Shown one piece after another: positions 1-64,000 of a stretch of 64,000 bases of DNA (the stretch's first letter is position 1; every line of letters starts with the position of its first letter). The DNA comes from an uncultured Candidatus Cenarchaeum sp. GTDB taxonomy: Archaea > Thermoproteota > Nitrososphaeria > Nitrososphaerales > Nitrosopumilaceae. The stretch lies in the NCBI GenBank assembly GCA_958295735.1, contig OY282369.1, positions 976,161 to 1,040,160 of the forward strand, given 5' to 3'. Position numbers and translations under genes: made by a program. The notes under the pieces are model-generated. The model was not told where the DNA came from and did not search any database. It saw only the letters and a program-made list of their open reading frames with translations.

Positions 1-1010
1 GCGTTGGAGGTGGCCATCTTCAGGACGTCCCTCGGGCCGAGGCGCCCCGGCCTGCCGGCCGCCGCCGCCGTCGCCTTCCACAGGTAGTCCATCTCGCGGA
101 ACATGTCCGGCGGGTTGACCATCACGTTGTCGGTCCCCAGGGCCACGGTGCAGCCGGCCGCGGCCATCAGGTCGGCCCTCGGCGTCCCGCCCCCCATCAC
201 CGCGTTGGCCCGCGGGCAGACCACTATGCCGGCCCCGGCGCGCGCCGCCGCGCGCATCTCCGCCGGCGTCGCGTGGGTCATGTGCACCAGCGCGTGGGGC
301 CGCATCAGCAGCGCCCTGGCCGCCTCGCCCGCGCCGGTCGTACGCAGGGAGGCGGCGGCGCTGCGCGCCGTCTCCGCGGCGTGTATGGCGCGCAGGCCCC
401 CCGCCCGGGAGTAGCGCCGCAGGACGGCATCGCTGTTCTCGTTGGCCCCGCTTATTCCCAGCCCGTCGCAGGCCGCCAGGACGGCCCCCAGCTCGGCCTC
501 CCGCCCCGGCGGCAGGGGGCGGCCGGCCCGCACCGCGCGCGCGCCGTGGTAGTGCTCCACGCGGCCCAGCACCACGGCCCGGATGGGCGTCCCCGCGAGG
601 GCCCTCCGCAGCAGGGCTATCCCCGCCAGGCCGCCCTCCCGGAAGTCGGCGAACGTGGTCACCCCCCTGGCCAGCATGGACCTGCACGAGGCGGCCATGA
701 ACGAGGCCAGGTGCCCCCCGCCGGTCCGCCCCAGCACGCGGGACTTGGCCCCGACCACGGGGCGCGTCCTCCGCTCCATCGGGCCGCCCAGCGCCGCGTC
801 CTTGGCCACCGAGTCGCCCACGTGGGTGTGGGCGTTGACCAGCCCCGGCACCAGCAGCAGCCCCTCGCAGTCGGCCGACTCCTCCCCGCGGCGCGGCCGC
901 ACGCCGGGGCCGGCGCGCCCGAACGTGCCGTCCCCCTCCACCCGGACGCCCGCGCGCGGGGCGTACTCGAGGCCCGGCCCCAGCAGCGCCGCGGCGTTGC
1001 GCAGTATCAT
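1..1010 (-). CDS. Amidohydrolase / nucleobase-deaminase family protein (3' end outside window)
   Basis: The gene starts at ATG 1010 and runs off the left edge, so the C-terminus is missing. The translation shows the metal-dependent amidohydrolase plan: an N-terminal beta-sandwich, the first metal motif VNAHTHVGDS, a later HAAET, then HMTHAT and LGTDN, which carry the remaining His and Asp ligands. The closest families are cytosine/guanine deaminases, S-adenosylhomocysteine deaminases and TrzN/AtzA chlorohydrolases. The start overlaps the stop of GTP cyclohydrolase III (ATGA), so it is probably translationally coupled to the ribB-ribH-GTP cyclohydrolase operon. The substrate is unknown; the position makes a deamination step in riboflavin/deazaflavin synthesis a reasonable guess, but a purine or methylthioadenosine deaminase is equally compatible with the motifs. 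Confidence 0.85.
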   Translation of the reverse strand, partial: MILRNAAALLGPGLEYAPRAGVRVEGDGTFGRAGPGVRPRRGEESADCEGLLLVPGLVNAHTHVGDSVAKDAALGGPMERRTRPVVGAKSRVLGRTGGGHLASFMAASCRSMLARGVTTFADFREGGLAGIALLRRALAGTPIRAVVLGRVEHYHGARAVRAGRPLPPGREAELGAVLAACDGLGISGANENSDAVLRRYSRAGGLRAIHAAETARSAAASLRTTGAGEAARALLMRPHALVHMTHATPAEMRAAARAGAGIVVCPRANAVMGGGTPRADLMAAAGCTVALGTDNVMVNPPDMFREMDYLWKATAAAAGRPGRLGPRDVLKMATSN

Positions 1011-1771
1011 CCCGCCTCGTGCACGCGCTGCCTGACGCCGAGGCGGCCGCCCCCGCCGCCCCGCATGCCGCGCACCGCGTCGAGCGAGCCGGTCGCCCGC
1101 GAGGCCGCCTCGCGGGGCCGGAACGCCGTCCCGATCCCGCAGTTGAGGACGATCCCGGTCTCCTTCTCCTCGGCCTCGACGAACCCCTCGGCGATCACGC
1201 GGACCCCCGCGCGGCTGCCGGCCGCCAGCACCATGAAGTTGTCCCCGCCCATGAAGAACGCCATCGACTCGCGCATCATGAAGAACCGCGCCATCCTGCG
1301 GTGCAGGCCGAGCATCTCGTACGCCACCTCGTACGGCGTCCTTTTCCCGCGCACCGACGCGAGGCCCTCCACGTCCATGTGCAGCACGGTGACGGCGCCG
1401 CAGGACCCGAAGGACCCGCACATCTCGGGATCCTCCCGCAGCAGCACGCCGGACAGCCGGGACTCGTGCGCCGCGCAGTCCGCCCCCAGCGGCGTCGGGG
1501 AGGTCCCCACGGAGGCGGCCAGCTTCACCCCCGCGCCCCGCTGCAGCTCCTCCATTATGCCGGCCAGCCCCTCCGGCCCGAGGCCGTCCGAGACCACGAA
1601 GAACTCGTCGGCCCTGTTCAGGAACGCGAGGCCCCCCCGCCCCGAGAAGAGCTCCTGGACCTTCCCGTACAGGGAGGCCTGGAGCATCTGGAGCCGGTGC
1701 TCGCGGTCGCTGCCCAGCCGCAGCGTCCAGGGCCCGTACCCGGCTATGCGGAGCACGACTACCTGCGGCAT
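1007..1771 (-). CDS. GTP cyclohydrolase III (archaeal, FAPy-forming)
   Basis: A 254-residue protein matching the archaeal GTP cyclohydrolase III family. It has the N-terminal block YGPWT followed by LQMLQASLYGKVQ, and the GGLAFLNRADEFFVVSDG strand in place of the usual FxRFDNxxxxxNG. The family hydrolyses GTP to the formamidopyrimidine nucleotide FAPy, first step of archaeal riboflavin and F420 chromophore synthesis. It is cytosolic. ATG 1771 lies directly against the stop of ribH (1772), and its TGA overlaps the amidohydrolase ATG, so these genes form one transcription unit read from ribB. Length is typical of the family. The C-terminus is glycine-rich (near residues 235-242), which may be a local expansion. 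Confidence 0.9.
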   Translation of the reverse strand: MPQVVVLRIAGYGPWTLRLGSDREHRLQMLQASLYGKVQELFSGRGGLAFLNRADEFFVVSDGLGPEGLAGIMEELQRGAGVKLAASVGTSPTPLGADCAAHESRLSGVLLREDPEMCGSFGSCGAVTVLHMDVEGLASVRGKRTPYEVAYEMLGLHRRMARFFMMRESMAFFMGGDNFMVLAAGSRAGVRVIAEGFVEAEEKETGIVLNCGIGTAFRPREAASRATGSLDAVRGMRGGGGGRLGVRQRVHEAG

Positions 1772-2185
1772 CTAGCCGATCCTCTCCAGCTCGGCGTGGA
1801 CGGCGGCCACCGCCTCGACGGCCCTCTCGGCCGCCGGCCTTATGCGGGCGTACGCCTGCCGCTCCCGCATGCCGGGGCCGGTGATCCCGAGGGACACGGG
1901 CTTGCGGTGCTTCACGGCCAGCCCCGCCAGCTCCCCGGCGACCGCGTGCGCTATGAGCTCGTCGTGCTTGGTCTGCCCCTTTATTATGGCGCCCAGCGTC
2001 ACGACCCCGTCCACGCCGCCCTTGCGCAGGAGCGCGTCCACCACCACGGGCATGTCGAAGGCGCCGGGCACCCTGCAGGAATGCTCCACGCCGAGGCCCA
2101 TCTTCGCGGCCTTTTCGCGCGCCGCGGCCACCATCCGCGAGGTCACCTCGGCGTTGAACTCGGAGGCCACTATCGCCACGTTCAT
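1772..2185 (-). CDS. ribH: 6,7-dimethyl-8-ribityllumazine synthase
   Basis: The 137-residue protein has the lumazine synthase signature: N-terminal VAIVASEFN, the VPGAFDMP loop, GAIIKGQTKHDELIAHAV with the catalytic His of the KHD motif, and a C-terminal ERAVEA helix. It condenses 5-amino-6-ribitylaminouracil with dihydroxybutanone phosphate to give lumazine, the substrate of riboflavin synthase. The size is at the short end of archaeal RibH. It starts at ATG 2185, about 130 bases after the end of ribB; that gap holds degenerate copies of the ribB 3' end. No TATA box is evident in the gap, so transcription from the ribB promoter is likely. Confidence 0.95.
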   Translation of the reverse strand: MNVAIVASEFNAEVTSRMVAAAREKAAKMGLGVEHSCRVPGAFDMPVVVDALLRKGGVDGVVTLGAIIKGQTKHDELIAHAVAGELAGLAVKHRKPVSLGITGPGMRERQAYARIRPAAERAVEAVAAVHAELERIG

Positions 2186-2354
2186 GCCGCCGCCCCGCCC
2201 GCGCGTTCCGGGAGCCCCGCGGCGCGCGAGGCGGCCCGCGGCGCGGGCGCGTCCGTGCCGCCGCCCCGCCCCCGGCCCCCGAACGATCGGACTCCGCGGC
2301 GCGGCGCGGGCGCGCTCATGCCGCCGCCCCGCCAGCGCATTCCAGGAGCTCCGC
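2183..2354. repeat. Duplicated ribB 3'-end sequence in the ribB-ribH gap
   Basis: A block of about 36 bases at 2318-2354, which encodes the last residues of RibB and its stop, recurs imperfectly at 2183-2222 just before ribH. The core atgccgccgccccgcc also recurs as gtgccgccgccccgcc near 2254. Read on the minus strand, the downstream copies would encode a similar ELPERAGGAAA tail, so they look like relics of tandem duplication of the gene end. No function is apparent. Confidence 0.6.
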
Positions 2355-2990
2355 GCCGTCTATGAACGGCATGGCGTTCCGCCCGGCGTACTCGGCCGCC
2401 TCCTCCGCGGACAGGGCCGAGTGCGTCCTGGAGTCCATCATCTCGCACACGGCCGCCATCGGGGCCAGGCCCGCCGCCTGCGCCAGGAACACGGACATCT
2501 CGGTGTGGCCGCGCCTGCTGCCCAGCAGGCCCTCGGAGGCTATCAGGAGGGGGACGTGGCCAGGGGCGCGGAACGAGGAGGCGAAGGCCGCCGGATCCGG
2601 GCGGGCGTGCAGCGCGGCCATCTCCCGCATGGTGAGCGCGCGGTCCGCGTCCGTGACCCCCGTGTACGTCCGGCGGTGGTTCACGGATATGGAGAACGCG
2701 GGGCGGTCGCCGTACGGTGACGCGCCGTCCACGACCGCCCCGGCCCGCCCGCGGCCCATGGACTCGGCCAGTATCTCGTGCATGTACCGCAGGCCCAGCG
2801 CGGCGGCCGTCCGGCTGTCCAGCGCGAGGCATATGAGGCCGCCCGCGCGCGTCCGCATGCGGGCCACGTGCTCCGGGGTGACGAGGCCGGCCGCGGCCAC
2901 CATGTCGACCTCGTTCTCGCGCGCCGCCGAGTCGTGCACCAGCACGAACCCGCCGCGCCGGAGCGACTCCAGCGAGTCCTTTAGGGGCAC
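2316..2990 (-). CDS. ribB: 3,4-dihydroxy-2-butanone 4-phosphate synthase
   Basis: The 224-residue protein carries the DHBP synthase hallmarks: HDSAARENEVDMV near residue 20 (acidic metal- and substrate-binding loop), the TGVTDADRALTM stretch, and RRGHTEMSVFLAQAAG, whose His-Thr-Glu is catalytic. It converts ribulose 5-phosphate to the four-carbon unit used by RibH, releasing formate. It is monofunctional, with no fused GTP cyclohydrolase II, as expected when GTP cyclohydrolase III is present. Translation starts at GTG 2990; a TATA-like TTTATAATA on the minus strand at 3011-3019 sits about 25 bases upstream, so the mRNA should be leaderless. It heads the ribB-ribH-GTP cyclohydrolase-amidohydrolase unit. 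Confidence 0.95.
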   Translation of the reverse strand: MPLKDSLESLRRGGFVLVHDSAARENEVDMVAAAGLVTPEHVARMRTRAGGLICLALDSRTAAALGLRYMHEILAESMGRGRAGAVVDGASPYGDRPAFSISVNHRRTYTGVTDADRALTMREMAALHARPDPAAFASSFRAPGHVPLLIASEGLLGSRRGHTEMSVFLAQAAGLAPMAAVCEMMDSRTHSALSAEEAAEYAGRNAMPFIDGAELLECAGGAAA

Positions 2991-3010
2991 GAGCCGCCCC
3001 GCGGCCGTAA

Positions 3011-3019
3011 TATTATAAA
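3011..3019 (-). promoter_or_regulatory. TATA box of ribB operon
   Basis: TTTATAATA on the minus strand, centred about 25 bases before the GTG start at 2990. The spacing matches an archaeal TATA box with transcription starting at or next to the initiation codon. Confidence 0.65.
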
Positions 3020-3039
3020 GCTTACACGTAAATTTGTTG

Positions 3040-3057
3040 CTACCACTTTATTGGTAG
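3040..3057 (-). terminator. Perfect 6-bp stem-loop after riboflavin synthase
   Basis: ctacca at 3040-3045 pairs perfectly with tggtag at 3052-3057 across a 6-base AT-rich loop. It lies directly after the riboflavin synthase stop codon and before the ribB TATA box, in an otherwise AT-rich 60-base gap. It could be a terminator for riboflavin synthase or a binding site for a regulator of the ribB promoter. Confidence 0.35.
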
Positions 3058-3058
3058 G

Positions 3059-3658
3059 CTACCTCGCCGCGTACTTGCCCAGTATGTCCGTCTCTATGTT
3101 GACCGCGTCGCCCTCGCGCAGGCCGGCGAAGCTGGTGGCCCGCACCGTGTGCGGTATGAGGCAGACCATGAAGGCGCCCCTGCTCAGGCCGGCCACCGTC
3201 AGGCTCACCCCGTCCACGGCCACGGATCCCTTTTCCACCATGAGGCGCCGCAGGGCCGCCGGCGCCCCTATCCAGACCCTCACCTCGCCCGGCCGCTCCT
3301 CGATGCTCCTCACGGCGCCCACCCCGTCCACGTGCCCCAGCACGAAGTGCCCCTCGAGCCGGCCCGATGCCCTCAGGGACCGCTCCACGTTGACCCTGTC
3401 GCCCCGCCCCAAGCTGCCCAGCGCCGTCCTGTCGACGGTCTCCTCGATCATCTCGAAGTGGCACCTCCCGCCCGCGGGCGAGATCCCGGCCACGGTGAGG
3501 CAGACGCCGTTGATCGCCACGCTCTGGCCCTTCCTGAGCCCCGCGGCCTGCCGCCCCAGATCCACGGCGAGGCGGGCCGCGGCGCGGCGGGCGCCGCCGG
3601 GCGGGATCCTGCGCACGCCCGCCACCCTGCCCGTCCCCTCTATTATCCCCGTGAACAC
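3059..3658 (-). CDS. Riboflavin synthase, bacterial-type alpha subunit
   Basis: A 199-residue protein made of two homologous lumazine-binding barrels. The first begins MFTGIIEGTGRV and contains GQSVAINGVCLTVAG; the second begins GHFVLGHVDGVG and contains GSVAVDGVSLTVAG, with IPHTVRATSFAGL near the end. This is the bacterial/eukaryotic riboflavin synthase fold, which dismutates two lumazines to riboflavin. It is not the lumazine-synthase-like riboflavin synthase of methanogens. GTG 3658 is the start, with TATA-like AATTTTATAC (minus strand) at 3681-3690 about 27 bases upstream. It is transcribed separately from ribB but in the same direction, completing the riboflavin branch here. Confidence 0.93.
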   Translation of the reverse strand: MFTGIIEGTGRVAGVRRIPPGGARRAAARLAVDLGRQAAGLRKGQSVAINGVCLTVAGISPAGGRCHFEMIEETVDRTALGSLGRGDRVNVERSLRASGRLEGHFVLGHVDGVGAVRSIEERPGEVRVWIGAPAALRRLMVEKGSVAVDGVSLTVAGLSRGAFMVCLIPHTVRATSFAGLREGDAVNIETDILGKYAAR

Positions 3659-3680
3659 GCGAGCCCCGCGGCCGGGGCGC

Positions 3681-3690
3681 GTATAAAATT
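3681..3690 (-). promoter_or_regulatory. TATA box of riboflavin synthase
   Basis: AATTTTATAC on the minus strand, about 27 bases before the GTG start at 3658, within the short AT-rich gap after the TPR gene. Confidence 0.6.
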
Positions 3691-3691
3691 T

Positions 3692-4435
3692 TTAGGAGGC
3701 CGGCCGCGCGCCGGGATCGCCCGCCGCGGCGAGCCGGTCGTACTCGTCCTGGCAGAACTGGTGGAACACGGTGCACCCGTTCCTGGCCGCGCCGTCGATT
3801 ATCCTCCGCATGCCGGATATCGGGACGCCCTGGGCGGCCAGGAACGCCTCGTCGTCCCTGCCCATGCTCCGGTACTCGGCCGACATCGCCCCCGCCGCGG
3901 CCTCCGCCACCGACGGATCGGCCAGCCGGGCCCTGTCGTACAGGGAGGCCGACTCCTCGTGGCGGCCGAGGCGGGACAGCGCCAGCGCCCCGTTCATCAG
4001 CGCCGTGACGTTGGCGGGATCCAGCCCGAGCGCCCTGGCGTAGAACCCGGCCGCCTCCCCGTGCCTCCCCGTCCCGTCCAGGGCCAGCGCCATGCCGTTG
4101 AGCGCCCGCGCGTCGGACGGGTCGCTTGAGATCAGCCACGCGTGGCACTCGGCCGCCTCGCCGAACCGGCCCAGCCCCTCCAGCGCCAGCGCCCTGTTCC
4201 GCAGCGCGTGCGCGTCCGACGGGTCCGACTCCAGGACGGCGCCGCACGCCTCCAGCGCCTCGGCGTGGCGGCCCAGGCGGACCAGCGCCGTCGCGTAGTT
4301 CTGGAGGCCCGCCAAGTCGCCCGGCCTGGCCGCGATCATCTCGCGGCAGTACGCGGCGGCGTCCCCGAACCTCCCCTCGTCGAACATGCGCCTTATGGCG
4401 GCCGCGTGGTCCTGAGCAGACTGGAACCCGCACAC
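3692..4435 (-). CDS. Tetratricopeptide repeat protein
   Basis: A 247-residue protein with about five consecutive 34-residue TPR units between residues 10 and 185, each with the pattern A-L-x-x-L-G-R-x-x-E-A and ending DPSDA or DPANV. TPR arrays are protein-protein interaction scaffolds. The C-terminal 60 residues are not TPR-like and include HQFCQDEYDRL. No signal peptide or membrane segment is visible, so it should be cytosolic. It starts at GTG 4435 with a TATA-like element at 4459-4467. It precedes riboflavin synthase in the same direction but that gene has its own promoter, so a functional link to flavin synthesis is not shown. Confidence 0.8.
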   Translation of the reverse strand: MCGFQSAQDHAAAIRRMFDEGRFGDAAAYCREMIAARPGDLAGLQNYATALVRLGRHAEALEACGAVLESDPSDAHALRNRALALEGLGRFGEAAECHAWLISSDPSDARALNGMALALDGTGRHGEAAGFYARALGLDPANVTALMNGALALSRLGRHEESASLYDRARLADPSVAEAAAGAMSAEYRSMGRDDEAFLAAQGVPISGMRRIIDGAARNGCTVFHQFCQDEYDRLAAAGDPGARPAS

Positions 4436-4550
4436 GCGCGCCCCGCCGGCCCCGGCGCCTTTATTTCATTCCGCCCGCCGGCCGGCCCCGTCCGTCCGTC
4501 CAGCCCGCGCCGCATCGAGCGCACGTTCTTTCGGAATCGGCGCAAATCGA

Positions 4551-4560
4551 CTTAAATATT
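4551..4560 (+). promoter_or_regulatory. TATA box of candidate ncRNA
   Basis: cttaaatatt is an isolated AT-rich decamer in a very GC-rich gap. It sits 21-30 bases before the first base of the 8-bp closing helix at 4581, the distance expected for transcription starting at that helix. No start codon lies at the corresponding position. Confidence 0.5.
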
Positions 4561-4580
4561 GCGCGGCCCTCCCTCCCGTT

Positions 4581-4680
4581 GCGGGGACGACACAAGGACC
4601 TGCGGCGTGGCCGCGGGGAAAGCATCGCCCGGCCGCGGGGAAAGGCGGCCGGCAAGTCCTCGCAATCCGTCTGATCTTCG
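4581..4680 (+). ncRNA. Candidate structured non-coding RNA
   Basis: The segment folds by inspection into a closed multi-branch structure. GCGGGGAC (4581-4588) pairs over 8 positions, one of them G-U, with GTCCTCGC (4656-4663). Inside are hairpin GCGGC/GCCGC with a 3-base loop (4602-4614) and hairpin CCGGCCGC/GCGGCCGG with loop GGGGAAAG (4629-4652). The RNA would begin about 25 bases after the TATA-like box at 4551-4560. It lacks a T-loop TTCRA and so is not a tRNA; I do not recognise SRP RNA, RNase P RNA or 5S rRNA motifs. The 3' end is a guess. Function unknown; GC-rich sequence can pair by chance, so confidence is moderate. Confidence 0.45.
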
Positions 4681-5107
4681 GGGAGCGGCGCCGGGCCGGC
4701 CCGGCATCGCGCACGAGGCGGGCCGCGTGGGGGCCTGGCGCCCGTCCGGGAAGGGCGCCCGGCGGGTCCCGCGGGCGCGGGGGTTTTCGCGGAGTCCGGA
4801 CTGCGGGAGGCGGGGAAGCGGCGGCCGCGGTCCCCCTCCGCCGGGAGCGGATCCGGATCGGCCGCGGCGCTCCCCCGCCGGCCGCGCCTCCCCCGCGCTT
4901 TTGCCCGGCGGCCCGTCCCGCCCGGATCCCGCCGGGCTTTCCCGCGGATCGGGCGCGCCGCGCCCCCGCCCGCCTCCGGCGCCCCCCGCGCGGATCGGGC
5001 GCGCTGCGCCCCCGCTTCCGCCCCCCCCCCCCCGCCCGGATCGTCGCCCCGGGGGAGGGGGGCATACTAATTTCTGCACAACGCGGCCGCGCGGTGCGGG
5101 GGGGCAA

Positions 5108-5117
5108 TTGTTTTATC
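5108..5117 (+). promoter_or_regulatory. TATA box of the gene at 5139
   Basis: ttgttttatc lies about 26 bases upstream of GTG 5139 and decides that start over the more upstream ATG 5094, which lies ahead of the box. Confidence 0.55.
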
Positions 5118-5138
5118 GCGCGAAGGCGTCATACCAGC

Positions 5139-5471
5139 GTGTTCCCGACCATATACCGAGACGTGTGCGAGGCGGGGATCGACGGCCGCATGGAGGCCAT
5201 GCTGCTCAGGATGCTCGAGTACAATTCCACGCCTGGCGTGCAGGAGCCGGTGAGGCGGTTCCTGCTGAGCTACAGGATAATGTCGGACGCCTTCGACGCG
5301 TCGTGCCGCCGCGCCCATTCCGCGGAGGATGCCGTGGAGTGCTACTTTCAGTTCGCGAAGAACCAGTGCGCGGCGGCCGAGGCGCTGCGGGAGAACCTGC
5401 GCGCCACCCTGGACGCGGACGGCACGAGGGGGGAGCTGGCGGCCATGCTCAGGGACGGGTTCACGTTCTGA
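5139..5471 (+). CDS. Hypothetical protein, 110 aa
   Basis: I do not recognise the family. The GTG at 5139 is preferred over the in-frame ATG 5094 because a TATA-like ttgttttatc lies about 26 bases before it, between the two candidates. The product is soluble-looking and helical, beginning VFPTIYRDVCEAGIDGRMEA, with regular hydrophobic heptads (MLLRMLEY, RRFLLSYRIM) and four cysteines spread over the chain. No transmembrane segment or known motif is evident. Its last 11 bases overlap the convergent CitE-like gene. Codon use matches neighbouring genes, supporting a real chromosomal gene. Confidence 0.7.
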   Translation: MFPTIYRDVCEAGIDGRMEAMLLRMLEYNSTPGVQEPVRRFLLSYRIMSDAFDASCRRAHSAEDAVECYFQFAKNQCAAAEALRENLRATLDADGTRGELAAMLRDGFTF

Positions 5472-6342
5472 CCGCGCCGGCATCCGCCCGCCCGCCCGCG
5501 GCGCCGAGCACCGCCAGGGCCCTCCTGTAGTGCACCTCGTCTATCATCCTGCCGTCGACGGTGGTGGCCCCGCGGCCCCCTTCCGCGGCGGCCAGGTACG
5601 CGTCCCTCACCCTTGCGGCCCGCGCCGCCTCGGCCGCCGTGGGGCGGAACGCCGCGTGCGCGGCCGGGATCTGCGAGGGGTGTATGATGCTCTTGCCGGC
5701 GTAGCCGAGCCTCCTGCCGGCGATGCAGTCCGCCTCCAGCCCCCCCGCGTCCCGCACGTCGTCCCACACGCCGTCGATCGCGGCCACGCCCGCGGCGGCC
5801 GCGTCCAGCGGGATCTTGGCGCGCGCGTGCCGCGCGCCAGGCGCGTCCCTCTCGTACTCTATGCCCATGTCGTTGAGCAGGTCGAACACGCCGAAGACCA
5901 CCGCGCAGACGCGGCGCGAGCAGGATGCTATGGAATGGCAGTTCACCGCGCCGAGCGCGGACTCTATGGACGGCGCGAGATCCGCCGCGGGCAGCCCCCT
6001 TTCCGCCTCGAGCCCAGATAGGAGCCCCTCCGCCTCCAGCAGCTGCTCCGCGCCGTCCACCTTCGGCACCACCACCCCGGAGAGGCCGGCGCGCGCGGCG
6101 GCGCGCAGGTCGTCGGGGATCATGCCCGAGGCCGGCGAGTTGGTACGGACGAACGCGTTCGGCGGCGCGAGGCCCCCCTCCAGCTCCGAGGCGACGGCCC
6201 GGCGCGCCCGCCCCTTTTCGGCCGCGGGCACCGAGTCCTCCAGGTCGTAGCACGTGGCGTCGGCCCCCGCCGAGCGGGCCTTCTCCACGAACCTCGGGTT
6301 GTTGCCGGGGACGAAGAGCAGGCTGCGGAATAGCCGGGCCAT
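5461..6342 (-). CDS. HpcH/HpaI aldolase family, CitE-like CoA-ester lyase
   Basis: A 293-residue protein of the citrate lyase beta-subunit/malyl-CoA lyase superfamily. Diagnostic segments are LLFVPGNNPRFVEKA at the start, CYDLEDSVP with the acidic pair, the VVVPKVDGAEQL strand, APSIESALGAVN, FGVFDLLNDMG, and AGKSIIHPSQI near the end. The family cleaves or forms beta-hydroxyacyl-CoA such as malyl-CoA or citramalyl-CoA, using Mg2+ held by Glu and Asp. It starts at ATG 6342, sharing one base with the stop of the upstream reductase (TGATG), so the two are co-translated. Whether it serves carbon assimilation or metabolite repair cannot be told from sequence. Confidence 0.85.
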   Translation of the reverse strand: MARLFRSLLFVPGNNPRFVEKARSAGADATCYDLEDSVPAAEKGRARRAVASELEGGLAPPNAFVRTNSPASGMIPDDLRAAARAGLSGVVVPKVDGAEQLLEAEGLLSGLEAERGLPAADLAPSIESALGAVNCHSIASCSRRVCAVVFGVFDLLNDMGIEYERDAPGARHARAKIPLDAAAAGVAAIDGVWDDVRDAGGLEADCIAGRRLGYAGKSIIHPSQIPAAHAAFRPTAAEAARAARVRDAYLAAAEGGRGATTVDGRMIDEVHYRRALAVLGAAGGRADAGAVRT

Positions 6343-7427
6343 CAGGCGGCGGCGCTTTCTGGCTTCAGCAGGATCTTCCCGAAGAGGCCCTTGCCGGTGA
6401 GCATCTTGGTGTGGGCCTCGGCGGCCTGCTCGAACGGGTAGGACGAGTCTATGGCCGACTTTATCCTGCCGCGGCCCATCCAGTAGAGCCCCTGGTCGAG
6501 CTCCGCCTTCGTGCCCTGGGTGGATCCGAGTATGTTGGTGCCCTTGAAGAATATGTGCCGCAGGTCGGTCTTTGCATCGTAGCCGGTGGTCGCCCCGCAC
6601 GAGACGAGCGTGGCGCCGTATTTTAGCAGGGTAAGCTGCTTGTTCCAGTGCGTCTGGCCGATGTGGTCGAACGAGATGTCTATCCCGGGGGCCTCGCCCT
6701 TCGTCTTGGCAATCCCCTTGGATATGGCCCTCACCTCCTTGTGCCAGTCCTCCTTGCGGTGGTCCACCGCGTGGTCGGCGCCCAGCTCCAGGCACTTGTC
6801 CAGCTTGTCTGGGCTGGCCGTGGCTATGACGTCGCAGTTGTACAGCTTTGCTATCTGTATGCCAAAGCTGCCCACCCCCGAGCCGCCCCCCATTATCAGG
6901 ACCGTCTGCCCCGGCCGTATCCTGGCCCTCCCGACCAGCATGTGCCAGGAGGTGAGCAGCGTCATGGACGCGGCGGCCGCCTGGTCGTAGCTCACGCCGT
7001 CGGGTATCTTGGATACGTTGACCTCCGGCAGGTGGGTCACCTCCGAGTAGGCGCCCCAGACGGGGCCGGTCTGGAACCCCCAGATGGTGCGGCCGATGCA
7101 GTCGAACTCGCGGCCGTCGGTGCACGCCCCGCAGACGCGGCAGGACATGTTGGAGTGCGACAGGACCCTGTCCCCCACCTTGACGTTCTTGACGTCCTCG
7201 CCCACCGCCAGGACGTCGCCGGCCGCGTCGGAGCCGGACACGTGCGGGAGCGGCACGGCCACCGGCTGCCCCCTCATGCCCCAAATGTCGTTGTAGTTGA
7301 GGGCGGCGGACTTTACGGAAAACACCACCTCGTCGGCCTTCGGCTTCGGCTCCTCGATGTCCTTTACCTTGAGTATACGCTTGTAGTCGTCGTCCGGCGC
7401 ATACTCGTCGTACACAACGGCCTTCAC
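6342..7427 (-). CDS. Zinc-type medium-chain dehydrogenase/reductase (crotonyl-/acryloyl-CoA reductase-like)
   Basis: A 361-residue MDR-superfamily enzyme. It has the N-terminal GroES-like fold with ALNYNDIWGMRG, the structural zinc cluster CRVCGACTDGREFDC, the GDRVLSHS strand, and the nucleotide-binding VLIMGGGSGVGSFGIQIAK. The catalytic-zinc Cys of alcohol dehydrogenases is replaced by Asn in NYND, as in quinone reductase and crotonyl/acryloyl-CoA reductase relatives. A reductase step of the 3-hydroxypropionate/4-hydroxybutyrate cycle is therefore possible but unproven. GTG 7427 is preceded by TATA-like cttattagtc (7450-7459). It is coupled to the downstream CitE-like gene, suggesting both act on CoA thioesters. 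Confidence 0.82.
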   Translation of the reverse strand: MKAVVYDEYAPDDDYKRILKVKDIEEPKPKADEVVFSVKSAALNYNDIWGMRGQPVAVPLPHVSGSDAAGDVLAVGEDVKNVKVGDRVLSHSNMSCRVCGACTDGREFDCIGRTIWGFQTGPVWGAYSEVTHLPEVNVSKIPDGVSYDQAAAASMTLLTSWHMLVGRARIRPGQTVLIMGGGSGVGSFGIQIAKLYNCDVIATASPDKLDKCLELGADHAVDHRKEDWHKEVRAISKGIAKTKGEAPGIDISFDHIGQTHWNKQLTLLKYGATLVSCGATTGYDAKTDLRHIFFKGTNILGSTQGTKAELDQGLYWMGRGRIKSAIDSSYPFEQAAEAHTKMLTGKGLFGKILLKPESAAA

Positions 7428-7449
7428 GGCGCACCCGCTTCCCGGTTCC

Positions 7450-7459
7450 CTTATTAGTC
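7450..7459 (-). promoter_or_regulatory. TATA-like element of the reductase-lyase pair
   Basis: The minus strand reads gactaataag, about 27 bases before GTG 7427. It is the only AT-rich stretch in the flanking 150 bases. Confidence 0.5.
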
Positions 7460-7608
7460 TTGCTTGGGCGATCGCGCGCGCGGGCCCGCCGGGGCGGCCC
7501 GGGGGCGCGTCGGCGGCGCGGGGCCGCGCGCCCGCCGGCCGCGGGCGCGAAAACGCCCCCGCCGATCCGGATCCGCGCCCGGGGAGCGGGGCCGCCGGCC
7601 CCGTGCCG

Positions 7609-7899
7609 TCAGCGCCGGCTGAACTTAAAGTCCCGCTTGGGCTGCTGCATGGACAGCAGGATCTGCTTCAGCTGCGCGTCAGTGATCTGCCCGCCGATCT
7701 TTCCCTGGGACACCATCGTTATGAGGTAGTTCTCCAGCGCCGCCGCCAGGTCGGGCTTTACCATGCGGACGTTGTTCAGGCGCGACCGCGCCTGCGGATC
7801 CAGGATCTGCCTCATCGCGGCATCCCTTTGCGCCGCGATCTCCGGCCCTCCCGCGCGGTCGGGCGCCCCCGCATCGTCGGGGTTCGGGTAGTGGCTCAT
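7609..7899 (-). CDS. PDCD5/TFAR19-family DNA-binding protein
   Basis: The 96-residue protein matches the archaeal PDCD5-related family: QILDPQARSRLNNVRMVKPDLAAALENYLITMVSQGKIGGQITDAQLKQIL is the conserved three-helix core, followed by a basic FKFSRR tail. The N-terminal 20 residues are disordered-looking. Archaeal members are small nucleic-acid-binding proteins usually encoded beside ribosomal protein genes, and here it follows S19e by 7 bases, reproducing that conserved arrangement. It has no promoter of its own and should be co-transcribed with S19e. Exact cellular role is not established for the family. Confidence 0.92.
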   Translation of the reverse strand: MSHYPNPDDAGAPDRAGGPEIAAQRDAAMRQILDPQARSRLNNVRMVKPDLAAALENYLITMVSQGKIGGQITDAQLKQILLSMQQPKRDFKFSRR

Positions 7900-7906
7900 C
7901 CCGGCG

Positions 7907-8359
7907 CTACGCGTAGATCCTCAGCCGCTCGTCCTCGGCGGCCATTCCCGCCAGGATCTCCGTGGACAGGGCGTCGAGCTTCTGCGTGCCCAGCCGGGTG
8001 GCGATCCGGCCCCTCTTTTCCGCCCTCTCGACGTATCCCAGATGCTCAAGCCCGTGTATGGCGTTGCGTATTATCGCGCCGCCCGCGTTGCGGTGGTGCG
8101 CCGCCCCGTACCCCCGGGGCCGCCCCCCTCCGTACACCCTGCGCAGCTCCAGCATGCCGACGGGGCCCGACAGGTAGATCTTGCGCAGCAGGGACGCGCA
8201 TCTGGTGTACCACCAGTCCCTCCTCTGCGGTGGCCTGTCCGCGTGCACCCCTGTCTTTACGAACGGGATCCACGGCGGGGGCGGGATGTCCTCCCCCTTC
8301 AGGATCTCCGCCAGGCGTCCGATCAGCGCGTCGGCCGGGACGTCGTGCACCTTGGCCAT
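7907..8359 (-). CDS. rps19e: 30S ribosomal protein S19e
   Basis: The 150-residue product is the archaeal/eukaryotic small-subunit protein S19e: KVHDVPADALIGRLAEIL at the N-terminus, the RDWWYTRCASLLRKIYLSGPVGMLELRRVYGG winged-helix core, and GAIIRNAIHGLEHLGYVE followed by RLGTQKLDALSTEIL. It binds the head of the 30S subunit and is required for rRNA maturation in eukaryotes. The start is ATG 8359, chosen over far longer upstream extensions because TATA-like gatttataag (8381-8390 on the minus strand) lies 26 bases upstream. PDCD5 follows in the same unit. Confidence 0.95.
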   Translation of the reverse strand: MAKVHDVPADALIGRLAEILKGEDIPPPPWIPFVKTGVHADRPPQRRDWWYTRCASLLRKIYLSGPVGMLELRRVYGGGRPRGYGAAHHRNAGGAIIRNAIHGLEHLGYVERAEKRGRIATRLGTQKLDALSTEILAGMAAEDERLRIYA

Positions 8360-8380
8360 GCGCCGGCGCGCCCGGCATGC

Positions 8381-8390
8381 CTTATAAATC
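8381..8390 (-). promoter_or_regulatory. TATA box of S19e-PDCD5
   Basis: gatttataag on the minus strand, centred 26 bases before ATG 8359; a close match to the archaeal TTTATA consensus and decisive for the S19e start. Confidence 0.7.
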
Positions 8391-8466
8391 GTGTATGGCG
8401 GATCGGCCGGGCCGCCCCCCGCCCCGGCCGGCCGCGGCGCGCGGCGGGGGATCCGGCGCGGCGCGC

Positions 8467-8793
8467 TCACCCCGCGCGGCGGGGCGCGCGCGGCGGGATC
8501 ACCCTCCGGTACGTGTGGCCGCAAAAGCCGCACGTGACGCGGACGGCCCTCACGAGCGACCGCCCGATCCGTATGCGCGAGTCTATCCCCGGCGCCATGA
8601 AGCTCTTGCACTTCTTGCAGAAGACGATCCTCATCTCGTACGGCATGCGGACCCTGTGCCTCGTGCCGATCCGGCGCGCCAGCAGCGCCTGCCTCCTGGC
8701 CAGGCGCGGGTCGGCCCGCGCGTTGGACACGGCGCTCGCCACCAGGATGCGCATTCGTTCCAGCGCTATCCCGCGGGCCGCCCGCCTTGCCAT
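8467..8793 (-). CDS. rnp4: Ribonuclease P protein component 4 (Rpp21/Rpr2)
   Basis: A 108-residue basic protein with the Rpr2/Rpp21 layout: two N-terminal helices (ARADPRLARRQALLARRIGTRHRVRMP) and a zinc ribbon formed by CKKC in IVFCKKCKSFM and CGFC in VRVTCGFCGHTYRR. With Rpp29 it binds the specificity domain of RNase P RNA during tRNA 5' processing. The start is ATG 8793, with a TATA-like run gtaaaaaaac (plus-strand reading, 8814-8823) 25 bases upstream. A stop separates it from S19e and S19e has its own promoter, so it is monocistronic. Confidence 0.92.
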   Translation of the reverse strand: MARRAARGIALERMRILVASAVSNARADPRLARRQALLARRIGTRHRVRMPYEMRIVFCKKCKSFMAPGIDSRIRIGRSLVRAVRVTCGFCGHTYRRVIPPRAPRRAG

Positions 8794-8983
8794 GCGGCGG
8801 CGCGGCGGGGCCCGTAAAAAAACCGTGGGCGGGCGGCAGCCCGCCCCGCGACCGCGCCCGCGGCAGCCGCGCCGGGGCGGTTTTCCGCGCCCGAAATCCG
8901 AGTCGTGGGACGGGCCGGCGGGCGGGGGCCCGGCCCGCTTCCCGGCGCGGCGGGGGCGGCCGCGGGATGGGGCGGCTACGGGA

Positions 8984-9056
8984 TGCGGTCACCGGGATTC
9001 GAACCCGGGCGACTGGCTTGGAAAGCCAGCATACTACCATGCTATACTATGACCGC
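8984..9056 (-). tRNA. tRNA-Gly (anticodon TCC)
   Basis: A complete 73-base cloverleaf on the minus strand. Acceptor GCGGTCA pairs with TGACCGC and is followed by discriminator A. The D arm is GTAT/GTAT with a GG-containing loop. The anticodon stem CTGGC/GCCAG closes loop TTTCCAA, giving anticodon TCC (reads GGA and GGG). The variable loop is 4 bases and the T arm CCGGG/CCCGG holds TTCGAAT. No intron and no encoded CCA. An A/T-rich element near 9083-9093 could be its TATA box. Confidence 0.97.
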
Positions 9057-9077
9057 GCGTGGGGCCCGGCCCCGGCG

Positions 9078-9764
9078 CTACATAAAAACGGTTTTTTCGT
9101 ACTCGTACAGGACGCGCGAGAGCACCACGTGCGACTCGAGCGGCCGGCCGTCCACGCGCAGCAGCTCGTCGAGCCGCCCCCTTACCTCCCCGGAGAGCTC
9201 CCCCTTCTGGAACCCGCCCACCACCAGGCACGCGCCGCGGGCGCCGGCCGAGGCCAGGCGGGCCGCCGCGCCGGCGCACGTGCCCGGCGCGCCGCCCGAC
9301 GAGAGGCCGACGGCGATCTCCGGCCCTATCTCCTCCAGCAGCGGCCCGAACCCCAGGCCGCGCCGCAGGCGCAGCAGGCCTCCCCCGCCGTCCCCGCCGC
9401 CGGCGAGCAGCCCGGCGAGCAGCCCCGAGAACCGGTCGAACGACCGCGGGAGGCGCACCCGCTCCCCCAGCTCGACGACGTCGCCGCCCGCCGTGTGCAC
9501 GTACACGCGCAGCGCGCCGCCCCCGCCCATGTAGAGGGGCGTGCAGGTGGCCGCCAGCAGCGCAAAGTGCACCAGATCCGGCCTGCCGCGCTTGTGCCCG
9601 TCGGCGAGCCCCCGCATGGCCGCGTAGTGCAGCGAGTTGTCCAGCAGCATCCCGCCGGGGCGCCGGCCCCGCTTCCGCGCGGAGGCCCTCACCTCCGGAT
9701 GCCCCCTCATGCCTTCCGGGACGATCTCGGCGGCCGACTCGGCCAGCACGAGCGAGAGGGCCAT
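9078..9764 (-). CDS. nep1: rRNA small-subunit pseudouridine N1-methyltransferase Nep1
   Basis: The 228-residue protein is the archaeal Nep1/Emg1 SPOUT methyltransferase: LSLVLAESAAEIVPE at the start, GGMLLDNSLHYAAM, KRGRPDLVHFALL, LRVYVHT and RLPRSFDRFSGLL, then the knot region ARGACLVVGGFQKGEL. The family methylates N1 of a pseudouridine in 16S rRNA using S-adenosylmethionine and acts in 30S assembly. A Gly-rich insert (GGGDGGGG, near residue 134) departs from relatives and reflects the local GC bias. It starts at ATG 9764, 7 bases after the secreted TIM-barrel gene, with which it is probably co-transcribed. Confidence 0.9.
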   Translation of the reverse strand: MALSLVLAESAAEIVPEGMRGHPEVRASARKRGRRPGGMLLDNSLHYAAMRGLADGHKRGRPDLVHFALLAATCTPLYMGGGGALRVYVHTAGGDVVELGERVRLPRSFDRFSGLLAGLLAGGGDGGGGLLRLRRGLGFGPLLEEIGPEIAVGLSSGGAPGTCAGAAARLASAGARGACLVVGGFQKGELSGEVRGRLDELLRVDGRPLESHVVLSRVLYEYEKTVFM

Positions 9765-9771
9765 CCGGCGG

Positions 9772-10950
9772 CTATCCCCCGCCGCCGTCCGCGTGCGCGG
9801 ACCCCGCCCAGGAGGGCCCGCCGCCGCCCCCGCCGCCCCCGCCCGCGAACGCGTCCCAGGCGGGCTTGGCGCCGCCGCCGTCCGCGTAGAGCAGGCCCGC
9901 GCCGCATATGTAGCTGCCCAGCCTCTGCGCCACGAAGGTGCTGTTCCCCAGCGAGCTCTCCGCCCCGGGAACCGGCTCGGCCGGCTCGCATGTGCCCTCC
10001 GGCCTGTCGTACAGGCGGTACCACGTGACGAACTCCAGGCGGTCCCCGTTCTCCGCGTAAAAGCCGAGCAGCTCCCGCGCGAACGCGGCCTGGTCCTCCT
10101 CGGAGCCGAGCACGTCGGGGGAGGTGCTCCAGCCCACCTCGAGCAGCGCCGCGCGGCCGCCCTCCGGCACCATGTCGAGCATCCGCCGCAGGTCGGCGGC
10201 CGCCTCCTCGGGGGTCCTGTTTATGGAGTTGAGCGGGTCCGTGGGCCGGTACGTGAACGCCACAAAGTCGCCGGCCGAGAGCCGCCGCACCGTCTCCTCC
10301 ATGTTCTTGTCCAGCACGCCGTGCAGGGCGAACGAGTTGCCTATCCCCACGCCGGGGTGCGCCGCCTTCGTCGCGTTGTAGAACCCGGCGAAGAGATCCT
10401 CGTACAGCGGGATGTCCCTCTCGCGGTGCCGGAAGTGCTCGGCGGCGGCGGCCGCTATCACGACCGAGTCCACCGCGGGGTACCGCGAGAGCGCCTCGTC
10501 CACCGCGTCGGCCAGGTGGTCCGCCGGGATCGACTTCAGGCTCGGGTTGCCTATCCAGCCGGGGAACGGGCCGAGGCTCCTGCCGTTGACCACCGAAAAG
10601 TACAGCGTGGCCCGCAGCCCGTGCTCCTCGTGCAGCGCCATGAGCGCGTCGTACCGCTTCCAGTCGTACTCGTCCCGCTCGGGCTCCACTATGTCCCAGA
10701 ACATGTACACGTTGCTCCGGCCTATCCCCGACGAGGACGCCTTTGCGTATATGCCCTCCAGCTCCCGCAGCGTGACCGCCGGGCTCGGCGTGTTCACCAC
10801 TAGGCCCAGCCGCGGATCCGGCGCCGGCGGCGCGGCGCCGTCGGGGGCCGCCGGCGGCGCTCCCCCGTCGGGGGGCGCGGACAGGACGGCCGCGGCCACG
10901 GCGGCCGCTGCGGCCGCGGCCACGGCGGCCGCCACGATTGCGGGCTTCAA
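9772..10950 (-). CDS. Secreted TIM-barrel protein, glycoside-hydrolase-like
   Basis: A 392-residue protein beginning with a hydrophobic alanine/valine segment (residues 4-24) that could be a signal peptide or membrane anchor, then a Pro/Gly/Ala linker to about residue 48. The body resembles (beta/alpha)8 glycosidases: VYMFWDIVEPERDEYDWKRYDAL, LYFSVVNG, VVIAAAAAEHF, VAFTYRP, ALLEVGWSTSPDV and FVTWYRLYD, with acidic residues at strand ends. I cannot assign a family or substrate. The tail is Gly-rich (nine consecutive Gly). The start is TTG 10950 with a TATA-like ctcttttacc about 28 bases upstream on the minus strand. It would act outside the membrane. Confidence 0.7.
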   Translation of the reverse strand: MKPAIVAAAVAAAAAAAVAAAVLSAPPDGGAPPAAPDGAAPPAPDPRLGLVVNTPSPAVTLRELEGIYAKASSSGIGRSNVYMFWDIVEPERDEYDWKRYDALMALHEEHGLRATLYFSVVNGRSLGPFPGWIGNPSLKSIPADHLADAVDEALSRYPAVDSVVIAAAAAEHFRHRERDIPLYEDLFAGFYNATKAAHPGVGIGNSFALHGVLDKNMEETVRRLSAGDFVAFTYRPTDPLNSINRTPEEAAADLRRMLDMVPEGGRAALLEVGWSTSPDVLGSEEDQAAFARELLGFYAENGDRLEFVTWYRLYDRPEGTCEPAEPVPGAESSLGNSTFVAQRLGSYICGAGLLYADGGGAKPAWDAFAGGGGGGGGGPSWAGSAHADGGGG

Positions 10951-11058
10951 CCGCGCGCCGCGGGCGGGAGGCGGTAAAAGAGTTACGGCTGGCGCGGCCG
11001 CCCGCTACCGTGTGGGGCGTCCCGTCCCGCGGGCGGGGGCGGCCGGCTACGCGGCGGG

Positions 11059-13710
11059 CTAGCCCGAGGTGCAGCCGCTAAAGCCGCACTCGATGCACGT
11101 GCTGCAGCCCTCGGCGAACACCAGGGTGTTCTTGCAGGAGGGGCACAGCATGTCGTCCCGCACCGCCTCGGGGACCACCTGCACCATTGGAACCTCCCCG
11201 AAGACCCTCATGCTGAGCGCGGCCTCGACCGCGGACCTGATGTACGCGTTGGTTATGCGGTCGCGGACGTACGACACCACGAAGTCGGTCGGGGACACGC
11301 TGAAGTTCTTCTCCGAACTCTCGCCGGCCATGTGCAGGACCTGCTTGTGGCGCGAGCCGTCGCGGTACACGGTTATCCCCTTGAGGCCGAGCTCGTGCGC
11401 CAGCAGGTACGCGGCCTTCACGTCGTCGGCCGACGCGTCGTACGGCATGTTTATCGTCTTCGCTATCGCGTTGCCTATCCACTGCTGCCACACGCTCTGC
11501 GCCAGCAGGTGGTCCGACCAGTGTATGTCCATCGCCGTGACGAATATGCGCTGCATCCACTCGGGGATCTCGTCCAGTCCGCGGAGGGAGCCGTAGTTGT
11601 CGGCTATCTTCGCCAGCAGCTCGTCCGAGTACAGGCCTTCGTCCTTCAGGGCCCGCTCGATCGTCTTGTTGGTGTAGAAGAACCGGCCCACAGTGACGCG
11701 CTTTTCGAACACGAGGGCGAACGTGGGCTCCATCCCGTTGGTGCAGTCGGCGATCATCGAGAGCGTCCCGGTGGGGGCCACCGTGGTGGTCAGCGCGTTG
11801 CGGATGCCGTGCCGCTTTATCTTGTCAATGAGCGCATCCCATTCGTGTGTGTGCTCCTCCTTGGGCCTCTCGTAGTATCCGGCCACCGGTATCTTGCCCT
11901 CCGGGTACTCGGTGGTCGGGCACAGCGTGAACTGCCCCCTGGTCTTGGCGAGGGCCACGCTCTCCTCCATGGAATAGTAGGTGAGCGCCTCGGCCAGCTT
12001 TGACTGCAGATCGTACCCCTCCGGCGAGTTGTACGGTATGCGCAGCTTGTACAGCAGGTCGGCCACTCCCATCACGCCCAGTCCTATGCGCCTCGTTGCC
12101 TTTGAGGCCCTGTTTATCTCGGGCACCGGGTACAGGTTCACGTCTATGACGTTGTCCAAGTAGCGCGTGGTCTTGCGTATGGTCTCCTCGTACCTCTGCC
12201 AGTCGAACTCGTACTCCCCGTCCGCCTTGCGCTTTACGAGGTTGGCCAAGTTGATGGATCCGAGGTTGCACGACTCGTAGGGGTACAGGCTCTGCTCGCC
12301 GCACGGGTTGGTGGCGCGCAGCGGCGCGCCCATGGACTTTGCGAACACGTTGTACTTGTTTATCTGGTCGAAGAATATCAGGCCCGGCTCGGCGCTCTTC
12401 CAGGCGGATAGCGCTATGAGGTCCATCAGATGGTGCGCGTTGACCTCGCGCACGGGGGAGCGGTTGCTGGCGCTCCGCAACATGTATTTGCCGTCCTTTG
12501 AGTTGACCAGGGATTCCCAAAAGTCCTCCCATATGCCGACGCTCACGTTGAAGTTCTCGAGGACGCCGGCCTCGGTCTTGTTGGTGATGAATTTTTCCAC
12601 GTCCGGGTGCCACACCTCGATTATTCCCATGTTGGCGCCCCTCCGCTTGCCGCCCTGCTTTACCACCTCGGTCACCGTGTTTATTATGTTCATGAACGAG
12701 ACCGGGCCCGATGCCACGCCGGACGTGGACGCCACTATGTCGCCCTCCGGCCGGAGGTCGGAATAGTTTATGCCGACGCCGCCCCCCGACTTGAATATGA
12801 GGGCCGCGTCCGACGTGGACTTCATTATCCCCTCCATGTCGTCGGGCATGCCCAGCACAAAGCACGCCGAGAGCTGGCCGAGCCGCCCTCCCGCGTTCAT
12901 CATGGTGGGCGAGTTGGGGAGAAAGTCCTGCGACGCCATGAGGTCGTAGTATTCCGCCATGCGGTCTGCGTACCGATCGAGACGCTTCTCGGCTATGGCG
13001 GTCAGCAGCTCCTTGAAGCCCAGCTTCATCTGCCCCTGTCCCGCCAGGTCCGCATAATGGTATATGAGGGCCCTAAAGTGGTACCTGTTCAGGTAGTATG
13101 GGCCTATCTTGAACTTGTTGTCAAAGCTGTCCAGTTTTTTGAGGTAGGCCGTCGCCTCCTCCACATCTTGGCGGTGGGCGCCGTCGCGGTCAAACAGCTC
13201 CTGGTCGTACAGGAGGTCCCCCAGGCCGATCAGCACGGCGACCCGCTTGAACATGGAGCCGGGGCTCTCGGCGATCTCGTTCTTTTTGTTCCGAAGTAGG
13301 TATCTGGACGCCAGCACCCTCAGGGAGTTGGTGTCAAATCTCTTGGCGACGGAATCCAGCGCCTGCGCGTTGAGTATCTTGAGCTTTTCGTCCCTTACCT
13401 TCCTGCGCTCGTGGCGGTATAGGATGTAGGCCTTCGCTATCTCGCTGTGGCCGCTCTCTATGAGGGTGGATTCCACCATGTCTTGTATGTCCTCCACGCT
13501 GGGCTGCCTGGTGGCCGAGAACCGCTGCGCCACGAGCTTGTTGACCACGCCGGAGGCCAGATCGTCCGCCAGACGGCGGTCGGGCTTGGATGTCGCCGCC
13601 AGCGCCTTGTAGATGGCGTTGGAGATCTTGTCGGCATCGAATGTGGCCTTCGTGCCGTTGCGCTTCGTGATCGCTACTATGCTGTTCTCCATCGTAGAGT
13701 TATCCATCAC
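11059..13710 (-). CDS. nrdJ: Adenosylcobalamin-dependent (class II) ribonucleoside-diphosphate reductase
   Basis: An 883-residue class II ribonucleotide reductase. An N-terminal ATP-cone (VAITKRNGTKATFDADKISNAIY) is followed by the reductase barrel with NSPTMMNAGGRLGQLSACFVLG, then NPCGEQSLYPYESCNLGSINLANL, the region of the radical-bearing and redox cysteines, and APTGTLSMIADC. The C-terminus ends CPSCKNTLVFAEGCSTCIECGFSGC, a cysteine-rich tail that passes electrons to the active site and may bind zinc. It makes deoxynucleotides without oxygen, using vitamin B12, which ammonia-oxidising archaea synthesise. ATG 13710 is the start. The neighbouring NrdD-like regulator may sense the same nucleotides. 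Confidence 0.95.
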   Translation of the reverse strand: MMDNSTMENSIVAITKRNGTKATFDADKISNAIYKALAATSKPDRRLADDLASGVVNKLVAQRFSATRQPSVEDIQDMVESTLIESGHSEIAKAYILYRHERRKVRDEKLKILNAQALDSVAKRFDTNSLRVLASRYLLRNKKNEIAESPGSMFKRVAVLIGLGDLLYDQELFDRDGAHRQDVEEATAYLKKLDSFDNKFKIGPYYLNRYHFRALIYHYADLAGQGQMKLGFKELLTAIAEKRLDRYADRMAEYYDLMASQDFLPNSPTMMNAGGRLGQLSACFVLGMPDDMEGIMKSTSDAALIFKSGGGVGINYSDLRPEGDIVASTSGVASGPVSFMNIINTVTEVVKQGGKRRGANMGIIEVWHPDVEKFITNKTEAGVLENFNVSVGIWEDFWESLVNSKDGKYMLRSASNRSPVREVNAHHLMDLIALSAWKSAEPGLIFFDQINKYNVFAKSMGAPLRATNPCGEQSLYPYESCNLGSINLANLVKRKADGEYEFDWQRYEETIRKTTRYLDNVIDVNLYPVPEINRASKATRRIGLGVMGVADLLYKLRIPYNSPEGYDLQSKLAEALTYYSMEESVALAKTRGQFTLCPTTEYPEGKIPVAGYYERPKEEHTHEWDALIDKIKRHGIRNALTTTVAPTGTLSMIADCTNGMEPTFALVFEKRVTVGRFFYTNKTIERALKDEGLYSDELLAKIADNYGSLRGLDEIPEWMQRIFVTAMDIHWSDHLLAQSVWQQWIGNAIAKTINMPYDASADDVKAAYLLAHELGLKGITVYRDGSRHKQVLHMAGESSEKNFSVSPTDFVVSYVRDRITNAYIRSAVEAALSMRVFGEVPMVQVVPEAVRDDMLCPSCKNTLVFAEGCSTCIECGFSGCTSG

Positions 13711-13870
13711 ATCATCACTTTACGGCTCAACAGCCGCCACCCGTAATTATGTCAATTTAAGGATTTTTCCGGGATCGAGTTAGGCCAAGCTAAGATTAAG
13801 CAGTGCGTGGGTCCTCCAAGGTGGCCCAAGGCGCGACGGGGGGGAGGTAAGTGTGCACTCCCCCCCACGG

Positions 13871-14128
13871 CTCCCCCGCCCCGCCCCGCCCCGCCCCGCC
13901 CTCCCCCCACGGCTCTCCCGCCCGCCGCCGCCCCCCACGGCTCTCCCGCCCGCCGCCGCCCCCCACGGCTCTCCCGCCCGCCGCCGCCCCCCACGGCTCT
14001 CCCGCCCGCCGCCGCCCCCCACGGCTCTCCCGCCCGCCGCCGCCCCCCACGGCTCTCCCGCCCGCCGCCGCCCCCCACGGCTCTCCCGCCCGCCGCCGCC
14101 CCCCACGGCTCTCCCGCGCCGACCGTTA
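13871..14128. repeat. 28-bp minisatellite, about 8 copies
   Basis: The unit ggctctcccgcccgccgccg plus ccccccac recurs every 28 bases from 13911 (13911, 13939 and so on to 14107), with a degenerate start near 13871 made of ccccg units. Copies are almost identical, so the array is young. Because 28 is not a multiple of three, all three frames stay open and give Gly/Arg/Pro-rich translations; I treat these as artefacts. It separates nrdJ from the NrdD-like gene. Confidence 0.9.
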
Positions 14129-14258
14129 CACCTGCGGCGATTGCTACAGCGCGCGCCGCGGCCGCCTCGTCCTCTTCCTTGCCGCCCTGCGCCTCATCCG
14201 CCAGCCCCAGCCGTGTCCGAGGCCGCCGCCGCCCCGGTGACGAGAGACTCAAAACGGA

Positions 14259-14396
14259 CTAGTCGTTAGTGTGCTCGCCGGCTACATGTGGCGCCAAGAT
14301 GCGGCGCGTGCCTGCCTCCGCCGGCATGGGCGCTTTTACGGACACTCTCCTAATCTTCTGCTTTTCCTGATCCAGCACGTCCCGGGTGTGTGTCAT
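14259..14396 (-). CDS. Possible small protein, 45 aa
   Basis: An ORF from ATG 14396 encodes a charged 45-residue peptide beginning MTHTRDVLDQEKQKIRRVSV and ending GEHTND. Its composition is less GC-driven than the surrounding repeats and it is followed by an AT-richer stop region. A weak AT-rich element (aacaatttca, minus strand) lies about 33 bases upstream. No family is recognised. It could equally be a chance ORF between the minisatellite and the NrdD-like gene. Confidence 0.3.
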   Translation of the reverse strand: MTHTRDVLDQEKQKIRRVSVKAPMPAEAGTRRILAPHVAGEHTND

Positions 14397-14801
14397 GGGC
14401 GCGGCGCGGCGCGTACGTGAAATTGTTACGCAAAGATCCACGCGGCCGGGTGTTCGGATCGGGGCGACGGCAGAGTCGGGCGGCCGGCCCGCGCATCGGG
14501 ACGGGGCCGCCGCCCCCGAGTCAAGGATCCCGCGCAAGGCATCCGCGGAGCAGTGAATCGGGGCGCGGGAGACATAATGCGGCGCGCGGGCCGGCCGCCC
14601 GCGCGCGGCGGGGCGGGGCGCGGCGGCGCATCCGCCGGGTCTTCCGCAAAAAGCGCGCGGCGGGGGACCGGAGCGGCCGGGAAGGAATGCGGGCGGGGCC
14701 GGGGGAAGGCGGGGCGCGCTCCCGATCTCGTCCGGTCCGCAAACGCCGCAGATCCGGGCGGCGCGATCAAGCGCCGGCGGGGCGCGCGCGGGCGCGGCCC
14801 C
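14397..14801. other. Intergenic region without a supported gene
   Basis: About 400 very GC-rich bases downstream of the NrdD-like gene. Several overlapping open frames exist on both strands but all are Arg/Gly/Ala-rich shadows without promoters or conserved motifs. An AT-richer patch at 14417-14440 is the only promoter-like sequence. Confidence 0.5.
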
Positions 14802-16895
14802 CTACCGCGATATTATGTGGGGCGACTTGCACTCGGGGCACCTGCCGGCGAGCTGGGCGTCCTTGTACCCGCACGCGCCGCATATGGAGACGATCCTCAC
14901 CGGCTTGAACGAGTTCACCGCGGCGGCCGTCCTTTCTATGGCCTCGCGTATGCCGCCGATGTCCATCTCGCTCCCTATCTCGAGCCGGACCAGGAGGCCG
15001 CCGCCGAGCATCCTGGAGAGCCTGGCGCACTCCTCCATCTCGGGGCCCCCGGGGTCGTATTCCACGCCGGCATCCAGGGAGAACCCCCCAGAATAGGATC
15101 CGGACGGGGCCACCGCGCGCACGTCGGCCTTGCTGTACTTTTCCCCGTCCAGCAGGGCGAGGCGCTCCCGGCCGTCGCTGTCCGCCATGCAGACGCGTAT
15201 GTCGTCGCCGAACTCCTCCCCCTTCTTGGCCGCCACGTCCGCCGCCGTCTCCACCGTCTTGTACAGGACGGCGCGCCCCTCCTTGCCCTCGGCGCCCAGC
15301 ACGCCGTACACCGCCTCGCGCAGCCCCACCAAGTTCACGACCAGCGCTACCGAGCCGCGCTGCATGTACTGGGTGTTCTTGGCGAGTATCGGGTTGAGGC
15401 CGCGGCGGGTGAGGTCGGTTATCTCCCTCTTCCGCTTGGAGAGCGCCGCTAGCGTGGAGCCGAGGAGCAGCGCGAGCCTGGCGCGGAAGTACGTCGCGTC
15501 CTTGTTCGACTCGAGGGCCAGGCGCGCCATGTTCACCGACAGCGACTGCATGTATATGGACGGCCCCGATCCCCGCGCCGGCCTGTTCGCTATGCCGCCC
15601 ACGGACATGCGGCCCTTGATGAACGCGACGTGCCCCCCCAGCTGCACGGCCGCGGCCAGCCGCCCCGAGACGGCCGATATGCCGCCCTTTTCGCGGTCTA
15701 TCACCAGCCCGATGCGCGGCAGCGGGGTGGCGCGCACGTACTCCAAATACGCGGACACTATCGCGTCCACGGCCGCGGCGTCGGAGTCGATGCCGAGCTG
15801 CAACCGGAAGGAGACGAGCGGCGGCTCGCTGCCGTACCGGAGGGCCGTCGAGGCGGCCACGAGCATGTCCAGCATCTTGGCCGCCAGGTCCCCGCCCCCC
15901 GCGGAGCGCGACGCCACGAGGGCGGGCAGCCCGTCCAGCACGGCCTCCTGCGAGGCCTCGCGCGATATGAGCGAGACCAGCATGGACATCGCGGTGGAGA
16001 GGCAGTCGAGCGTCTTGGCCGGCCTTATCCGCGAGGCGTTGAGGAACTTGCCCCCGAGGTCCAGCCCGTCGTCCGCGAGCTCCTTCGCGTTGAGGAATAT
16101 GGTGTCCGGTATGAGCGACCAGAGGCCGGGGTTCGTGATGTGGACGTCGCCCCCGAGGTGGGAGTCGGCCACGTCCTTGGGCAGCGTGTTGGTGAGGAGG
16201 CGCTCGGCGAACACGGACTGGCCCGCCCTGAAGAACAGCCCCTCGGTGCCGTTGTCTATGCCGTCCACGTTGGAGAGCATCTCCTGCAGGTCGTGCGCGG
16301 GGAGCCCGAGCCTCACCAGCTTGTTGCGGTAGACCTCCTGGTTGTGCTCCAGCAGCACCGAGTTCACGAGCTCCCGTATGAGGGATCCCGTGAGGTAGGA
16401 CGGCTGGCACTTGTATATGCGGTTCTCCACCTCCTCGGTTATCTTGTCGGCCAGCTCGGGCGGGAGGCTGCCCTCCCTCACGAGCGACTGGCCTATCTTG
16501 TACGAGTGGAACTCCTCTATGGACGCGTGGGACGTCCTGACGTACATCTTGCCGCCCTCTATTACGGAGCGCTCCTCGATCTGCCGCGCCAGGTTCAGCA
16601 CGAGCTTGCCCAGGTTGGTTATTGTGTACCTTTTTTCGGCCCTGTTTAGCGCCACGAGCGACTGCCGCAGTATCTTCCGGAGGTGGTACGCGAACTTGCC
16701 GCTGTCCTTCTTGGACCGGAACCCGGCGAGCCCCTTCAGCTCCGAGTACGTCAGCGAGCCCTGGGAGTTGAGCATCCGCAGTATGGCTATGCGGTTGGGG
16801 CTGGCCATCACGGAGAATATCATGCGGACGCGCTTGGAGGTGGACAGGACTATGCCGTGGCTCCTTGACTCCACCATCTCCTCGCTTAGATCCAC
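14802..16895 (-). CDS. HTH / ATP-cone / anaerobic-RNR-like fusion regulator
   Basis: A 697-residue fusion. Residues 20-110 form an ArsR-like winged helix (ASPNRIAILRMLNSQGSLTYSELKGL, then FAYHLRKILRQSLVALNRAEKRYTIT). Residues 115-210 are an ATP-cone (IEGGKMYVRTSHASIEEFHSYKI, PPELADKITEEVENRIY). The rest resembles the NrdD anaerobic ribonucleotide reductase barrel and ends in a Cys4 zinc ribbon (CGACGY and CPEC). NrdD's C-terminal glycyl-radical motif (RVCGY type) is absent, so catalysis is unlikely; a nucleotide-sensing transcription factor is the better reading. Start GTG 16895 has TATA-like cttatttagc 27 bases upstream. Its target may be nrdJ, the next gene on the same strand. Confidence 0.8.
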   Translation of the reverse strand: MDLSEEMVESRSHGIVLSTSKRVRMIFSVMASPNRIAILRMLNSQGSLTYSELKGLAGFRSKKDSGKFAYHLRKILRQSLVALNRAEKRYTITNLGKLVLNLARQIEERSVIEGGKMYVRTSHASIEEFHSYKIGQSLVREGSLPPELADKITEEVENRIYKCQPSYLTGSLIRELVNSVLLEHNQEVYRNKLVRLGLPAHDLQEMLSNVDGIDNGTEGLFFRAGQSVFAERLLTNTLPKDVADSHLGGDVHITNPGLWSLIPDTIFLNAKELADDGLDLGGKFLNASRIRPAKTLDCLSTAMSMLVSLISREASQEAVLDGLPALVASRSAGGGDLAAKMLDMLVAASTALRYGSEPPLVSFRLQLGIDSDAAAVDAIVSAYLEYVRATPLPRIGLVIDREKGGISAVSGRLAAAVQLGGHVAFIKGRMSVGGIANRPARGSGPSIYMQSLSVNMARLALESNKDATYFRARLALLLGSTLAALSKRKREITDLTRRGLNPILAKNTQYMQRGSVALVVNLVGLREAVYGVLGAEGKEGRAVLYKTVETAADVAAKKGEEFGDDIRVCMADSDGRERLALLDGEKYSKADVRAVAPSGSYSGGFSLDAGVEYDPGGPEMEECARLSRMLGGGLLVRLEIGSEMDIGGIREAIERTAAAVNSFKPVRIVSICGACGYKDAQLAGRCPECKSPHIISR

Positions 16896-16915
16896 GGGTG
16901 TGGGGAAAAGCCCAC

Positions 16916-16925
16916 GCTAAATAAG
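16916..16925 (-). promoter_or_regulatory. TATA box of the HTH/ATP-cone regulator
   Basis: cttatttagc on the minus strand, about 26 bases before GTG 16895, in an AT-rich stretch just after the zinc-ribbon gene. Confidence 0.6.
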
Positions 16926-16951
16926 ATTTGTGAGTGTATGGCGCAACGCGG

Positions 16952-17113
16952 TCAGCCTTTTTCCACGTCCAGCGTGAACTCGGCGCTCGACAGCGCGAAG
17001 CCGCACGACGGGCACTTGCCGTCGTACTGCCTCATCACGTCCTTGAGCGGCTTGAGCATCTTCATCACGGCGATCGTCTTGCCGCACTTGCCGCAGGCCA
17101 CAGCCACAGACAC
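16952..17113 (-). CDS. Small zinc-ribbon protein, 53 aa
   Basis: From GTG 17113 the minus strand encodes 53 residues with two CxxC knuckles: ACGKCGKT near residue 8 and GKCPSCGFALSSAEFTLD near residue 35. The spacing and hydrophobic pattern fit a rubredoxin-like or transcription-factor-like zinc ribbon. It lies 15 bases after the DUF35 gene in the same direction and would be the last gene of the thiolase-DUF35 unit. No partner or substrate can be inferred; small ribbons like this are common in Nitrososphaerota. Confidence 0.7.
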   Translation of the reverse strand: MSVAVACGKCGKTIAVMKMLKPLKDVMRQYDGKCPSCGFALSSAEFTLDVEKG

Positions 17114-17128
17114 GCCGCGCCCCCCGCC

Positions 17129-17521
17129 TCACGGCCCGGCGCCGGGCGCGCCGCCCGGAATCCGCTCCAGGACGATCCCGCGCCCGTCGAACCCCGCGAC
17201 CCTGGCCCTGGAGCCCACCGGAAGATCGGACGGGGCCGACACCCCGGCCATGAACCCCGAGATCCTGAGATCGCACCCGTCCAGCCCGAGCACCACCCAC
17301 GCGTACGGGGCGTGCTCCTCGAACCCGGCGGGCGGCACCGTGATTATCGTGTACGTCTCCACCCTGCCGCTGCCCCGCAGGGCGGCCCCCTCGAAGCCGC
17401 CCGAGCCGCACCCCTGGCAAAAGTACGCGGTGGCCAGGTGCAGGCGGCCGCACCGCGAGCACCGGCGCGCCAGCACCAAGCCTTCCCTGGCTTTTTCCGC
17501 GAACTCCTGCTTGGGCCCCAT
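17129..17521 (-). CDS. DUF35 zinc-ribbon/OB-fold acyl-CoA-binding protein
   Basis: A 130-residue DUF35 protein. The rubredoxin-like ribbon is formed by CSRCGR and CQGCGS (residues 21-40), followed by the OB fold (GSGRVETYTIITVPPAGFEEHAPYAWVVLGLDG). In archaea DUF35 proteins bridge acetoacetyl-CoA thiolase and HMG-CoA synthase, binding the CoA pantetheine arm so the intermediate passes between them. Here ATG 17521 follows the thiolase stop by one base, the classical arrangement. This supports a role in mevalonate synthesis or another thiolase-dependent condensation. Confidence 0.9.
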   Translation of the reverse strand: MGPKQEFAEKAREGLVLARRCSRCGRLHLATAYFCQGCGSGGFEGAALRGSGRVETYTIITVPPAGFEEHAPYAWVVLGLDGCDLRISGFMAGVSAPSDLPVGSRARVAGFDGRGIVLERIPGGAPGAGP

Positions 17522-17522
17522 G

Positions 17523-18677
17523 TCAGACGCTCTGGAATATGTGGACCGCGCAACTGGCGCCGGTCGCGCCGAAGTTCTGCGTTAGCCCTATGCGCGCGTC
17601 CGGGACGGCCCTCGGGCCCGCCCCCCCGGTGAGCTGGTCGTACACTTCCGCCACCTGGCCCACGCCGGTGGCGCCTATGGGGTGGCCCTTGGACTTGAGG
17701 CCCCCGGACGGGTTTATCGGCATCTCCCCGCCGCGCGCCGTCCGCCCCCCCTTGGCGGCCTCCGCCCCCTTGCCCTTCTCGAAGAACCCGAGATCCTCGC
17801 TGTCGACGACCTCGGCTATGGTGAAGCAGTCGTGCACCTCCGCAAAGTCGACGTCCTTCGGCCCCACGCCCGCCATCTTGTACGCCTCGCCCGCGGCGAT
17901 CCTCGTGCTGGGGATGGTGGTCAGGTGTTCGCGGCCCTGCAGGGCTGCCGGCGAGCCGCCCCGGCCCGACCCGATCACCCTGACGTAGTCGCCGCCGCGC
18001 TCGCGCGCGACCTTTTCGCTGCACAGTATCACGGAGCTGGCGCCGTCGGAGAACGGGCAGCAGTCGTACAGCTTTAGCGGGCTGGCCACCACGGCCGAGC
18101 CCATCACGTCGTCCACGGTGATGCGCTTCTGCAGGTGCGCCTTCGGGTTGAGCGCGCCGTTCTCGTGGTTCTTCACCGCCACGTGCGCGAGATCCTCCTC
18201 GGTGGCCCCGAACTCCCCCAGGTAGGCCCGCGCCATCGAGGCGAACAGCCCGGGAAACGACGCGCCGGCCTGCCCCTCGTAGAAAAAGTCCGAGCAGTAC
18301 GAAAAGTACGTGGTGGTCCACTCCGTCCCCGTGTGCGTCACCTTTTCGGTCCCGGTGACCAGCACCACGTCGTAGAACCCGGCGGCCACGTTCGCGAACG
18401 CCTCCCTGAACGAGACCGAGCCGCTGCCGCACGCGGACTCTATCGACAGGGACGGCCGCTCCGGTATGCCGAGCGCGCTCATCACCACCGGCCCGAGATG
18501 CACCTGCTTGTCGGCTATCCCGAACACGTTGGATATGTATCCCGCCTTGATCTCCTTCGGATCGATCCCCGCGCTCCCTATCGCCTCCGCGGATGCCTGC
18601 GCGGTTATGTCCGCTATGCTGTCGTCGAGCTTGCCGTACCTCGTGCTGCCGGCACCGAGCACGCATACCGGCTCCAT
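17523..18677 (-). CDS. Thiolase (acetyl-CoA C-acetyltransferase / SCP2-thiolase type)
   Basis: A 384-residue thiolase. Nucleophilic Cys83 lies in IESACGSGSVSFREA; HDCFTIAEV, the KSKGHPIGATG block and the late ATGASCAVHI complete the active site. The archaeal SCP2-like thiolases make or cleave acetoacetyl-CoA, feeding the mevalonate pathway and, in ammonia-oxidising archaea, possibly the final step of the 3-hydroxypropionate/4-hydroxybutyrate cycle. ATG 18677 is chosen over a long upstream extension through the Ala-rich repeats because TATA-like gatttttata lies 27 bases upstream. DUF35 is immediately downstream. Confidence 0.92.
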   Translation of the reverse strand: MEPVCVLGAGSTRYGKLDDSIADITAQASAEAIGSAGIDPKEIKAGYISNVFGIADKQVHLGPVVMSALGIPERPSLSIESACGSGSVSFREAFANVAAGFYDVVLVTGTEKVTHTGTEWTTTYFSYCSDFFYEGQAGASFPGLFASMARAYLGEFGATEEDLAHVAVKNHENGALNPKAHLQKRITVDDVMGSAVVASPLKLYDCCPFSDGASSVILCSEKVARERGGDYVRVIGSGRGGSPAALQGREHLTTIPSTRIAAGEAYKMAGVGPKDVDFAEVHDCFTIAEVVDSEDLGFFEKGKGAEAAKGGRTARGGEMPINPSGGLKSKGHPIGATGVGQVAEVYDQLTGGAGPRAVPDARIGLTQNFGATGASCAVHIFQSV

Positions 18678-18697
18678 GCGGCCGCCCTGCCCGTTCC

Positions 18698-18716
18698 ATA
18701 TAAAAATCGTTTTAAG
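18698..18716. promoter_or_regulatory. Divergent promoter between thiolase and the H1-tail zinc-finger gene
   Basis: An AT-rich block in a GC-rich gap gives TATA-like gatttttata on the minus strand (27 bases from ATG 18677) and cgttttaagc on the plus strand (27 bases from ATG 18739). The two boxes overlap, so initiation in one direction may hinder the other. Confidence 0.6.
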
Positions 18717-18738
18717 CCCAGCGCGCGCGGTCGGCGCG

Positions 18739-19692
18739 ATGAGCCGGGATCGGCCGGCGGTTGCCGCGGCCGCGGCGGCGGAGCGGCGGCCGGCGCGGCC
18801 AAAGGCGGCGGGGGGCGGGGGGCGGCGGGGGGCGAAGGCGGCCCGGCCAAAGGCGGCGGCGAAGGCGGCCCGGCCAAAGGCGGCGGCGAAGGCGGCCCGG
18901 CCAAAGGCGGCGGCGAAGGCGGCCCGGCCAAAGGCGGCGGCGAAGGCGGCCCGGCCAAAGGCGGCGGCGAAGGCGGCCCGGCCAAAGGCGGCGGCGAAGG
19001 CGGCCCGGCCAAAGGCGGCGGCGAAGGCGGCCCGGCCAAAGGCGGCGGCGAAGGCGGCCCGGCCAAAGGCGGCGGCGAAGGCGGCCCGGCCAAAGGCGGC
19101 GGCGAAGGCGGCCCGGCCAAAGGCGGCGGCGAAGGCGGCCCGGCCAAAGGCGGCGGCGAAGGCGGCCCGGCCAAAGGCGGCGGCGAAGGCGGCCCGGCCA
19201 AAGGCGGCGGAGCGCGGGGGGCGGCGCAGGGCGAAGGCGAGGAGGCCCGCGCAGAGGAGCCTCGCGGCATCCACGGCGGGGGCGGCCGACGCGTTCAGGA
19301 GGGAGATCAGGCAGTACTACGACGCGAACGGGTTCCTGTCGTGGTCGGCGGCCAAGAAAAAGTACGTCATACTGGGCACGAACGAGCCGAAGAACGGCCT
19401 GGCCCCCTGCCCCGAGTGCGGCCTGGGGCAGCTCATGGTGGTGAGGTCGAAGAAGACGGGAAAGCGGTTCATGGGATGCTCGAACTACTACAGCGGGTGC
19501 GAGGCGTCGGCCCCCCTGCTGCAGAGGGCCAGGCTGCGCGCGCTGAAGAGCGCGTGCGCCGAGTGCCGGTGGCCGATGGTGATATTCAGGTACACCAGGA
19601 ACCAGAGCTGGACGAGGCAGTGCTCCAACCACCGGTGCCCCACCAGGGTCAGCCCGCAAACCCCGCGTACAGGTCGGTCCTCCGGCTCCTGA
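18739..19692 (+). CDS. Histone H1-like Ala/Lys/Pro repeat tail fused to topoisomerase-type zinc fingers
   Basis: A 317-residue protein with a highly basic low-complexity N-terminal half and a cysteine-rich C-terminus. Residues about 33-160 are 14 perfect nonapeptides AARPKAAAK, the composition of histone H1 C-terminal tails and bacterial Hlp/HctB nucleoid proteins. After a linker come SWSAAKKKYVILGTNEP and a topoisomerase IA C4 finger, CPECGLGQLMVVRSKKTGKRFMGC then C (residues 224-255), and a second Cys cluster CAEC...CSNHRC. This suggests a DNA- or RNA-binding chromatin protein. The ATG 18739 start has a TATA box 27 bases upstream. The gene end overlaps the convergent nitrilase gene by 44 bases. 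I know of no described protein with this combination. Confidence 0.75.
   Translation: MSRDRPAVAAAAAAERRPARPKAAGGGGRRGAKAARPKAAAKAARPKAAAKAARPKAAAKAARPKAAAKAARPKAAAKAARPKAAAKAARPKAAAKAARPKAAAKAARPKAAAKAARPKAAAKAARPKAAAKAARPKAAAKAARPKAAAKAARPKAAERGGRRRAKARRPAQRSLAASTAGAADAFRREIRQYYDANGFLSWSAAKKKYVILGTNEPKNGLAPCPECGLGQLMVVRSKKTGKRFMGCSNYYSGCEASAPLLQRARLRALKSACAECRWPMVIFRYTRNQSWTRQCSNHRCPTRVSPQTPRTGRSSGS
18835..19207 (+). repeat. 27-bp tandem coding repeat, 14 copies
   Basis: The unit gcccggccaaaggcggcggcgaaggcg recurs every 27 bases from 18841 to 19192 with no visible substitutions. The period is three times nine, so it encodes AARPKAAAK in frame on the plus strand. Near-identity at synonymous positions means recent expansion or ongoing homogenisation. 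Confidence 0.95.
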
Positions 19693-20464
19693 GCAGCGGC
19701 AGGCCGCGGCGCGTCCTGCGCAGCGCCCCCAGGTCAATGTCGGCGTAGCCCATTCCGGCGCGCTTTCCCATGTCCAGCAGGACGGCGCCGTACGGGTCCA
19801 CCACCAGGCTGCGCCCGCAGTACACGGGGCCGATCTGGTCGGGGGACACCACGTAGCAGCCGTTCTCCATGGCGCGCGCCTTGTTCATCGTGAGCCAGTG
19901 CTCCTCCTTCGACGGCCCGCGGAACCACGCCGACGGGGAGACTATCACCTCAGAGCCGGCCGCGGCCAGGGCGCGGGACGTCTCGGGGAACCGGAGGTCG
20001 TAGCAGATCATCATCCCCACGCGCCCCACCCCGGACGCCGCGGGCCTGGGCATCTCGTTCCCCGGCTCCATCTTGGCCGACTCGCGGAACCCGAGCGCGT
20101 CGTACAGGTGGATCTTGCGGTACGCGGAGACGAGCCTGCCCGACTTGGACACGTGGAACGAGGTGTCGTACACGCGGTTGCGCCGCGGGCTCCTTTCGTA
20201 CATGGTGCACACCACCCCCACGGAGTGCTCCCTGGCCGACTCGGCGACGGAGCGGACGAACGGGCCGTCGATCGGCTCGGCCAGCCGCGCGAGCTGCGCC
20301 GGCGACTGGGAGGACGGCGTGTGGAACATCATGAACTCGGGGAACGCCACGAGCGAGGCGCCGCGGCGCGCCGCCTCGGACACGCGCCTTTTCACGGCAT
20401 CCAGGTTGTCGGCCTTGCTGGCGGACGCCTCCAGCTGCGCGACGGCCACCTTCCGGCTGGGCAC
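19649..20464 (-). CDS. Carbon-nitrogen hydrolase (nitrilase superfamily)
   Basis: A 271-residue nitrilase-fold amidohydrolase with the complete catalytic triad: Glu43 in AFPEFMMF, Lys117 in AYRKIHLYD, and Cys154 in MMICYDLRFPE. The fourth-strand motif ENGCYVVSPDQIG and the late RSLVVDPYGAVL are typical of the Nit/omega-amidase branch. Substrates in this branch include alpha-ketoglutaramate and damaged amides such as deaminated glutathione; sequence alone does not choose. Start GTG 20464 has a TATA-like cttttta stretch about 23 bases upstream. The 3' end overlaps the convergent zinc-finger gene. Confidence 0.88.
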   Translation of the reverse strand: MPSRKVAVAQLEASASKADNLDAVKRRVSEAARRGASLVAFPEFMMFHTPSSQSPAQLARLAEPIDGPFVRSVAESAREHSVGVVCTMYERSPRRNRVYDTSFHVSKSGRLVSAYRKIHLYDALGFRESAKMEPGNEMPRPAASGVGRVGMMICYDLRFPETSRALAAAGSEVIVSPSAWFRGPSKEEHWLTMNKARAMENGCYVVSPDQIGPVYCGRSLVVDPYGAVLLDMGKRAGMGYADIDLGALRRTRRGLPLLRSRRTDLYAGFAG

Positions 20465-20499
20465 GCGCCGCCCGCGCGCGCGGCGGATAAAAAGATAGG

Positions 20500-20685
20500 C
20501 TACGGGCGCCGGCCCGCGTCGGCGCCCATGAACCAGTTCTCCTTCGGGTTCTCCTCGAACACCACTATGACGTGCTCGGGCTTGGCCTTCAGTATGTCCA
20601 CGGCGGACCGCGTTACGGCCCTGGCGAACCCTTCCTTCTGCTCCCGCGTCCTTCCCGGATACAGGGAGACCGTTACCAGCGGCAT
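20500..20685 (-). CDS. 4-oxalocrotonate tautomerase family protein
   Basis: A 61-residue protein starting MPLVTVSLYPGRTREQKEGFARAV, with the catalytic N-terminal Pro exposed after Met removal, and VIVVFEENPKENWFMG at the C-terminus as in 4-OT. The family uses Pro1 as general base in enol-keto tautomerisation and usually forms hexamers. The physiological substrate in archaea is unknown. ATG 20685 has an AT-rich element (ccaataaatc, minus strand, near 20709-20718) about 28 bases upstream. It lies between nitrilase and rhomboid genes, each with a separate promoter. Confidence 0.88.
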   Translation of the reverse strand: MPLVTVSLYPGRTREQKEGFARAVTRSAVDILKAKPEHVIVVFEENPKENWFMGADAGRRP

Positions 20686-20777
20686 GTTGCGGGGCGGCCG
20701 CGCCCGGATTTATTGGTATGGGGCGCGCTGGTGCGTTTCATAATGCCGGTTTTGGGCGCGGAAAACGCGGGCGCGGT

Positions 20778-20878
20778 TGCGGGATGCGGCGCGCGGCCGG
20801 GGGGCGCCCCCGCTCCTTCAAATATTTCAAATTCGCGATCAGGCTGCGGGATGCGGCGCGCGGCCGGGGGGCGCCCCG
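20778..20878. repeat. 33-bp direct repeat pair
   Basis: gcgggatgcggcgcgcggcc followed by ggggggcgcccc occurs at about 20778-20810 and again at 20846-20878, the second copy ending at the rhomboid stop codon. The 35 bases between are AT-rich (caaatatttcaaattcgcg). The arrangement suggests duplication of the sequence flanking the rhomboid 3' end. Confidence 0.7.
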
Positions 20879-21649
20879 CTACCGCCAGTCGTCCCCGCGC
20901 CACCCGTACCGGGTGCCGTAGGTGGGCTTTGAGGCCCCGTACATCTTCTTGTAGAGGTATCCGGTCCCGTACCCTATGGCGAACCCGCCCAGGTGCGCCA
21001 TGAACGCCGTGCCGCCGCCGGCCACGCCGAAGCCCCCTATGAAGAACGGCAGGATGTTCTGCATCACGAGCCAGAACAGCAGGAACCACCTGGCCTCTAT
21101 GTGCATCATGCGCCAGAAGAACCCGAACATGACGAACGTCGTGACGCGCGAGCGGGGGAACAGCGCCATGTACGCCCCCAGTATACCCGATATGGATCCG
21201 GAGGCGCCGACCGCCGGGATCACGCTGCCCGCGTCGATCGCTATGTGCGCCAGGCCCGCCCCCACGCCCCACGCCAGGTAAATGCCGAGGAACTTGGCCC
21301 TGCCGAACCTGTGCTCGATGTTGTCGCCGAATATCCACAGGAACAGCATGTTGCCCCCCAGGTGCATGAGCCCGCCGTGCATGAACGTCGAGGTGAGCAG
21401 CGTCAGGTGCGGGTTGGCGGGGCACGGCATCCGCCCCCCGTACGCCTCTATGATCTCGCCGCCCGTGACGCAGTGGGGGACGGCCCCCCACTCGAAGAAC
21501 ATCACCGCCGCGGCCGCGTTGCTGAACTCCCAGAACTGCCCCGTGGTGACCACCTCGAACAGGAACACGGCGACGTTGACTATGATGAGCCCGATGGTCA
21601 CCTTTGGCTTGTACCCGGCGTGCGGGTTCTCGTCCCGGAGCGGAAACAT
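20879..21649 (-). CDS. Rhomboid-family intramembrane serine protease
   Basis: A 256-residue polytopic membrane protein with about six hydrophobic segments. The catalytic pair is Ser150 in VGASGSISGILGAY and His219 in FMAHLGGF; HGGLMHLGGNMLFLWIFG is the conserved L1/TM2 histidine-rich motif and the ARWF region precedes TM4. It cleaves transmembrane substrates inside the bilayer. Cys60 and Cys76 in the first external loop could form a disulfide. The start at 21649 is about 34 bases after an AT-rich tattattc element. Secreted-protein genes lie upstream, but a functional link is not shown. Confidence 0.92.
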   Translation of the reverse strand: MFPLRDENPHAGYKPKVTIGLIIVNVAVFLFEVVTTGQFWEFSNAAAAVMFFEWGAVPHCVTGGEIIEAYGGRMPCPANPHLTLLTSTFMHGGLMHLGGNMLFLWIFGDNIEHRFGRAKFLGIYLAWGVGAGLAHIAIDAGSVIPAVGASGSISGILGAYMALFPRSRVTTFVMFGFFWRMMHIEARWFLLFWLVMQNILPFFIGGFGVAGGGTAFMAHLGGFAIGYGTGYLYKKMYGASKPTYGTRYGWRGDDWR

Positions 21650-21712
21650 TGGCCGAACGGCCCCGCGGGCGGCCCGTTGAATAATAACATATCCACAATG
21701 GGGGGGGCCCGG

Positions 21713-22990
21713 TCACCCCGCCGGGGCGGCGATCCTCATGGCGCCCGACGACAGCAGGTACTGCGCGGCAGCGAGGAACTCCGCGTCGCTCAGCAGCCCC
21801 TGCGACCACCACCCGGCGGGGATCCGCGCCCAGCCCGGCACGGCATCCCCGCCCCCCGCGTCCCGCGGCGCGTCGAGGGCGCCCTCGGCCGCCAAGAACC
21901 TCACCGCGGCGAGGAACTCCTCGTCGCCCGCGAGCCCCCGCGACCACTCCCCCGCCGCGTCCCGCACCCAGCCGGGCACGGCGCCGCCAAGCGGCGCGGG
22001 CGCGCCGGGATCGAAGCCGGCCAGCTCCAGCGTCCCGGAATACTGGTCCTCCACCGCGAACGCCACGTGCCAGTTGCCCGCCTCGTCCACGCTCTGCAGC
22101 GAGTCCACCCTTTCGCCCCCGAGCAGCACCTCGAACCGCTCCGCGTCGGAGTATTTCGGGAACTCCAGGTTGAGCGAGGTCTGCATGGGCCACCCCGGGT
22201 TGACGTGCAGCAGCAGCGACCGCCCGTCCTCCGAGAAGCGCGGGTACGAGACCAGCAGCCCCGAGTCGTACCGTATGGGGAACGGGCCGCCGTCACGCCT
22301 CGCGTTGAGCGTTATTACGGAATCGTCGGTTATGGCGAAGCAGCTGTAGTACCACACGCGCGGCCCCACGGAAGGGTCGGGGTACACGGCGAAGGCGGCC
22401 GACTCGCCCGGGCCCACGGCGGGAAGCGGCCCCGGGGATGCGGCCACGTCGAGCACCTCGTGGCCGCGGCCGTGGGCCACCGCGAGGATGCGGATGCCCT
22501 CGGCCGCGACCTCCCCGTCGTTCACTACCGTGCCGGTGGCGTGGCCGTCGGGGTGGACGCGCATCGACTTGTCGTACACGACCCGGACCGGCGGGGCGGC
22601 CCCGGAAGCGGGGGCGTGGCCGGCCACCGAGACCTCCACCGTCCCCGGCCGGGGGCCTTCGAGGCGCGGCGGCAGCGGCAGGGCGAACTTGAACGGCAGC
22701 TCGCCGCCCGGCGGGACTGCGCGGTGCTCGAACGCCCACCGCAGGTCCCCCCCGCCGGGTGCCGCGCCGCGCGCGGCCACCTCGACGGTCGCTACCGCGG
22801 GGAGCTCCTCCGTGTTGCGGACGGCCCCGGCCGCCCACACCGTCCCGTCCGCGCCGCGGAACGCCGCGTAGTCCTTCACCCAGACCTCGGCGCCGGCCTC
22901 GCCCGCGTGCAGGAAAAGCGCCGATGCGAGCAGGGCGCAGGCGGCGCGCGCCGCCGCCCGGCCGTGGCCGCCCGCTATGCCGCCCCGCAC
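21713..22990 (-). CDS. Secreted protein with two C-terminal W/EF repeats
   Basis: A 425-residue exported protein with a signal peptide (hydrophobic residues 14-33, cleavage after GAEA-like sequence). The middle shows Ig-like beta-strand patterns with VRNTEELPAVATVEV and GTVVNDGEVAAEGIRI, resembling additional-strand/FxLYD extracellular modules. The C-terminus holds two 35-residue repeats beginning VPGWVRDAAGEWSRGLAGDEEF and VPGWARIPAGWWSQGLLSDAEF, a motif widespread in secreted Nitrososphaerota proteins. It starts at GTG 22990 with a TATA-like cgttattaac 25 bases upstream. The upstream gene encodes another protein with the same repeats, so both may bind the same surface partner. Confidence 0.75.
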   Translation of the reverse strand: MRGGIAGGHGRAAARAACALLASALFLHAGEAGAEVWVKDYAAFRGADGTVWAAGAVRNTEELPAVATVEVAARGAAPGGGDLRWAFEHRAVPPGGELPFKFALPLPPRLEGPRPGTVEVSVAGHAPASGAAPPVRVVYDKSMRVHPDGHATGTVVNDGEVAAEGIRILAVAHGRGHEVLDVAASPGPLPAVGPGESAAFAVYPDPSVGPRVWYYSCFAITDDSVITLNARRDGGPFPIRYDSGLLVSYPRFSEDGRSLLLHVNPGWPMQTSLNLEFPKYSDAERFEVLLGGERVDSLQSVDEAGNWHVAFAVEDQYSGTLELAGFDPGAPAPLGGAVPGWVRDAAGEWSRGLAGDEEFLAAVRFLAAEGALDAPRDAGGGDAVPGWARIPAGWWSQGLLSDAEFLAAAQYLLSSGAMRIAAPAG

Positions 22991-23055
22991 GGCCGCACGC
23001 GGCGCGGCGCGTTAATAACGACTTCCATGCCGGATGCGCGCGGGCCTGGGGGGCC

Positions 23056-23271
23056 CTAGGTCCAGGAGCGCGCGCCCTTTTTCCACACGCGCTTGCCGTC
23101 TATGTGCACCTGGTCCTTTTCCTCGAACACCGTGTGCCACCTGCCGTTGGCCGGGAATATCCTGTCCATCTCCCGCACCCTCGACCTGGTCGGCGCCCTG
23201 TTCGTCAGCGCCCCCCACTTCATGTTGGGCACCTTGGGCATCACGTCGTTTATGTCCCTCACCGCGCTCAC
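23056..23271 (-). CDS. Small basic hypothetical protein, 71 aa
   Basis: This 71-residue ORF starts at GTG 23271, overlapping the stop of the upstream secreted-protein gene in the sequence GTGA, so it should be translationally coupled. The product begins [20 protein letters not shown] and is rich in Arg/Lys with several aromatic residues ([30 protein letters not shown]). It lacks a signal peptide although its partner is secreted. The compact basic composition hints at nucleic-acid binding, but no family is recognised. Confidence 0.65.
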
Positions 23272-24959
23272 CGGCCGCCGCCCGTCGTTATGATCCCGCT
23301 GCCTATGAGGAACTGCAGCGCCGAGACGAACTCCGAGTCCGACGTGTCCCCCGCCGCCCAGTACCCCGCCGTGGCCTTCAGCCACTGCGGGACGGGGGCG
23401 CCGTCCGCCGCGGGGGCGGCCGGCTCGCCGGACGGCGGCGGCACCACCACCACGCCCTTGTCGATGAGGTACTGGATCGCGCTGACGAACTCCGAGTCCG
23501 ACACGGCGCCGTCCACCCAGTAGCCCGTGGACGTGCGCACCCACCCGGGGACCGTCGCGGCCGGCTGTTCCCGCGGCGGCGGGGCCTGGCCGATCTCGAT
23601 CATGGTGGAGCCGATGCCGGCGTACGCCGGATCGTAGTTGATGCCGGTCCCCAGCACCCTGACGTCCAGCCGGTACGCGCCGGCCTCGGGGAGCGTGACG
23701 GTCTGGTAGTCTATCCCCTCCATGGAAAGCAGGCCGATCCCGTCCGGATCGGCCGCGTCGGTGCCGGCCTCGGCGATCACCTCGTCGCCGTCGGGATCGA
23801 TCAGGTAGTACGCGTACCGCACGTCCTTGAGCAGGCTCCTGCCCTCGTCGAAGAATGTGAACTCGAAGGGTATGGGATCGCCCGCCGCGAGGTCGCTGTC
23901 CCAGGCCACGCTGACCGTGGTGGGCTTCTGCTCGAACGTCTTCGTGTCCACCAGGAAGAACCCCATCGAGTTGACCGCGGCCTCCGGCTGGGGGACGATC
24001 CTGAACGACATTTCCTTCCTGTCCTCGTGGTCGGGGCCCAGCACCCGGTTTATCCGCTGCAGCTCCGCGCCGCTGACCAAAAAGTGCGCTATGTTGGTGC
24101 CCTCGATGGAGTACGGGTCTAGCAGGAGGACCCTCTGGTCCACCTCCACCCCGTCCACGTACCCGGCGAACTTCGTCCCCGCGTACGGGGCGAACTCCGC
24201 CGGGAACTGGAGCTCCTCGTGCACTACGGTCACGTACTCTACGTAGTCGGGCGACCAGTCGAAGGGCATGTCGAACGAGACCGAGTCGTCGGCGGGGTCG
24301 TACCGCACGTTGTCCACGTCGTCGTAGTACGTCTTTATCACGAGCGGCACGGCCGCCTCGGCGGTCTGCAGCGAGAACATCTGCTCCTGCGCCACGCTGA
24401 CGAACGTGTCGTAGCTGAGCCGCTCGCTGAGCAGCGTCTTGGGGCTGGTCGCCCCCTCTATGTCGACCCGTATGTTGTACAGCCCGCCCTTGTCGAATAT
24501 CGGGCCCGTTATGGACGGCCGGCCCTCCCCGTGCACGTACAGGGCGCCGGGCGCGCTGACGTGCTCCGAGCCGCCGTACGTGCTGCACCGCCACAGGTCG
24601 GGCTCGAAGCAGTCCAGCACGGGCTTCACCTCCACGTTGAGCAGGCCGTCGTCGTCGAAGAACGCGTTCCTGGCCAGCAGGTCGCCGCTCCTCCACACCT
24701 CCACGCGGTACGTCACCTGTTCCAGCGTCCTGTTCTCGTCCACGTCGAAGAAGCGTATGGCCATGTTGGCCGAGTCGACGTCGCCCGCCGTTATGTCGGA
24801 GGGATCCAGCTGCGTGCTTACGGTCACGTTCATCTCGCCGAAGCTGATGGGCGGCGCCACGTCGCCTCCCAGCCCGTGGGCGTGGGCGGCGGGCAGGGCG
24901 GCGGCCGACGCGGCAAGAACAGCGGCCAGCGCGGCGGCTAGCGTCACGGTTGGGCGCAA
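23268..24959 (-). CDS. Secreted protein with PFDWS domain and two W/EF repeats
   Basis: A 563-residue exported protein. Residues 1-27 are a signal peptide ending PAAHAHG. The central part contains [29 protein letters not shown], which has a clear paralogue in the PEFG protein at 48078-49466 (MPFDWS..V.HVPVVHVEVQFPKDFAEY). Beta-sandwich-like modules follow, then two W/EF repeats ([22 protein letters not shown] and [22 protein letters not shown]) near residues 475-560. The start is TTG 24959, supported by the TATA box at 24980-24994. It is probably a cell-surface or S-layer-associated protein; its ligand is unknown. Confidence 0.78.
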
Positions 24960-24979
24960 TGCCGTGTTTGGCCCGATTC

Positions 24980-24994
24980 CATATTTAAATATAC
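24980..24994 (-). promoter_or_regulatory. TATA box of the secreted-protein gene
   Basis: The minus strand reads gtatatttaaatatg, a strong nearly palindromic TATA element about 28 bases before TTG 24959. It supports a leaderless TTG start. Confidence 0.65.
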
Positions 24995-25011
24995 GATCGG
25001 GCCGCCGGCGC

Positions 25012-25647
25012 TCAGCCGGGCGGCGGATCCCCGCTCATCTGGGCGAGGGCCTTCTTGATCCTGGATATGGTCGGGTAGCTGTACCCGTGGCGGCGGTAGT
25101 TGGCCACCATCATCTTCCAGTGGGCGAGCCTCCAGCGCGCCTGCTCGGCCGTCACCGAGTGCACCTCTTTCCGTATGATGCTCTTCCGCCCCACCTTGAG
25201 GACCCCCGCGTCGCGCGCCGTGCCGCGGTTCCGCGCGAACTTCAGCCCCGCGAGCGCGTCGGCGATCGGCATGCCGCCCAGGTACTCCCTGAGCTGGCGC
25301 AACTGCTCTTCCGTGGGGCTCTCGGAGAGCGGGATCTCGACGGTGGGCCTTTCCGGCACGGCGGCGCCTCGCGGGGCCCACTTATGAGAGTCGCGGAGGC
25401 GGGGATGCCGGCTCTCCGGTTCTTCCCAAAGGCGCGGTACGAGGAAACAAAGTCCACGCAGTCGCGGAGGCGGGGATGCCGGCTCTCCGGTTCTTCCGTC
25501 CTCAGACAGCGGGATCATTTCCATACGCTCGATCTCCTCGCCGGACAGGCCCGGCAGGTATTCTAACTGCTCCGGCGTGAGCCCGATGCAGATCTTTAGC
25601 CTTCTGCGGTCTGTCATTATGCTGTCCAGCGTTTCAAGCCCGTACAT
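25012..25647 (-). CDS. Hypothetical protein with internal duplication, 211 aa
   Basis: Family not recognised. The N-terminal part ([37 protein letters not shown]) and the C-terminal part ([22 protein letters not shown], ending in [19 protein letters not shown]) look like genuine coding sequence. The C-terminal section is basic and helical, perhaps a helix-turn-helix. The region between them, residues about 50-90, is translated from two copies of a 37-base direct repeat in different frames, so the gene may have been disrupted and re-joined by the duplication. It follows a 49-residue ORF by 3 bases and borders the mobile island. Confidence 0.5.
25387..25498. repeat. 37-bp direct repeat, about 70-bp period, inside the gene at 25012
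   Basis: gtcgcggaggcggggatgcc followed by ggctctccggttcttcc occurs at about 25390-25426 and again at 25461-25497. The two copies look identical. The offset of about 71 bases is not a multiple of three, so the duplication changes frame relative to an ancestral gene. Confidence 0.8.
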
Positions 25648-25650
25648 GAG

Positions 25651-25800
25651 CTAGAGATCGCCGCGCGTGAGCCTGTCTTTGGCGCCGAACGACTTCTGGT
25701 ACGCTTCTTCACCACCCAGCTTTGGACTTAGCTGCTTGTTCTCGTCCCAGAGAATGGCATTCTGCCGCTTGAGCAAGTTTGGCGTTCCATCATATCGCAC
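25651..25800 (-). CDS. Possible small protein upstream of the 211-aa gene, 49 aa
   Basis: From GTG 25800 an ORF encodes 49 polar residues beginning VRYDGTPNLLKRQNAILWDE and ending AKDRLTRGDL. An AT-rich element on the minus strand (aaaaataagt, near 25825-25834) lies about 29 bases upstream and the next gene begins 3 bases after its stop, so it could head a two-gene unit. Composition is intermediate between the AT-rich HNH gene and the GC-rich chromosome. It may instead be a fragment of a once larger gene at the island edge. Confidence 0.4.
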   Translation of the reverse strand: MRYDGTPNLLKRQNAILWDENKQLSPKLGGEEAYQKSFGAKDRLTRGDL

Positions 25801-25860
25801 ACGAGAGCTTTAACCCGCGATGCTAACTTATTTTTGCTGGTAGTCAATCAGCGATAACTC

Positions 25861-27171
25861 CTACTGAACAACCATGTTTGCAATCTGTGCAATCTCGTCT
25901 TGATTTAGGTGGCCCTTGCCAATAACCTGCCTTATTTCATCAAATGCGTGTGATTCATCTGTATTCAAATTCATTCCATAGTTGATCAGATCTATCAATT
26001 GTGGTTTTGAATAATATGGTTGACCTTTGTTTATGGATTTCTCTATGTAATGGGAATTGGCAATTAATAATCGTCTTTGATATTTGGGAGCAGCGCTGGT
26101 AGTACGAATCATACCGTTTTGTGAATGTGCGTATCCTTTGTGCTGAGTTGGGGAAAGATTGATCAGATTTTCGAGATAACCTCCAAACTCTGGTTTTTGA
26201 CTACGAAGAATTATGTGATGTATTTCCATTACAGGCGATTGGTGGTTGCCATCCAAAAACATCGGTCTGCGCCCATACAATCTTTTGATGAGGTTTTTTG
26301 CGCTTATCACACGTTTGTGATAATACGCCAAGCGTATATTGGGTGTGGTGATTTCAGCTTCTGATCGAGGTACTTCTTTCATTTTCCACAAATCTTGGAA
26401 ATTGACTCTGTTGTAGAATAATTCATCTGTGCGGATTACATGATTTGCAATCCTTCCTCTCTCAGTGCCTTTCTTTCGATGTTTTGCACATATTACATTC
26501 AGTGCGGGATTGAATATTCTTCTAGCTTCTGTTCTTCCAGGATGGTTTCCTTTTGCATCGCGTTTACCGACTGGCGTGTTATTGTACAACAATTCATAAA
26601 AATCGTCTTTCAAACAGTCTAATGCGTCTGTGGTCTGTCTTTTAAGAAAATCGTCTAACGCTTGTCCAAGTCCACTATCTCTAAAAATTTTCTCATAATA
26701 TTCAGCAAGAAATACACCTGCATGTTGAGGTCTTTGCGATACGTATTCTAACAGTGGCCTATTTTGACAAGTGTATTCCCACCTGTTGCAAATTTTTTCA
26801 CCATTCAACAGTTTGGAATAGGTGAGTAACAAGACAGGTTGCGATATGAATTTGTTGTATTCGGATGCTGCTTTGGGGTCTGAGGGCTTAGGTTTGTTAA
26901 AATAATCATGCGCCTCATTTTTAAAATAATCCATTCCCCAGATATCGCGATTAGTAAATACACGATCCCTATCATCTTTGGTTAATTCTAGTATACATCT
27001 AGCAATGAAATCCACGACATCTGTCTTGGTTTTTTGGTCAAAATATCTAGCAATTCCCGATTGGCGAATATCCAGATCTAGCTCGTTCAAATGTGTGCGT
27101 ATTCGATCAAGCAACGTACACGCAACATGTGTGAGGTATATAAACAAATGCGGCACAATAAGCCACCGCAT
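25861..27171 (-). CDS. HNH-type endonuclease, AT-rich, candidate restriction enzyme
   Basis: Up to 436 residues, clearly AT-rich against a GC-rich chromosome, implying recent transfer. Near residues 310-350 lies an HNH-like motif: MEIHHIILRSQKPEFGG, then NLINLSPTQHKGYAH, giving the His-His, Asn and His ligands of the beta-beta-alpha-metal fold. The rest is helical and charged with no recognised DNA-binding domain. A TATA box (tatataaaca, 27137-27146) lies inside the 5' end and would place a leaderless TTG start at 27114, giving 417 residues. The same-strand, equally AT-rich methyltransferase at 33470-35977 is its likely cognate partner, now separated by insertion sequences. Confidence 0.7.
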   Translation of the reverse strand: MRWLIVPHLFIYLTHVACTLLDRIRTHLNELDLDIRQSGIARYFDQKTKTDVVDFIARCILELTKDDRDRVFTNRDIWGMDYFKNEAHDYFNKPKPSDPKAASEYNKFISQPVLLLTYSKLLNGEKICNRWEYTCQNRPLLEYVSQRPQHAGVFLAEYYEKIFRDSGLGQALDDFLKRQTTDALDCLKDDFYELLYNNTPVGKRDAKGNHPGRTEARRIFNPALNVICAKHRKKGTERGRIANHVIRTDELFYNRVNFQDLWKMKEVPRSEAEITTPNIRLAYYHKRVISAKNLIKRLYGRRPMFLDGNHQSPVMEIHHIILRSQKPEFGGYLENLINLSPTQHKGYAHSQNGMIRTTSAAPKYQRRLLIANSHYIEKSINKGQPYYSKPQLIDLINYGMNLNTDESHAFDEIRQVIGKGHLNQDEIAQIANMVVQ

Positions 27172-27353
27172 AGATATCCCAGACGGCGCCCCCGGCGCTT
27201 ACGATCTTCCACTTTTCCCGATCTATCCCTCGCGGTTGTGCTACTACAGGCCGGATAAGTCAACGTCCATGTGTATGATGTGCTTTCTGCTAACGCTAGG
27301 ACATCCCCCGTAGATGGTCTGCCTCGCTGATCCGCTTGCATGTATAGCACCGT
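27172..27353. other. Gap between HNH gene and TIR element
   Basis: About 180 bases of intermediate GC. An 87-residue minus-strand frame crosses it but has no promoter or recognisable motif and overlaps the HNH start. I see no supported gene; it may be the edge of the transferred segment. Confidence 0.4.
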
Positions 27354-29089
27354 TGTGTTGTATGAAAATTAGGTCACATTAACTTTGGGCGGCCGGCGGG
27401 CGGTTTTTCCAGTCCGTGCCGGCGCGGAGCCGCCGGCGGGCTTCTGATCGGCAAGCAGATAGGATGCGCGGCAAGGCCGCACGGGAAGGGGCGCGCGGCG
27501 TCCGGGACGGCCGCGATCCGGGCCCCCGCCGCTGGCCCGCGCGCCGGCCGCACGGGAAGGGGCGCGCGGCGTCCGGGACGGCCCTGGAGATCAAGGAGGC
27601 CCCGGGGCACGCGCAAAGGCCGCCCGCGGGGCGCGGGCGGACGGGCGAGCAGCCCGCGGTTAGCCGGCAGGGCGCCCCCGCGCAGCCGCGTCGCGCGAAA
27701 TCATGCCGCCTGCTCGCCCGCGTCCTCCCCCATCCGGCGAGTGTTGTTCTTCTTGATCACTCCCGCGGCCTTCCCGGCGGAGAACGCCCCGGGCGGAGTC
27801 TCCAGGCCGGCGACATACGGCGAGTAGCGAAGCGCCCGTTCGTCGTAAAACGCGACAAATTCCGACAGGCTTTCGCGGCGCCCGATCTCCGCCTCCGGGG
27901 TCCTGAAGAACCTCCCCAGCTTGCTGCCGGTCCGCGGGCAGCAAGGGAGGCCGCTTGTCAGATCAATGCCGCCTGCCGGCAGTCCGCTCCCGGACGCGGC
28001 CGGCTACCACGATCCGGGGGGCGCCTTGCCGCCGCCCTTTTTGCGGTCTCCCCGGCCCGCGAAGCGCGGGCCGTCGTCGGGTGGCATCGTCGCGGGCGCG
28101 CCGAACCGCTTCGCGGCCACGCGCGGCGCGGCCACCGCGTCGTCCGGGGCCGCATCCCCGAACATGCCGGCCCCCGCCGTGCATCGGGACGGATCGCCGG
28201 GACGTGCGACCATGCCGCCGTTCACTGACAACTTCGCTCTTCGGGGCCAGACTGCTACCTGAACACCGCCGTTCGCGGCGAAATTTTCGCCGGCCGGCGG
28301 CACGGGCCGTGGCTCCCGAAGCACGAATCCTTCGTCTCGCGCCGGCCCGCGCGCCGCGCGGCGCCGGAGCGCCGCCCCTCAAACCGGACCCGTCTCCCGC
28401 GCCCCGGCTTGGCCGGGGACGGCACCGCCAGCACGCAGTCTCTCGCGATCCCGCGGGCCTTGTCGCAGCTTGCGACGTGATCGACCCCCAGCGCACCGGC
28501 GGCGCGCCAAGCGCCCGTGTGCGCCTTCCCGCGCTGCCGCGCCGCCAGCACGGCATTCCGCCTGCCGATCTGCGCGGGGGCCCCTACCTGTCGGCGAACC
28601 GCGGGCGGCCCGCCCGTCCGCCCGCGACCCGCGGGCGGCCTTTGCGCGTGCCCCGGGGCCCCCTTGATCTCCCCGGACGTCTCGAACGCCGCGCGCTCCT
28701 CCCCGTGCGGCCTTGCTGCGTATTTGATCTACCCGTCTGTCAGGAAGCCGCCCGTCCGCATTGCGGCAGGCACAGCCTAGAAAAACCGCCAGCACGCGCC
28801 TTCCCGCGCTGCCGAGCCGCCGGTTCGGCATGCTTGGTGATCTGCGCGGAGGCCATGCCCGGCCGGCGGATCGTGTGCGGCCCGCCCGTCCGCCAGCACT
28901 CCGCGAGCGGCCTTTGCGCGTGCCCCGGGGTCACTCCGAATTCTTGGGCCGTCCAGGACGACTTGCGCCCCTTCTCGCGCATTCGATCCGCTTGCCGATC
29001 AAGAAGCGGCCATCCGCTTCGGCTGGCAGACTGGCAAAACTGCCCGCTCGTGGCCTGAAGTTAGTGTGACCTAATTTTCATACAACACA
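27354..29089. mobile_element. 1.7-kb element bounded by about 30-bp terminal inverted repeats, no recognised transposase
   Basis: The left end tgtgttgtatgaaaattagg (27354 on, continuing tcacattaact) and the reverse complement of the right end (29059-29089) match over about 30 bases with one mismatch in the core. Similarity continues inward in degraded form: ttctgatcggcaagcagata on the left against ttcttgatcggcaagcggat on the right. The interior is GC-rich with internal direct and inverted repeats and only low-complexity or broken frames. It therefore looks like a non-autonomous or decayed transposon. Target duplication is not clear: the flanks end accgt and begin caatcg. Confidence 0.75.
27477..28970. 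repeat. Direct and inverted repeats inside the TIR element
   Basis: The segment cgcacgggaaggggcgcgcggcgtccgggacggcc occurs at 27478 and again at 27550. A stretch of about 80 bases around 27586-27665 (ggggcacgcgcaaaggccgc and neighbours) is repeated in inverse orientation at about 28590-28680, and a shorter third copy lies at 28906-28960. The inverse copies share a translated core PGHAQRPLAE, so they may be relics of one repeated small gene. Confidence 0.7.
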
Positions 29090-29097
29090 CAATCGAC

Positions 29098-30164
29098 ATG
29101 ATGACCAAGGGCGTGGGCATCTGCAAGTTCTCGGACGTCCCCAACTCCCGGTACGGGGCACGCAGCCTAGTCGGGTGCGCCCCGGAGGCGGCCACGGGCA
29201 AGGACAACATGCCGGAGCCGAAGGGGCCAAGTAGGAAGCGCCGGCGGCGGCCTTCATGGCCGGCGCCGGCATGCCGTCGGGCGAGTGGGCGTGCCTAGTG
29301 ATGCGCTACGTGACTCCGGACATGGCGGTCGCGGCGCTGTCTGCGCAGACCGGCTACGTGGTGGTGGAGATACGACACATCGGAAAGATCGAGAACGAAG
29401 CCGGCGCGGCGATCGACTTCCACGACGTGAGGCGCTACGACAAAAAGCCGGGCCTGGAGCTTGTTCGCGGCGGGGGCAAGAATACCAAGTCCAAGGTGTT
29501 CTACGAGACGTACGGCAGCATACAGTGACTCGCGGGCAGCCAGAGGCTCACCTGGGCGCGCACCCATACGCCGGAGCAAACAACCGCGCCGGGGCCGCGC
29601 GCTCCCTACTCGCCGACTGCCGCGGGTACGGCGTGCGACTGGGAACGGTCATGATGGACCGCGAGTTCTTTTCGCAGTCGGTGGTCTCCCTGCTCCAGGA
29701 ACCAGACGTCAAGTGGATCATGCCGTGCCCGAATACGCCCTACGCAAAGCAGGCCCTCGCTGATTTCGAGGCCGGCAAGCGCGAGCGGGTCTCAGACGCG
29801 GTGATCGCCTCGTCAGAAAGCTTGGTGCCCGCACACGATGGTGGTAGCCGAGAGGAGATCCGAGAGCAAGAAAGACGACAGGCGAAAGGAGCTGCACGAA
29901 AAGCACGTCGCGTTCGCCACCAACGAACCCGGCATCGACGTGGACAAGTACTCCAAGCACTAGGGCATAGAGACGAACTACCGGATGCTAGAATCGATGC
30001 GGGTCAAGACCAAGAGCACCAAGCACGACCCCCGCGTCATGTGCATGGCCATCACCATAGTGCTCTTCAACGCGTGGGTGCTGGTCGGCGCGCTGGCCAT
30101 GCTACCAAGCGATGCGGCCGCGCGGGGCGTGCGATCAGGCCGCACTCGGCGCCGGTTGCCATAG
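29098..30164 (+). pseudogene. Broken DDE transposase, IS4-like
   Basis: Successive frames give fragments of one transposase: VGICKFSDVPNSRYGARSL from 29098; VMRYVTPDMAVAALSAQTGY (29256-29528); then YGVRLGTVMMDREFFSQSVV with the catalytic Asp of MMDREF; and, in another frame, KHVAFATNEPGIDVDKYSKH-stop-GIETNYRMLESMRVKTKS with the YR..IE..YR..K signature, ending RVMCMAITIVLFNAWVL. An in-frame TAG at 29961 replaces the Trp expected before GIE. At least two frameshifts plus this stop mean it is inactive. It begins 9 bases after the TIR element's right end and may be that family's former transposase. Confidence 0.75.
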
Positions 30165-31159
30165 CCGTCCTAGCGCGGTACCCGGACACGGGCCCGGGCC
30201 CGCCGCCCGTCGCGCCATAGCCGGTACGCATCGATCCTCCCGCGCCCCGTCGCGCCGCAGTACTCCCGCGCGCCCTGTCACGCCCGGCGGCGATTGCGCG
30301 CGCCGGAGCCCAAACCGATCAAGGTGCAATAGAGTTAATGCGCTTGGCTCGTTGCGGTGACTGCCCGCCCCGCGCGGCCCGAATGTTGCGCCATTGGAGA
30401 ATAACAACACAATCTGCCGGCCCGGGACGCACGGGCTCGCAGCATCGCAGGATGCCCCGGAATCTGTGCGGTGTGGTGGTTTTGCGCGGCAGGAAACCCG
30501 CGTCAGCGGCGCGGGGCCGCTTCAGCCGATCCTCGCGCCACCCGGCCATCATGGATCCGTACAGGCCGGTGCCGGCGGCTATCTCCTTGAACAGCAGGAC
30601 GAAGTTGCGCATGCCCGCCACTATGTTGAACACGCGGTTGAATTGCTCCGCGGTCCCCCTGAACGGCCTGTGGAGTATCTGGTTGTGCTTCATGTCCGCG
30701 TAGGTGTTCTCTAACCTGTACCTCGTCTTGCTGATCTTTCCGTTCCACTCCTTTTGCGCCGCGGTCAGCTCTTTCTTCCCTGTCCTTTTCGCGGGGTTCA
30801 CGGGGACGGTTCCGGGAAGGCGCTTCTCGGATCCCTGGAACCCCGAGTCCCCGATCAGACTTATCCTCTCCTTCTCGGACATGCCAGGATCCGCCATGCT
30901 CGGGAACACCTCGGCCAGCCCCCCCTGCATCACGGTGTAGTTCCTGCTGCCGGGAAGCGTCTCGCTCACGTGCGGTCACCGTCCTCCGGTTTATGACCGT
31001 CACCGTGTTCGTGCAGTGCGTCTTGTTCTTGCGGGCATGGTGGTCTCTCTGCTTCGCCTCGTCGGAAGGCCGCGCGCGGGGCGCCCGGGTGCCGTCGATC
31101 GTCAGATCGCCGCCTTTCTTGCCGGGCATGAACTTCTTGCGCTCTTCGTCGGTCTTATA

Positions 31160-32487
31160 TAGTAAATGGTGTTGATAGTTGGCACTAATTGGCGCTTGAC
31201 GGAAGAACACACGCACAGCAGACTGACCAGTGGTTGTTTTCCGGCGCAAAAGCCGCATGCGCGCGCCATCGCGCAAACGCGGGGCTGCGAGGACGTCTTT
31301 GCGCGATTCGCGCGCATGCGGGCCCTGCGGCGCCGCGGAAAAGCCGCGGCGAACGGGGAGACAGGCCGGCGGTGCGGCGGGGGGAGGGGCGGCTACGACG
31401 GCAAAAGGTAGTCATGCAGCTTTACGATCCGGATCAGCTTGTTCTTCAGGCCGTCCATCAGGGCATCGCAGGCGTCGTCGATGCTGTCATACATGTTGTT
31501 GGCGAGATAGCGCCGGATGGCCACCCACTGGGTCTCCGTCGGGTTGAGCTCGGGCGTGTATTTCGGAAAGTACACCGCGACCACCTCGTCGCCCGTGATG
31601 CGGCTGACCTCCTCCAGTACCTTCTCGCCGTGGTAGGACGCGTTGTCCATGAACACGATCGGCCTGTCGAACTTTTTGTGGAGGGCCGCCAGGAAATCCG
31701 CCATGTTCTCGGAGTTGGCTGTCTCGTAAGTCTTGAAGAAGCTTTTGCCCCCTGGCCCGATCGCGCCGATTATGGAGATCCTCGATCTGTTGGGGCTTAC
31801 CGGCGCGATGGGCCTTCCGTGCCTTAGTAGCCAGTCCTTGTGGACCCGCCCTTGCTTACCCAGATGCATCTCATCTACGGCGAATGAGTCGCGCCCGGCC
31901 TTTTTGTACCGCGCGGCCAGCCGGGCGGCTTTTTTTTTAAACTCCTCGCGCTCTTTCGGGCCGGCCCTCTTGGGGTTGGCCGGGCGCGGGGCCTTGTACG
32001 AGAATCCCAGCCTGCGGATCAGTTCCCAGACCGAATGCAAGTCGTAGTCCACGCCGAACTCCTTTTTGATGTGCCTTGCGACCAGCGGAACCGTCCACGT
32101 GCCGGCGCCCAGCCCGAACTTCCCGGAGCCCGCCATCATGTTCCTGACCAGCTGCTTTCTTTGTTCCTTGTTGAGCTTGCACGCGGCCCCCTTTCTTTTG
32201 ATGGCGCGCCTGCGGCGGATCCCGCCGCGGGAAATGTTGGAAAGCCAGTAGCCTACCGTGGAGCGGGGCACTTTCAGGATGTCCGCAATCTCGACGTTGG
32301 TTTTTCCTTCCTTCTTGTGTATGCACGCGACCAGTTTTGTCCTCGCTTTCGGATCTTTTTCTTTCTTGAGCGCCTTGCGCAGGTAGTCAGTTTTGGTGTG
32401 CGGAAGGAATTTTTCTCTGCCCACGCGTAACCCCCGTTGTGTCCCTTTATAGACATTTCTACGGCCAGCTATCAACACCATTTACTA
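31160..32487. mobile_element. IS630-family insertion sequence, 1328 bp, apparently intact
   Basis: Termini are tagtaaatggtgttgatag on the left (31160) and its near-perfect inverse ctatcaacaccatttacta on the right (ending 32487). Both ends are flanked by TA (31158-31159 and 32488-32489), the characteristic target of IS630/Tc1-like elements. It carries one full-length transposase on the minus strand and lies inside the IS5-like transposase gene. Confidence 0.88.
31393..32481 (-). CDS. IS630-family transposase
   Basis: A complete 362-residue transposase. The N-terminus has two helix-turn-helix modules (KLVACIHKKEGKTNVEIADIL, VPRSTVGYWLSNISRGG; then TWTVPLVARHIKKEFGVDYDLHSVWELIRRLGFSYK). The DDE catalytic core shows FAVDEMHLGKQGRVH (first Asp), IVFMDNASYHGEKVL (second Asp) and YTPELNPTETQWVAIRRYL (Glu). 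No frameshift or stop is seen, so it may be active. The ATG at 32481 lies inside the right terminal repeat; internal Met/Val codons could be the real start. GC content is lower than the chromosome, in line with recent arrival. Confidence 0.92.
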   Translation of the reverse strand: MVLIAGRRNVYKGTQRGLRVGREKFLPHTKTDYLRKALKKEKDPKARTKLVACIHKKEGKTNVEIADILKVPRSTVGYWLSNISRGGIRRRRAIKRKGAACKLNKEQRKQLVRNMMAGSGKFGLGAGTWTVPLVARHIKKEFGVDYDLHSVWELIRRLGFSYKAPRPANPKRAGPKEREEFKKKAARLAARYKKAGRDSFAVDEMHLGKQGRVHKDWLLRHGRPIAPVSPNRSRISIIGAIGPGGKSFFKTYETANSENMADFLAALHKKFDRPIVFMDNASYHGEKVLEEVSRITGDEVVAVYFPKYTPELNPTETQWVAIRRYLANNMYDSIDDACDALMDGLKNKLIRIVKLHDYLLPS

Positions 32488-33071
32488 TAGCCCGCTGTCT
32501 GCTTGGAGGTGTTCTTGGGCGTGGGCAGCACCTCCCCCACCACCCGCTCGTTCAGCCTCAGGTACCTGCAGACGGAGCTCTGGTCCACCCCGAACAAGCC
32601 GGCCAGCTGGTCCTGCGTCAGGCCGGCCCTGATGCGCACCAGGGAGATGTACATGGCGTGGTCGTACTCCAGCTTGCGCCCGTTGCCCCGGGCCGACGCG
32701 GTGCTCGCGCAGTTCCTGAACAGCGAGGTTCATGCGCATGCGCTCGATCGCCTCGACGTAGTTGGCCAGCACGAGCTCGATCTCCTCCGGCGCCAGCCCG
32801 GTCCAGCACTTCGACTGCACGGGGTCGTTCATGATGCGGTGCAGCATCTCGGCCGAGCGCATGAGCGCGGGATCGCCGCGCTGGAGCCTCTTTTCGGCGT
32901 CGGGCGACCTCCAGAGCGCCCGCTCGCGCTCCAGTTCCGCCTCTGCCCGCTTGGCCCGGTTCGCTAGTATGGCCATCTGCTGCGCTCTCGAGTTCAGCAT
33001 GCCATAGTGTCGCGGCGGGGGGCTTTAACCGGTCGTATGAATTTTTGTCGACAGGATGGTGAATAACACAT

Positions 33072-33212
33072 ACTCCCCAATGGGGGGCGATCAAGCGCGC
33101 GCTCGCCGGCAAGATCTTCAAGACGCTCAACGAGATGGAGTCGTCCGTGCTCGAGATGTTCCGCACGAAAGAACTAAAGCCTGTCAAGCTGTTTGACTAC
33201 CTGACGTGCTAG
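33072..33212 (+). pseudogene. C-terminal fragment of a second IS630-like transposase
   Basis: A plus-strand frame encodes TPQWGAIKRALAGKIFKTLN and continues to LFDYLTC at TAG 33210. This resembles the end of IS630-family transposases, where NPxExxWxxxKRxLA is followed by a helical tail. The upstream part of the gene is missing, replaced by the IS5-like gene end. It is not a copy of the IS630 at 31160-32487, whose tail differs. Confidence 0.5.
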
Positions 33213-33469
33213 TTGCGGCGCCCCGCCTGCCGCCCTTGTTCGCGCGTGCGGTCTTCCGCGCCCCTGTTTGCTGTAGCGGCGCGCAAAGCCGACATCCGCT
33301 GGGCGCGCCGGCCAAGGATTATCAAGCTTTGGATTTATTTACTACGTTCACTACTTGAGCTCGGCCACGCTGTTGTACGGCAGGGGGGTTTTGGACGGTG
33401 TTAAGAAAAGCTGTCCCAGCGCGATCATTGTCTCAATCTAGCCGGTTTTAAGGCGTGATTATGATATGG
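33213..33469. other. Gap downstream of the methyltransferase, no gene seen
   Basis: About 255 bases that change from GC-rich to AT-rich between 33320 and 33470. The AT-rich part probably belongs to the transferred methyltransferase segment. No ORF with a promoter or recognisable motif is present. Confidence 0.45.
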
Positions 33470-35977
33470 CTAACCCGTATTTATTTTGCCGAAGAAAAAT
33501 ATAGAATTACTGTCAATGTTCAGTGAGCGTGTGCTTTTGTTTCTAGCAATCATGTAAAAATTTCTAAATTCCTCCGTGCCAAAGTACTTTAGCGTGTTTT
33601 TGCTCACATTAATTCCGTCTTTAGGAGTTGCGATAGCGACAGAACCGTCACATATTGTATCTTCTGGCATGAAGCATGCGCGTGGGTTGTATGTGAGGTT
33701 TGGGATCAGTATGGATTTTGTGTTGATGAATTTGGCTACGCTTAATTCGTCTAGCTGTTTTTTAGACACAAATGAGTCATAACCCAAAATGTTGATTATC
33801 TTGTTGCTACCTATGTTTCTAGACTTCAAGACTCGGATGTTTCCACGATTTTTGGTTATCTGTTTTGTTATCTGTCTGTCTCTATATGCAGACAGTATTC
33901 CAAACGTCATTTTTTCAGCGATCTTGTCAAAAAAACTATCGCGATAAATTAACCAATATGGAAAACATTTTGGCATCACGTATGATTGTGGGAGTATTCT
34001 GACTTCGCCAGTTATGAAAGACTGGATTGTGGTCTTGTTGGACGGAGATCTATTTGAGCATCCCAATACAAAACCAATTGTCTCAATTTTTATTTTAAAC
34101 GCTTTTTGTCCAAAATCTATTATTTTATTAATATTGTACGACTCCATCAGTTTTCTAGTTTTGTTAAATTCGGGGGCAGACAACAGTGTCTTTGGGACAA
34201 TTAAAGACACATTCTGGGCCATTTCAATTGAGTGTTCTACAAAGAATGAATATTTGTTGTTTGTGTCTTGGTTGTATTTGCCATCTTTGTATTTTTTTAA
34301 CAGAACTGGATTGTTTGTTATCTTGCCGAACGGAGGATTGCCAACTATGATGTCGTATTTTTGTTTTGGAGCAAATGTCAGAAAGTCGGCATTTATGAAA
34401 TTTACTTTTATGTTTGACGGCAGAACTAAGGATTTAACTAAGATTTTGGCAATGTCTAGCGATTTTTTATCAATATCAATGAGATCAAGTTTTACATTCT
34501 TACAGTGCATGTATTTTTGTATGATCGCGGGAATAAATGCCCCAGATCCTACCGATGGTTCAAGAATGGATACGAATTTGTCAGATTCAAACGTTGGCAG
34601 TGAGGCCACCATCGAGAAACACGCATGTTTGCTGGTATAGAATGCGGCGAGTTTGCCTTTGTCAGAGTTTACCGCTTCTGCAATTTTTGATAAGGTGTAA
34701 TAATGCAGATTTTCGGGGTTTTTTTTAATGAATTCTTTGAGATTCCTGTGCACCTTAAGTTTGTGTTTTTTTATAGCGTTTGCTATTTCTGACTCATTCA
34801 GTTTAGTTTGTGTTAGTATGTATCGTATCTTTTTTGCAATGTCTCTAAAAATTGTAGGCGGAACTGACTCACCAATGCTTCTACGTATGTTTAATTCTTC
34901 TTTCTTTAGAAAATTCTCTTTTTGTTCCAGAGGCATTGAATTTAGCTTTTTTACATCAACATCGCTCCATTTAAAATCATCGCTTATCGACATCAATTTC
35001 ATGAGTTCTCTTATTGAAAAAACGCGGTTGTCGTTTGGGTGTATCGTCATCTGACTCGCCATGATGTCATTCCTAGTATGGATGCATGGCATTGGAACAT
35101 CCCAATAACATCTTTTGTACTTGTCGCCATTCTTGTTTTTATTCACAACGCGTTTGCCGTTTTTTATGGTGTGCGGAATGTTCAGAATACTCTTATTATC
35201 AAAAGCTGATTCGCCTTCTTTTATATTGTTTATCCACAGCTTCATTCGTAACGGGTATTTTCTAGCGGAATGGTATATGTCTGATGAATTTACTTCGCCC
35301 CAATCCAATGATGGCATTTTTCCAATGACGTCTCTTAGAGTTCTTTCACTTTTACGATCTGGCATTAGTTCTATCGGCGACACATCGAATAAATCTTTTC
35401 TGCTACCGATCACTATTGTTCTGGTTCTTTGTGATGGATTTCCGTAGTTTTTAAAATTGATAATCTTTGACGATATGTTGTAATCTTGCAAATTTGTTTC
35501 TATCGCAATTCCAATGTCTTTTAGCTGGCCGTCTTTATCTACGCATTTTGTGGTTAAAAACATTCTCACATTCTCAAAAATAAAAATTTTTGGTTTGATT
35601 TTGTTAATCAATGATATAGATTCCACAATCAATGAATTTCTGCCTAATTCGTCGTGTTTGTGGTGATTTGCAACCGACATACCCTGACATGGCGGCGTGC
35701 ATATGACTACGTCAATATTTTTTGATTCCGAACATTCTCTCCATTTTTTGACAGATCTAAATATGGATTCTTTTACGTCCTTATTTTCAATATTGCCCAA
35801 CACATACCCCAAACCGTCTTTGCATTTTTTGTTGAATTTCTGGATTTTTAGTCGTTCTAGAAGTAATTCGTTAGTGACAACACATTCAAATCCGATGTCA
35901 CTAAATGCCTGACAACCCACACCTGCCCCACTGAAAAACGTAATGTAGGACAGTTTCGGCTTGTGTGCGTCATTCAT
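33470..35977 (-). CDS. Fused cytosine-5 and adenine-N6 DNA methyltransferase
   Basis: An 835-residue AT-rich gene joining two DNA methyltransferases. Residues 1-390 are a Dcm-type m5C enzyme: FFSGAGVGCQAF (motif I, 14-25), TPPCQGMS with catalytic Cys97 (motif IV), FENV (motif VI, 134-137), QRTRTIVIG (motif VIII, 183) and GESVPPTIF (motif X, 369). Residues about 440-835 are an N6-adenine enzyme of the Eco57I/TaqI-like class: ILEPSVGSGAFI (473) for AdoMet and VGNPPFGK (545) for catalysis, followed by a long C-terminal region likely to recognise DNA. No nuclease motif is seen. It begins at ATG 35977. It probably protects an asymmetric site, m5C on one strand and m6A on the other, against the AT-rich HNH endonuclease upstream of the island edge. 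Confidence 0.88.
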   Translation of the reverse strand: MNDAHKPKLSYITFFSGAGVGCQAFSDIGFECVVTNELLLERLKIQKFNKKCKDGLGYVLGNIENKDVKESIFRSVKKWRECSESKNIDVVICTPPCQGMSVANHHKHDELGRNSLIVESISLINKIKPKIFIFENVRMFLTTKCVDKDGQLKDIGIAIETNLQDYNISSKIINFKNYGNPSQRTRTIVIGSRKDLFDVSPIELMPDRKSERTLRDVIGKMPSLDWGEVNSSDIYHSARKYPLRMKLWINNIKEGESAFDNKSILNIPHTIKNGKRVVNKNKNGDKYKRCYWDVPMPCIHTRNDIMASQMTIHPNDNRVFSIRELMKLMSISDDFKWSDVDVKKLNSMPLEQKENFLKKEELNIRRSIGESVPPTIFRDIAKKIRYILTQTKLNESEIANAIKKHKLKVHRNLKEFIKKNPENLHYYTLSKIAEAVNSDKGKLAAFYTSKHACFSMVASLPTFESDKFVSILEPSVGSGAFIPAIIQKYMHCKNVKLDLIDIDKKSLDIAKILVKSLVLPSNIKVNFINADFLTFAPKQKYDIIVGNPPFGKITNNPVLLKKYKDGKYNQDTNNKYSFFVEHSIEMAQNVSLIVPKTLLSAPEFNKTRKLMESYNINKIIDFGQKAFKIKIETIGFVLGCSNRSPSNKTTIQSFITGEVRILPQSYVMPKCFPYWLIYRDSFFDKIAEKMTFGILSAYRDRQITKQITKNRGNIRVLKSRNIGSNKIINILGYDSFVSKKQLDELSVAKFINTKSILIPNLTYNPRACFMPEDTICDGSVAIATPKDGINVSKNTLKYFGTEEFRNFYMIARNKSTRSLNIDSNSIFFFGKINTG

Positions 35978-36055
35978 TTTAGATCACGGAGGATTTGGCT
36001 ACAGTGCAGTAGAACAGCAAGTTCGTGACTTTCGTAATTCTGGTGTACGGTACTC

Positions 36056-36683
36056 CTACGAGCGCGGCTCCGCCATGGTGCTTACCATGGTCTTGTTGCA
36101 CGCACTTTTCTTGAGCGGGCCGCTTCCCGCCTCCGACCCATTGTAGCGCTTCTGGTACTGCGCCGTGTCTATGTTGTGACGCACCTCGTACGCCGCGACG
36201 GGCGGTATGTTGTTCACGTGCCTGATCCTGGTGCCGATCGGCGCAACGGGCTACCTGCAACACACTGGAAGCTCGCTTCTCGGACTCACAACATTCAGTA
36301 CGCAACAGGTCGTGCTTTCGCTGCATTTTTTCGTAGTTCTGTCCGTCGCCGCTCCTGCAAGTGGGAGCTCTCTCCCTCTTCTTCCACCAGTCCAGCGAGT
36401 TGTCAAAGGGTGGTGGGTTGGAGTTCTTGTACACCACCTTTCTGGCCGTCGAATCAAAGAGCCCATCATTGGAAACGCATGCGCTAGCAATCTCGCCATG
36501 CATGGAATTCGACCCGTAGTACTTGGAGTTCCACCCCGTTGCGGCGCAAGTAGCCGTATCCATCTCTTTCGCTAGTTCCCTGTTAGTCCTGCGCAGGCCC
36601 ATGCCGTAGGGTCTACAAGCGCATGTAGAACACCCACAGAATGGCGTTTTTTGACACGCGGTTAGGGGTGCCTGGCCCTCCAT
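36056..36683 (-). pseudogene. Frameshifted gene of unknown family
   Basis: A minus-strand frame from 36683 encodes KTPFCGCSTCACRPYGMGLR, ELAKEMDTATCAATGWNSKY and SLDWWKKRERAPTCRSGDG. After a one-base shift near 36250, at the sequence following EKRASSVLQ, the reading continues sensibly as VAPIGTRIRHVNNIPPVAAY and YQKRYNGSEAGSGPLKKSAC to a TAG at 36056. Together these make a roughly 205-residue Cys-rich protein. I do not recognise it; the setting suggests a mobile-element cargo or membrane-fragment gene. Intermediate GC content also suggests foreign origin. Confidence 0.45.
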
Positions 36684-36785
36684 ATCAAATTCTCCCCACT
36701 CCCCACACGGGCCCGTACGAGTGTGCTTCTCTCTGTCAAGCGATGCGCTTGAGGGTTACATCTGTTTATACTTTCTCTGCGTGAG
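36681..36785 (+). repeat. 105-bp direct repeat, left copy (IS110 3' end)
   Basis: Runs from catatcaaattc to ctttctctgcgtgag and matches 39351-39455 over an equal length with scattered mismatches. On the minus strand the copy at 39351 includes the last codons of the IS110-like transposase, and this left copy keeps a degenerate version (TQRKYKQ...SSASLD). It is therefore a duplicated fragment of that IS end. Confidence 0.75.
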
Positions 36786-36897
36786 CAAGTACGAGGTCAG
36801 CATCCCCCCCCTCCCCGGTCATAGGCGTGAAAACGGCTTTGCTGATCTAGGTTCACGCCTGAGGAGTGAGGGGTTGCTGACCCCATACGAGGGCAAG
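36783..36897. repeat. Imperfect palindrome flanking the IS66-like element, left side
   Basis: acgaggtcagcatcccc (36791 on) pairs with ggggttgctgaccccatacga (36871-36890), and ggcgtgaaaacggc pairs around gatctaggttcacgcc. The same motifs lie in inverse order just right of the IS66-like element at 39254-39335. Such long palindromes could be target structures or ends of a further mobile element. Confidence 0.5.
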
Positions 36898-39253
36898 GTG
36901 TAGACTTGCGTCCATTGCCTAGCCGCGCCTGATGGGGCGCCACCACGCAGGCGAGCAGTGCACCGGCAGGCGCGGACGGCCGCCAGAGCGGGCCGTTCCC
37001 GCATCGGGGGGCCGGCGGACGAGCAGGCGCGGACGAGCAGGCGCGGACGGCCGCCAGAGCGGGGCTCCGTCCCGCCGGAGGTCCGCCGAGCACGCCGCGG
37101 GTCAACATCGCTTCACCGCCTTGTAGCCATGTTTCAGTAGACACGCTTGAGGATCACCGGTCCGTGACCTCATTCATGCCCGACTCGGAAACGGCGCTGT
37201 TGTGGAGGGAGCTGGTGGCGGTGACCCGGCTCCCGGATGCCCTGAAGTCAAAATACGCGAAAGACGCAGGGGATATGAAACAGGAGATTGCCGGGCGGCG
37301 GGGCGTGATCGATCGCCCGAATGTCGCGGCGGCGCAGCACGCCGGCTGCTGCTGGGACAATGCCGAGATTGCCCGGCTACGGGGCGTGTTCGATTGCCTG
37401 CGGAGCGGGAACGATCGCCCCGGGGCAAGGCCGGCGGCGGCGCGGAGCCGCGCGGCGGGGAATGCAGCGCCAGGCGCGCGAGGCGGGGAATGCAGCGCTG
37501 CCGGGCGCGATGCGGCCAAGCCGGGGCGGGAGCCCGCCGGGGAGAAGGACGCGGGCACGGCGGCCACGGAGCTGAAAGATGCCGGGAAGCGGCTTGCCCT
37601 GTACGACCACCACGACAGGACCGATGCCGTGATGCACAACGCCGATCGGGCCAAGTTCCGCAGGGAGAACGGCGCGCACGGCAGCGGCCGCAAGCCGGGA
37701 AAGATCGGCGCGCCGGCGGGGCACAGAGGGGCGTCGCACCAGCACGAGCCGGAAAGGAGGACCGTCGCCAAGCTCCGCACGTGCGAGTACTGCGGGTCCG
37801 GCAAGCACCAGGAGCCGGCGCGGCTGGCCAACAGGATCGCCCTGATGCTGGCAAGCGACGGCAGCATCGCGCCCGTCGGCATCCGGGCCGAGCGGGCAAA
37901 GTGCATGAAATGCCGCAGGATCTGCGAGGCAAAGTCGGGGGCGATTCCGGGCACGCTGCCGGGGCCGGCCCTGCTCGGGATCGCGGCCGCGTATATCGCG
38001 AATGCCCCGGCGGACGCGGACATCGCCGACCTCGTGGAGCAGCCGCGCGGCCCGAAGATCTCGCCGTCAGCGGTACTGAAGGCCCGCAAGGCCATCGCCC
38101 GCGTCCTGGCGGCGGCGTACGGGCGCATCTTGGAATACGTCGCGGCCCGCGCCACGTTAGTGCAGTTCGACGAGACCCCCGTCAGGATCGCCGGGGCCCG
38201 GGGGTACGTCTGGCTGGCCTGCCGGGAGGATGCGGCGTGCATGGCATGCGTTACCAGCAGGAGCGCGGCCGTGCTGGACGTCCGTTTCCCAGTAACCGCG
38301 ATCCGACTCCGCGAAAAAAGGGTTAAAGCAGGAGCGCGGCCGTGCTGGACGTCCGTTTCCCAGGGCTGGAAGACAAGCCGGCGGCGACCGACCAGTACTC
38401 GGGGCACAACAAAATCAAGGAGAGGCAGGCCTGCCTCGTCCACGTCCTGCGGCATTCCGAGGGCGGCGCGGTCCGCCCCGAGGGCGGGGACGAGAAAGAG
38501 AAGGGGAAGGGGAGGGAGAGGGAGAAGCGGCCGCACGATCGGCTGCGGGGCACGTACGGGACGGTCAAATCCACGGACACCGCGGACGGGGCCATGATCA
38601 AAGAGCTGGAGAGCCGGGTGCTCGACATGGCGGGCGAGTACGGCGAGGGGCACGAGATGCGCACGTCCCCCTCCAACGCGCGGCCCAACATGCTCGCGTC
38701 TCCGAGGCATCCCGACATGCCGTGCCGGAACGACGGGGCGGAGCGGGTCGTACGCGAGGGGCCTGCCAAGGAAAAGAGGTCTCGCCGCCGGCCGAGGAGC
38801 ACGTCCGGCATGCGCTGCCTCGCCGTCATATGCTCCGTGTTCCAGACGGGGAAGCGACGTAGAATCCGGCCGGCGCGCATGCTAGAGGCCGCCGCCGCCG
38901 ACCCGAACTGGAGCGTGTTCGATCCGCCGGCCGCCGGGCCACCGCCCCCGGCAAGGGCGGCGGCAACGGCAGCCGCCCGGCCGACGGCGACGGCTTGCGC
39001 CGCGCCGCCCCGCATCTGTGCCGAGGCGGCGCAAGCGGTACAATCGGCCCGGATGCCGGCACGGCCCCGGGCGGGGTTCGCCATGTCGTCGGATCGCGCC
39101 GAATGATGCGCCGCGGCGGGGGCGCCCCGCCTGCCGGATGCGGCCGGAGCCGGCCGGACGGCCGGCAGGCGCGCGGCCCGCGCAGCAACGGGCCGGCCGC
39201 GCCGGCTCGGGGCTGCTTTCGGGCGCGGCCGGGCAATGGACGTAAGTCTACAC
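36898..39253. mobile_element. IS66-like element with 22-bp terminal inverted repeats
   Basis: gtgtagacttgcgtccattgcc at 36898-36919 is matched by the inverse gggcaatggacgtaagtctacac ending at 39253, with one mismatch. The 2356-base interior carries a disrupted IS66-type transposase on the plus strand. The flanks are an inverted pair of palindromic repeats rather than a clean 8-base duplication. The same terminal sequence bounds the 92-bp MITE at 41871-41962. Confidence 0.8.
37164..39106 (+). pseudogene. IS66-family transposase broken by a 71-bp duplication
   Basis: The first frame (37164 to about 38300) has a coiled N-terminus, zinc-finger-like CEYCG and CMKCRRIC, and the catalytic start VQFDETPVRIAGARGYVWLAC with the first Asp. 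At 38257-38361 a 35-base segment (gcaggagcgcggccgtgctg and following) is repeated 71 bases apart, shifting the frame. The second frame resumes VLDVRFPGLEDKPAATDQYSGHNKIKERQACLVHVLRH with the second Asp, then RTSPSNARPN near the third acidic region, and ends at 39106. With the extra copy removed the two frames join. The product as it stands is probably inactive. Confidence 0.78.
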
Positions 39254-39335
39254 GTGAGCAAGTACGAGGTCAGCAACCCCCACTATTCAGGCGTGAATCT
39301 AGATCAGCGAAAGCGTTTTCACGCCTGTGACTGAC
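39254..39335. repeat. Imperfect palindrome flanking the IS66-like element, right side
   Basis: gtgagcaagtacgaggtcag through tttcacgcctgtgactg, with internal stem aggcgtgaa/ttcacgcct around a gatcagc core. It is the inverse counterpart of 36815-36897 with roughly 80 percent identity by eye. Confidence 0.5.
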
Positions 39336-39350
39336 GGGTACATGACCTCC

Positions 39351-39455
39351 CATATCAAATTCCCACCAGTTACTGCACAGGCCCGTGCGAGTACACGTTT
39401 CTCAGTCAAGCGATGAGCTCAGGCGTTCCATGTGTTTATACTTTCTCTGCGTGAG
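39351..39455 (+). repeat. 105-bp direct repeat, right copy (contains IS110 transposase 3' end)
   Basis: Matches 36681-36785. It overlaps the stop codon and last 17 codons of the IS110-like gene and probably contains that element's right terminus. Confidence 0.7.
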
Positions 39456-40476
39456 GCCCTCGTTCTGCGTCCTGTATTCGGTGCCGTTGGTTAGCATGTG
39501 CCAGATCACCGTGTCCAGCATCCTGGCCACGGCCACCTTGGCCTTCGGCTTGCCGCGGCGCTTGCTTGTCCGCTCGTAGATCCCCTTCAACCTCTCGTCG
39601 TGGCGCACCGCCGTGGTGGCCGCGTTGACTAGGGCGTAGCGCAGCCACGCCGGGCCGGTCCTCGTCATGCCCCCGCCGCGGACGGCATCCCCGCTGTTGC
39701 GGCGCGACGGCACGACTCCCGCGTACGCCGCGAGCTTTTCCGCCGTCTTGAATCTGCGCACGTCCACTATCTCGGAAAGTATCCCGAGCGCGGTCACGTG
39801 GCTGATGCCGGGTATCGCCATGAGCAGCTTGGCCCTGAGATCGTCGCCGCATGTCGCGGCGATCTCGCGCTCGAACGCGTCCCGGTGCTTGGTCGCCGTC
39901 TCGATCATCCCGGTCTGCGCGCCGGGCGCCATCCTGTCGACTTTCGAGACGTCCGCGTTGCGAGCGCCTCCATTCCCTTCTTCCCGAACTTGTCCTTGGT
40001 GGGGGACTTGTAGTCGTACTTTGCCAGCGTGGCCGTGATCTTGTTCTTTTCGCGGGTGGTTGCCCCGGCCATGCCTATCCTGGCCCTCGAGAGGGCGCGC
40101 AGGTTCCTGTGGTGCTTGTCCGGTACGAACGACTTGTACACCATTCCATCCTCAGCAGGTCGGCCAAGATGGACGAGCCTATCTTGTCGTCCTTCAGCTT
40201 CGCCTGCGCTATGGCCTTGATCTTTGCGGGGTGGGCAAGGAGCGTGTCGATGCAGTGATCCTCGAGTATGTCGTGCAGCATCATCCAGTAGTTGCCGGTC
40301 GCCTCGCACACGGCCCTGACGGTCTGCCCCGCGTACTTGCGCTTGATGCGCTTCGCGAAAGATCGTATCGCGTCCGGCGCGTTGTGGAATTCCTCTCGTC
40401 CCAGGAGCTCGGCGGTGTCGCCCTTGACGGCCGCCACGCACAGCTTCTTGTGTACGTCTATGCTTATGTTGATCAT
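39402..40476 (-). pseudogene. IS110-family (DEDD) transposase with two frameshifts
   Basis: The start ATG 40476 gives MINISIDVHKKLCVAAVKGD, the RuvC-like DEDD domain with the first Asp, followed by VRAVCEATGNYWMMLHDIL with Glu and HPAKIKAIAQAKLKDDKIGS with the Asp pair. A frameshift near 40140 is needed to reach YKSFVPDKHHRNLRALSRAR, and another near 39960 to reach the C-terminal Transposase_20 domain: LLMAIPGISHVTALGILSEI, FKTAEKLAAYAGVVPSRRNS and the conserved Ser in SGDAVRGGGM. The order and content are full length for IS110, so the gene was recently intact. Confidence 0.82.
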
Positions 40477-40685
40477 CCTGTCACCCCCTGGCCGATCAAC
40501 TCCGTGGTGTCGGTGCCCGACTGGGCTGGATACTCCCATACGCCGTCAATGCGGCAATTGATTGTCCGCTCACTCTGAACCAGCATCATACACGCCATCG
40601 TACGTGGCAAGGTTAACTCAGTCCTCGGGCCCAACGGCGGGGGGTTGGCGTTCATCACGAATAAGTTTTGATATAACGTCACATA

Positions 40686-41828
40686 ATTGTGGAATCCGAA
40701 AAGTAGTTCACCCCCCCCTCCCTAGCCGACATCGTACTCCTCTCCCGTCTGCCCGTCAATAACCTTTTCCTCGTCCTTCTTGGGCATCTTCCTCGCGAAC
40801 GCCCGCGCCGGCGTCTCCAGGTTGTCCCAGTCGAGGGACATGTGGGGCCGGTCGTGGTTGTACCACCTCATGAACAGATCCACCGGATCGCTCTTCCTCA
40901 TCATGATCGCCTCGAACTCGGGCAGCTTGCGCTGGATCTCCCCGTGCAGCCTCTCCAGCTTGCCGTTCGTCTGGGGGTGCCTCACGCCCGCCAGGATCTG
41001 GCGTATTCCAAGCTCGACCAGCCTCCTCTCGAACTCCGTCCTGCCGCGATTCCTGTCCTCGGACTCGTTGGCGCAGGACTGGGACCCGTGGTCGGTCATG
41101 ATGGAGGCGGGCTTGCCGTGGTCGGCCATGGCCCGTTCCAGCACCGCCAGGGCGTTCTCCGCGGTGGCCCTCTCGAAGACCCCGTACCCCGTGACGAACC
41201 TGGAGGCGTCGTCCTCGTAGCACAGGAACCACCTGCCGTCGTCAAGCATCTTCCAGTCGGTATGCCACAGCGAATTGGAGTGCTCGCGCTCGTACCGCAC
41301 CCATTTGCGCCTTTTGGCCTTTTTGGGGTGAGTTTCTGCCATGTTTTCGTCCCTCAGCACGGCGTGTATCGCGCCGTGCGGGATATTCATTCCGGTCTGA
41401 CTCGCTATGATCCTTTGCAGCGCCACCGCCCCTGTGTGCTCCGCCTGCCGCGCGGACAGCACGGCGGAGTGCTCCCTGCGCCCCGGCATCCCCTGCGGGG
41501 GCCTGCCCATCGGGGCAGGATGCGACATCTGGCCGACCGCGCGGGCCTTGTGCCTGGCCCACATCTTTTGGACCCACCGCACGGACACGCCCATGGATTC
41601 GGCCATCTCCGCGTTGGTGAGCTCCCCCTTCCTCTTCTGGCGTACTATCCACCGTATCTGCGACTCCTCTAGTTTCATGCCGTTCGGGTGATCCAGGCTC
41701 ACGCGTTTTCTCAACCTTTTGCGCCAGACCCACACGCCTTTGTCTCCGCTCAAAGTCAGGCCGATGCGCCTGCTTTTGACCGACTTTACATACGATGACA
41801 AGGGGTGAACTACTTTTTGGACAATATA
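40686..41828. mobile_element. IS481-like insertion sequence with 13-bp target duplication
   Basis: Both ends carry inverted gaactactttt / aaaagtagttcacccc (left 40700-40717, right 41805-41822) within about 27-base imperfect terminal repeats. Immediately outside, ataacgtcacata occurs at 40673-40685 and again at 41829-41841, a perfect 13-base target-site duplication. The single gene is intact, so this looks like a recent insertion. Confidence 0.85.
40722..41801 (-). CDS. IS481-family transposase (integrase core)
   Basis: A complete 359-residue transposase. The N-terminus has helix-turn-helix modules (QIRWIVRQKRKGELTNAEMA, ESMGVSVRWVQKMWARHK). The rve catalytic core shows SLWHTDWKMLDDGRWFLCY with the first Asp, SIMTDHGSQ with the second, and RHPQTNGKLERLHGEIQRKL with the catalytic Glu, followed by MRWYNHDRPHMSLDW. 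No frameshift is present. The start could be ATG 41801 or an internal Met such as that of MKLEESQIRWIV. The element's terminal repeats lie about 25-35 bases beyond each end of the gene. Confidence 0.9.
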   Translation of the reverse strand: MSSYVKSVKSRRIGLTLSGDKGVWVWRKRLRKRVSLDHPNGMKLEESQIRWIVRQKRKGELTNAEMAESMGVSVRWVQKMWARHKARAVGQMSHPAPMGRPPQGMPGRREHSAVLSARQAEHTGAVALQRIIASQTGMNIPHGAIHAVLRDENMAETHPKKAKRRKWVRYEREHSNSLWHTDWKMLDDGRWFLCYEDDASRFVTGYGVFERATAENALAVLERAMADHGKPASIMTDHGSQSCANESEDRNRGRTEFERRLVELGIRQILAGVRHPQTNGKLERLHGEIQRKLPEFEAIMMRKSDPVDLFMRWYNHDRPHMSLDWDNLETPARAFARKMPKKDEEKVIDGQTGEEYDVG

Positions 41829-41870
41829 ATAACGTCACATACACATCTTCTGAAGTCTACGCCTACGCCC

Positions 41871-41962
41871 GTGTAGACTTACGTCCATTGTGATCTAGGC
41901 GTGAGCTCGCGGGGTGACTTGCTGTTGCTAGGCGTGGTTTCAGTTTGGACGTAAGTCTACAC
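41871..41962. mobile_element. 92-bp MITE of the IS66-like family with 8-bp target duplication
   Basis: gtgtagacttacgtccattg at 41871 and its inverse ttggacgtaagtctacac ending at 41962 are the same termini as the IS66-like element at 36898-39253. The element is flanked exactly by ctacgccc at 41863-41870 and again at 41963-41970, an 8-base duplication as made by IS66 transposases. It has no coding capacity. It lies just upstream of the TATA box of the CFI-box gene. Confidence 0.85.
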
Positions 41963-41978
41963 CTACGCCCAAAGCGAT

Positions 41979-41988
41979 GTTTTATTAC
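41979..41988 (+). promoter_or_regulatory. TATA-like element of the CFI-box gene
   Basis: gttttattac about 30 bases before ATG 42014 and 9 bases beyond the MITE's right target duplication, so the MITE now forms the upstream promoter region. Confidence 0.55.
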
Positions 41989-42013
41989 ACGGCGGGGCTT
42001 CCCGGGAGCCGTG

Positions 42014-42919
42014 ATGCAATGCCCGGCGGCCGCGCTGGCGCTCCTGCTTGTCCCGCTCGCCCTGGCCCCCGCCGCGCACGCGGAGATCAACGCCCAGTCA
42101 GGGTCCACCGACCAGGGCACCCTGGGCATAGAATTCTCCACCGTCCCCGACGAGATAGGGGTGGGCGAGGAGGCCAAGATCAGGATAGACTTCGTCAACC
42201 CCGTCAGCCAAAAGATCCAGGAGCACATAGACTACAGGCTCACGGTGTCCAGGGACGGCGAGGCGGTGTTCGGCCCCATAGCCCTCACCCACACGTCCAC
42301 CGGCTCGGTCACCATCCCCGTGGAGTTCGCGGGGGGCGGGATGCACGAGGCGGCCATAGAGGTAGAGGGGATCCTGTTCCAGCCCATCCCGGCCGAGACG
42401 GCCTCGTTCAGCGTGGCCGTGGGCGGCGCGGCGGCGGCAGCGGCGGAGGAGGCCGAGCCGGAAGGCGACGGGGGCGGGTGCCTCATAGCGACCGCCGCCT
42501 ACGGCACGGAGCTGGCCCCGCAGGTGCAGCGGCTGAGGGAGGTGAGGGACGGCGTGGTGATGGGGACGCATTCCGGGGCGGCGTTCATGGCCGCGTTCAA
42601 CCAGGCGTACTATGCCTTCTCGCCCGCGATGGCCGACCTCGAGAGGGGGAGCCCGGAGTTCAGGGAGGCGGTGAGGGTCGCGCTCGCGCCCATGCTGGCG
42701 GCGCTGTCCGTGCTCGCCCACGCCGGGATCGACTCGGAGGGGGAGATGATCGCGTACGGGATCGGCGCGATGTTGATGGCCGCGGCGGCCTACGCGCTGC
42801 CGGCGCTTGCGGCCCTGTGGGTGTGCCGGCGCTGGCGCGGTTTGCCGGGGCGGCGGGCTCGGCGCATGCGGCCGGGGGCTGCGCCTTGCGCCGCAGCGCG
42901 GGCTGCCGGAGCACGCTAG
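42014..42919 (+). CDS. CFI-box surface protein of Nitrososphaerota
   Basis: A 301-residue exported protein. Residues 1-23 are a signal peptide ending AAHA. Residues 30-135 form an extracellular beta-sandwich (GIEFSTVPDEIGVGEEAKIRI, HIDYRLTVSRDGEAVFGPIA). A low-complexity linker leads to GGGCLIATAAYGTELAPQVQ (Cys156), the CFI-box, followed by LREVRDGVVMGTHSGAAFMA and FNQAYYAFSPAMADLERGSP, a block conserved across thaumarchaeal surface proteins, and a C-terminal hydrophobic anchor around residues 255-275. Start ATG 42014 follows a TATA-like element. The very Arg-rich final 25 residues may be cytoplasmic. Function in the family is unknown. Confidence 0.8.
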   Translation: MQCPAAALALLLVPLALAPAAHAEINAQSGSTDQGTLGIEFSTVPDEIGVGEEAKIRIDFVNPVSQKIQEHIDYRLTVSRDGEAVFGPIALTHTSTGSVTIPVEFAGGGMHEAAIEVEGILFQPIPAETASFSVAVGGAAAAAAEEAEPEGDGGGCLIATAAYGTELAPQVQRLREVRDGVVMGTHSGAAFMAAFNQAYYAFSPAMADLERGSPEFREAVRVALAPMLAALSVLAHAGIDSEGEMIAYGIGAMLMAAAAYALPALAALWVCRRWRGLPGRRARRMRPGAAPCAAARAAGAR

Positions 42920-42920
42920 G

Positions 42921-42932
42921 TTTTTATTTAAA
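42921..42932 (+). promoter_or_regulatory. TATA box of the cupredoxin-PEFG gene
   Basis: tttttatttaaa, centred about 25 bases before ATG 42951, directly after the CFI-box gene stop. Confidence 0.65.
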
Positions 42933-42950
42933 CTCGGCAGGGTCGGCCCA

Positions 42951-44168
42951 ATGAAAGCATTAGCTATTGCATCATTCTTTGTTCTTTTTGCCGCAGCGGC
43001 CGGAATTGCCGCCCCCAACGCCGCGCACGCGGACCACCCGACGGCGACCGTAAGCATGCCGGAGGGAACCGCCGTGGCGGGTTGCGAGAAGACCAACGAG
43101 TGCTTCATTCCAGCTGACGTCACTGTCGACGTGGGCGGCGAGGTGACGTGGAGCAACGACGACATCGCGGCGCACACGGTCACCGCCGGAAGCCTCGAGG
43201 ACGGGCTCAGTGGCGAGTTCGACAGCAACCTGTTCATGCCGGGCGCCTCGTTCTCGCACACCTTTGAAGAGGCCGGCGAGTATCCGTACTTTTGCGTAGT
43301 GCATCCGTGGATGGCCGGAACCGTGACGGTGGTCGGCAACGGCGGCGGCGAGAGGAGCCACGACGAGATGGAGGTCACGACGATGGGCAAGCCGAGCGCA
43401 ACGGACAAGCTCTCCGACGGGACCGAGGTCAGCGTCACCGTGACCGACCCGGCCGAGGACGAGCGGATGTCCATCACAATAGAGTTCCACGACAGCGAGC
43501 ACGTCAACTACGATCTGGTCGTCACGCAGGACGGCGAAGAAGTCCATTCCGAAGAAGGCGCCCACAAGCACGGCGGGATCGGCGAGCACGAGACGATGCC
43601 CCTGGCGTCCGACGAGGCGGTCGACGTGATGATCACGTTCCAAGGATTCGGCATCGAGGAAAAGACGGGCCCGATAGGCGAAGAGGTGACGTTCACGGAA
43701 GTTGAAGGGATGGAGATGATGATGATGGACGACGAGATGATGATGGACGAGGATGCCAGCGCAACCGGCATGCTCTCCGACAAGACGATGGTCAGCGTTA
43801 CCGCTACCGAGCCTGCCGAGGACGAGCAGATGTCCCTCACGGTAAAGTTCCACGACAAGGAGCACGTCAACTACGATCTGGTCGTCACGCAGGACGGCGA
43901 GGAGGTCTATTCGGCCGAGGGAGCGCACGAGCACGGCGGGATCGGCGAGCACGAGACGATGCCCCTGGCGTCCGACGAGGCGGTCGACGTGATGATCACG
44001 TTCCAAGGATTCGGCATCGAGGAAAAGACGGGCCCGATAGGCGAAGAGGTGACGTTCACCAACGTGGTTCCGGAGTTCGGCGCCGTGGCGGTGGCGATAC
44101 TCGGAGCCGCGATAGTCTCGATAGTGGCGGTTACCGCCAGATCAAGGCTAAGCCTGACGCGCGTGTAA
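42951..44168 (+). CDS. Blue copper (plastocyanin-like) protein with PEFG-CTERM anchor
   Basis: A 405-residue exported protein. After the signal peptide (1-27, AAHADHP) comes a cupredoxin domain (residues 30-128) with all type-1 copper ligands: His75 in IAAHTVT, then Cys115, His118 and Met121 in YFCVVHPWMAG. Two tandem about 115-residue modules follow (residues 155-240 and 255-365), each with KFHDKEHVNYDLVV-type sequence and DVMITFQGFGIEEKTGPIG; Met/Asp-rich MEMMMMDDEMMMDED between them could bind metal. The C-terminus is VVPEFG (from residue 372), a hydrophobic helix and basic tail, the PEFG signal recognised by an archaeosortase. It is likely an extracellular electron carrier. Confidence 0.9.
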   Translation: MKALAIASFFVLFAAAAGIAAPNAAHADHPTATVSMPEGTAVAGCEKTNECFIPADVTVDVGGEVTWSNDDIAAHTVTAGSLEDGLSGEFDSNLFMPGASFSHTFEEAGEYPYFCVVHPWMAGTVTVVGNGGGERSHDEMEVTTMGKPSATDKLSDGTEVSVTVTDPAEDERMSITIEFHDSEHVNYDLVVTQDGEEVHSEEGAHKHGGIGEHETMPLASDEAVDVMITFQGFGIEEKTGPIGEEVTFTEVEGMEMMMMDDEMMMDEDASATGMLSDKTMVSVTATEPAEDEQMSLTVKFHDKEHVNYDLVVTQDGEEVYSAEGAHEHGGIGEHETMPLASDEAVDVMITFQGFGIEEKTGPIGEEVTFTNVVPEFGAVAVAILGAAIVSIVAVTARSRLSLTRV

Positions 44169-44193
44169 GACGCATTTTTGCTTTATTTTTCGG
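44169..44193 (+). terminator. T-rich terminator after the cupredoxin gene
   Basis: gacgcatttttgctttatttttcgg follows the TAA directly, with two T-runs on the plus strand, the usual form of archaeal intrinsic termination. Confidence 0.5.
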
Positions 44194-44277
44194 ATGGCCG
44201 TGTGCCGGCCGGATCCCGCGCCCCGGCCGCCTTCCGGCCTCGCGCCCCGGGGCGGAACCGCGCCCCTGCCGCGCGGG

Positions 44278-44378
44278 GCCGCCGCGCCGCCCGGCGCGGG
44301 CCCCGATCCGGTCTTCGGACCCGCGATCCCGCCGTTGGCCAGGGCCGCCGCGCCGCCCGGCGCGGGCCCCGATCAGGC
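44278..44378. repeat. 34-bp direct repeat pair downstream of the cupredoxin gene
   Basis: gccgccgcgccgcccggcgc followed by gggccccgatc occurs at about 44278-44310 and 44346-44378, 68 bases apart. The pair lies between the convergent 3' ends of the cupredoxin and the 218-residue membrane-protein genes and is non-coding. Confidence 0.7.
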
Positions 44379-44411
44379 CCTTCGCGCCCGCTGCCGGGGC
44401 GCGGCCCCGGC

Positions 44412-45068
44412 CTACCTCTTCCTCAGCATCGCGGCGACCGACAGCACGGCGGCGGCGGCGGCCAGCGACAGCCCCAGCACGGCCGCATCGTACGCGGGGC
44501 CGGCGTCCAAAGATGCGCCCTCCCCCGTCCCGCCCAGCCTGGACTCGAGCGCTCCGATGTCGCGCTGTATGCCCTCGTGCAGGGAGCGGTGCGCCGGCGA
44601 GTCCTCCGCCGCCCCGCGCCCGCCGCCCGCCGCCCTGGGCGGAAAGTCCAGCACGGCGGTCGTCTCCACGTCCTCCACGGGGATCTCCACGTCCACCGCG
44701 GTGTCGCCCAGCGCGCCCACGATCTCCACGGAGTACGAGCCGGCGCGGGTCGGGATCACGCTGGAATAGTAGTGGCCCGGAGCGGGAGCCGAGTTCACGT
44801 CCAGGGCCTTGGAGGCGCCGCCGAACCTGGCCGTGGCGTCCAGCGACTTGAACGCGCCCCTGACGCCCTCCTTGACGCCCTCGGCCTCGCCCGGCAGCGA
44901 GACCTCGAAGACGAACGTGTTGCGCAGGCCCACCACCGGCGGCTCCGTCCCCCACCCCGCCTCGATCTCGTAGGGGCCGACCTCCACCGTCGTGTGCGCG
45001 TGCGCCTGCGCGGCGGGCGCGAGCGCGAGTGCCAGCGCGGCCAGCAGTACGGCGGAGCCGCGGTTCAC
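44412..45068 (-). CDS. Exported membrane-anchored protein, His-rich N-terminus
   Basis: A 218-residue protein with a signal peptide (residues 5-22, ending AAQA) and mature start HAHTTVEVGPYEIEAGWG, a His-rich N-terminus suited to copper. The body is a beta-sandwich (NTFVFEVSLPGEA, GHYYSSVIPTRAGSYSVEIVG, DTAVDVEIPVEDVET). A single C-terminal transmembrane helix (about 192-213) and RKR tail anchor it with the domain outside. GTG 45068 has a TATA-like gttaaaatca 27 bases upstream. It is divergent from the CopC-CopD-Vgb gene, sharing a 90-base promoter region, so both may respond to copper. No named family is assigned. Confidence 0.7.
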   Translation of the reverse strand: MNRGSAVLLAALALALAPAAQAHAHTTVEVGPYEIEAGWGTEPPVVGLRNTFVFEVSLPGEAEGVKEGVRGAFKSLDATARFGGASKALDVNSAPAPGHYYSSVIPTRAGSYSVEIVGALGDTAVDVEIPVEDVETTAVLDFPPRAAGGGRGAAEDSPAHRSLHEGIQRDIGALESRLGGTGEGASLDAGPAYDAAVLGLSLAAAAAVLSVAAMLRKR

Positions 45069-45090
45069 GCGGCGCGGCCGGCCGGTTGTG

Positions 45091-45139
45091 ATTTTAACAT
45101 TGCGTAGGCGCCGCGCATTCCCGTGGACTGTTTAAATTA
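45091..45139. promoter_or_regulatory. Divergent promoter region of the copper-type genes
   Basis: attttaacat (45091-45100, read on minus as TATA, 27 bases from GTG 45068) and gtttaaatta (45130-45139, 25 bases from GTG 45160) lie back to back. The roughly 30 bases between them are the obvious place for a shared regulator. Confidence 0.6.
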
Positions 45140-45159
45140 CAACCGGCGGCACGCGCCGC

Positions 45160-48009
45160 GTGGCGGGCCGCATTGCGGGAAGGTGGGGCGCGGCCGCAGT
45201 GGCCGCCGTCCTGGTCGCGGCCGCGGCGCCCGGCGCGCAGGCGCACCCGTTCGCCGAGGAGACCGTCCCGGAGAGGTTCTCCAGCGCCCCCCGCGGCACG
45301 TCCGAGGTCGTGGTGTATTATTCCGAGGGGATCGAGATCGGGTTCAGCGAGCTCAGGGTGCTCGACAGTTCCGGGGAGAGGGTCGACGGCGGCGGCACGG
45401 CGTACCACGAGGGGGACCATTCCCTGGTGGTGACCACCCCGCCCCTGCCCGACGGCGTGTACACGGTGACCAGCAGGGTGCTCTCTAAAGTGGACGGGCA
45501 CCTGGTCGACTACGCGTTCGTGTTCGCGGTCGGGAGTGCGGCCATAAGCCCGGAGGATGCCGGGGCGGGGAAGCTGGAGTTCGGGGACATCGTGTTCCTG
45601 CCGGAGGCCGGAGCCCGCATGCCCGGGCTGGCCGGCCAGGCCATAGTGCTGGGCTCGGCGATCGCCATGCTGTTCGTGTGGGGCGCCCGGAGGGCCGGCC
45701 CCGACGGGGATTCGGCGGCGCGGCTGCACGGCAGGTTCGTCTCGCTGGTGGGGGTCGGCCTGGTGGCGGTGCTGGCGTCCAACCTGCTCATGCTGGCGGC
45801 CCAGTCGCTGCGGCTGGGCGCCCCCGCCTTCGACGCGCTGCAGACCACCTTCGGGGCCACGTGGATGGCCAGGATGGCCATCACGGCGGCCCTGCTCGGC
45901 GCGTGGTTCGTCGCGGAGAGGGCCAAGCGGCCCTCGCGGAGGACGTACGCGCCCACGCTGGCGCTCGGCCTCGCGCTGATCGCCACCACCACGATGATGG
46001 GCCACGGGACGGCCGCGGGGGAGCCGGCGGCGGCCGCGCTGGACTACCTGCACGGGCTGGCCGCGGCCGCCTGGATAGGCGGCATCGCGTTCCTCGCCTT
46101 CGCCCTGCTGCCGGCGCTGCGGGCGTCGGGGCAGCCCGGCGAGCGCGCCGCGCTGGCCGCCCTGCCGAGGTTCTCGGTGGCGGCGGCCGCGTCGATAGGC
46201 GCGGCCGTGGCCGCGGGCCCCCTCCTGATGTGGATGCTGGAGGGCGACGTGGGAGCCATAGCGGGATCCACGTACGGGAAACTGCTGGCCGCCAAGATCG
46301 CCCTGGCCGCGGCCATGGTGGGGGTGGGGCTGCGCCACCAGCTGGTGATACAGAGGGCGGCCGAGAGGATCGCCGCCGCGGGCGGGAGGGTGGAGGTGAC
46401 GCGGCGGCTCGGGCGGGCGCTGCGCGCCGAGTTCGTGCTCGGGATGGCCCTGCTGGGGGCGGTGGCGCTGCTGGCCAACGGCACGCTCCCGGAGGGCGAG
46501 CTGGGGGCCGCCGCGGCCGAGGCCGCGCCGGCGGCGGGCCTCCGGGCCGCGGAGTTCTCCGAAGCGGCCAGGTTCGACGTGGAAGTGCTCCCGTTCTCGA
46601 CGGGAACCAACACCATACGGGTTGCCGCCGCCGGGCTCGACGGCGGGCCGATCCCCGATCTGGAGGGGGTGGGGGCGAAGATCTCCAGCCCGGGCCGCGG
46701 CGTCTCCCCCATAGAAGTGCCCATGCGCGCGGAGCCCGCCGGGGACGGGCCCGCATCGTTCGCGGGCGAGGCCGCGTTCGGGTTCCCGGGGGAGTGGCTG
46801 CTGGAGGTGGAGGCGCGCAGGTCGGCCGCCCCCAACGAGGGGGTCGCCGTGGGCCTGCTGGTCAAGCCCAGGCTGTCCGAGATGGGCGTGGAGATCATAG
46901 AGTACGATCTTCCCGAGCCCGGTGCCCCGCTGTACCCCCTGTCTGACGGGAGGGGAAGCATATGGATCAGCGACGCGTCGGCGCCGCGCGTGTGGCGGTT
47001 CTCCATCGCCGACGGCACGTTCGAAAAGCACGAGTTCGACGGGCAGGCCAGCATCTCGCTGGCCGTCGACAACGACGGCAAGGTCTGGTTCACGGACATA
47101 CCCGAGGGGAGGATCGGCTACGTGGACCCGCGGTCCGGCGGCACGGGAACAGTGGAGTTCCCGGCCATAACGCCGGCGACCGCCAGGAACTACCCCATCA
47201 CCCTGGACGTGGACGCCGGCAACGGGGTGTGGGCCGCCGTCTCCAACAAGAACGTCCTGGTCAGGTACGACCAGGAGACGGGCGGGTTCGACGTGCACGA
47301 TCTCCCCACCAAGGACTCGGGGCCGTTCGCGGTCGCGGTCGACGGGCGGGGGGACGTCTGGTTCTCGCAGCAGTCGGCAGGGCAGATCGGCCGCCTGGAT
47401 CCGGCCTCGGGCAACATAACCGAGATCGCCCCCGCCGAGCCGCTGGCCGCCCCCGAGACCGTCACGTTCGGCCGCGGCGGGGGAATGTGGATAGCCGAGC
47501 ACGAGGAGGGCGGCGGGATCGCCAGGTACGATCCGTACCTGGGGGAGTTCGAGAGGGTCGCCTCGCCGGATCCGGCCGCGTTCCCCAACAGCGCGTCGAC
47601 GGACGGGCTCGGCAACGTCTGGTTCGCGCTGCACACTGTGGACAAGATCGCCGCGCACGACCCCCACAGGGGCGAGACGATCGCGGTGCCGATACCCACC
47701 GCCGGGTCGTGGGTGCAGTTCACCACAGTAGACGAGGACGGCAACGTGTGGTTCGCGGAGCAGAAGCCGAACAAGTTGGCGATGGTGAAGACCACCGCGC
47801 CGCCCGGCGCGGCGGGGGCCCCGCCCCCCGGGGGCCCGGAAGAAGAGCGGGGGCCGAGGTACGCGGAGATCGCCGCGCCGCTGATGGCGGCGGCGATCGT
47901 GGCCTCCGCGCTGTTCCTGGTAAAAGGGGTGTCCGACTGCAGGAGGATAGACGGGATCGTGGCCGGCGGGAAGGGCGGCCGGCCCGCGCCCCCGGCTCCG
48001 CGGCGCTAG
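45160..48009 (+). CDS. CopC-CopD-Vgb (beta-propeller) fusion protein
   Basis: A 949-residue three-part protein. After a signal peptide (1-28) the mature chain would begin HPFAEETVPERF, placing an N-terminal His as in CopC copper sites; VDGHLVDYAFVFAVG near residue 110 completes the CopC fold. Residues about 140-460 contain roughly eight hydrophobic segments (AGQAIVLGSAIAMLFVWGA, FVSLVGVGLVAVLASNLLML and so on) matching CopD/YcnJ copper importers. Residues 570-880 form a virginiamycin-B-lyase-like propeller with repeats of the kind GSIWISD, GKVWFTD, GDVWFSQ, GGMWIAE and GNVWFA. A last transmembrane helix (about 905-930) leads to a cytosolic tail. It starts at leaderless GTG 45160. A membrane copper uptake or sensing role is likely. 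Confidence 0.85.
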   Translation: MAGRIAGRWGAAAVAAVLVAAAAPGAQAHPFAEETVPERFSSAPRGTSEVVVYYSEGIEIGFSELRVLDSSGERVDGGGTAYHEGDHSLVVTTPPLPDGVYTVTSRVLSKVDGHLVDYAFVFAVGSAAISPEDAGAGKLEFGDIVFLPEAGARMPGLAGQAIVLGSAIAMLFVWGARRAGPDGDSAARLHGRFVSLVGVGLVAVLASNLLMLAAQSLRLGAPAFDALQTTFGATWMARMAITAALLGAWFVAERAKRPSRRTYAPTLALGLALIATTTMMGHGTAAGEPAAAALDYLHGLAAAAWIGGIAFLAFALLPALRASGQPGERAALAALPRFSVAAAASIGAAVAAGPLLMWMLEGDVGAIAGSTYGKLLAAKIALAAAMVGVGLRHQLVIQRAAERIAAAGGRVEVTRRLGRALRAEFVLGMALLGAVALLANGTLPEGELGAAAAEAAPAAGLRAAEFSEAARFDVEVLPFSTGTNTIRVAAAGLDGGPIPDLEGVGAKISSPGRGVSPIEVPMRAEPAGDGPASFAGEAAFGFPGEWLLEVEARRSAAPNEGVAVGLLVKPRLSEMGVEIIEYDLPEPGAPLYPLSDGRGSIWISDASAPRVWRFSIADGTFEKHEFDGQASISLAVDNDGKVWFTDIPEGRIGYVDPRSGGTGTVEFPAITPATARNYPITLDVDAGNGVWAAVSNKNVLVRYDQETGGFDVHDLPTKDSGPFAVAVDGRGDVWFSQQSAGQIGRLDPASGNITEIAPAEPLAAPETVTFGRGGGMWIAEHEEGGGIARYDPYLGEFERVASPDPAAFPNSASTDGLGNVWFALHTVDKIAAHDPHRGETIAVPIPTAGSWVQFTTVDEDGNVWFAEQKPNKLAMVKTTAPPGAAGAPPPGGPEEERGPRYAEIAAPLMAAAIVASALFLVKGVSDCRRIDGIVAGGKGGRPAPPAPRR

Positions 48010-48077
48010 TCCTTGCAGGGGCCGGTCACGCCCCGGCCTCCTCCAGGCGGCCGGCCCGCGCCCCCGGCCCCGCGGCG
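48010..48077. repeat. Duplicated gene-end sequence between convergent genes
   Basis: cggccggcccgcgcccccgg plus ctccgcggcgctag at the end of the fusion gene (47979-48009) recurs as ggccggcccgcgcccccggccccgcggcgctag at 48050-48080, running into the stop of the convergent PEFG gene. It is another case here of a gene 3' end copied next to itself. Confidence 0.7.
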
Positions 48078-49466
48078 CTAGCCCGTTATCCTTCCGCCCG
48101 AGGGCGCCCGCCGCCCCGCCACGGCCGCGGCGGCGACGGCGGCCGCCAGCACGGCGGCGGCCGCGGCCCCGAACTCGGGCACCACCACCAGGCCGAACTC
48201 GGCCGCTGCCCCCGTGCCCCGTATGTCCTCGAGCCGCACCGCGGCCGGCCCCTCCTGCCCCTCGCCGAAGGTGTACCTCTCGAACGACCCGCCCACCGTG
48301 GCCTCGCCGCGCGCGCGGTGCACCTCCTGGCCGCCCTGCAGTATGACGAACTCGTACGACGAGCGCCGGAGGGGCTCCCCCGTGCGCCCGTCGCGTATGG
48401 TGAACACGAACGTGGTCTCCTCGCCCGGCTCCACCTCGGGGGGCTCCCAGGTGAGATCCACCGAGAACTCCTCGCCGGCGGTGTACGCGGTGAGCGGGAA
48501 CTGCGACTCGTCGCTGGCCGACAGCTCGAAGAGCATGCCGTCGGGCGGCTGCTGCCCCGCATCCCGCCCCGCCATCTGGGTGCCCAGGTGGCGCAGGTGG
48601 TCGTTGAGCAGCACGAAGTGCACCGTGCGCTTGTCCTCGTAGGTATAGTCGTCCATTATCACCGAGGAGCGGAACAGGCCCACCCCGTTGACGGAGCCCT
48701 CGTAGCTCGGGCTGACGTACTCCGCAAAGTCCTTCGGGAACTGCACCTCCACGTGCACCACGGGGACGTGCGAGACCGCATCGGCGGACCAGTCGAACGG
48801 CATCCGGAACTCCACCGTCCCGGCCTCCGGGTCGTACGACAGGCCGTCGATCGCGTCAAAGTACGACCTCGTGTGGAACGGGGCGCCGCCGGCCGGCCAC
48901 TCGGCCGCCTCCACGATGCTCAGGTCCGCCCTGCCCGCCGGCTGCCGCTCCCCCTCCCCCGCCCGGAACGCGGGCGACGACGACGAGGCGAGCTCCACGT
49001 GTACGGTGTGCAGGCCGGGCGTCCCCAGGGCGGAGCCGGACACGCGCACGGGGTCCCCGCCGCCCTGCCAGGCGCCCCCTTCCCGGGCGCCGTCGATCGC
49101 GAGCGGGGCGCCGGGATCCGCCCCGTCCAGGACTATCTCCAGGGTCCCGCGCGGGGCGGCGAACTCGTCGCTGAACACGTGGCGGCCGCCGTGCGACATG
49201 CCGACCAGCAGCACGACATCCCTGGCCGCCTCGCGCGTCTCGCCGTCCACCACGGTTATGGTCGCCTTGGCCGGGCCGGGCCCCGGGTCCTGCGGGATCT
49301 CCACGGACACGGTGACGGGGGCGCCGCCGGCGTCCAGGGCGATCTCCTCCACGTCCAGGCCGTGCCCGTGGGCGGGGCCCGCTCCCGCCGCCGCCGCCGC
49401 GCACGCGGCGATCGACAGGGCCGCCGCGAGGCGCGCGGCCCCGGCCGGGCCGGCGGGCGTGGTCAG
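48078..49466 (-). CDS. Secreted PEFG-CTERM protein, probable CTG start
   Basis: A 462-residue exported protein sharing the PFDWS module with the protein at 23268-24959 (MPFDWSADAVSHVPVVHVEV, residues about 220-300). A hydrophobic signal sequence (about residues 10-30) precedes HGHGLDVEEI, and the C-terminus is VVPEFG (residue 430), a hydrophobic Ala-rich helix and GRR tail, the PEFG sorting signal. No ATG, GTG or TTG exists between the last upstream stop and the signal peptide in this frame that fits; the only sensible position is CTG 49466 in CTGA, overlapping the pyrB stop. A sequence error or truncated signal peptide is the alternative. Probably coupled to pyrB. Confidence 0.7.
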   Translation of the reverse strand: MTTPAGPAGAARLAAALSIAACAAAAAGAGPAHGHGLDVEEIALDAGGAPVTVSVEIPQDPGPGPAKATITVVDGETREAARDVVLLVGMSHGGRHVFSDEFAAPRGTLEIVLDGADPGAPLAIDGAREGGAWQGGGDPVRVSGSALGTPGLHTVHVELASSSSPAFRAGEGERQPAGRADLSIVEAAEWPAGGAPFHTRSYFDAIDGLSYDPEAGTVEFRMPFDWSADAVSHVPVVHVEVQFPKDFAEYVSPSYEGSVNGVGLFRSSVIMDDYTYEDKRTVHFVLLNDHLRHLGTQMAGRDAGQQPPDGMLFELSASDESQFPLTAYTAGEEFSVDLTWEPPEVEPGEETTFVFTIRDGRTGEPLRRSSYEFVILQGGQEVHRARGEATVGGSFERYTFGEGQEGPAAVRLEDIRGTGAAAEFGLVVVPEFGAAAAAVLAAAVAAAAVAGRRAPSGGRITG

Positions 49467-50398
49467 ACCCCCTCCTCGCGGAGGATCAGCGCGAGCAGGG
49501 CCGCCCTGACGTGCATGCCGTACTCGGCCTGCCGGAAGTACCTGGCCTGCTCCGTCCCGTCCAGCTCGGGGGATATCTCGTCCAGGCGGGGGAGCGGGTG
49601 CAGTATTATGGCGCCCTTTTTCATCCTGCGCAGCACGTCCAGCCCCACCACGTAGCTCCCCTTCACGCGGATGTACTCCTCCTCGTCGGGGAACCTCTCC
49701 TTTTGTATGCGGGTGACGTACAGGACGTCCAGCTCGCCCACGCGGTCGTCCATCTGCTCCGACTCGGTAAAGTCCAGCCGCTTCCTGATGTCGTACACGG
49801 AGTCGGATCTTATCCGCAGGGACTCCGGCGAGGCCAGGTGCACCTTCACGTCGTAGTTCCCGAGCGCCCGCAGCAGCGAGTAGACGGTGCGGCCGTACTT
49901 TAGGTCGCCTATTATGCCCACCGTCAGCCCGTCGATCCGGCCCTTTTCCCGCCTCATCGTGAACAGGTCCTGCACGGCCTGCGTGGGATGCTCCTCGGTG
50001 CCGCTGCCGCCGTTGATGACCGGCTTGCCGGAGACCTCGGCGGCGAACCGGCTGGAGCCGTCCAGCGGGTGCCGCAGCACCAGCGCGTCCGCGTATATGG
50101 ACAGCGTCCTCACCGTGTCGGCCAGGCTCTCGCCCTTGCTGGCGGACGACGAGGCCACGTCGGATATGCCCAGCGATGAGCCCCCCAGCGAGGCCATGGC
50201 CGCCTGGAAGCTCAGGCGCGTCCTGGTGCTCGGCTCGTAGAACAGGTACCCCAGCGTCCGCCCCCTGGCCACCTCCCGCCGCTCGGCCGCGGGCATGGCC
50301 ATCACGCGCTCGGCCGCGCCGAAGACGTCCTCCAGGCCGCGCCTGTCCAGGTCCCGCACGGATATGACGTCGCGCCCGAAGAACGAGTTTGCCGCCAT
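49463..50398 (-). CDS. pyrB: Aspartate carbamoyltransferase catalytic subunit
   Basis: A 311-residue ATCase catalytic chain. The carbamoyl-phosphate site is FYEPSTRTRLSF (residues 53-64); the 80s-loop ASSSASKGESLADT supplies Ser and Lys; HPTQAVQDLFTM, VKVHLASPESLR and ILHPLPRLDEI complete the active site and aspartate-binding domain. It catalyses the committed step of pyrimidine synthesis. Length is standard. It starts at ATG 50398, divergent from pyrI, with a TATA-like gtatatccgc about 24 bases upstream. Its stop overlaps the start of a secreted PEFG protein, an unusual partner. Confidence 0.96.
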   Translation of the reverse strand: MAANSFFGRDVISVRDLDRRGLEDVFGAAERVMAMPAAERREVARGRTLGYLFYEPSTRTRLSFQAAMASLGGSSLGISDVASSSASKGESLADTVRTLSIYADALVLRHPLDGSSRFAAEVSGKPVINGGSGTEEHPTQAVQDLFTMRREKGRIDGLTVGIIGDLKYGRTVYSLLRALGNYDVKVHLASPESLRIRSDSVYDIRKRLDFTESEQMDDRVGELDVLYVTRIQKERFPDEEEYIRVKGSYVVGLDVLRRMKKGAIILHPLPRLDEISPELDGTEQARYFRQAEYGMHVRAALLALILREEGV

Positions 50399-50404
50399 CC
50401 GGCA

Positions 50405-50426
50405 ACGGTATATACTGCGGATATAC
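50405..50426. promoter_or_regulatory. Overlapping divergent TATA boxes of pyrB and pyrI
   Basis: acggtatatactgcggatatac holds two TATA motifs 11 bases apart. tatata at 50409 is 26 bases before ATG 50438 (pyrI), and tatatc on the minus strand near 50422 is about 24 bases before ATG 50398 (pyrB). Each start region overlaps the opposite box, so the promoters probably interfere. Confidence 0.65.
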
Positions 50427-50437
50427 AAGTGTCGCGC

Positions 50438-50917
50438 ATGCGCGAGTCCGAGCTCATAGTGAGGCGGATCAGCGAGGGGACCGTCATAGACCACATAGAC
50501 GAGGGCATGGGCCTGAGGGTGCTCGGCGCGCTGGGGATAGACGGCGGGGACGGGGGGCTGACCACCGTGGCGCTCAACGTGCCGAGCGGCAAGTTCAAGA
50601 AAAAGGACATCATAAAGATCGAGGACAGGTTCCTGGCGGACGACGACACCAACAAGCTGGCCGTCATAGCCCCGAGGGCCACCGTGAACATAATCAGGAA
50701 CTACAAGCTGGCCGAGAAGCGCCGCGTCTCGCTGCCCAACGAGATCGAGCGCATATTCCGGTGCAGCAACCCCGACTGCATAACCAACAGCGGCCGCGAG
50801 CACATCGAGTCCGTCATGGACGTCATCGACAGGGAGGTCCTCGCGCTCAAGTGCAGGTACTGCGGCAGGATACTGGACGTCAGCGGGATCGGCCGCGCCC
50901 CGGCCGCGGCGGGATAG
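50438..50917 (+). CDS. pyrI: Aspartate carbamoyltransferase regulatory subunit
   Basis: The regulatory chain of ATCase, 159 residues from ATG 50438 (162 if the upstream GTG 50429 is used). The N-terminal allosteric domain has VRRISEGTVIDHIDEGMGLR and LGALGIDGG for nucleotide binding; IIKIEDRFLADDDTNKLAVI precedes the zinc domain FRCSNPDCITN and LKCRYCGRIL with Cys4 zinc, the contact to PyrB. It confers CTP/ATP control. ATG 50438 is preferred because a TATA box lies 26 bases upstream. Divergence of pyrB and pyrI is unusual, as they are usually adjacent in one operon. Confidence 0.93.
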   Translation: MRESELIVRRISEGTVIDHIDEGMGLRVLGALGIDGGDGGLTTVALNVPSGKFKKKDIIKIEDRFLADDDTNKLAVIAPRATVNIIRNYKLAEKRRVSLPNEIERIFRCSNPDCITNSGREHIESVMDVIDREVLALKCRYCGRILDVSGIGRAPAAAG

Positions 50918-51080
50918 CGGGGGGCGGACAGGGACCCGCCCCGGCCGCGGCGGGGCAGCGGCGGGAGGACCGCGGCCTGCCGCCGGTGCTCCGCGCGGCG
51001 GCCCTAGCCCGGCCGGCCCCCCCGCAACGGCGGCCCGAGCGCCCACGCCTCCGGGCCGCGCGGCCACATAACCGTATGGT
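50918..51080. other. Intergenic region, no gene seen
   Basis: About 160 GC-rich bases after pyrI, containing a second copy of ccccggccgcggcgggatagcgg-type sequence (50897 and 50940), again a gene end repeated downstream. The AT-rich PIN-gene promoter begins at 51075. Confidence 0.5.
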
Positions 51081-51089
51081 TATATGAAA

Positions 51090-51100
51090 TGTTTATATAC
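51090..51100 (+). promoter_or_regulatory. TATA box of the PIN-domain gene
   Basis: gtttatatacg about 30 bases before ATG 51126, with a second AT-rich element (ggttatatg) at 51077-51085. Confidence 0.6.
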
Positions 51101-51125
51101 GATGCATGTGTAGCCAAGCATCGAA

Positions 51126-51698
51126 ATGATTCCGCATACGAGGCAATCCGCGGCGGGGACGGAGCGAAAAGGGGGCGCCGGCGCGTCCTGCGCCAGCTGC
51201 CAGCCCGTCCACGGCGGGATAACCCTGGACACGTGCGTCGGCATGAACATGCTCAAGAATCCCAACTTCGCCGACATGCTGGCCGTGCACGTGGGACTGG
51301 ACGGCAGGAGCGTGCACCTGTGCGCGCAGGCGGTCACCGAGATGGAGAGGAAGGAGATCGACGTCGGAAAGCTGCGCGGCGTGTTCGAGGCCAGGGGCGC
51401 CGCGGTCTCGGTCGGGGGCGGCGCGCGGGACGCCGATCGGCTGGCCGAGCGCCTCGAGGCCGAGCACGCGGGGCTGCACGCCGGGGACAGCCGCATACTG
51501 GCGCACGCGGTGCGCACCAGAACGTATCTGGTCACGTGCGATAAGGAGCTGGCCGCGGCGGCCTGCGCCGCCGGCGTGCGCGTGGTGAACCCCGACGAGC
51601 TGTGCGGCACCATGAGGGCCGCGAGGTCCAGGATGGGCTCCCTGGTGGACAGGACGCTGCGCGAGTTCGGCTACGCCCCCCGGCAACGGTGCCGGTGA
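51126..51698 (+). CDS. PIN-domain nuclease-like protein
   Basis: A 190-residue protein with a PIN fold. GGITLDTCVGMNMLKNPNFA carries the first acidic residue; a conserved Glu appears in AVTEMERKEIDVGKL; AGDSRILAHAVRTRTYLVTCDKELAAAA gives the two C-terminal Asp and PDEL closes the domain. PIN proteins are RNases, often toxins or rRNA-processing enzymes. A preceding 25-residue stretch with CASC could bind zinc. No adjacent antitoxin gene is seen, arguing against a classic VapBC module. The 3' end, coding LREFGY, resembles the start of the 62-bp repeat that follows. Confidence 0.8.
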   Translation: MIPHTRQSAAGTERKGGAGASCASCQPVHGGITLDTCVGMNMLKNPNFADMLAVHVGLDGRSVHLCAQAVTEMERKEIDVGKLRGVFEARGAAVSVGGGARDADRLAERLEAEHAGLHAGDSRILAHAVRTRTYLVTCDKELAAAACAAGVRVVNPDELCGTMRAARSRMGSLVDRTLREFGYAPRQRCR

Positions 51699-51712
51699 CC
51701 GAGGGATCGCGG

Positions 51713-52168
51713 CGCGCGCGGGGCCGCGCCGGCGGGCGGGACGCCGCGCGAGTTCAGACATGGCGCGACAACGCGGCGCGCGGGGCCGCGCCGGCGGGCG
51801 GGACGCCGCGCGAGTTCAGACATGGCGCGACAACGCGGCGCGCGGGGCCGCGCCGGCGGGCGGGACGCCGCGCGAGTTCAGACATGGCGCGACAACGCGG
51901 CGCGCGGGGCCGCGCCGGCGGGCGGGACGCCGCGCGAGTTCAGACATGGCGCGACAACGCGGCGCGCGGGGCCGCGCCGGCGGGCGGGACGCCGCGCGAG
52001 TTCAGACATGGCGCGACAACGCGGCGCGCGGGGCCGCGCCGGCGGGCGGGACGCCGCGCGAGTTCAGACATGGCGCGACAACGCGGCGCGCGGGGCCGCG
52101 CCGGCGGGCGGGACGCCGCGCGAGTTCAGACATGGCGCGACAACGCGGCGCGCGGGGCCGCGCCGATC
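51713..52168. repeat. 62-bp minisatellite, about 7 copies
   Basis: The unit cgcgcggggccgcgccggcg, then ggcgggacgccgcgcgagttcagacatggcgcgacaacgcgg, recurs every 62 bases from 51713 to about 52168 with no visible differences. The period is not a multiple of three, so open frames in all phases are artefacts. It sits between the PIN gene and atpK. The segment gcgcgagttc resembles the PIN gene 3' end, its possible seed. Confidence 0.95.
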
Positions 52169-52192
52169 GCCAAGCAGTTTCGCCGGGCCAGC

Positions 52193-52498
52193 CTACTGGC
52201 CCAGTATGATGAACATCATCACGATGCCGTATATCGCGATCGATTCCACCATGCCGATGAATATGAACACCTTCGACTGGAGCGCGGGGTTCTCGCTTAT
52301 CACCGCCAGGCCCGCGGAGCCAACGTAGCCGAGCCCGAGCCCCGCGCCGCCGGCCGCTATGCCGAACGCCAGGCCCGCGCCGATCATCTTGGCGCCGTCG
52401 TCCGACCCGCCCTGCGCGTACGCCGCATCCGTCAGCCCCGATGCGAGAAACGCTGCCGATGCCACCAGCAGTGCAAGCGTTGTCGCCTTTCTCTTCAT
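52193..52498 (-). CDS. atpK: A-type ATP synthase subunit K (rotor c-ring proteolipid)
   Basis: A 101-residue membrane proteolipid. A signal-like first helix (residues 8-28, ending AYAQG) is followed by two transmembrane helices: MIGAGLAFGIAAGGAGLGLG (38-60) and FIFIGMVESIAIYGIVMMFI (78-98) with the ion-binding Glu85. A single hairpin with one carboxylate is the proton-driven form. The upstream cleaved leader is seen in other archaeal K subunits. ATG 52498 lies about 29 bases after TATA-like gtttaaatat, giving it its own promoter although it follows the other synthase genes on the same strand. Confidence 0.93.
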   Translation of the reverse strand: MKRKATTLALLVASAAFLASGLTDAAYAQGGSDDGAKMIGAGLAFGIAAGGAGLGLGYVGSAGLAVISENPALQSKVFIFIGMVESIAIYGIVMMFIILGQ

Positions 52499-52521
52499 GA
52501 ACGCCGGGCCTCAAATATTTC

Positions 52522-52532
52522 CATATTTAAAC
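52522..52532 (-). promoter_or_regulatory. TATA box of atpK
   Basis: gtttaaatatg on the minus strand, about 29 bases before ATG 52498. A private promoter allows the c-ring subunit to be made in excess of other subunits. Confidence 0.65.
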
Positions 52533-52564
52533 CATAAGAGGCGGTTTCCGCTTTCGGCCCCGCT

Positions 52565-52830
52565 TTAGCGCAACGCCGCCGGGCGGATCCGCGCGGGCGG
52601 CGCCGCGGCACGCTGCTGCGCAACGCCGCCTGGCGGATCCGCGCGGGCAACGCGCCCCCGGGCTTTCCCGGATCGCCGCGCGGATCAGATCCGGCCGAGC
52701 GCCACGCCCTCGTGCTTTTTCCGGATCGCCGCGCGGATCAGATCCGGCCGAGCGCCACGCCCTCGTGCTTTTTCCGGATCGCCGCGCGGATCAGATCCGG
52801 CCGAGCGCCCTGCCCTTGTGCTTTTTCAGG
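52565..52830. repeat. 53-bp tandem repeat (3 copies) and a shorter 55-bp pair near atpK
   Basis: ccggatcgccgcgcggatca, then gatccggccgagcgccacgccctcgtgcttttt, occurs at about 52673, 52726 and 52779; the third copy is the 3' end of the 43-residue ORF. The first two are downstream copies of it with a few changes. Each unit contains the palindrome ggatcagatcc. Upstream, cgcaacgccgccgggcggatccgcgcgggc (52568) is repeated at about 52620. Confidence 0.85.
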
Positions 52831-52922
52831 TCGTCGCGCAGCGATGCGGCCATCGCCGCGTGCTCCCTCTCCAGCGAGGCGCGCGCCCGGTCGAGCCGCG
52901 TCTTTATGTCATCCCTGCCCAT
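52791..52922 (-). CDS. Small coiled-coil protein in the ATP synthase operon, 43 aa
   Basis: From ATG 52922 a 43-residue ORF encodes MGRDDIKTRLDRARASLERE and ends HKGRALGRI. Heptad-like spacing of Leu/Ala/Ile and alternating charges predict a single amphipathic helix, as in peripheral-stalk subunit H. Its start overlaps the atpD 3' end by 14 bases, so it is co-translated with the synthase operon. Its last 11 codons and stop are copied twice downstream. It may be a very short stalk subunit or a lineage-specific assembly peptide. Confidence 0.6.
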   Translation of the reverse strand: MGRDDIKTRLDRARASLEREHAAMAASLRDDLKKHKGRALGRI

Positions 52923-53553
52923 TCTTTCTCCTCTCGATGGCGGCCTTCACCTTTTTCAGCTTCGCGAACTCCTCCCGCTCCCGCTCCTCCAGCGTGCCCA
53001 TTATGAACCGCATCTTCTCCCTGTACTGCGGTATGATGACGTTCTCCAGCGCGTTGAGCAGCTTTTGCGTCTTTTCCAGCGCCTTCGCCAGGCTGAATAT
53101 CGAGTTCTCGTACTCGGCGGCCTTGCATATGCGGGGCAGGAGGGACTTTATCTGCTTGGAGGCCCTGTCTATGGAGGCGTTCGTGTCGGCGAACCCGTAC
53201 GGCATGGAGCCGGCGTCCCTCTCGGTGACCGCCAGCGTGGGCACCTTGACGTCGACTATGCGCCTCACGTCGAGGTCGACGCCCATCACGGCCGGGGCCG
53301 ACTCGGCCGCCAGCCCGACCGAGGCCGTCCCCAGGGACAGGTAGGCGTCGTCGACGGACGAGTACACGTCCTGGAGCGGGTCCCATATGCCGGCGCGCGC
53401 CTTGGAGGCCTCCTCCATCATCTCCTCGATGTTCTTGAGCAGCACCTTCCTCTTGTCGTCCAGTATGGTCTGGACCATGGCGGCCACCTGCGCCGAGCGC
53501 TTGTACTTGAACAGCTCTATCTTCGTGGCCGCCACGTTCTGCCCGAAGGACAA
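52909..53553 (-). CDS. atpD: A-type ATP synthase subunit D (central stalk)
   Basis: A 214-residue subunit of the V/A-ATPase D family: long N-terminal helix TKIELFKYKRSAQVAAMVQT and LDDKRKVLLKNIEEMMEEA, a central globular part, and the C-terminal helix YENSIFSLAKALEKTQKLLN followed by VIIPQYREKMRFIMGTLEERER. It forms the rotating central shaft inside the A3B3 head. ATG 53553 sits directly against the atpB stop (53554), and the gene end overlaps the small 43-residue ORF. Length is normal. Confidence 0.94.
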   Translation of the reverse strand: MSFGQNVAATKIELFKYKRSAQVAAMVQTILDDKRKVLLKNIEEMMEEASKARAGIWDPLQDVYSSVDDAYLSLGTASVGLAAESAPAVMGVDLDVRRIVDVKVPTLAVTERDAGSMPYGFADTNASIDRASKQIKSLLPRICKAAEYENSIFSLAKALEKTQKLLNALENVIIPQYREKMRFIMGTLEEREREEFAKLKKVKAAIERRKNGQG

Positions 53554-54951
53554 CTAGCCCTGCGCCCGCCTTTCCTTGTAGTGCTGCTCCACGAACTTGT
53601 CCTTGATCTTCGTGAGCTCCGCCTTCGGGAGGTTCGAGACGGCCCGCCACTGCAGCGCGAGCGTCTCTTCTATGGTGCGGTTCTCGTCGACGGCCTGGGA
53701 GAGGAACCCGCCCTCAAAGTCGTCCCCGAAGCCCATGTACTGCAGGTCGAGGCCGGTGAGCCCCGCCTTGCCCACTATTCCCGCCAGCGCCCTGACCTCC
53801 TGCGCCCTGGAATAGGCGTCGTAGTTCTGGTTGGAGACCTCTTGGTGGTCGGCGCGCGTGCGGCCCTCCCCGATGCCGTCCTTCATTATGCGGCTGAGGC
53901 TCATCAGGATGTTGACGGGCGGGTACGTCCCCTGCCGGAACAGGTCGCGGCCCAGGACTATCTGCCCCTCCGTGATGTACCCCGTGAGGTCGGGTATGGG
54001 GTGGGTGATGTCGTCGGAGGGCATGGAGAGTATGGGCATCTGCGTGACGCTCCCCGGGCGGCCCCTGAGCCGGCCGGCCCTCTCGTACACGGTGGAGAGG
54101 TCCGTGTACAGGTAGCCGGGGTAGCCCTTGCGGCCCGGCACCTCCTCCCTGGCGGCGCTTATCTCCCTGAGCGCCTCGGCGTAGTTGGTCATGTCGGTGA
54201 GTATGACCAGCACGTGCATGCCCAGGTCGTACGCCAAATACTCGGCCACCGTGAGGGCCACGCGGGGGGTGATTATCCTCTCTATGGCCGGATCGTCGGC
54301 GAGGTTGAGGAACAGGACGCTGCGCTTGAGCGCCCCCGACTCCTCCAGGCTGCGCCTAAAGTACTCGGACTCGCTGTACTGGACGCCGATGGCCGCGAAC
54401 ACGACGGCGAACTCCTCGCCGCTGCCGACCACCGAGGCCTGGCGGGCGATCTGGGCGGCCAGTATGTTGTGCGACATGCCCGAGCCGGAGAATATGGGAA
54501 GCTTTTGCCCCCGCACCAGGGTCAGCATGCCGTCTATCACGGAGACGCCGGTCTGGATGAAGTCGCGCGGGTACTCGCGCTGCTCGGGGTTCATCGGCTC
54601 GCCGTTGATGTCCACGAAGCGGTCGGCGATGGGGTCCGGCAGGCCGTCCTTCGGGCGGCCCAGGCCGTCGAACACGCGGCCGAGCACCTGCTCGGAGACC
54701 GGCATCTCCATCACCTTGCCGACGAACTTGGCGCTCGTCCCCGACACCGACAGGCCCGTGGTCCCCTCGAAGACCTGGACTATGGCCTTGCCGTTGCCGA
54801 CCTCGAGCACCTTGCCCAGCCTCTTCTCCCCCTCGGACGTCTGGATCTCCACCAGCTCGTCGAACGCGGCGCTCTCCACCTCGTCGACGACGACGAGCGG
54901 CCCCTTGATCTCGGCTATCCTGCTGTACTGGACGCCGCCCCTGCCGCTCAA
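53554..54951 (-). CDS. atpB: A-type ATP synthase subunit B
   Basis: A 465-residue non-catalytic B subunit: N-terminal barrel [40 protein letters not shown], the central domain [20 protein letters not shown] in place of a Walker A loop, [39 protein letters not shown] and [20 protein letters not shown]. It pairs with AtpA to form the ATP-synthesising hexamer head. Translation starts at TTG 54951 in TTGA, overlapping the atpA stop by 4 bases, so synthesis of the two is coupled. Length and motifs are full for the family. Confidence 0.96.
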
Positions 54952-56726
54952 TTCCGCACCTTGGCCCCGGCCAGCTCCCCGAACTGCGCCGCCATGCGGG
55001 AGGCGATCTCGTCGAGCTTTTGGATCTCGCCGTCCCTCACCTCCATGCGGGCCTTCAGCATCGCGCCGACCACGGGCATGGCGCGTATGTCCTCCAGGGA
55101 GGCCCCGTCCTTCAGCGCCTGCTGGCCGTCCCTGTAGAACCGCACCATGAGCCGGAGCAGCGCCACCTGCCTCTCCGGGCTGCAGTACGTGTCGATCTCG
55201 TCGAACGAGTTCTGCTGCAGTATGCCTATCTTGATCATGCGGGCCGCCTCCAGGACCAGCTTTTGGTCGTCGGGCAGCGCCTCGGGCCCGAGCAGCCTCA
55301 CTATCTCCTTGAGGGTGTCCTCCCTCTGCAGCACGCCGTACGCCTCGCCCCGCATCTCCAGCCACTCCTTGCTGACGTTGGCGCCCCACCACTTCGCGAC
55401 GTCGGCCAGGTACCCGGAATAGCTGTTCATCCAGTTTATGGACGGGTAGTGGCGCGAGTACGCCAGCTTTGCGTCGAGCGCCCAGAAGGTCTTGATGAAC
55501 CGCATCGTGTGGGTGGTCACCGGCTCGGTAAAGTCGCCCCCGGACGGGGAGACGGCGCCGACCAGCGTGACCGAGCCGTCCCTGTCGGGGCCGCCCGAGG
55601 CCCTGACGCGGCCGGCCCTCTCGTAGAACTCGGCCAGCCTGGACGCGAGGTACGACGGGTACCCCTCCTCGGCAGGCATCTCCTCCAGCCTGCCGCTCAT
55701 CTCGCGCAGCGCCTCGGCCCACCTGCTCGTGGAGTCGGCCACCAGGACCACGTCCATCCCCATGTCGCGGTAGTACTCGGCTATGGTGACGCCCGTGTAT
55801 ATGCTGGCCTCGCGGGCGGCCACGGGCATGTTGCTCGTGTTCGCCACCAGGACGGTCCTGTCCATGAGCGGCTTGCCGGTGCGGGGGTCCTTCAGGTGGG
55901 GGAACTCGGTGAGCACCTCGGTCATCTCGTTGCCGCGCTCGCCGCAGCCGATGTACACCACGACCTGGGCGTCGGCCCACTTTGCTATCTGGTGGAGCGT
56001 CACGGTCTTGCCCGTCCCGAACGCGCCGGGTATGGAGCCCGTCCCGCCCTTGGCCATCGGGAAGAACGTGTCGATGACGCGCTGGCCCGTGAGCAGCGGC
56101 ACGGTGGGATCGTACCTCTCCCGGTACGGGCGCGGCTTCCTGACCGGCCACTTGTGGTACATCTTCACGGGCGGCGGGGCGCCGTCCCCCTCCACGGTGG
56201 CCAGATCGGCCTCCAGGTCGTAGTCGCCCTCCGGGACGATCCCGCTTATGCGCCCCCCGGGATGGCCGGGGGGGAGCATTATCTTGTGGTCTATGAGGTC
56301 GGTCTCCTTGACGGATCCGATCACCGAGCCGGGCCCCACCTCGTCGCCCTCCGATGCGGACGGGACGAAGCGGTATTTCTTGGACAGGTCGACGGGGGTG
56401 GTCGTTATCCCCCTGCCGATGAACGAGCCGGACTTTTTTGACAGCTCCCTGAGCGGCCTCTGTATGCCGTCGTATATCTGGCCGATGATGCCGGGGCCCA
56501 GGAACACGCTGAGCGGGCTGCCGGTGCCCACCACCGGCTCGCCCGGCCTCAGGCCGCTGGTCGACTCGTACACCTGTATGAACGCGACGTCGCCGGTGAG
56601 CCGGATGACCTCCCCTATGAGCTTGGACTCGCCGACGGAGACGGTCTCGTACATTTTCGCGTCGGCCATGCCGTCGGCCTTCACCGCCGGGCCGCTGACC
56701 CAGACTATCCTGCCGCGAGCCGCCAC
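54948..56726 (-). CDS. atpA: A-type ATP synthase subunit A (catalytic)
   Basis: A 592-residue catalytic subunit. The beta-barrel start [16 protein letters not shown] is followed by the non-homologous bulge region (residues about 115-200, [20 protein letters not shown]), Walker A GAFGTGKT at 234-241, [20 protein letters not shown], the Walker B region [20 protein letters not shown], and [20 protein letters not shown]. The P-loop reads GAFGTGKT where relatives usually have GPFGSGKT, two conservative changes. No intein is present. It starts at GTG 56726, two bases after the atpE stop, and overlaps atpB by four. Confidence 0.96.
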
Positions 56727-56727
56727 T

Positions 56728-57339
56728 TCAGCCTCCGCCCCCGCCCATGCCGAACTTGGCCGCGATTTCCTTCCTAATTAAAGGCTTCATGCGCTCGATG
56801 CGCGAGTCGATGGTGTTGTCGTACGACATGGAGCCGTCCTTGGACTCGGCGCGGACGCCGCCCAGGCAGTCCACGGGGTCCGGCGAGAGCTCGGCGCCCG
56901 GAAACTTTTCCAGCGCGGCGCCGGCCGCCTCGCGGTCCTGGCCGGCCGCGCGCACAGTGACGCCGTCCGTCCCGAGCGCTTCCACCGACTCTTTCACCAG
57001 CGCCTCCAGCAGCGCCGCGTATTCCGGGCCGGAGCGGTCTGCCGCCCTCACGCGCGCGGCCGCCTCGTCGAAGACCCTGGCTATCGACTCCTGCGCCAGC
57101 AGCAGCAGCCTGTTCCTGGCGCGCAGGTCGGCGCCGCCGATTATCTGCCGCGAGACCTTGTCCGCCTCCTTTTTCCCGTCGTCCAGGATGCGGTCGTACT
57201 CGTCCTCCATGGCCTGCCGCGATCCGGACAGCATCTCCTCCGCCTCGGCGTGCGCCCTGCGCAGCCCCGACAGGAGATCCGCCTCGGACTGGGCCAGGAT
57301 CTTGTCTATGGTCGCCTCGAGCTGCGGGTTGGGGCCCAT
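56728..57339 (-). CDS. atpE: A-type ATP synthase subunit E (peripheral stalk)
   Basis: A 203-residue subunit E: long charged N-terminal helix ([40 protein letters not shown]) with [22 protein letters not shown], and a C-terminal globular domain ending [24 protein letters not shown]. It anchors the A3B3 head to the membrane arm. The five-glycine end is a local oddity. ATG 57339 has TATA-like attaaaatcc (57362-57371 on plus) 28 bases upstream and heads the E-A-B-D operon. The I-subunit gene is divergent, about 260 bases away. Confidence 0.92.
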
Positions 57340-57361
57340 ATTCCGGGCGGCGGCCGGGAGT

Positions 57362-57371
57362 GGATTTTAAT
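57362..57371 (-). promoter_or_regulatory. TATA box of the atpE-A-B-D operon
   Basis: attaaaatcc on the minus strand about 28 bases before ATG 57339. Confidence 0.6.
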
Positions 57372-57379
57372 GTTTGGAG

Positions 57380-57560
57380 AAAAAACGCGCGCGGCGGCGG
57401 GCGGTGCGCAGTACGCGGGCGGCGGCCCGCGCCGGGACGGCGGCGGCCCGCGCCGGCGGGGGCGCGGGCACGCGCCCGCCGCGAACCGGGCGCGGGATCG
57501 CGGGGCGGCCCGCCGCTGCCGGGCGCGGTTCCGGTTCGGGCGCGGGCCCGCGCCGGCGGG
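57380..57560. repeat. GC-rich spacer between atpE and atpI
   Basis: Contains short direct repeats of gcccgcgccgggacggcggc type at 57425 and 57448. The block at about 57484-57545 (ccgctgccgggcgcggttcc and flanks) recurs in inverse orientation at 59766-59830 beyond atpI. No coding capacity is supported. Confidence 0.6.
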
Positions 57561-57568
57561 GCCTCCAA

Positions 57569-57579
57569 AGATATTAAAC
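57569..57579 (+). promoter_or_regulatory. TATA box of atpI
   Basis: agatattaaac about 28 bases before TTG 57603. It favours the leaderless TTG over a GC-biased upstream extension of the frame. Confidence 0.6.
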
Positions 57580-57602
57580 CACGCCGGCGGCCGCCGCCAG
57601 CG

Positions 57603-59723
57603 TTGGCAGTATCCGAGCTGGTGCTGGGATCCGTTATACTTCCCAGGTCCGAGTCGCCGGAGGCGGCCTCCCGCCTCGCCGAGTTCGAGTGGTTCCACAA
57701 GGTCGATGCGGAGAACGAGACCGTCACCCCCGAGATGGACGACCTGCTGCTCAGGGCGCAGAAGGTCTACCAGTCGGTGGACGAGGTGGTCAGGGGCCTC
57801 GGCATACCTCCCAGGGTGGGGATAATGGAGATCCTGTTCAAGGGGACCGTCTTCAAGAAGCGGAACTACGATGCGGCCGAGATCGGGGAGATGGTGGCCG
57901 ATCTGGAGGAGAGGGCGCCCGGCGTCGTGTCCGGGGCCGCGGGCCTGCTGGCCGAGGAGGCGGCGGCCAGGCGCGGCCTGGAGGAGTACTCGGCGCGCAG
58001 GGACGCGCTCAAGGTCGCCGGCGGGCTGGACATAGACGTGGGCAGGCTGGGGCTGACCAAACGGTTCTACACGGACATGTTCGTGATCGACTCGGCCGAC
58101 CACGCCGAGATCGTGGGCGCGCTGGGGGGCGGCGTGGCCACGTTCAGGTACGATCTGGAGTCCAAGTCAAAGGCCGCGCTGGTGGTGGTGGCCGCCGCGA
58201 CCGAGCACGACCGCATAGGAAAGGCGATGAGGGCGCTCAGCGCCTCCCCCCTGTCCATACCGAAGGAGCTGAGCCAGGTGCCCAGCGAGGCGTACGCGGC
58301 CGCGGCCGCCAAGGCCGCCGGGCTCGCCGCGGAGCGGAAGGCCGCCGCGAAAAAGCTGGCTGCCGCGAAAAAAAAGGCGAGGGGCGACATGATGGCCCTG
58401 CACGAGGCGGCCGCCGTGGCCAAGGACGTGCTGGAGGCGCTGCGCAAGCCCGGGGGCACCAGGCGCTTCGCGCTGATACAGGGCTACATACCGAAGAGCA
58501 TGGAGGGCAGGTTCCGGCGGGTCACCGGCAGGTGGACCTCGGTGACCGAGGAGGTGACCGACCCGGAGGAGATCGCCGCGCTCCCGGTGCACCTCCAGAA
58601 CCCGCGGTGGGTCAGGACGTACGAGGTCATAACCGACAGCCAGGGCACCCCGAAGAAGGGCGAGTTCGATCCGACGTGGATGATCTCCCTCATGTGGCCG
58701 ATATTCTACGGGATAATGTTCGCCGACGTGGGCCACGGCCTGGGCCTGATGGGGCTGGGCCTGCTGTTCAAGATGAAGGGGCAGGGCAAGACCGCCAGGT
58801 GGGGCATGCTGCTCGCCATGTCGGGCGCGGCGGCGGCCGTGGCGGGCGTGTTCCAGGGGGAGGTATTCGGGTTCCACCTGGACCACTTCGGGCCGTTCGA
58901 GGCCATGCTGCACGAGGGCGGGCCGCTGCACGCCATAGAGTGGCTCGTGGGGGCCATAACGGTGGCGGAGCTCACCTTCGAGCAGGTCATACTGATCCTG
59001 AAGGTCTCCATATTCATAGGCGTGATACACCTCGGCTGGGCGTTCGCGCTGCGCATACACAACTTTTGGCGCACGGGCAACAGGGACGGCATCGTGTTCG
59101 AGGGCTTCCCGAACCTGTTCATGTGGCTCGGGGTCTTCGGGGTGATGATGGGCGCCATCGGCTCCGGCTACGACGTGATGAACATGTACTCCCGCGCGCA
59201 CGCCGAGGCGGTGCCGTGGGTGACCGTCATATTCGGCGAGTGGGCGGTCACGTGGGTGGTGGTGAGGATCTCGGTGGTGGTGATAATAGGCGCCATAGTG
59301 ATGATGATCGTCGGCGGCATAAAGCACAACAAGAAGCATCCCGAGGAGGGAGGCGACGTCGTGAGCGTGGTGATGGAGGTGCTGCTGGGCAAGACCATCG
59401 AGTGCCTGGCGCACACCATAAGCTACGCCCGCATAGGGATAATGCTGCTGGTGCACGCCGCGCTGCTCCTCACCGTCAACAGCGCGTACTCTTCGATGGG
59501 GGGGCTGGACTCGCCGGGGGCCCTGGTGCTCATAGTGGGCGGCCAGCTGGGGATAATGATGATCGAGGGGCTCATCGTGTACATACAGTCGCTCAGGCTG
59601 CACCTGTACGAGTTCTTCACGAAATGGTACGAGGGCGGGGGGCAGCCGTTCAGGCAGATAGTCCCCGAGACGGTGTACAACACGCTGTCCTGGAAGGCCG
59701 CGGGGCAGAAGCGGAAGCGCTAG
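57603..59723 (+). CDS. atpI: A-type ATP synthase subunit I (a-subunit)
   Basis: A 706-residue membrane stator subunit. Residues 1-345 form the cytosolic collar arms, with coiled coils (LAAERKAAAKKLAAAKKKARG). From about residue 360, seven or eight membrane helices follow: WMISLMWPIFYGIMFADVGHG with the conserved GMM/MFADxGHG motif, VGAITVAELTFEQVILIL, NLFMWLGVFGVMMGAIG and KTIECLAHTISYARIGIMLL, where Glu and the SYAR Arg line the proton path. It conducts protons against the K ring. TTG 57603 is leaderless. It is divergent from atpE, unlike the usual archaeal operon where I leads. Confidence 0.95.
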   Translation: MAVSELVLGSVILPRSESPEAASRLAEFEWFHKVDAENETVTPEMDDLLLRAQKVYQSVDEVVRGLGIPPRVGIMEILFKGTVFKKRNYDAAEIGEMVADLEERAPGVVSGAAGLLAEEAAARRGLEEYSARRDALKVAGGLDIDVGRLGLTKRFYTDMFVIDSADHAEIVGALGGGVATFRYDLESKSKAALVVVAAATEHDRIGKAMRALSASPLSIPKELSQVPSEAYAAAAAKAAGLAAERKAAAKKLAAAKKKARGDMMALHEAAAVAKDVLEALRKPGGTRRFALIQGYIPKSMEGRFRRVTGRWTSVTEEVTDPEEIAALPVHLQNPRWVRTYEVITDSQGTPKKGEFDPTWMISLMWPIFYGIMFADVGHGLGLMGLGLLFKMKGQGKTARWGMLLAMSGAAAAVAGVFQGEVFGFHLDHFGPFEAMLHEGGPLHAIEWLVGAITVAELTFEQVILILKVSIFIGVIHLGWAFALRIHNFWRTGNRDGIVFEGFPNLFMWLGVFGVMMGAIGSGYDVMNMYSRAHAEAVPWVTVIFGEWAVTWVVVRISVVVIIGAIVMMIVGGIKHNKKHPEEGGDVVSVVMEVLLGKTIECLAHTISYARIGIMLLVHAALLLTVNSAYSSMGGLDSPGALVLIVGGQLGIMMIEGLIVYIQSLRLHLYEFFTKWYEGGGQPFRQIVPETVYNTLSWKAAGQKRKR

Positions 59724-59765
59724 CGGCCGCGCGGGGCAGGCGGCCTCTTCCGCGGGCGCGGCGCA

Positions 59766-59830
59766 GACTTGCGCCCAAACCGGAACCGCGCCCGGCAGCG
59801 GCAAGCCGCGCCGCGATCTCGCGCCCGGAT
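59766..59830. repeat. Inverse copy of the atpE-atpI spacer block
   Basis: aaaccggaaccgcgcccggc, agcggcaag and neighbouring gcgatctcgcgcccggatcgc match the inverse complement of 57484-57545 in part. Together they bracket atpI as an inverted repeat. Confidence 0.5.
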
Positions 59831-59867
59831 CGCAACGGGCGCGAGTCCACGCCGGGCGCGCCCGCCA

Positions 59868-59878
59868 ACAATTAATAC
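59868..59878 (+). promoter_or_regulatory. TATA box of the 27-aa membrane peptide
   Basis: acaattaatac, about 27 bases before GTG 59900, in an otherwise GC-rich gap. Confidence 0.6.
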
Positions 59879-59899
59879 CGGACATCCCCGCGCCGCGGC

Positions 59900-59983
59900 G
59901 TGTCCAAGGAGGGCCTGATTACCATCATACCGGCGCTCGTCATGCTGGGCTTTGCGGCCTACGGGGCAAGCGCGCTGGGCTAG
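59900..59983 (+). CDS. 27-aa single-helix membrane peptide
   Basis: A GTG at 59900 opens a 27-codon frame: a charged cap SKEG, then about 20 hydrophobic residues from LITIIPALVMLGFAAYGASA to LG, ending TAG 59983. The start is 27 bases after a TATA-like acaattaatac, the same spacing as the large genes here. Length and composition match a single membrane-spanning subunit. Position beside the ATP synthase and Amt genes suggests a small accessory subunit of a bioenergetic complex, but this is inference. Too short to rule out chance on statistics alone. Confidence 0.55.
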   Translation: MSKEGLITIIPALVMLGFAAYGASALG

Positions 59984-60062
59984 TGGCCGTTGCGCGGCCG
60001 CGCGCGGGCGGCCGGCGGCGGGCCGCGGCCGGATCCGTTTTGCCCGGGGGCGGAACCGGGCA

Positions 60063-60301
60063 GGCCGGGGCGGGGGGCCGCCGCTGCCGCAGCGCGGGAG
60101 TTGCGGAAAGATTTCCGGGAACCACGCCCGCGGCCGGGGCGGGGGGCCGCCGCTGCCGCTTGGAGTATTCCCCACGTGTCGGCTTTGGGAGGAAGCGCCC
60201 GCGGCCGGGGCGGGGGGCCGCCGCTGCCGCGTGGGATTCTCGGTGTACGCGTTCAACGCGGCCGGGCGCTCACGGCCGGGGCGGGGGGCCGCCGCTGCCG
60301 C
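60063..60301. repeat. Four 28-bp repeats at about 70-bp spacing
   Basis: ggccggggcggggggccgcc followed by gctgccgc occurs at 60063-60090, 60132-60159, 60203-60230 and 60274-60301, identical by eye, with unrelated 41-43 base spacers. The fourth copy encodes the Gly/Pro-rich last residues of the sulfurtransferase on the minus strand. No leader, cas gene or repeat hairpin fits CRISPR; it looks like duplicated gene-end sequence. Confidence 0.85.
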
Positions 60302-61088
60302 CCTCCGCCGGAAGCCCCGGCACGTTCCCCCACTCGCCCCACGAGCCAAGGTACAGCCGCACCTTTTCGTACCCGGCCAGCCGGAGGGCGAGGTACGTGT
60401 TGGCGGCCCTGTACCCGCCCTGGCAGTACGCCACTATCTCCGCGCCGCGGGGAAGGCCGTACATTTCCGCGATCCGCCCGGGCTCCTTGAACGTGCCGTC
60501 CCCGGCCAGGTTGCGGCGCCAGTCCACGTTGGCCGCCCCCGGTATGTGCCCCCGCCTGGCGGCCCTGGCCGTGCTGCCCGAGTACTCTTCGGCGGACCTC
60601 GCGTCTATGACGGCCAGCTCCCCCATGTTGTCCAGCACGTACCGGTAGCCCGCCACGACGCCCGGATCGGGCGGGCCGCAGGCGCCCGCGGCGGCCGGCT
60701 CGAACGGGTTGGAGCCGGTCTCGACGGGCCGGCCCTCGGCCCGCCACTTCGCGAACCCCCCGTCCAGCACGGCCGCGTCCGGCCGGGAGAGGTAGTCCAT
60801 CGTCCACGCCCCCCTGGCCGCGGCCATGCCCGACTCGCCGTCGTAGAACACGGCGCGCCTCCCCGGATCGGCCGCCCCGCAGAACTCCGCCATGCGGCGG
60901 GCCTGCGCGGCGAACCCGGCCATCCCCGCGTCCGTGGTGTCCGCCCAGTGGAAGGCGAACGTGTCCAGGTTCACGGCGCCGGGCACGTGCCCCTCCGAGT
61001 ACGCCCCGAACGGCCTCGCGTCTATTATAACGAGCGAGGGATCGCCGAGCAGGGCATCCAGCCCGCCCGTCCGCAGCAGGGAAGCCAC
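60270..61088 (-). CDS. Two-domain sulfurtransferase (rhodanese / SseA type)
   Basis: A 272-residue protein of two rhodanese domains. The N-terminal one has IIDARPFGAYSEGHVPGAVN and VFYDGESGMAAARGAW, where the active-site Cys is replaced by Asp. The C-terminal one has VIDARSAEEYSG, RRGHIPGAANVDW and the active loop AYCQGGYRAANTYLALRLAG with the catalytic Cys. The family moves sulfane sulfur from thiosulfate or 3-mercaptopyruvate to thiols or cyanide. GTG 61088 has a TATA-like ctttattgcc about 27 bases upstream. The C-terminus GGSGGPPPRP is encoded by a 28-bp repeat copy, so it may be an acquired tail. Confidence 0.9.
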   Translation of the reverse strand: MASLLRTGGLDALLGDPSLVIIDARPFGAYSEGHVPGAVNLDTFAFHWADTTDAGMAGFAAQARRMAEFCGAADPGRRAVFYDGESGMAAARGAWTMDYLSRPDAAVLDGGFAKWRAEGRPVETGSNPFEPAAAGACGPPDPGVVAGYRYVLDNMGELAVIDARSAEEYSGSTARAARRGHIPGAANVDWRRNLAGDGTFKEPGRIAEMYGLPRGAEIVAYCQGGYRAANTYLALRLAGYEKVRLYLGSWGEWGNVPGLPAEGGSGGPPPRP

Positions 61089-61110
61089 GCGCCGCGGAAG
61101 GGGGGCGCGG

Positions 61111-61120
61111 CAATAAAGGT
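61111..61120 (-). promoter_or_regulatory. TATA box of the sulfurtransferase
   Basis: acctttattg on the minus strand about 27 bases before GTG 61088. Confidence 0.55.
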
Positions 61121-61121
61121 A

Positions 61122-61162
61122 CCCCGGGCGGCCGCCCGGGAATAATAATAAAAGAAAATAGG
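61122..61162 (-). terminator. T-rich tract and GC palindrome after amt
   Basis: On the minus strand the amt stop is followed by tattttcttttattattatt (61141-61161), a strong T-rich archaeal terminator, and then by the perfect palindrome cccgggcggccgcccggg (61122-61139). Confidence 0.65.
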
Positions 61163-61175
61163 AGGCTGTTGCTTC

Positions 61176-62741
61176 CTACTCGTTGACGTATGCTCTCTCG
61201 CCGTGCTGCGCGAGATCGAGGCCGATCTCTTCCTCTTTCGGAGTGACCCTGATCCCACCAGGCCAAACAGCATCCATGATCTTGAGGATCACGACCGTCA
61301 CGCCGAAGGCGTAGGCTATCGAGATCGCTGCCGCGATGATGCTGATTCCCTGCTGCTCGAAACCCTCTGGGGTTCCCGTCCACGCGCCGATGCCGTCGCC
61401 GGTGTCCCATATGTGGGGGCTTGCCAGCGTGCCCGTCAGGATCGCTCCCGTCAGGCCGCCCATGCCGTGCACCCCCCATACGTCCAGCGCGTCGTCCCAC
61501 CTGCGCGCGTTCTTGAACGCGACGCAGCCGTAGCAGACGGTGCCGGCGGCTATGCCGATGATGATGGCAGCCATGGATCCGACCCACCCGGACGCCGGAG
61601 TTATGGCGACCAGGCCGGCCACCGCTCCCGTGGCGGCCCCGACGATGCTCGGCTTGCCGGTGTTGGCCCAGCTCATCAGCATCCAGGTCACGGCGGCCAC
61701 GCCGGTCGCCAGGTTGGTGACGACCCAGGCGCTTACCGTAATGCCGTCCACCATCACCTCGCTGCCGGCGTTGAAGCCGAACCAGCCGAACCAGAGTATC
61801 GATGCGCCGAGCACCACCATGGGCACGTTGTGCGGTTCCATCGGAACCTTGCCGTACCCCAGGCGGCGCCCGAGTATCAGGGCCGCGGCCAGCGCCGAGA
61901 ATCCCGACGATATGTGCACCACCGTTCCTCCGGCGAAGTCGAGGGCGTAGTTTGGCGACAGGTCCGGATCGAGATCCAGCGCGCCGCCGCCTATGTAGCC
62001 GCCGCCCCACACCCAGTGGGCGATCGGATCATAGACGAACGTCCCCCAGAGGAGGACGAATATGACCAGCGCGCTGAACTTCATGCGGTCCACCAGGCCG
62101 CCCACTATCAGGGCGGGCGTGATGATCGCGAAGGTGCCCTGGAAAGCGGCGAACAGTGCGTGCGGGACCGTGCTAGGCCACGAGTCGCCGCAGGCCTCCT
62201 CGGCCTTCATCTGCTGCATCTGGTACGCGTTGGACCAAATGTCGCCGTCGCAGGCCGTCGGGGCCCCGAGCGGCGCGTAGTGCGACACTTGGTTGAACCC
62301 GACGTAGTCCAGGTTGCCCATGAACATGTTGGCGTCGTTGTCTATGGGACCGAACGAGAGGGAGTACCCCCACGCGACCCACTGCCAGGCCATGAGGCCC
62401 ATGATTATGAACGTCATGCCGATCACGTTGACGGCGTTCTTCGACCTGGCGAGCCCCCCGTAGAAGAAGGCCACGCCGGGAGTCATGAACAGCACCATCG
62501 ACGATGCCACCAGCATGAACGACGTGTCGCCCGTGTCTATGTAGCAGGGCGTGAAGGATCCGTCGCCGTTGTCCACCCAGCACTCGTTGGGGTTGGCCGT
62601 GTAGATTCCGCTGGTGCCTTTCACGTACCCGTCCATGCCGTCGTTTACCGACTGCGCGTACGCCGTCGACATAGCGCCGACCGCGGTAGCGGCAACCGTT
62701 GCCACAAGCAGTAGAGCATACTTGTGGTTCTTTGTTCTCAT
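61176..62741 (-). CDS. amt: Ammonium transporter Amt
   Basis: A 521-residue Amt/MEP/Rh transporter with an N-terminal signal peptide (ending STAYAQS) and 11 transmembrane helices. Diagnostic blocks: FMTPGVAFFYGGLARSKNAV in helix 1-2, GFNQVSHYAPLG in the external vestibule, DFAGGTVVHISSGFSALAAA with the first conserved pore His, SWANTGKPSIVGAATGAVAG and LDVWGVHGMGGLTGAILTG with the second pore His. It imports ammonium, substrate for ammonia oxidation and assimilation. ATG 62741 follows TATA-like gcttaaatga by 27 bases. No adjacent GlnK-type regulator is in the window. Confidence 0.97.
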   Translation of the reverse strand: MRTKNHKYALLLVATVAATAVGAMSTAYAQSVNDGMDGYVKGTSGIYTANPNECWVDNGDGSFTPCYIDTGDTSFMLVASSMVLFMTPGVAFFYGGLARSKNAVNVIGMTFIIMGLMAWQWVAWGYSLSFGPIDNDANMFMGNLDYVGFNQVSHYAPLGAPTACDGDIWSNAYQMQQMKAEEACGDSWPSTVPHALFAAFQGTFAIITPALIVGGLVDRMKFSALVIFVLLWGTFVYDPIAHWVWGGGYIGGGALDLDPDLSPNYALDFAGGTVVHISSGFSALAAALILGRRLGYGKVPMEPHNVPMVVLGASILWFGWFGFNAGSEVMVDGITVSAWVVTNLATGVAAVTWMLMSWANTGKPSIVGAATGAVAGLVAITPASGWVGSMAAIIIGIAAGTVCYGCVAFKNARRWDDALDVWGVHGMGGLTGAILTGTLASPHIWDTGDGIGAWTGTPEGFEQQGISIIAAAISIAYAFGVTVVILKIMDAVWPGGIRVTPKEEEIGLDLAQHGERAYVNE

Positions 62742-62762
62742 TGAAGTTTGCCGGTTTCGGAA

Positions 62763-62773
62763 GTCATTTAAGC
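62763..62773 (-). promoter_or_regulatory. TATA box of amt
   Basis: gcttaaatgac on the minus strand, about 27 bases before ATG 62741. The divergent AT-rich stretch at 62796-62830 serves the plus-strand gene. Confidence 0.6.
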
Positions 62774-62840
62774 ATTGAGGTATCAGGGAACGGTTTCGTG
62801 TAAGTTATTATACGCGTGAATATTTCCATAGTATCACGTT

Positions 62841-63701
62841 ATGGGGAAAACTGGACATCAAACGCGGGAGGGGCCGGCCCTGGCCGTGTTCTCGACGTTC
62901 AGGACCGGGGGCCGCGGGCCGACCGGCGAGGCCGTCCGGCAGAGGGCCATAATCGGCGTGCTGGCCTCGCAGCCCAACCCCGCGGAGCGCACCAGGACGG
63001 CCATATCCAGGAGGATCGCCGGAGGGAGCGGCTCCCGGTGGAAGAACATCTACTCCGGAATATTCAGGGACGTCGAGGAGGTGCTTTTGCCGCTCGGGCT
63101 GGCCAGGGAGGAGGGCAGGCTCCCCCTGAAGAGGGGCCCGAGGGCGCTGCAGGAGAGGGGCATACCGTACTACGCGCTCACGCGGAAGGGGCGGCTCGCC
63201 GCCCTCTCGGTCGGCGCCGCCCCGGGCCGCGGGATGCTCGACGAGTTCCTCGCGGGCGGGGAGGAAGAGGGCGGGGAGGAGGCCCGCATCTGCAGGGACC
63301 TTGCCGCGGTCTCCAGGGTGTCGCCCGGCCTGGCCCGCCGCCTGTTCGAGGGGTACGTCAGGGCGTACTGCGGGGGCGGGATTCCCGACCTCCTCCCGCT
63401 CAGCGAGGACGGGCTCAGGGCGGCCTCGGGCGGCGCGGCGCGCATGGCGCGGGAGATCCTCGAGGGCTGCGGCGCGGTGCCGAAGCGCGACAGGGACAGG
63501 GCGGCCGCGTTCCTGGGCAGGATCGCCGGGGAGGAGGAGGGGGCGGGGGGCGAGGAGCCGGGGGCGGGCGAGGAAGGGGAAGGCGCGGAGCCGGGGGCGG
63601 AGCAGGAAGGGGAGGGCGCGGAGCCGGGGGCGGAGCAGGAAGGGGAGGGCGCGGAGCCGGGGGCGGGCGAGGAGCCTGCCGCCGGCCGAACCCAACATTA
63701 A
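62841..63701 (+). CDS. Winged-helix-like protein with acidic repeat tail
   Basis: A 286-residue protein divergent from amt. Residues 1-140 are basic and contain possible winged-helix segments (AVRQRAIIGVLASQPNPAER, ISRRIAGGSGSRWKNIYSGI, YALTRKGRLAALSVG). Residues 140-225 are helical (RVSPGLARRLFEGYVRAY). The C-terminal 60 residues are Glu/Gly repeats of a 12-residue unit EGEGAEPGAEQE present about three times, from a 36-base tandem repeat at 63570-63670. This suggests a DNA-binding protein with an acidic tail, perhaps regulating nitrogen genes given its position, which is inference. Start ATG 62841; the TATA box is probably the AT-rich stretch near 62797-62830. Confidence 0.65.
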   Translation: MGKTGHQTREGPALAVFSTFRTGGRGPTGEAVRQRAIIGVLASQPNPAERTRTAISRRIAGGSGSRWKNIYSGIFRDVEEVLLPLGLAREEGRLPLKRGPRALQERGIPYYALTRKGRLAALSVGAAPGRGMLDEFLAGGEEEGGEEARICRDLAAVSRVSPGLARRLFEGYVRAYCGGGIPDLLPLSEDGLRAASGGAARMAREILEGCGAVPKRDRDRAAAFLGRIAGEEEGAGGEEPGAGEEGEGAEPGAEQEGEGAEPGAEQEGEGAEPGAGEEPAAGRTQH

Positions 63702-63705
63702 AATC
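63696..63705 (+). promoter_or_regulatory. TATA box of the subunit C gene
   Basis: cattaaaatc overlapping the previous stop codon, about 28 bases before ATG 63729. Confidence 0.6.
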
Positions 63706-63728
63706 GGCTCCGGCGGCGCCCGCCGCGA

Positions 63729-64000
63729 ATGGGGTCCGGCTCGCAGAAGGTGTTCGCGGCAGCAAAGGCGTACAGCAAGCGCGGCCAGCTGCTATCCAGG
63801 CAGGATCTCCAGGCGTTCGCCGAGGCGCGCGACCTCGACGAGCTGGTAACGCGCATGAGGAACGCCGGCGGGTACGGGGCCGCGCTGTCGGGGCTCCAAA
63901 AGCCGTACACCGCCCAGCGGCTGGAGTCCGTCTTGAGGGGGCGCCTCGCCGAGATCCACCATTCGATAGTGCGCATGTCCGGCGGCTCAAAGGTGCTGCG
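63729..64000 (+). CDS. atpC: A-type ATP synthase subunit C, N-terminal part
   Basis: From ATG 63729 to the window end, about 90 residues: KVFAAAKAYSKRGQLLSRQD, LDELVTRMRNAGGYGAALSG and KPYTAQRLESVLRGRLAEIH. This fits the start of the V/A-ATPase subunit C (d/AC39) family, the funnel joining the central shaft to the K ring, though the diagnostic later repeats are outside the window. A TATA-like box precedes it. It is about 4 kb from atpI, separated by amt and other genes, so the synthase genes are dispersed. Confidence 0.7.
   Translation, partial: MGSGSQKVFAAAKAYSKRGQLLSRQDLQAFAEARDLDELVTRMRNAGGYGAALSGLQKPYTAQRLESVLRGRLAEIHHSIVRMSGGSKVL

Follow-up and report, generated by a model that had tools for sequence, protein, structure and literature searches.

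Within the window, by which we mean the whole 64,000-nucleotide stretch of DNA analysed here, a fused DNA methyltransferase gene (M) and an endonuclease gene (R) lie on the same strand in the order M then R, with R about 6.3 kb downstream of M and mobile DNA filling the space between them (Table 1). Both genes are foreign in composition to their surroundings, with a GC content of 36% in M and 39% in R against 67% for the window and 55-75% for the DNA between the two, and with GC3 values of 0.39 and 0.48, respectively, against 0.71-0.91 in the measured long neighbouring and transposase open reading frames (ORFs). Full-length M is present as a single copy in its own genome (one 3.17-Mb contig). 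The same genome encodes an archaeal amoA (PF12942, E 1.7e-118), from which we infer that the host is an ammonia-oxidising archaeon of the Nitrososphaerota.

Table 1. Genes, protein domains and mobile DNA around the fused methyltransferase (nucleotide positions in the window unless residues are given).
Feature	Position	Strand	Basis or remark
R, HNH (beta-beta-alpha-Me) type IIS endonuclease, HpyAV type	25861-27171	-	PADLOC PDLC03488; conserved HNH residues
Mobile DNA separating R from M	27172-33469	.	GC 55-75%; repeats; multi-copy in own genome
GC-rich multi-copy repeat, no recognised gene	27354-29089	.	61-nt inverted ends, 85% complementary; internal inverted copies
IS5-like transposase remnant, frameshifted	30319-33000	-	Pfam PF13359, E 2.8e-8; translations
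Halves of the IS5-like transposase	30319-30969 (DDE_Tnp_4); ~32.5-32.7 kb (helix-turn-helix)	-	
IS630-like element, intact-looking	31158-32489	-	26-bp inverted ends, 96%
IS630-like transposase	31393-32481	-	DDE_3, E 6e-22
M, fused m5C and gamma-class m6A methyltransferase, M.HpyAV type	33470-35977	-	Pfam, PADLOC, alignment, structure/PDB matches
M, m5C domain	residues 8-390		complete
M, gamma-class (M.TaqI-like) m6A domain	residues ~440-832		C-terminal to m5C
IS110-type transposon gene, two ORFs	39402-40539		side of M away from R
rve-type integrase	40722-41801		side of M away from R

M is one frame of 835 codons with an ATG start and zero internal stops. The first-pass annotation had described motif sets for both an m5C and an N6-adenine methyltransferase in this single chain, and every one of them is in place, with FSGAG at residue 15, PPCQG at 95 (containing the catalytic Cys97), ENV at 135, QRTR at 183 and GESVPP at 369 in the m5C half, and EPSVGSGAF at 473 and NPPF at 547 in the m6A half. 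Pfam agrees in recognizing DNA_methylase at residues 11-384 (E 1.8e-37) and Eco57I at 526-626 (E 2.9e-16), and when the profile of the M family was compared with solved structures the N-terminal half led to M.HaeIII and M.HhaI and the C-terminal half to M.TaqI. Both kinds of fold were likewise retrieved from the PDB with an AlphaFold model of full-length M (mean pLDDT 71.5), M.TaqI with an E-value of 1.6e-14 and M.HaeIII with 6.7e-12. Motifs and predicted fold thus indicate that both active sites are real and belong to one chain.

The PADLOC model that fits M best, PDLC03277, matches it over its full length (823 model positions, E 8.5e-223), and the two halves best fit PDLC03370 and PDLC03382 (387 and 445 positions, respectively). 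The lengths of these three models equal those of M.HpyAV, M1.Hin4II and M2.Hin4II, which are 823, 387 and 445 aa (PMC2816704). In M.HpyAV (HP0054) a C5-cytosine and an N6-adenine methyltransferase are truly fused, and the homologous enzymes of Hin4II are the separate M1 and M2 (PMC2816704). It is on the family model, the equal lengths and this published description that M can be assigned to the HpyAV family. Fusions of mixed chemistry had been called rare in the first-pass annotation, and they are indeed uncommon; they nevertheless constitute the established HpyAV-type family, which comprises about a dozen restriction-modification (R-M) systems, nearly all of them fused, including ten that were listed alongside HpyAV and all carry the fused chain (PMC2816704), and they are known also from Esp3I/BsmBI.

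M had moreover been presented as a rare free-standing enzyme, a view that does not hold, as the window contains an endonuclease gene and the family had already been described. The partner is absent from the immediate neighbours of M (the ORF at 35979-36683 and the ORFs at 32-33 kb); the latter were considered as candidates and turned out to be pieces of transposase. R is a full-length ORF of 436 aa, free of stops and frameshifts, and is matched by the PADLOC model of a type II restriction enzyme, PDLC03488 (E 4.1e-69). A search of the host genome with this model returned a single match, G000:C1:1002129-1003268, which corresponds to positions 25969-27108 of the window and hence to R, and the model also matches every tested endonuclease adjoining a relative of M. 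No well-fitting model for the endonuclease gene accompanying the relatives of M was found in Pfam or NCBIfam. R retains H318-H319, N335, H344 and H349, and its catalytic H319/N335/H344 are spaced identically (16 and 9) to H295/N311/H320 of HpyAV, in which N311A and H320A abolish cleavage and H295A leaves about 1% (PMC2816704). The predicted structure of R folds as strand-strand-helix around these residues, as expected of an HNH site; the whole model gave no meaningful match in the PDB with Foldseek, and the sequence profile of R gave no match there either. R is only 27-35% identical to the endonucleases of the relatives and departs from two usually conserved motifs, with DQKTKTDV in place of DQKCTPDV and HHIIL in place of HHIFP, and because of this low identity and these two alterations the enzyme may be weakened or altered in specificity. 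The segment 27110-27145 holds a TATA-like TTTATATA about 25 bases ahead of a TTG codon at ~27114, and these could be an archaeal promoter and the true start of R, respectively.

The DNA between the two genes is a mosaic of mobile elements. In silico excision of the IS630-like element together with one TA copy rejoins the frame of the IS5-like transposase, so the former is nested inside the latter. Fragments of the region 27200-29200 have 97 matches in the host genome at 65-94% identity, and the repeat at 27354-29089 may be a large mobile element, now decayed, that became dispersed in this genome. The stretch at 29.1-30.2 kb, judged by eye only, resembles a decayed transposase. On the opposite side of M, a second cluster of transposon genes occupies 37100-42200.

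Relatives of M were sought in genomes, plasmids, phages and viral contigs; a single-protein query found no match among the viral contigs, and a query with the alignment then found relatives there. Nine relatives have the same fused chain, most of them 44-57% identical to M: an unclassified archaeal metagenome-assembled genome (L024, 57%), a Rickettsia endosymbiont (L025), Treponema (L026), a Psychrobacter plasmid (L032), and phage or viral contigs (L035, L036, L042-L044). Two Acinetobacter plasmids (L033, L034) and a viral contig (L047) have these two domains divided over a pair of genes that overlap or abut. An endonuclease gene of about 400-460 aa accompanies M in all relatives with usable context (12/12), mostly abutting it; the Psychrobacter plasmid and the archaeon L024 also break the rule that R directly follows M. 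In the maximum-likelihood tree M pairs with L024 (support 100/98) in a group that contains also Rickettsia, a plasmid and a viral contig, and the tree as a whole intermixes bacteria, plasmids, viral contigs and archaea. The two split forms cluster together, and fusion versus splitting amounts to one change. The family passes among widely differing hosts. Neither M nor R was found in the listed genome of the same genus, and among the 398 genomes of the phylum that were sampled, one has R.

Several relatives are organized differently. Four viral contigs (L045, L046, L048, L050) encode the m5C half alone, 49-55% identical, the fetched stretches being without the m6A half or the endonuclease, and these proteins may shield phage DNA from HpyAV-type enzymes. 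In two Treponema loci (L028, L029) the m5C half stops at about 320 aa, unrelated ORFs replace the m6A half and the endonuclease is truncated; they appear to be decaying copies of the system. The viral locus L044:3106-6257 has one fused methyltransferase followed by two endonuclease genes of the R family, the second being more diverged.

We consider it very probable that M and R constitute a type IIS R-M system of the HpyAV/Hin4II kind, acquired horizontally and subsequently split by transposons. The arrangement in the relatives suggests that the two genes were formerly adjacent, and the simplest history would be that the pair arrived once by horizontal transfer and that transposons then inserted repeatedly between its two members. 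In the proposed mechanism, the N-terminal half of M would place m5C on one strand of an asymmetric site and the C-terminal half m6A on the other, and this one protein would thereby protect both strands of the site in the host, most likely CCTTC/GAAGG, while R would cleave at a distance of a few bases from copies of the site that lack the modification. Both genes are presumably expressed and active. That an asymmetric site would be marked by a different base on each strand was already expected in the first-pass annotation, and it is a sound expectation for M, having been demonstrated for the homologue M.HpyAV, in which SMRT sequencing located m5C on CCTTC and m6A on its complement, GAAGG (PMC3936762). 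The strand-specific double mark and the mixed-chemistry fusion are therefore of an already known kind.

The main competing explanation is that M now works as an orphan beside a silent or inactive R, the double mark serving only for passive immunity against incoming HpyAV-like enzymes or for gene regulation. The displacement of R by 6.3 kb of mobile DNA and its sequence divergence would fit such a scenario, as does the precedent of Cenarchaeum symbiosum A, in which 17 of 25 R-M loci are orphan type II methyltransferases (PMC10609329). We nevertheless regard it as rather doubtful, given that R is uninterrupted over its full length and has kept its HNH residues, while an unused gene amid transposons would be expected to erode, as happened to the IS5-like transposase nearby; the TATA-like element ahead of its possible TTG start may point in the same direction. 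It can tentatively be proposed that the two genes, 6 kb apart and yet intact, have promoters of their own and that R has possibly changed in specificity or control. The split M1/M2 versions in three relatives could, for their part, suggest that M is two genes falsely run together because a stop or frameshift was overlooked, the very error that the first-pass annotation had named as its refutation. It is extremely improbable in view of 835 stop-free codons in a single-contig genome and, since nine relatives are equally fused, the fusion is no assembly slip.

Concerning the recognition site, the presumed target-recognition regions in the M family (residues 201-300 of the m5C half, 46-59% identity, and 656-832 of the m6A half, 41-59%) reach about the same level of conservation as the catalytic cores and the whole protein (44-57%), which favours a single specificity throughout the family. 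Such conservation would be unusual if the members recognized different sites, and CCTTC/GAAGG is therefore the leading guess and probably the site of this system. CCTTC/GAAGG is not under-represented in the window, where 89 and 68 occurrences were observed versus 74 and 58 expected. Relatives of M.HpyAV outside H. pylori are 42-64% identical to it (PMC2816704). A different asymmetric site has some appeal at the identities to the family seen here, 44-57% for M and 27-35% for R, and a site with a 1-bp difference has been allowed for distant members (PMC2816704). Recognition of such a site is unlikely, considering the conservation of the target-recognition regions and that both halves of M as well as R would need to shift together.

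Reading M and R together replaces the picture of a lone enzyme with that of a complete R-M system of known type, and adds an ammonia-oxidising archaeon to the hosts of HpyAV-type systems, whose first descriptions came mainly from bacteria associated with mammals. It also leads to the expectation that both bases of CCTTC/GAAGG would be methylated in the host. In transposon-rich genomes, the partners of R-M genes appear worth seeking beyond the adjacent gene.

Several known systems bear comparison with this locus. The MnlI/HphI type, both members of which are HNH type IIS enzymes, was dropped as a reading once the HpyAV family model fitted both M and R. Esp3I/BsmBI is another m5C/m6A fusion of type IIS (PMC3874165) and resembles M in combining m5C and gamma-class m6A in one chain for an asymmetric site; the m6A half comes first there, however, and is followed by a circularly permuted m5C half whose motifs IX-X precede motif I, and the recognition site and fusion lineage are separate. 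M has its m5C half first, with the motifs in canonical order from I to X, and this domain order rules out an Esp3I-type enzyme, which we deem next to impossible. The HpyAV/Hin4II type recognizes CCTTC, carries m5C on the top strand and m6A on the bottom strand, and cleaves 6/5. Its methyltransferase has m5C N-terminal to gamma-class m6A, in about 810-860 aa or as neighbouring genes, and is linked to an HNH endonuclease of about 300-430 aa with catalytic His/Asn/His; in these protein features M and R conform to the type. Direct abutment of M by R is typical of the type without defining it, and is lacking here; two published systems also deviate from this layout (PMC2816704). Hin4II, the isoschizomer from Haemophilus influenzae, has homologous m5C, m6A and HNH endonuclease components as judged by the family model, but its two methyltransferases are encoded by separate genes, unlike the fused M. 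HpyAV of Helicobacter pylori 26695 (M HP0054, R HP0053) is the nearest counterpart, with m5C then gamma-class m6A (823 vs 835 aa) and, downstream on the same strand, an HNH endonuclease (419 vs 436 aa) of the same HNH spacing; the system described here differs from it in its archaeal host and in the mobile DNA that splits two genes which are adjacent in HpyAV.
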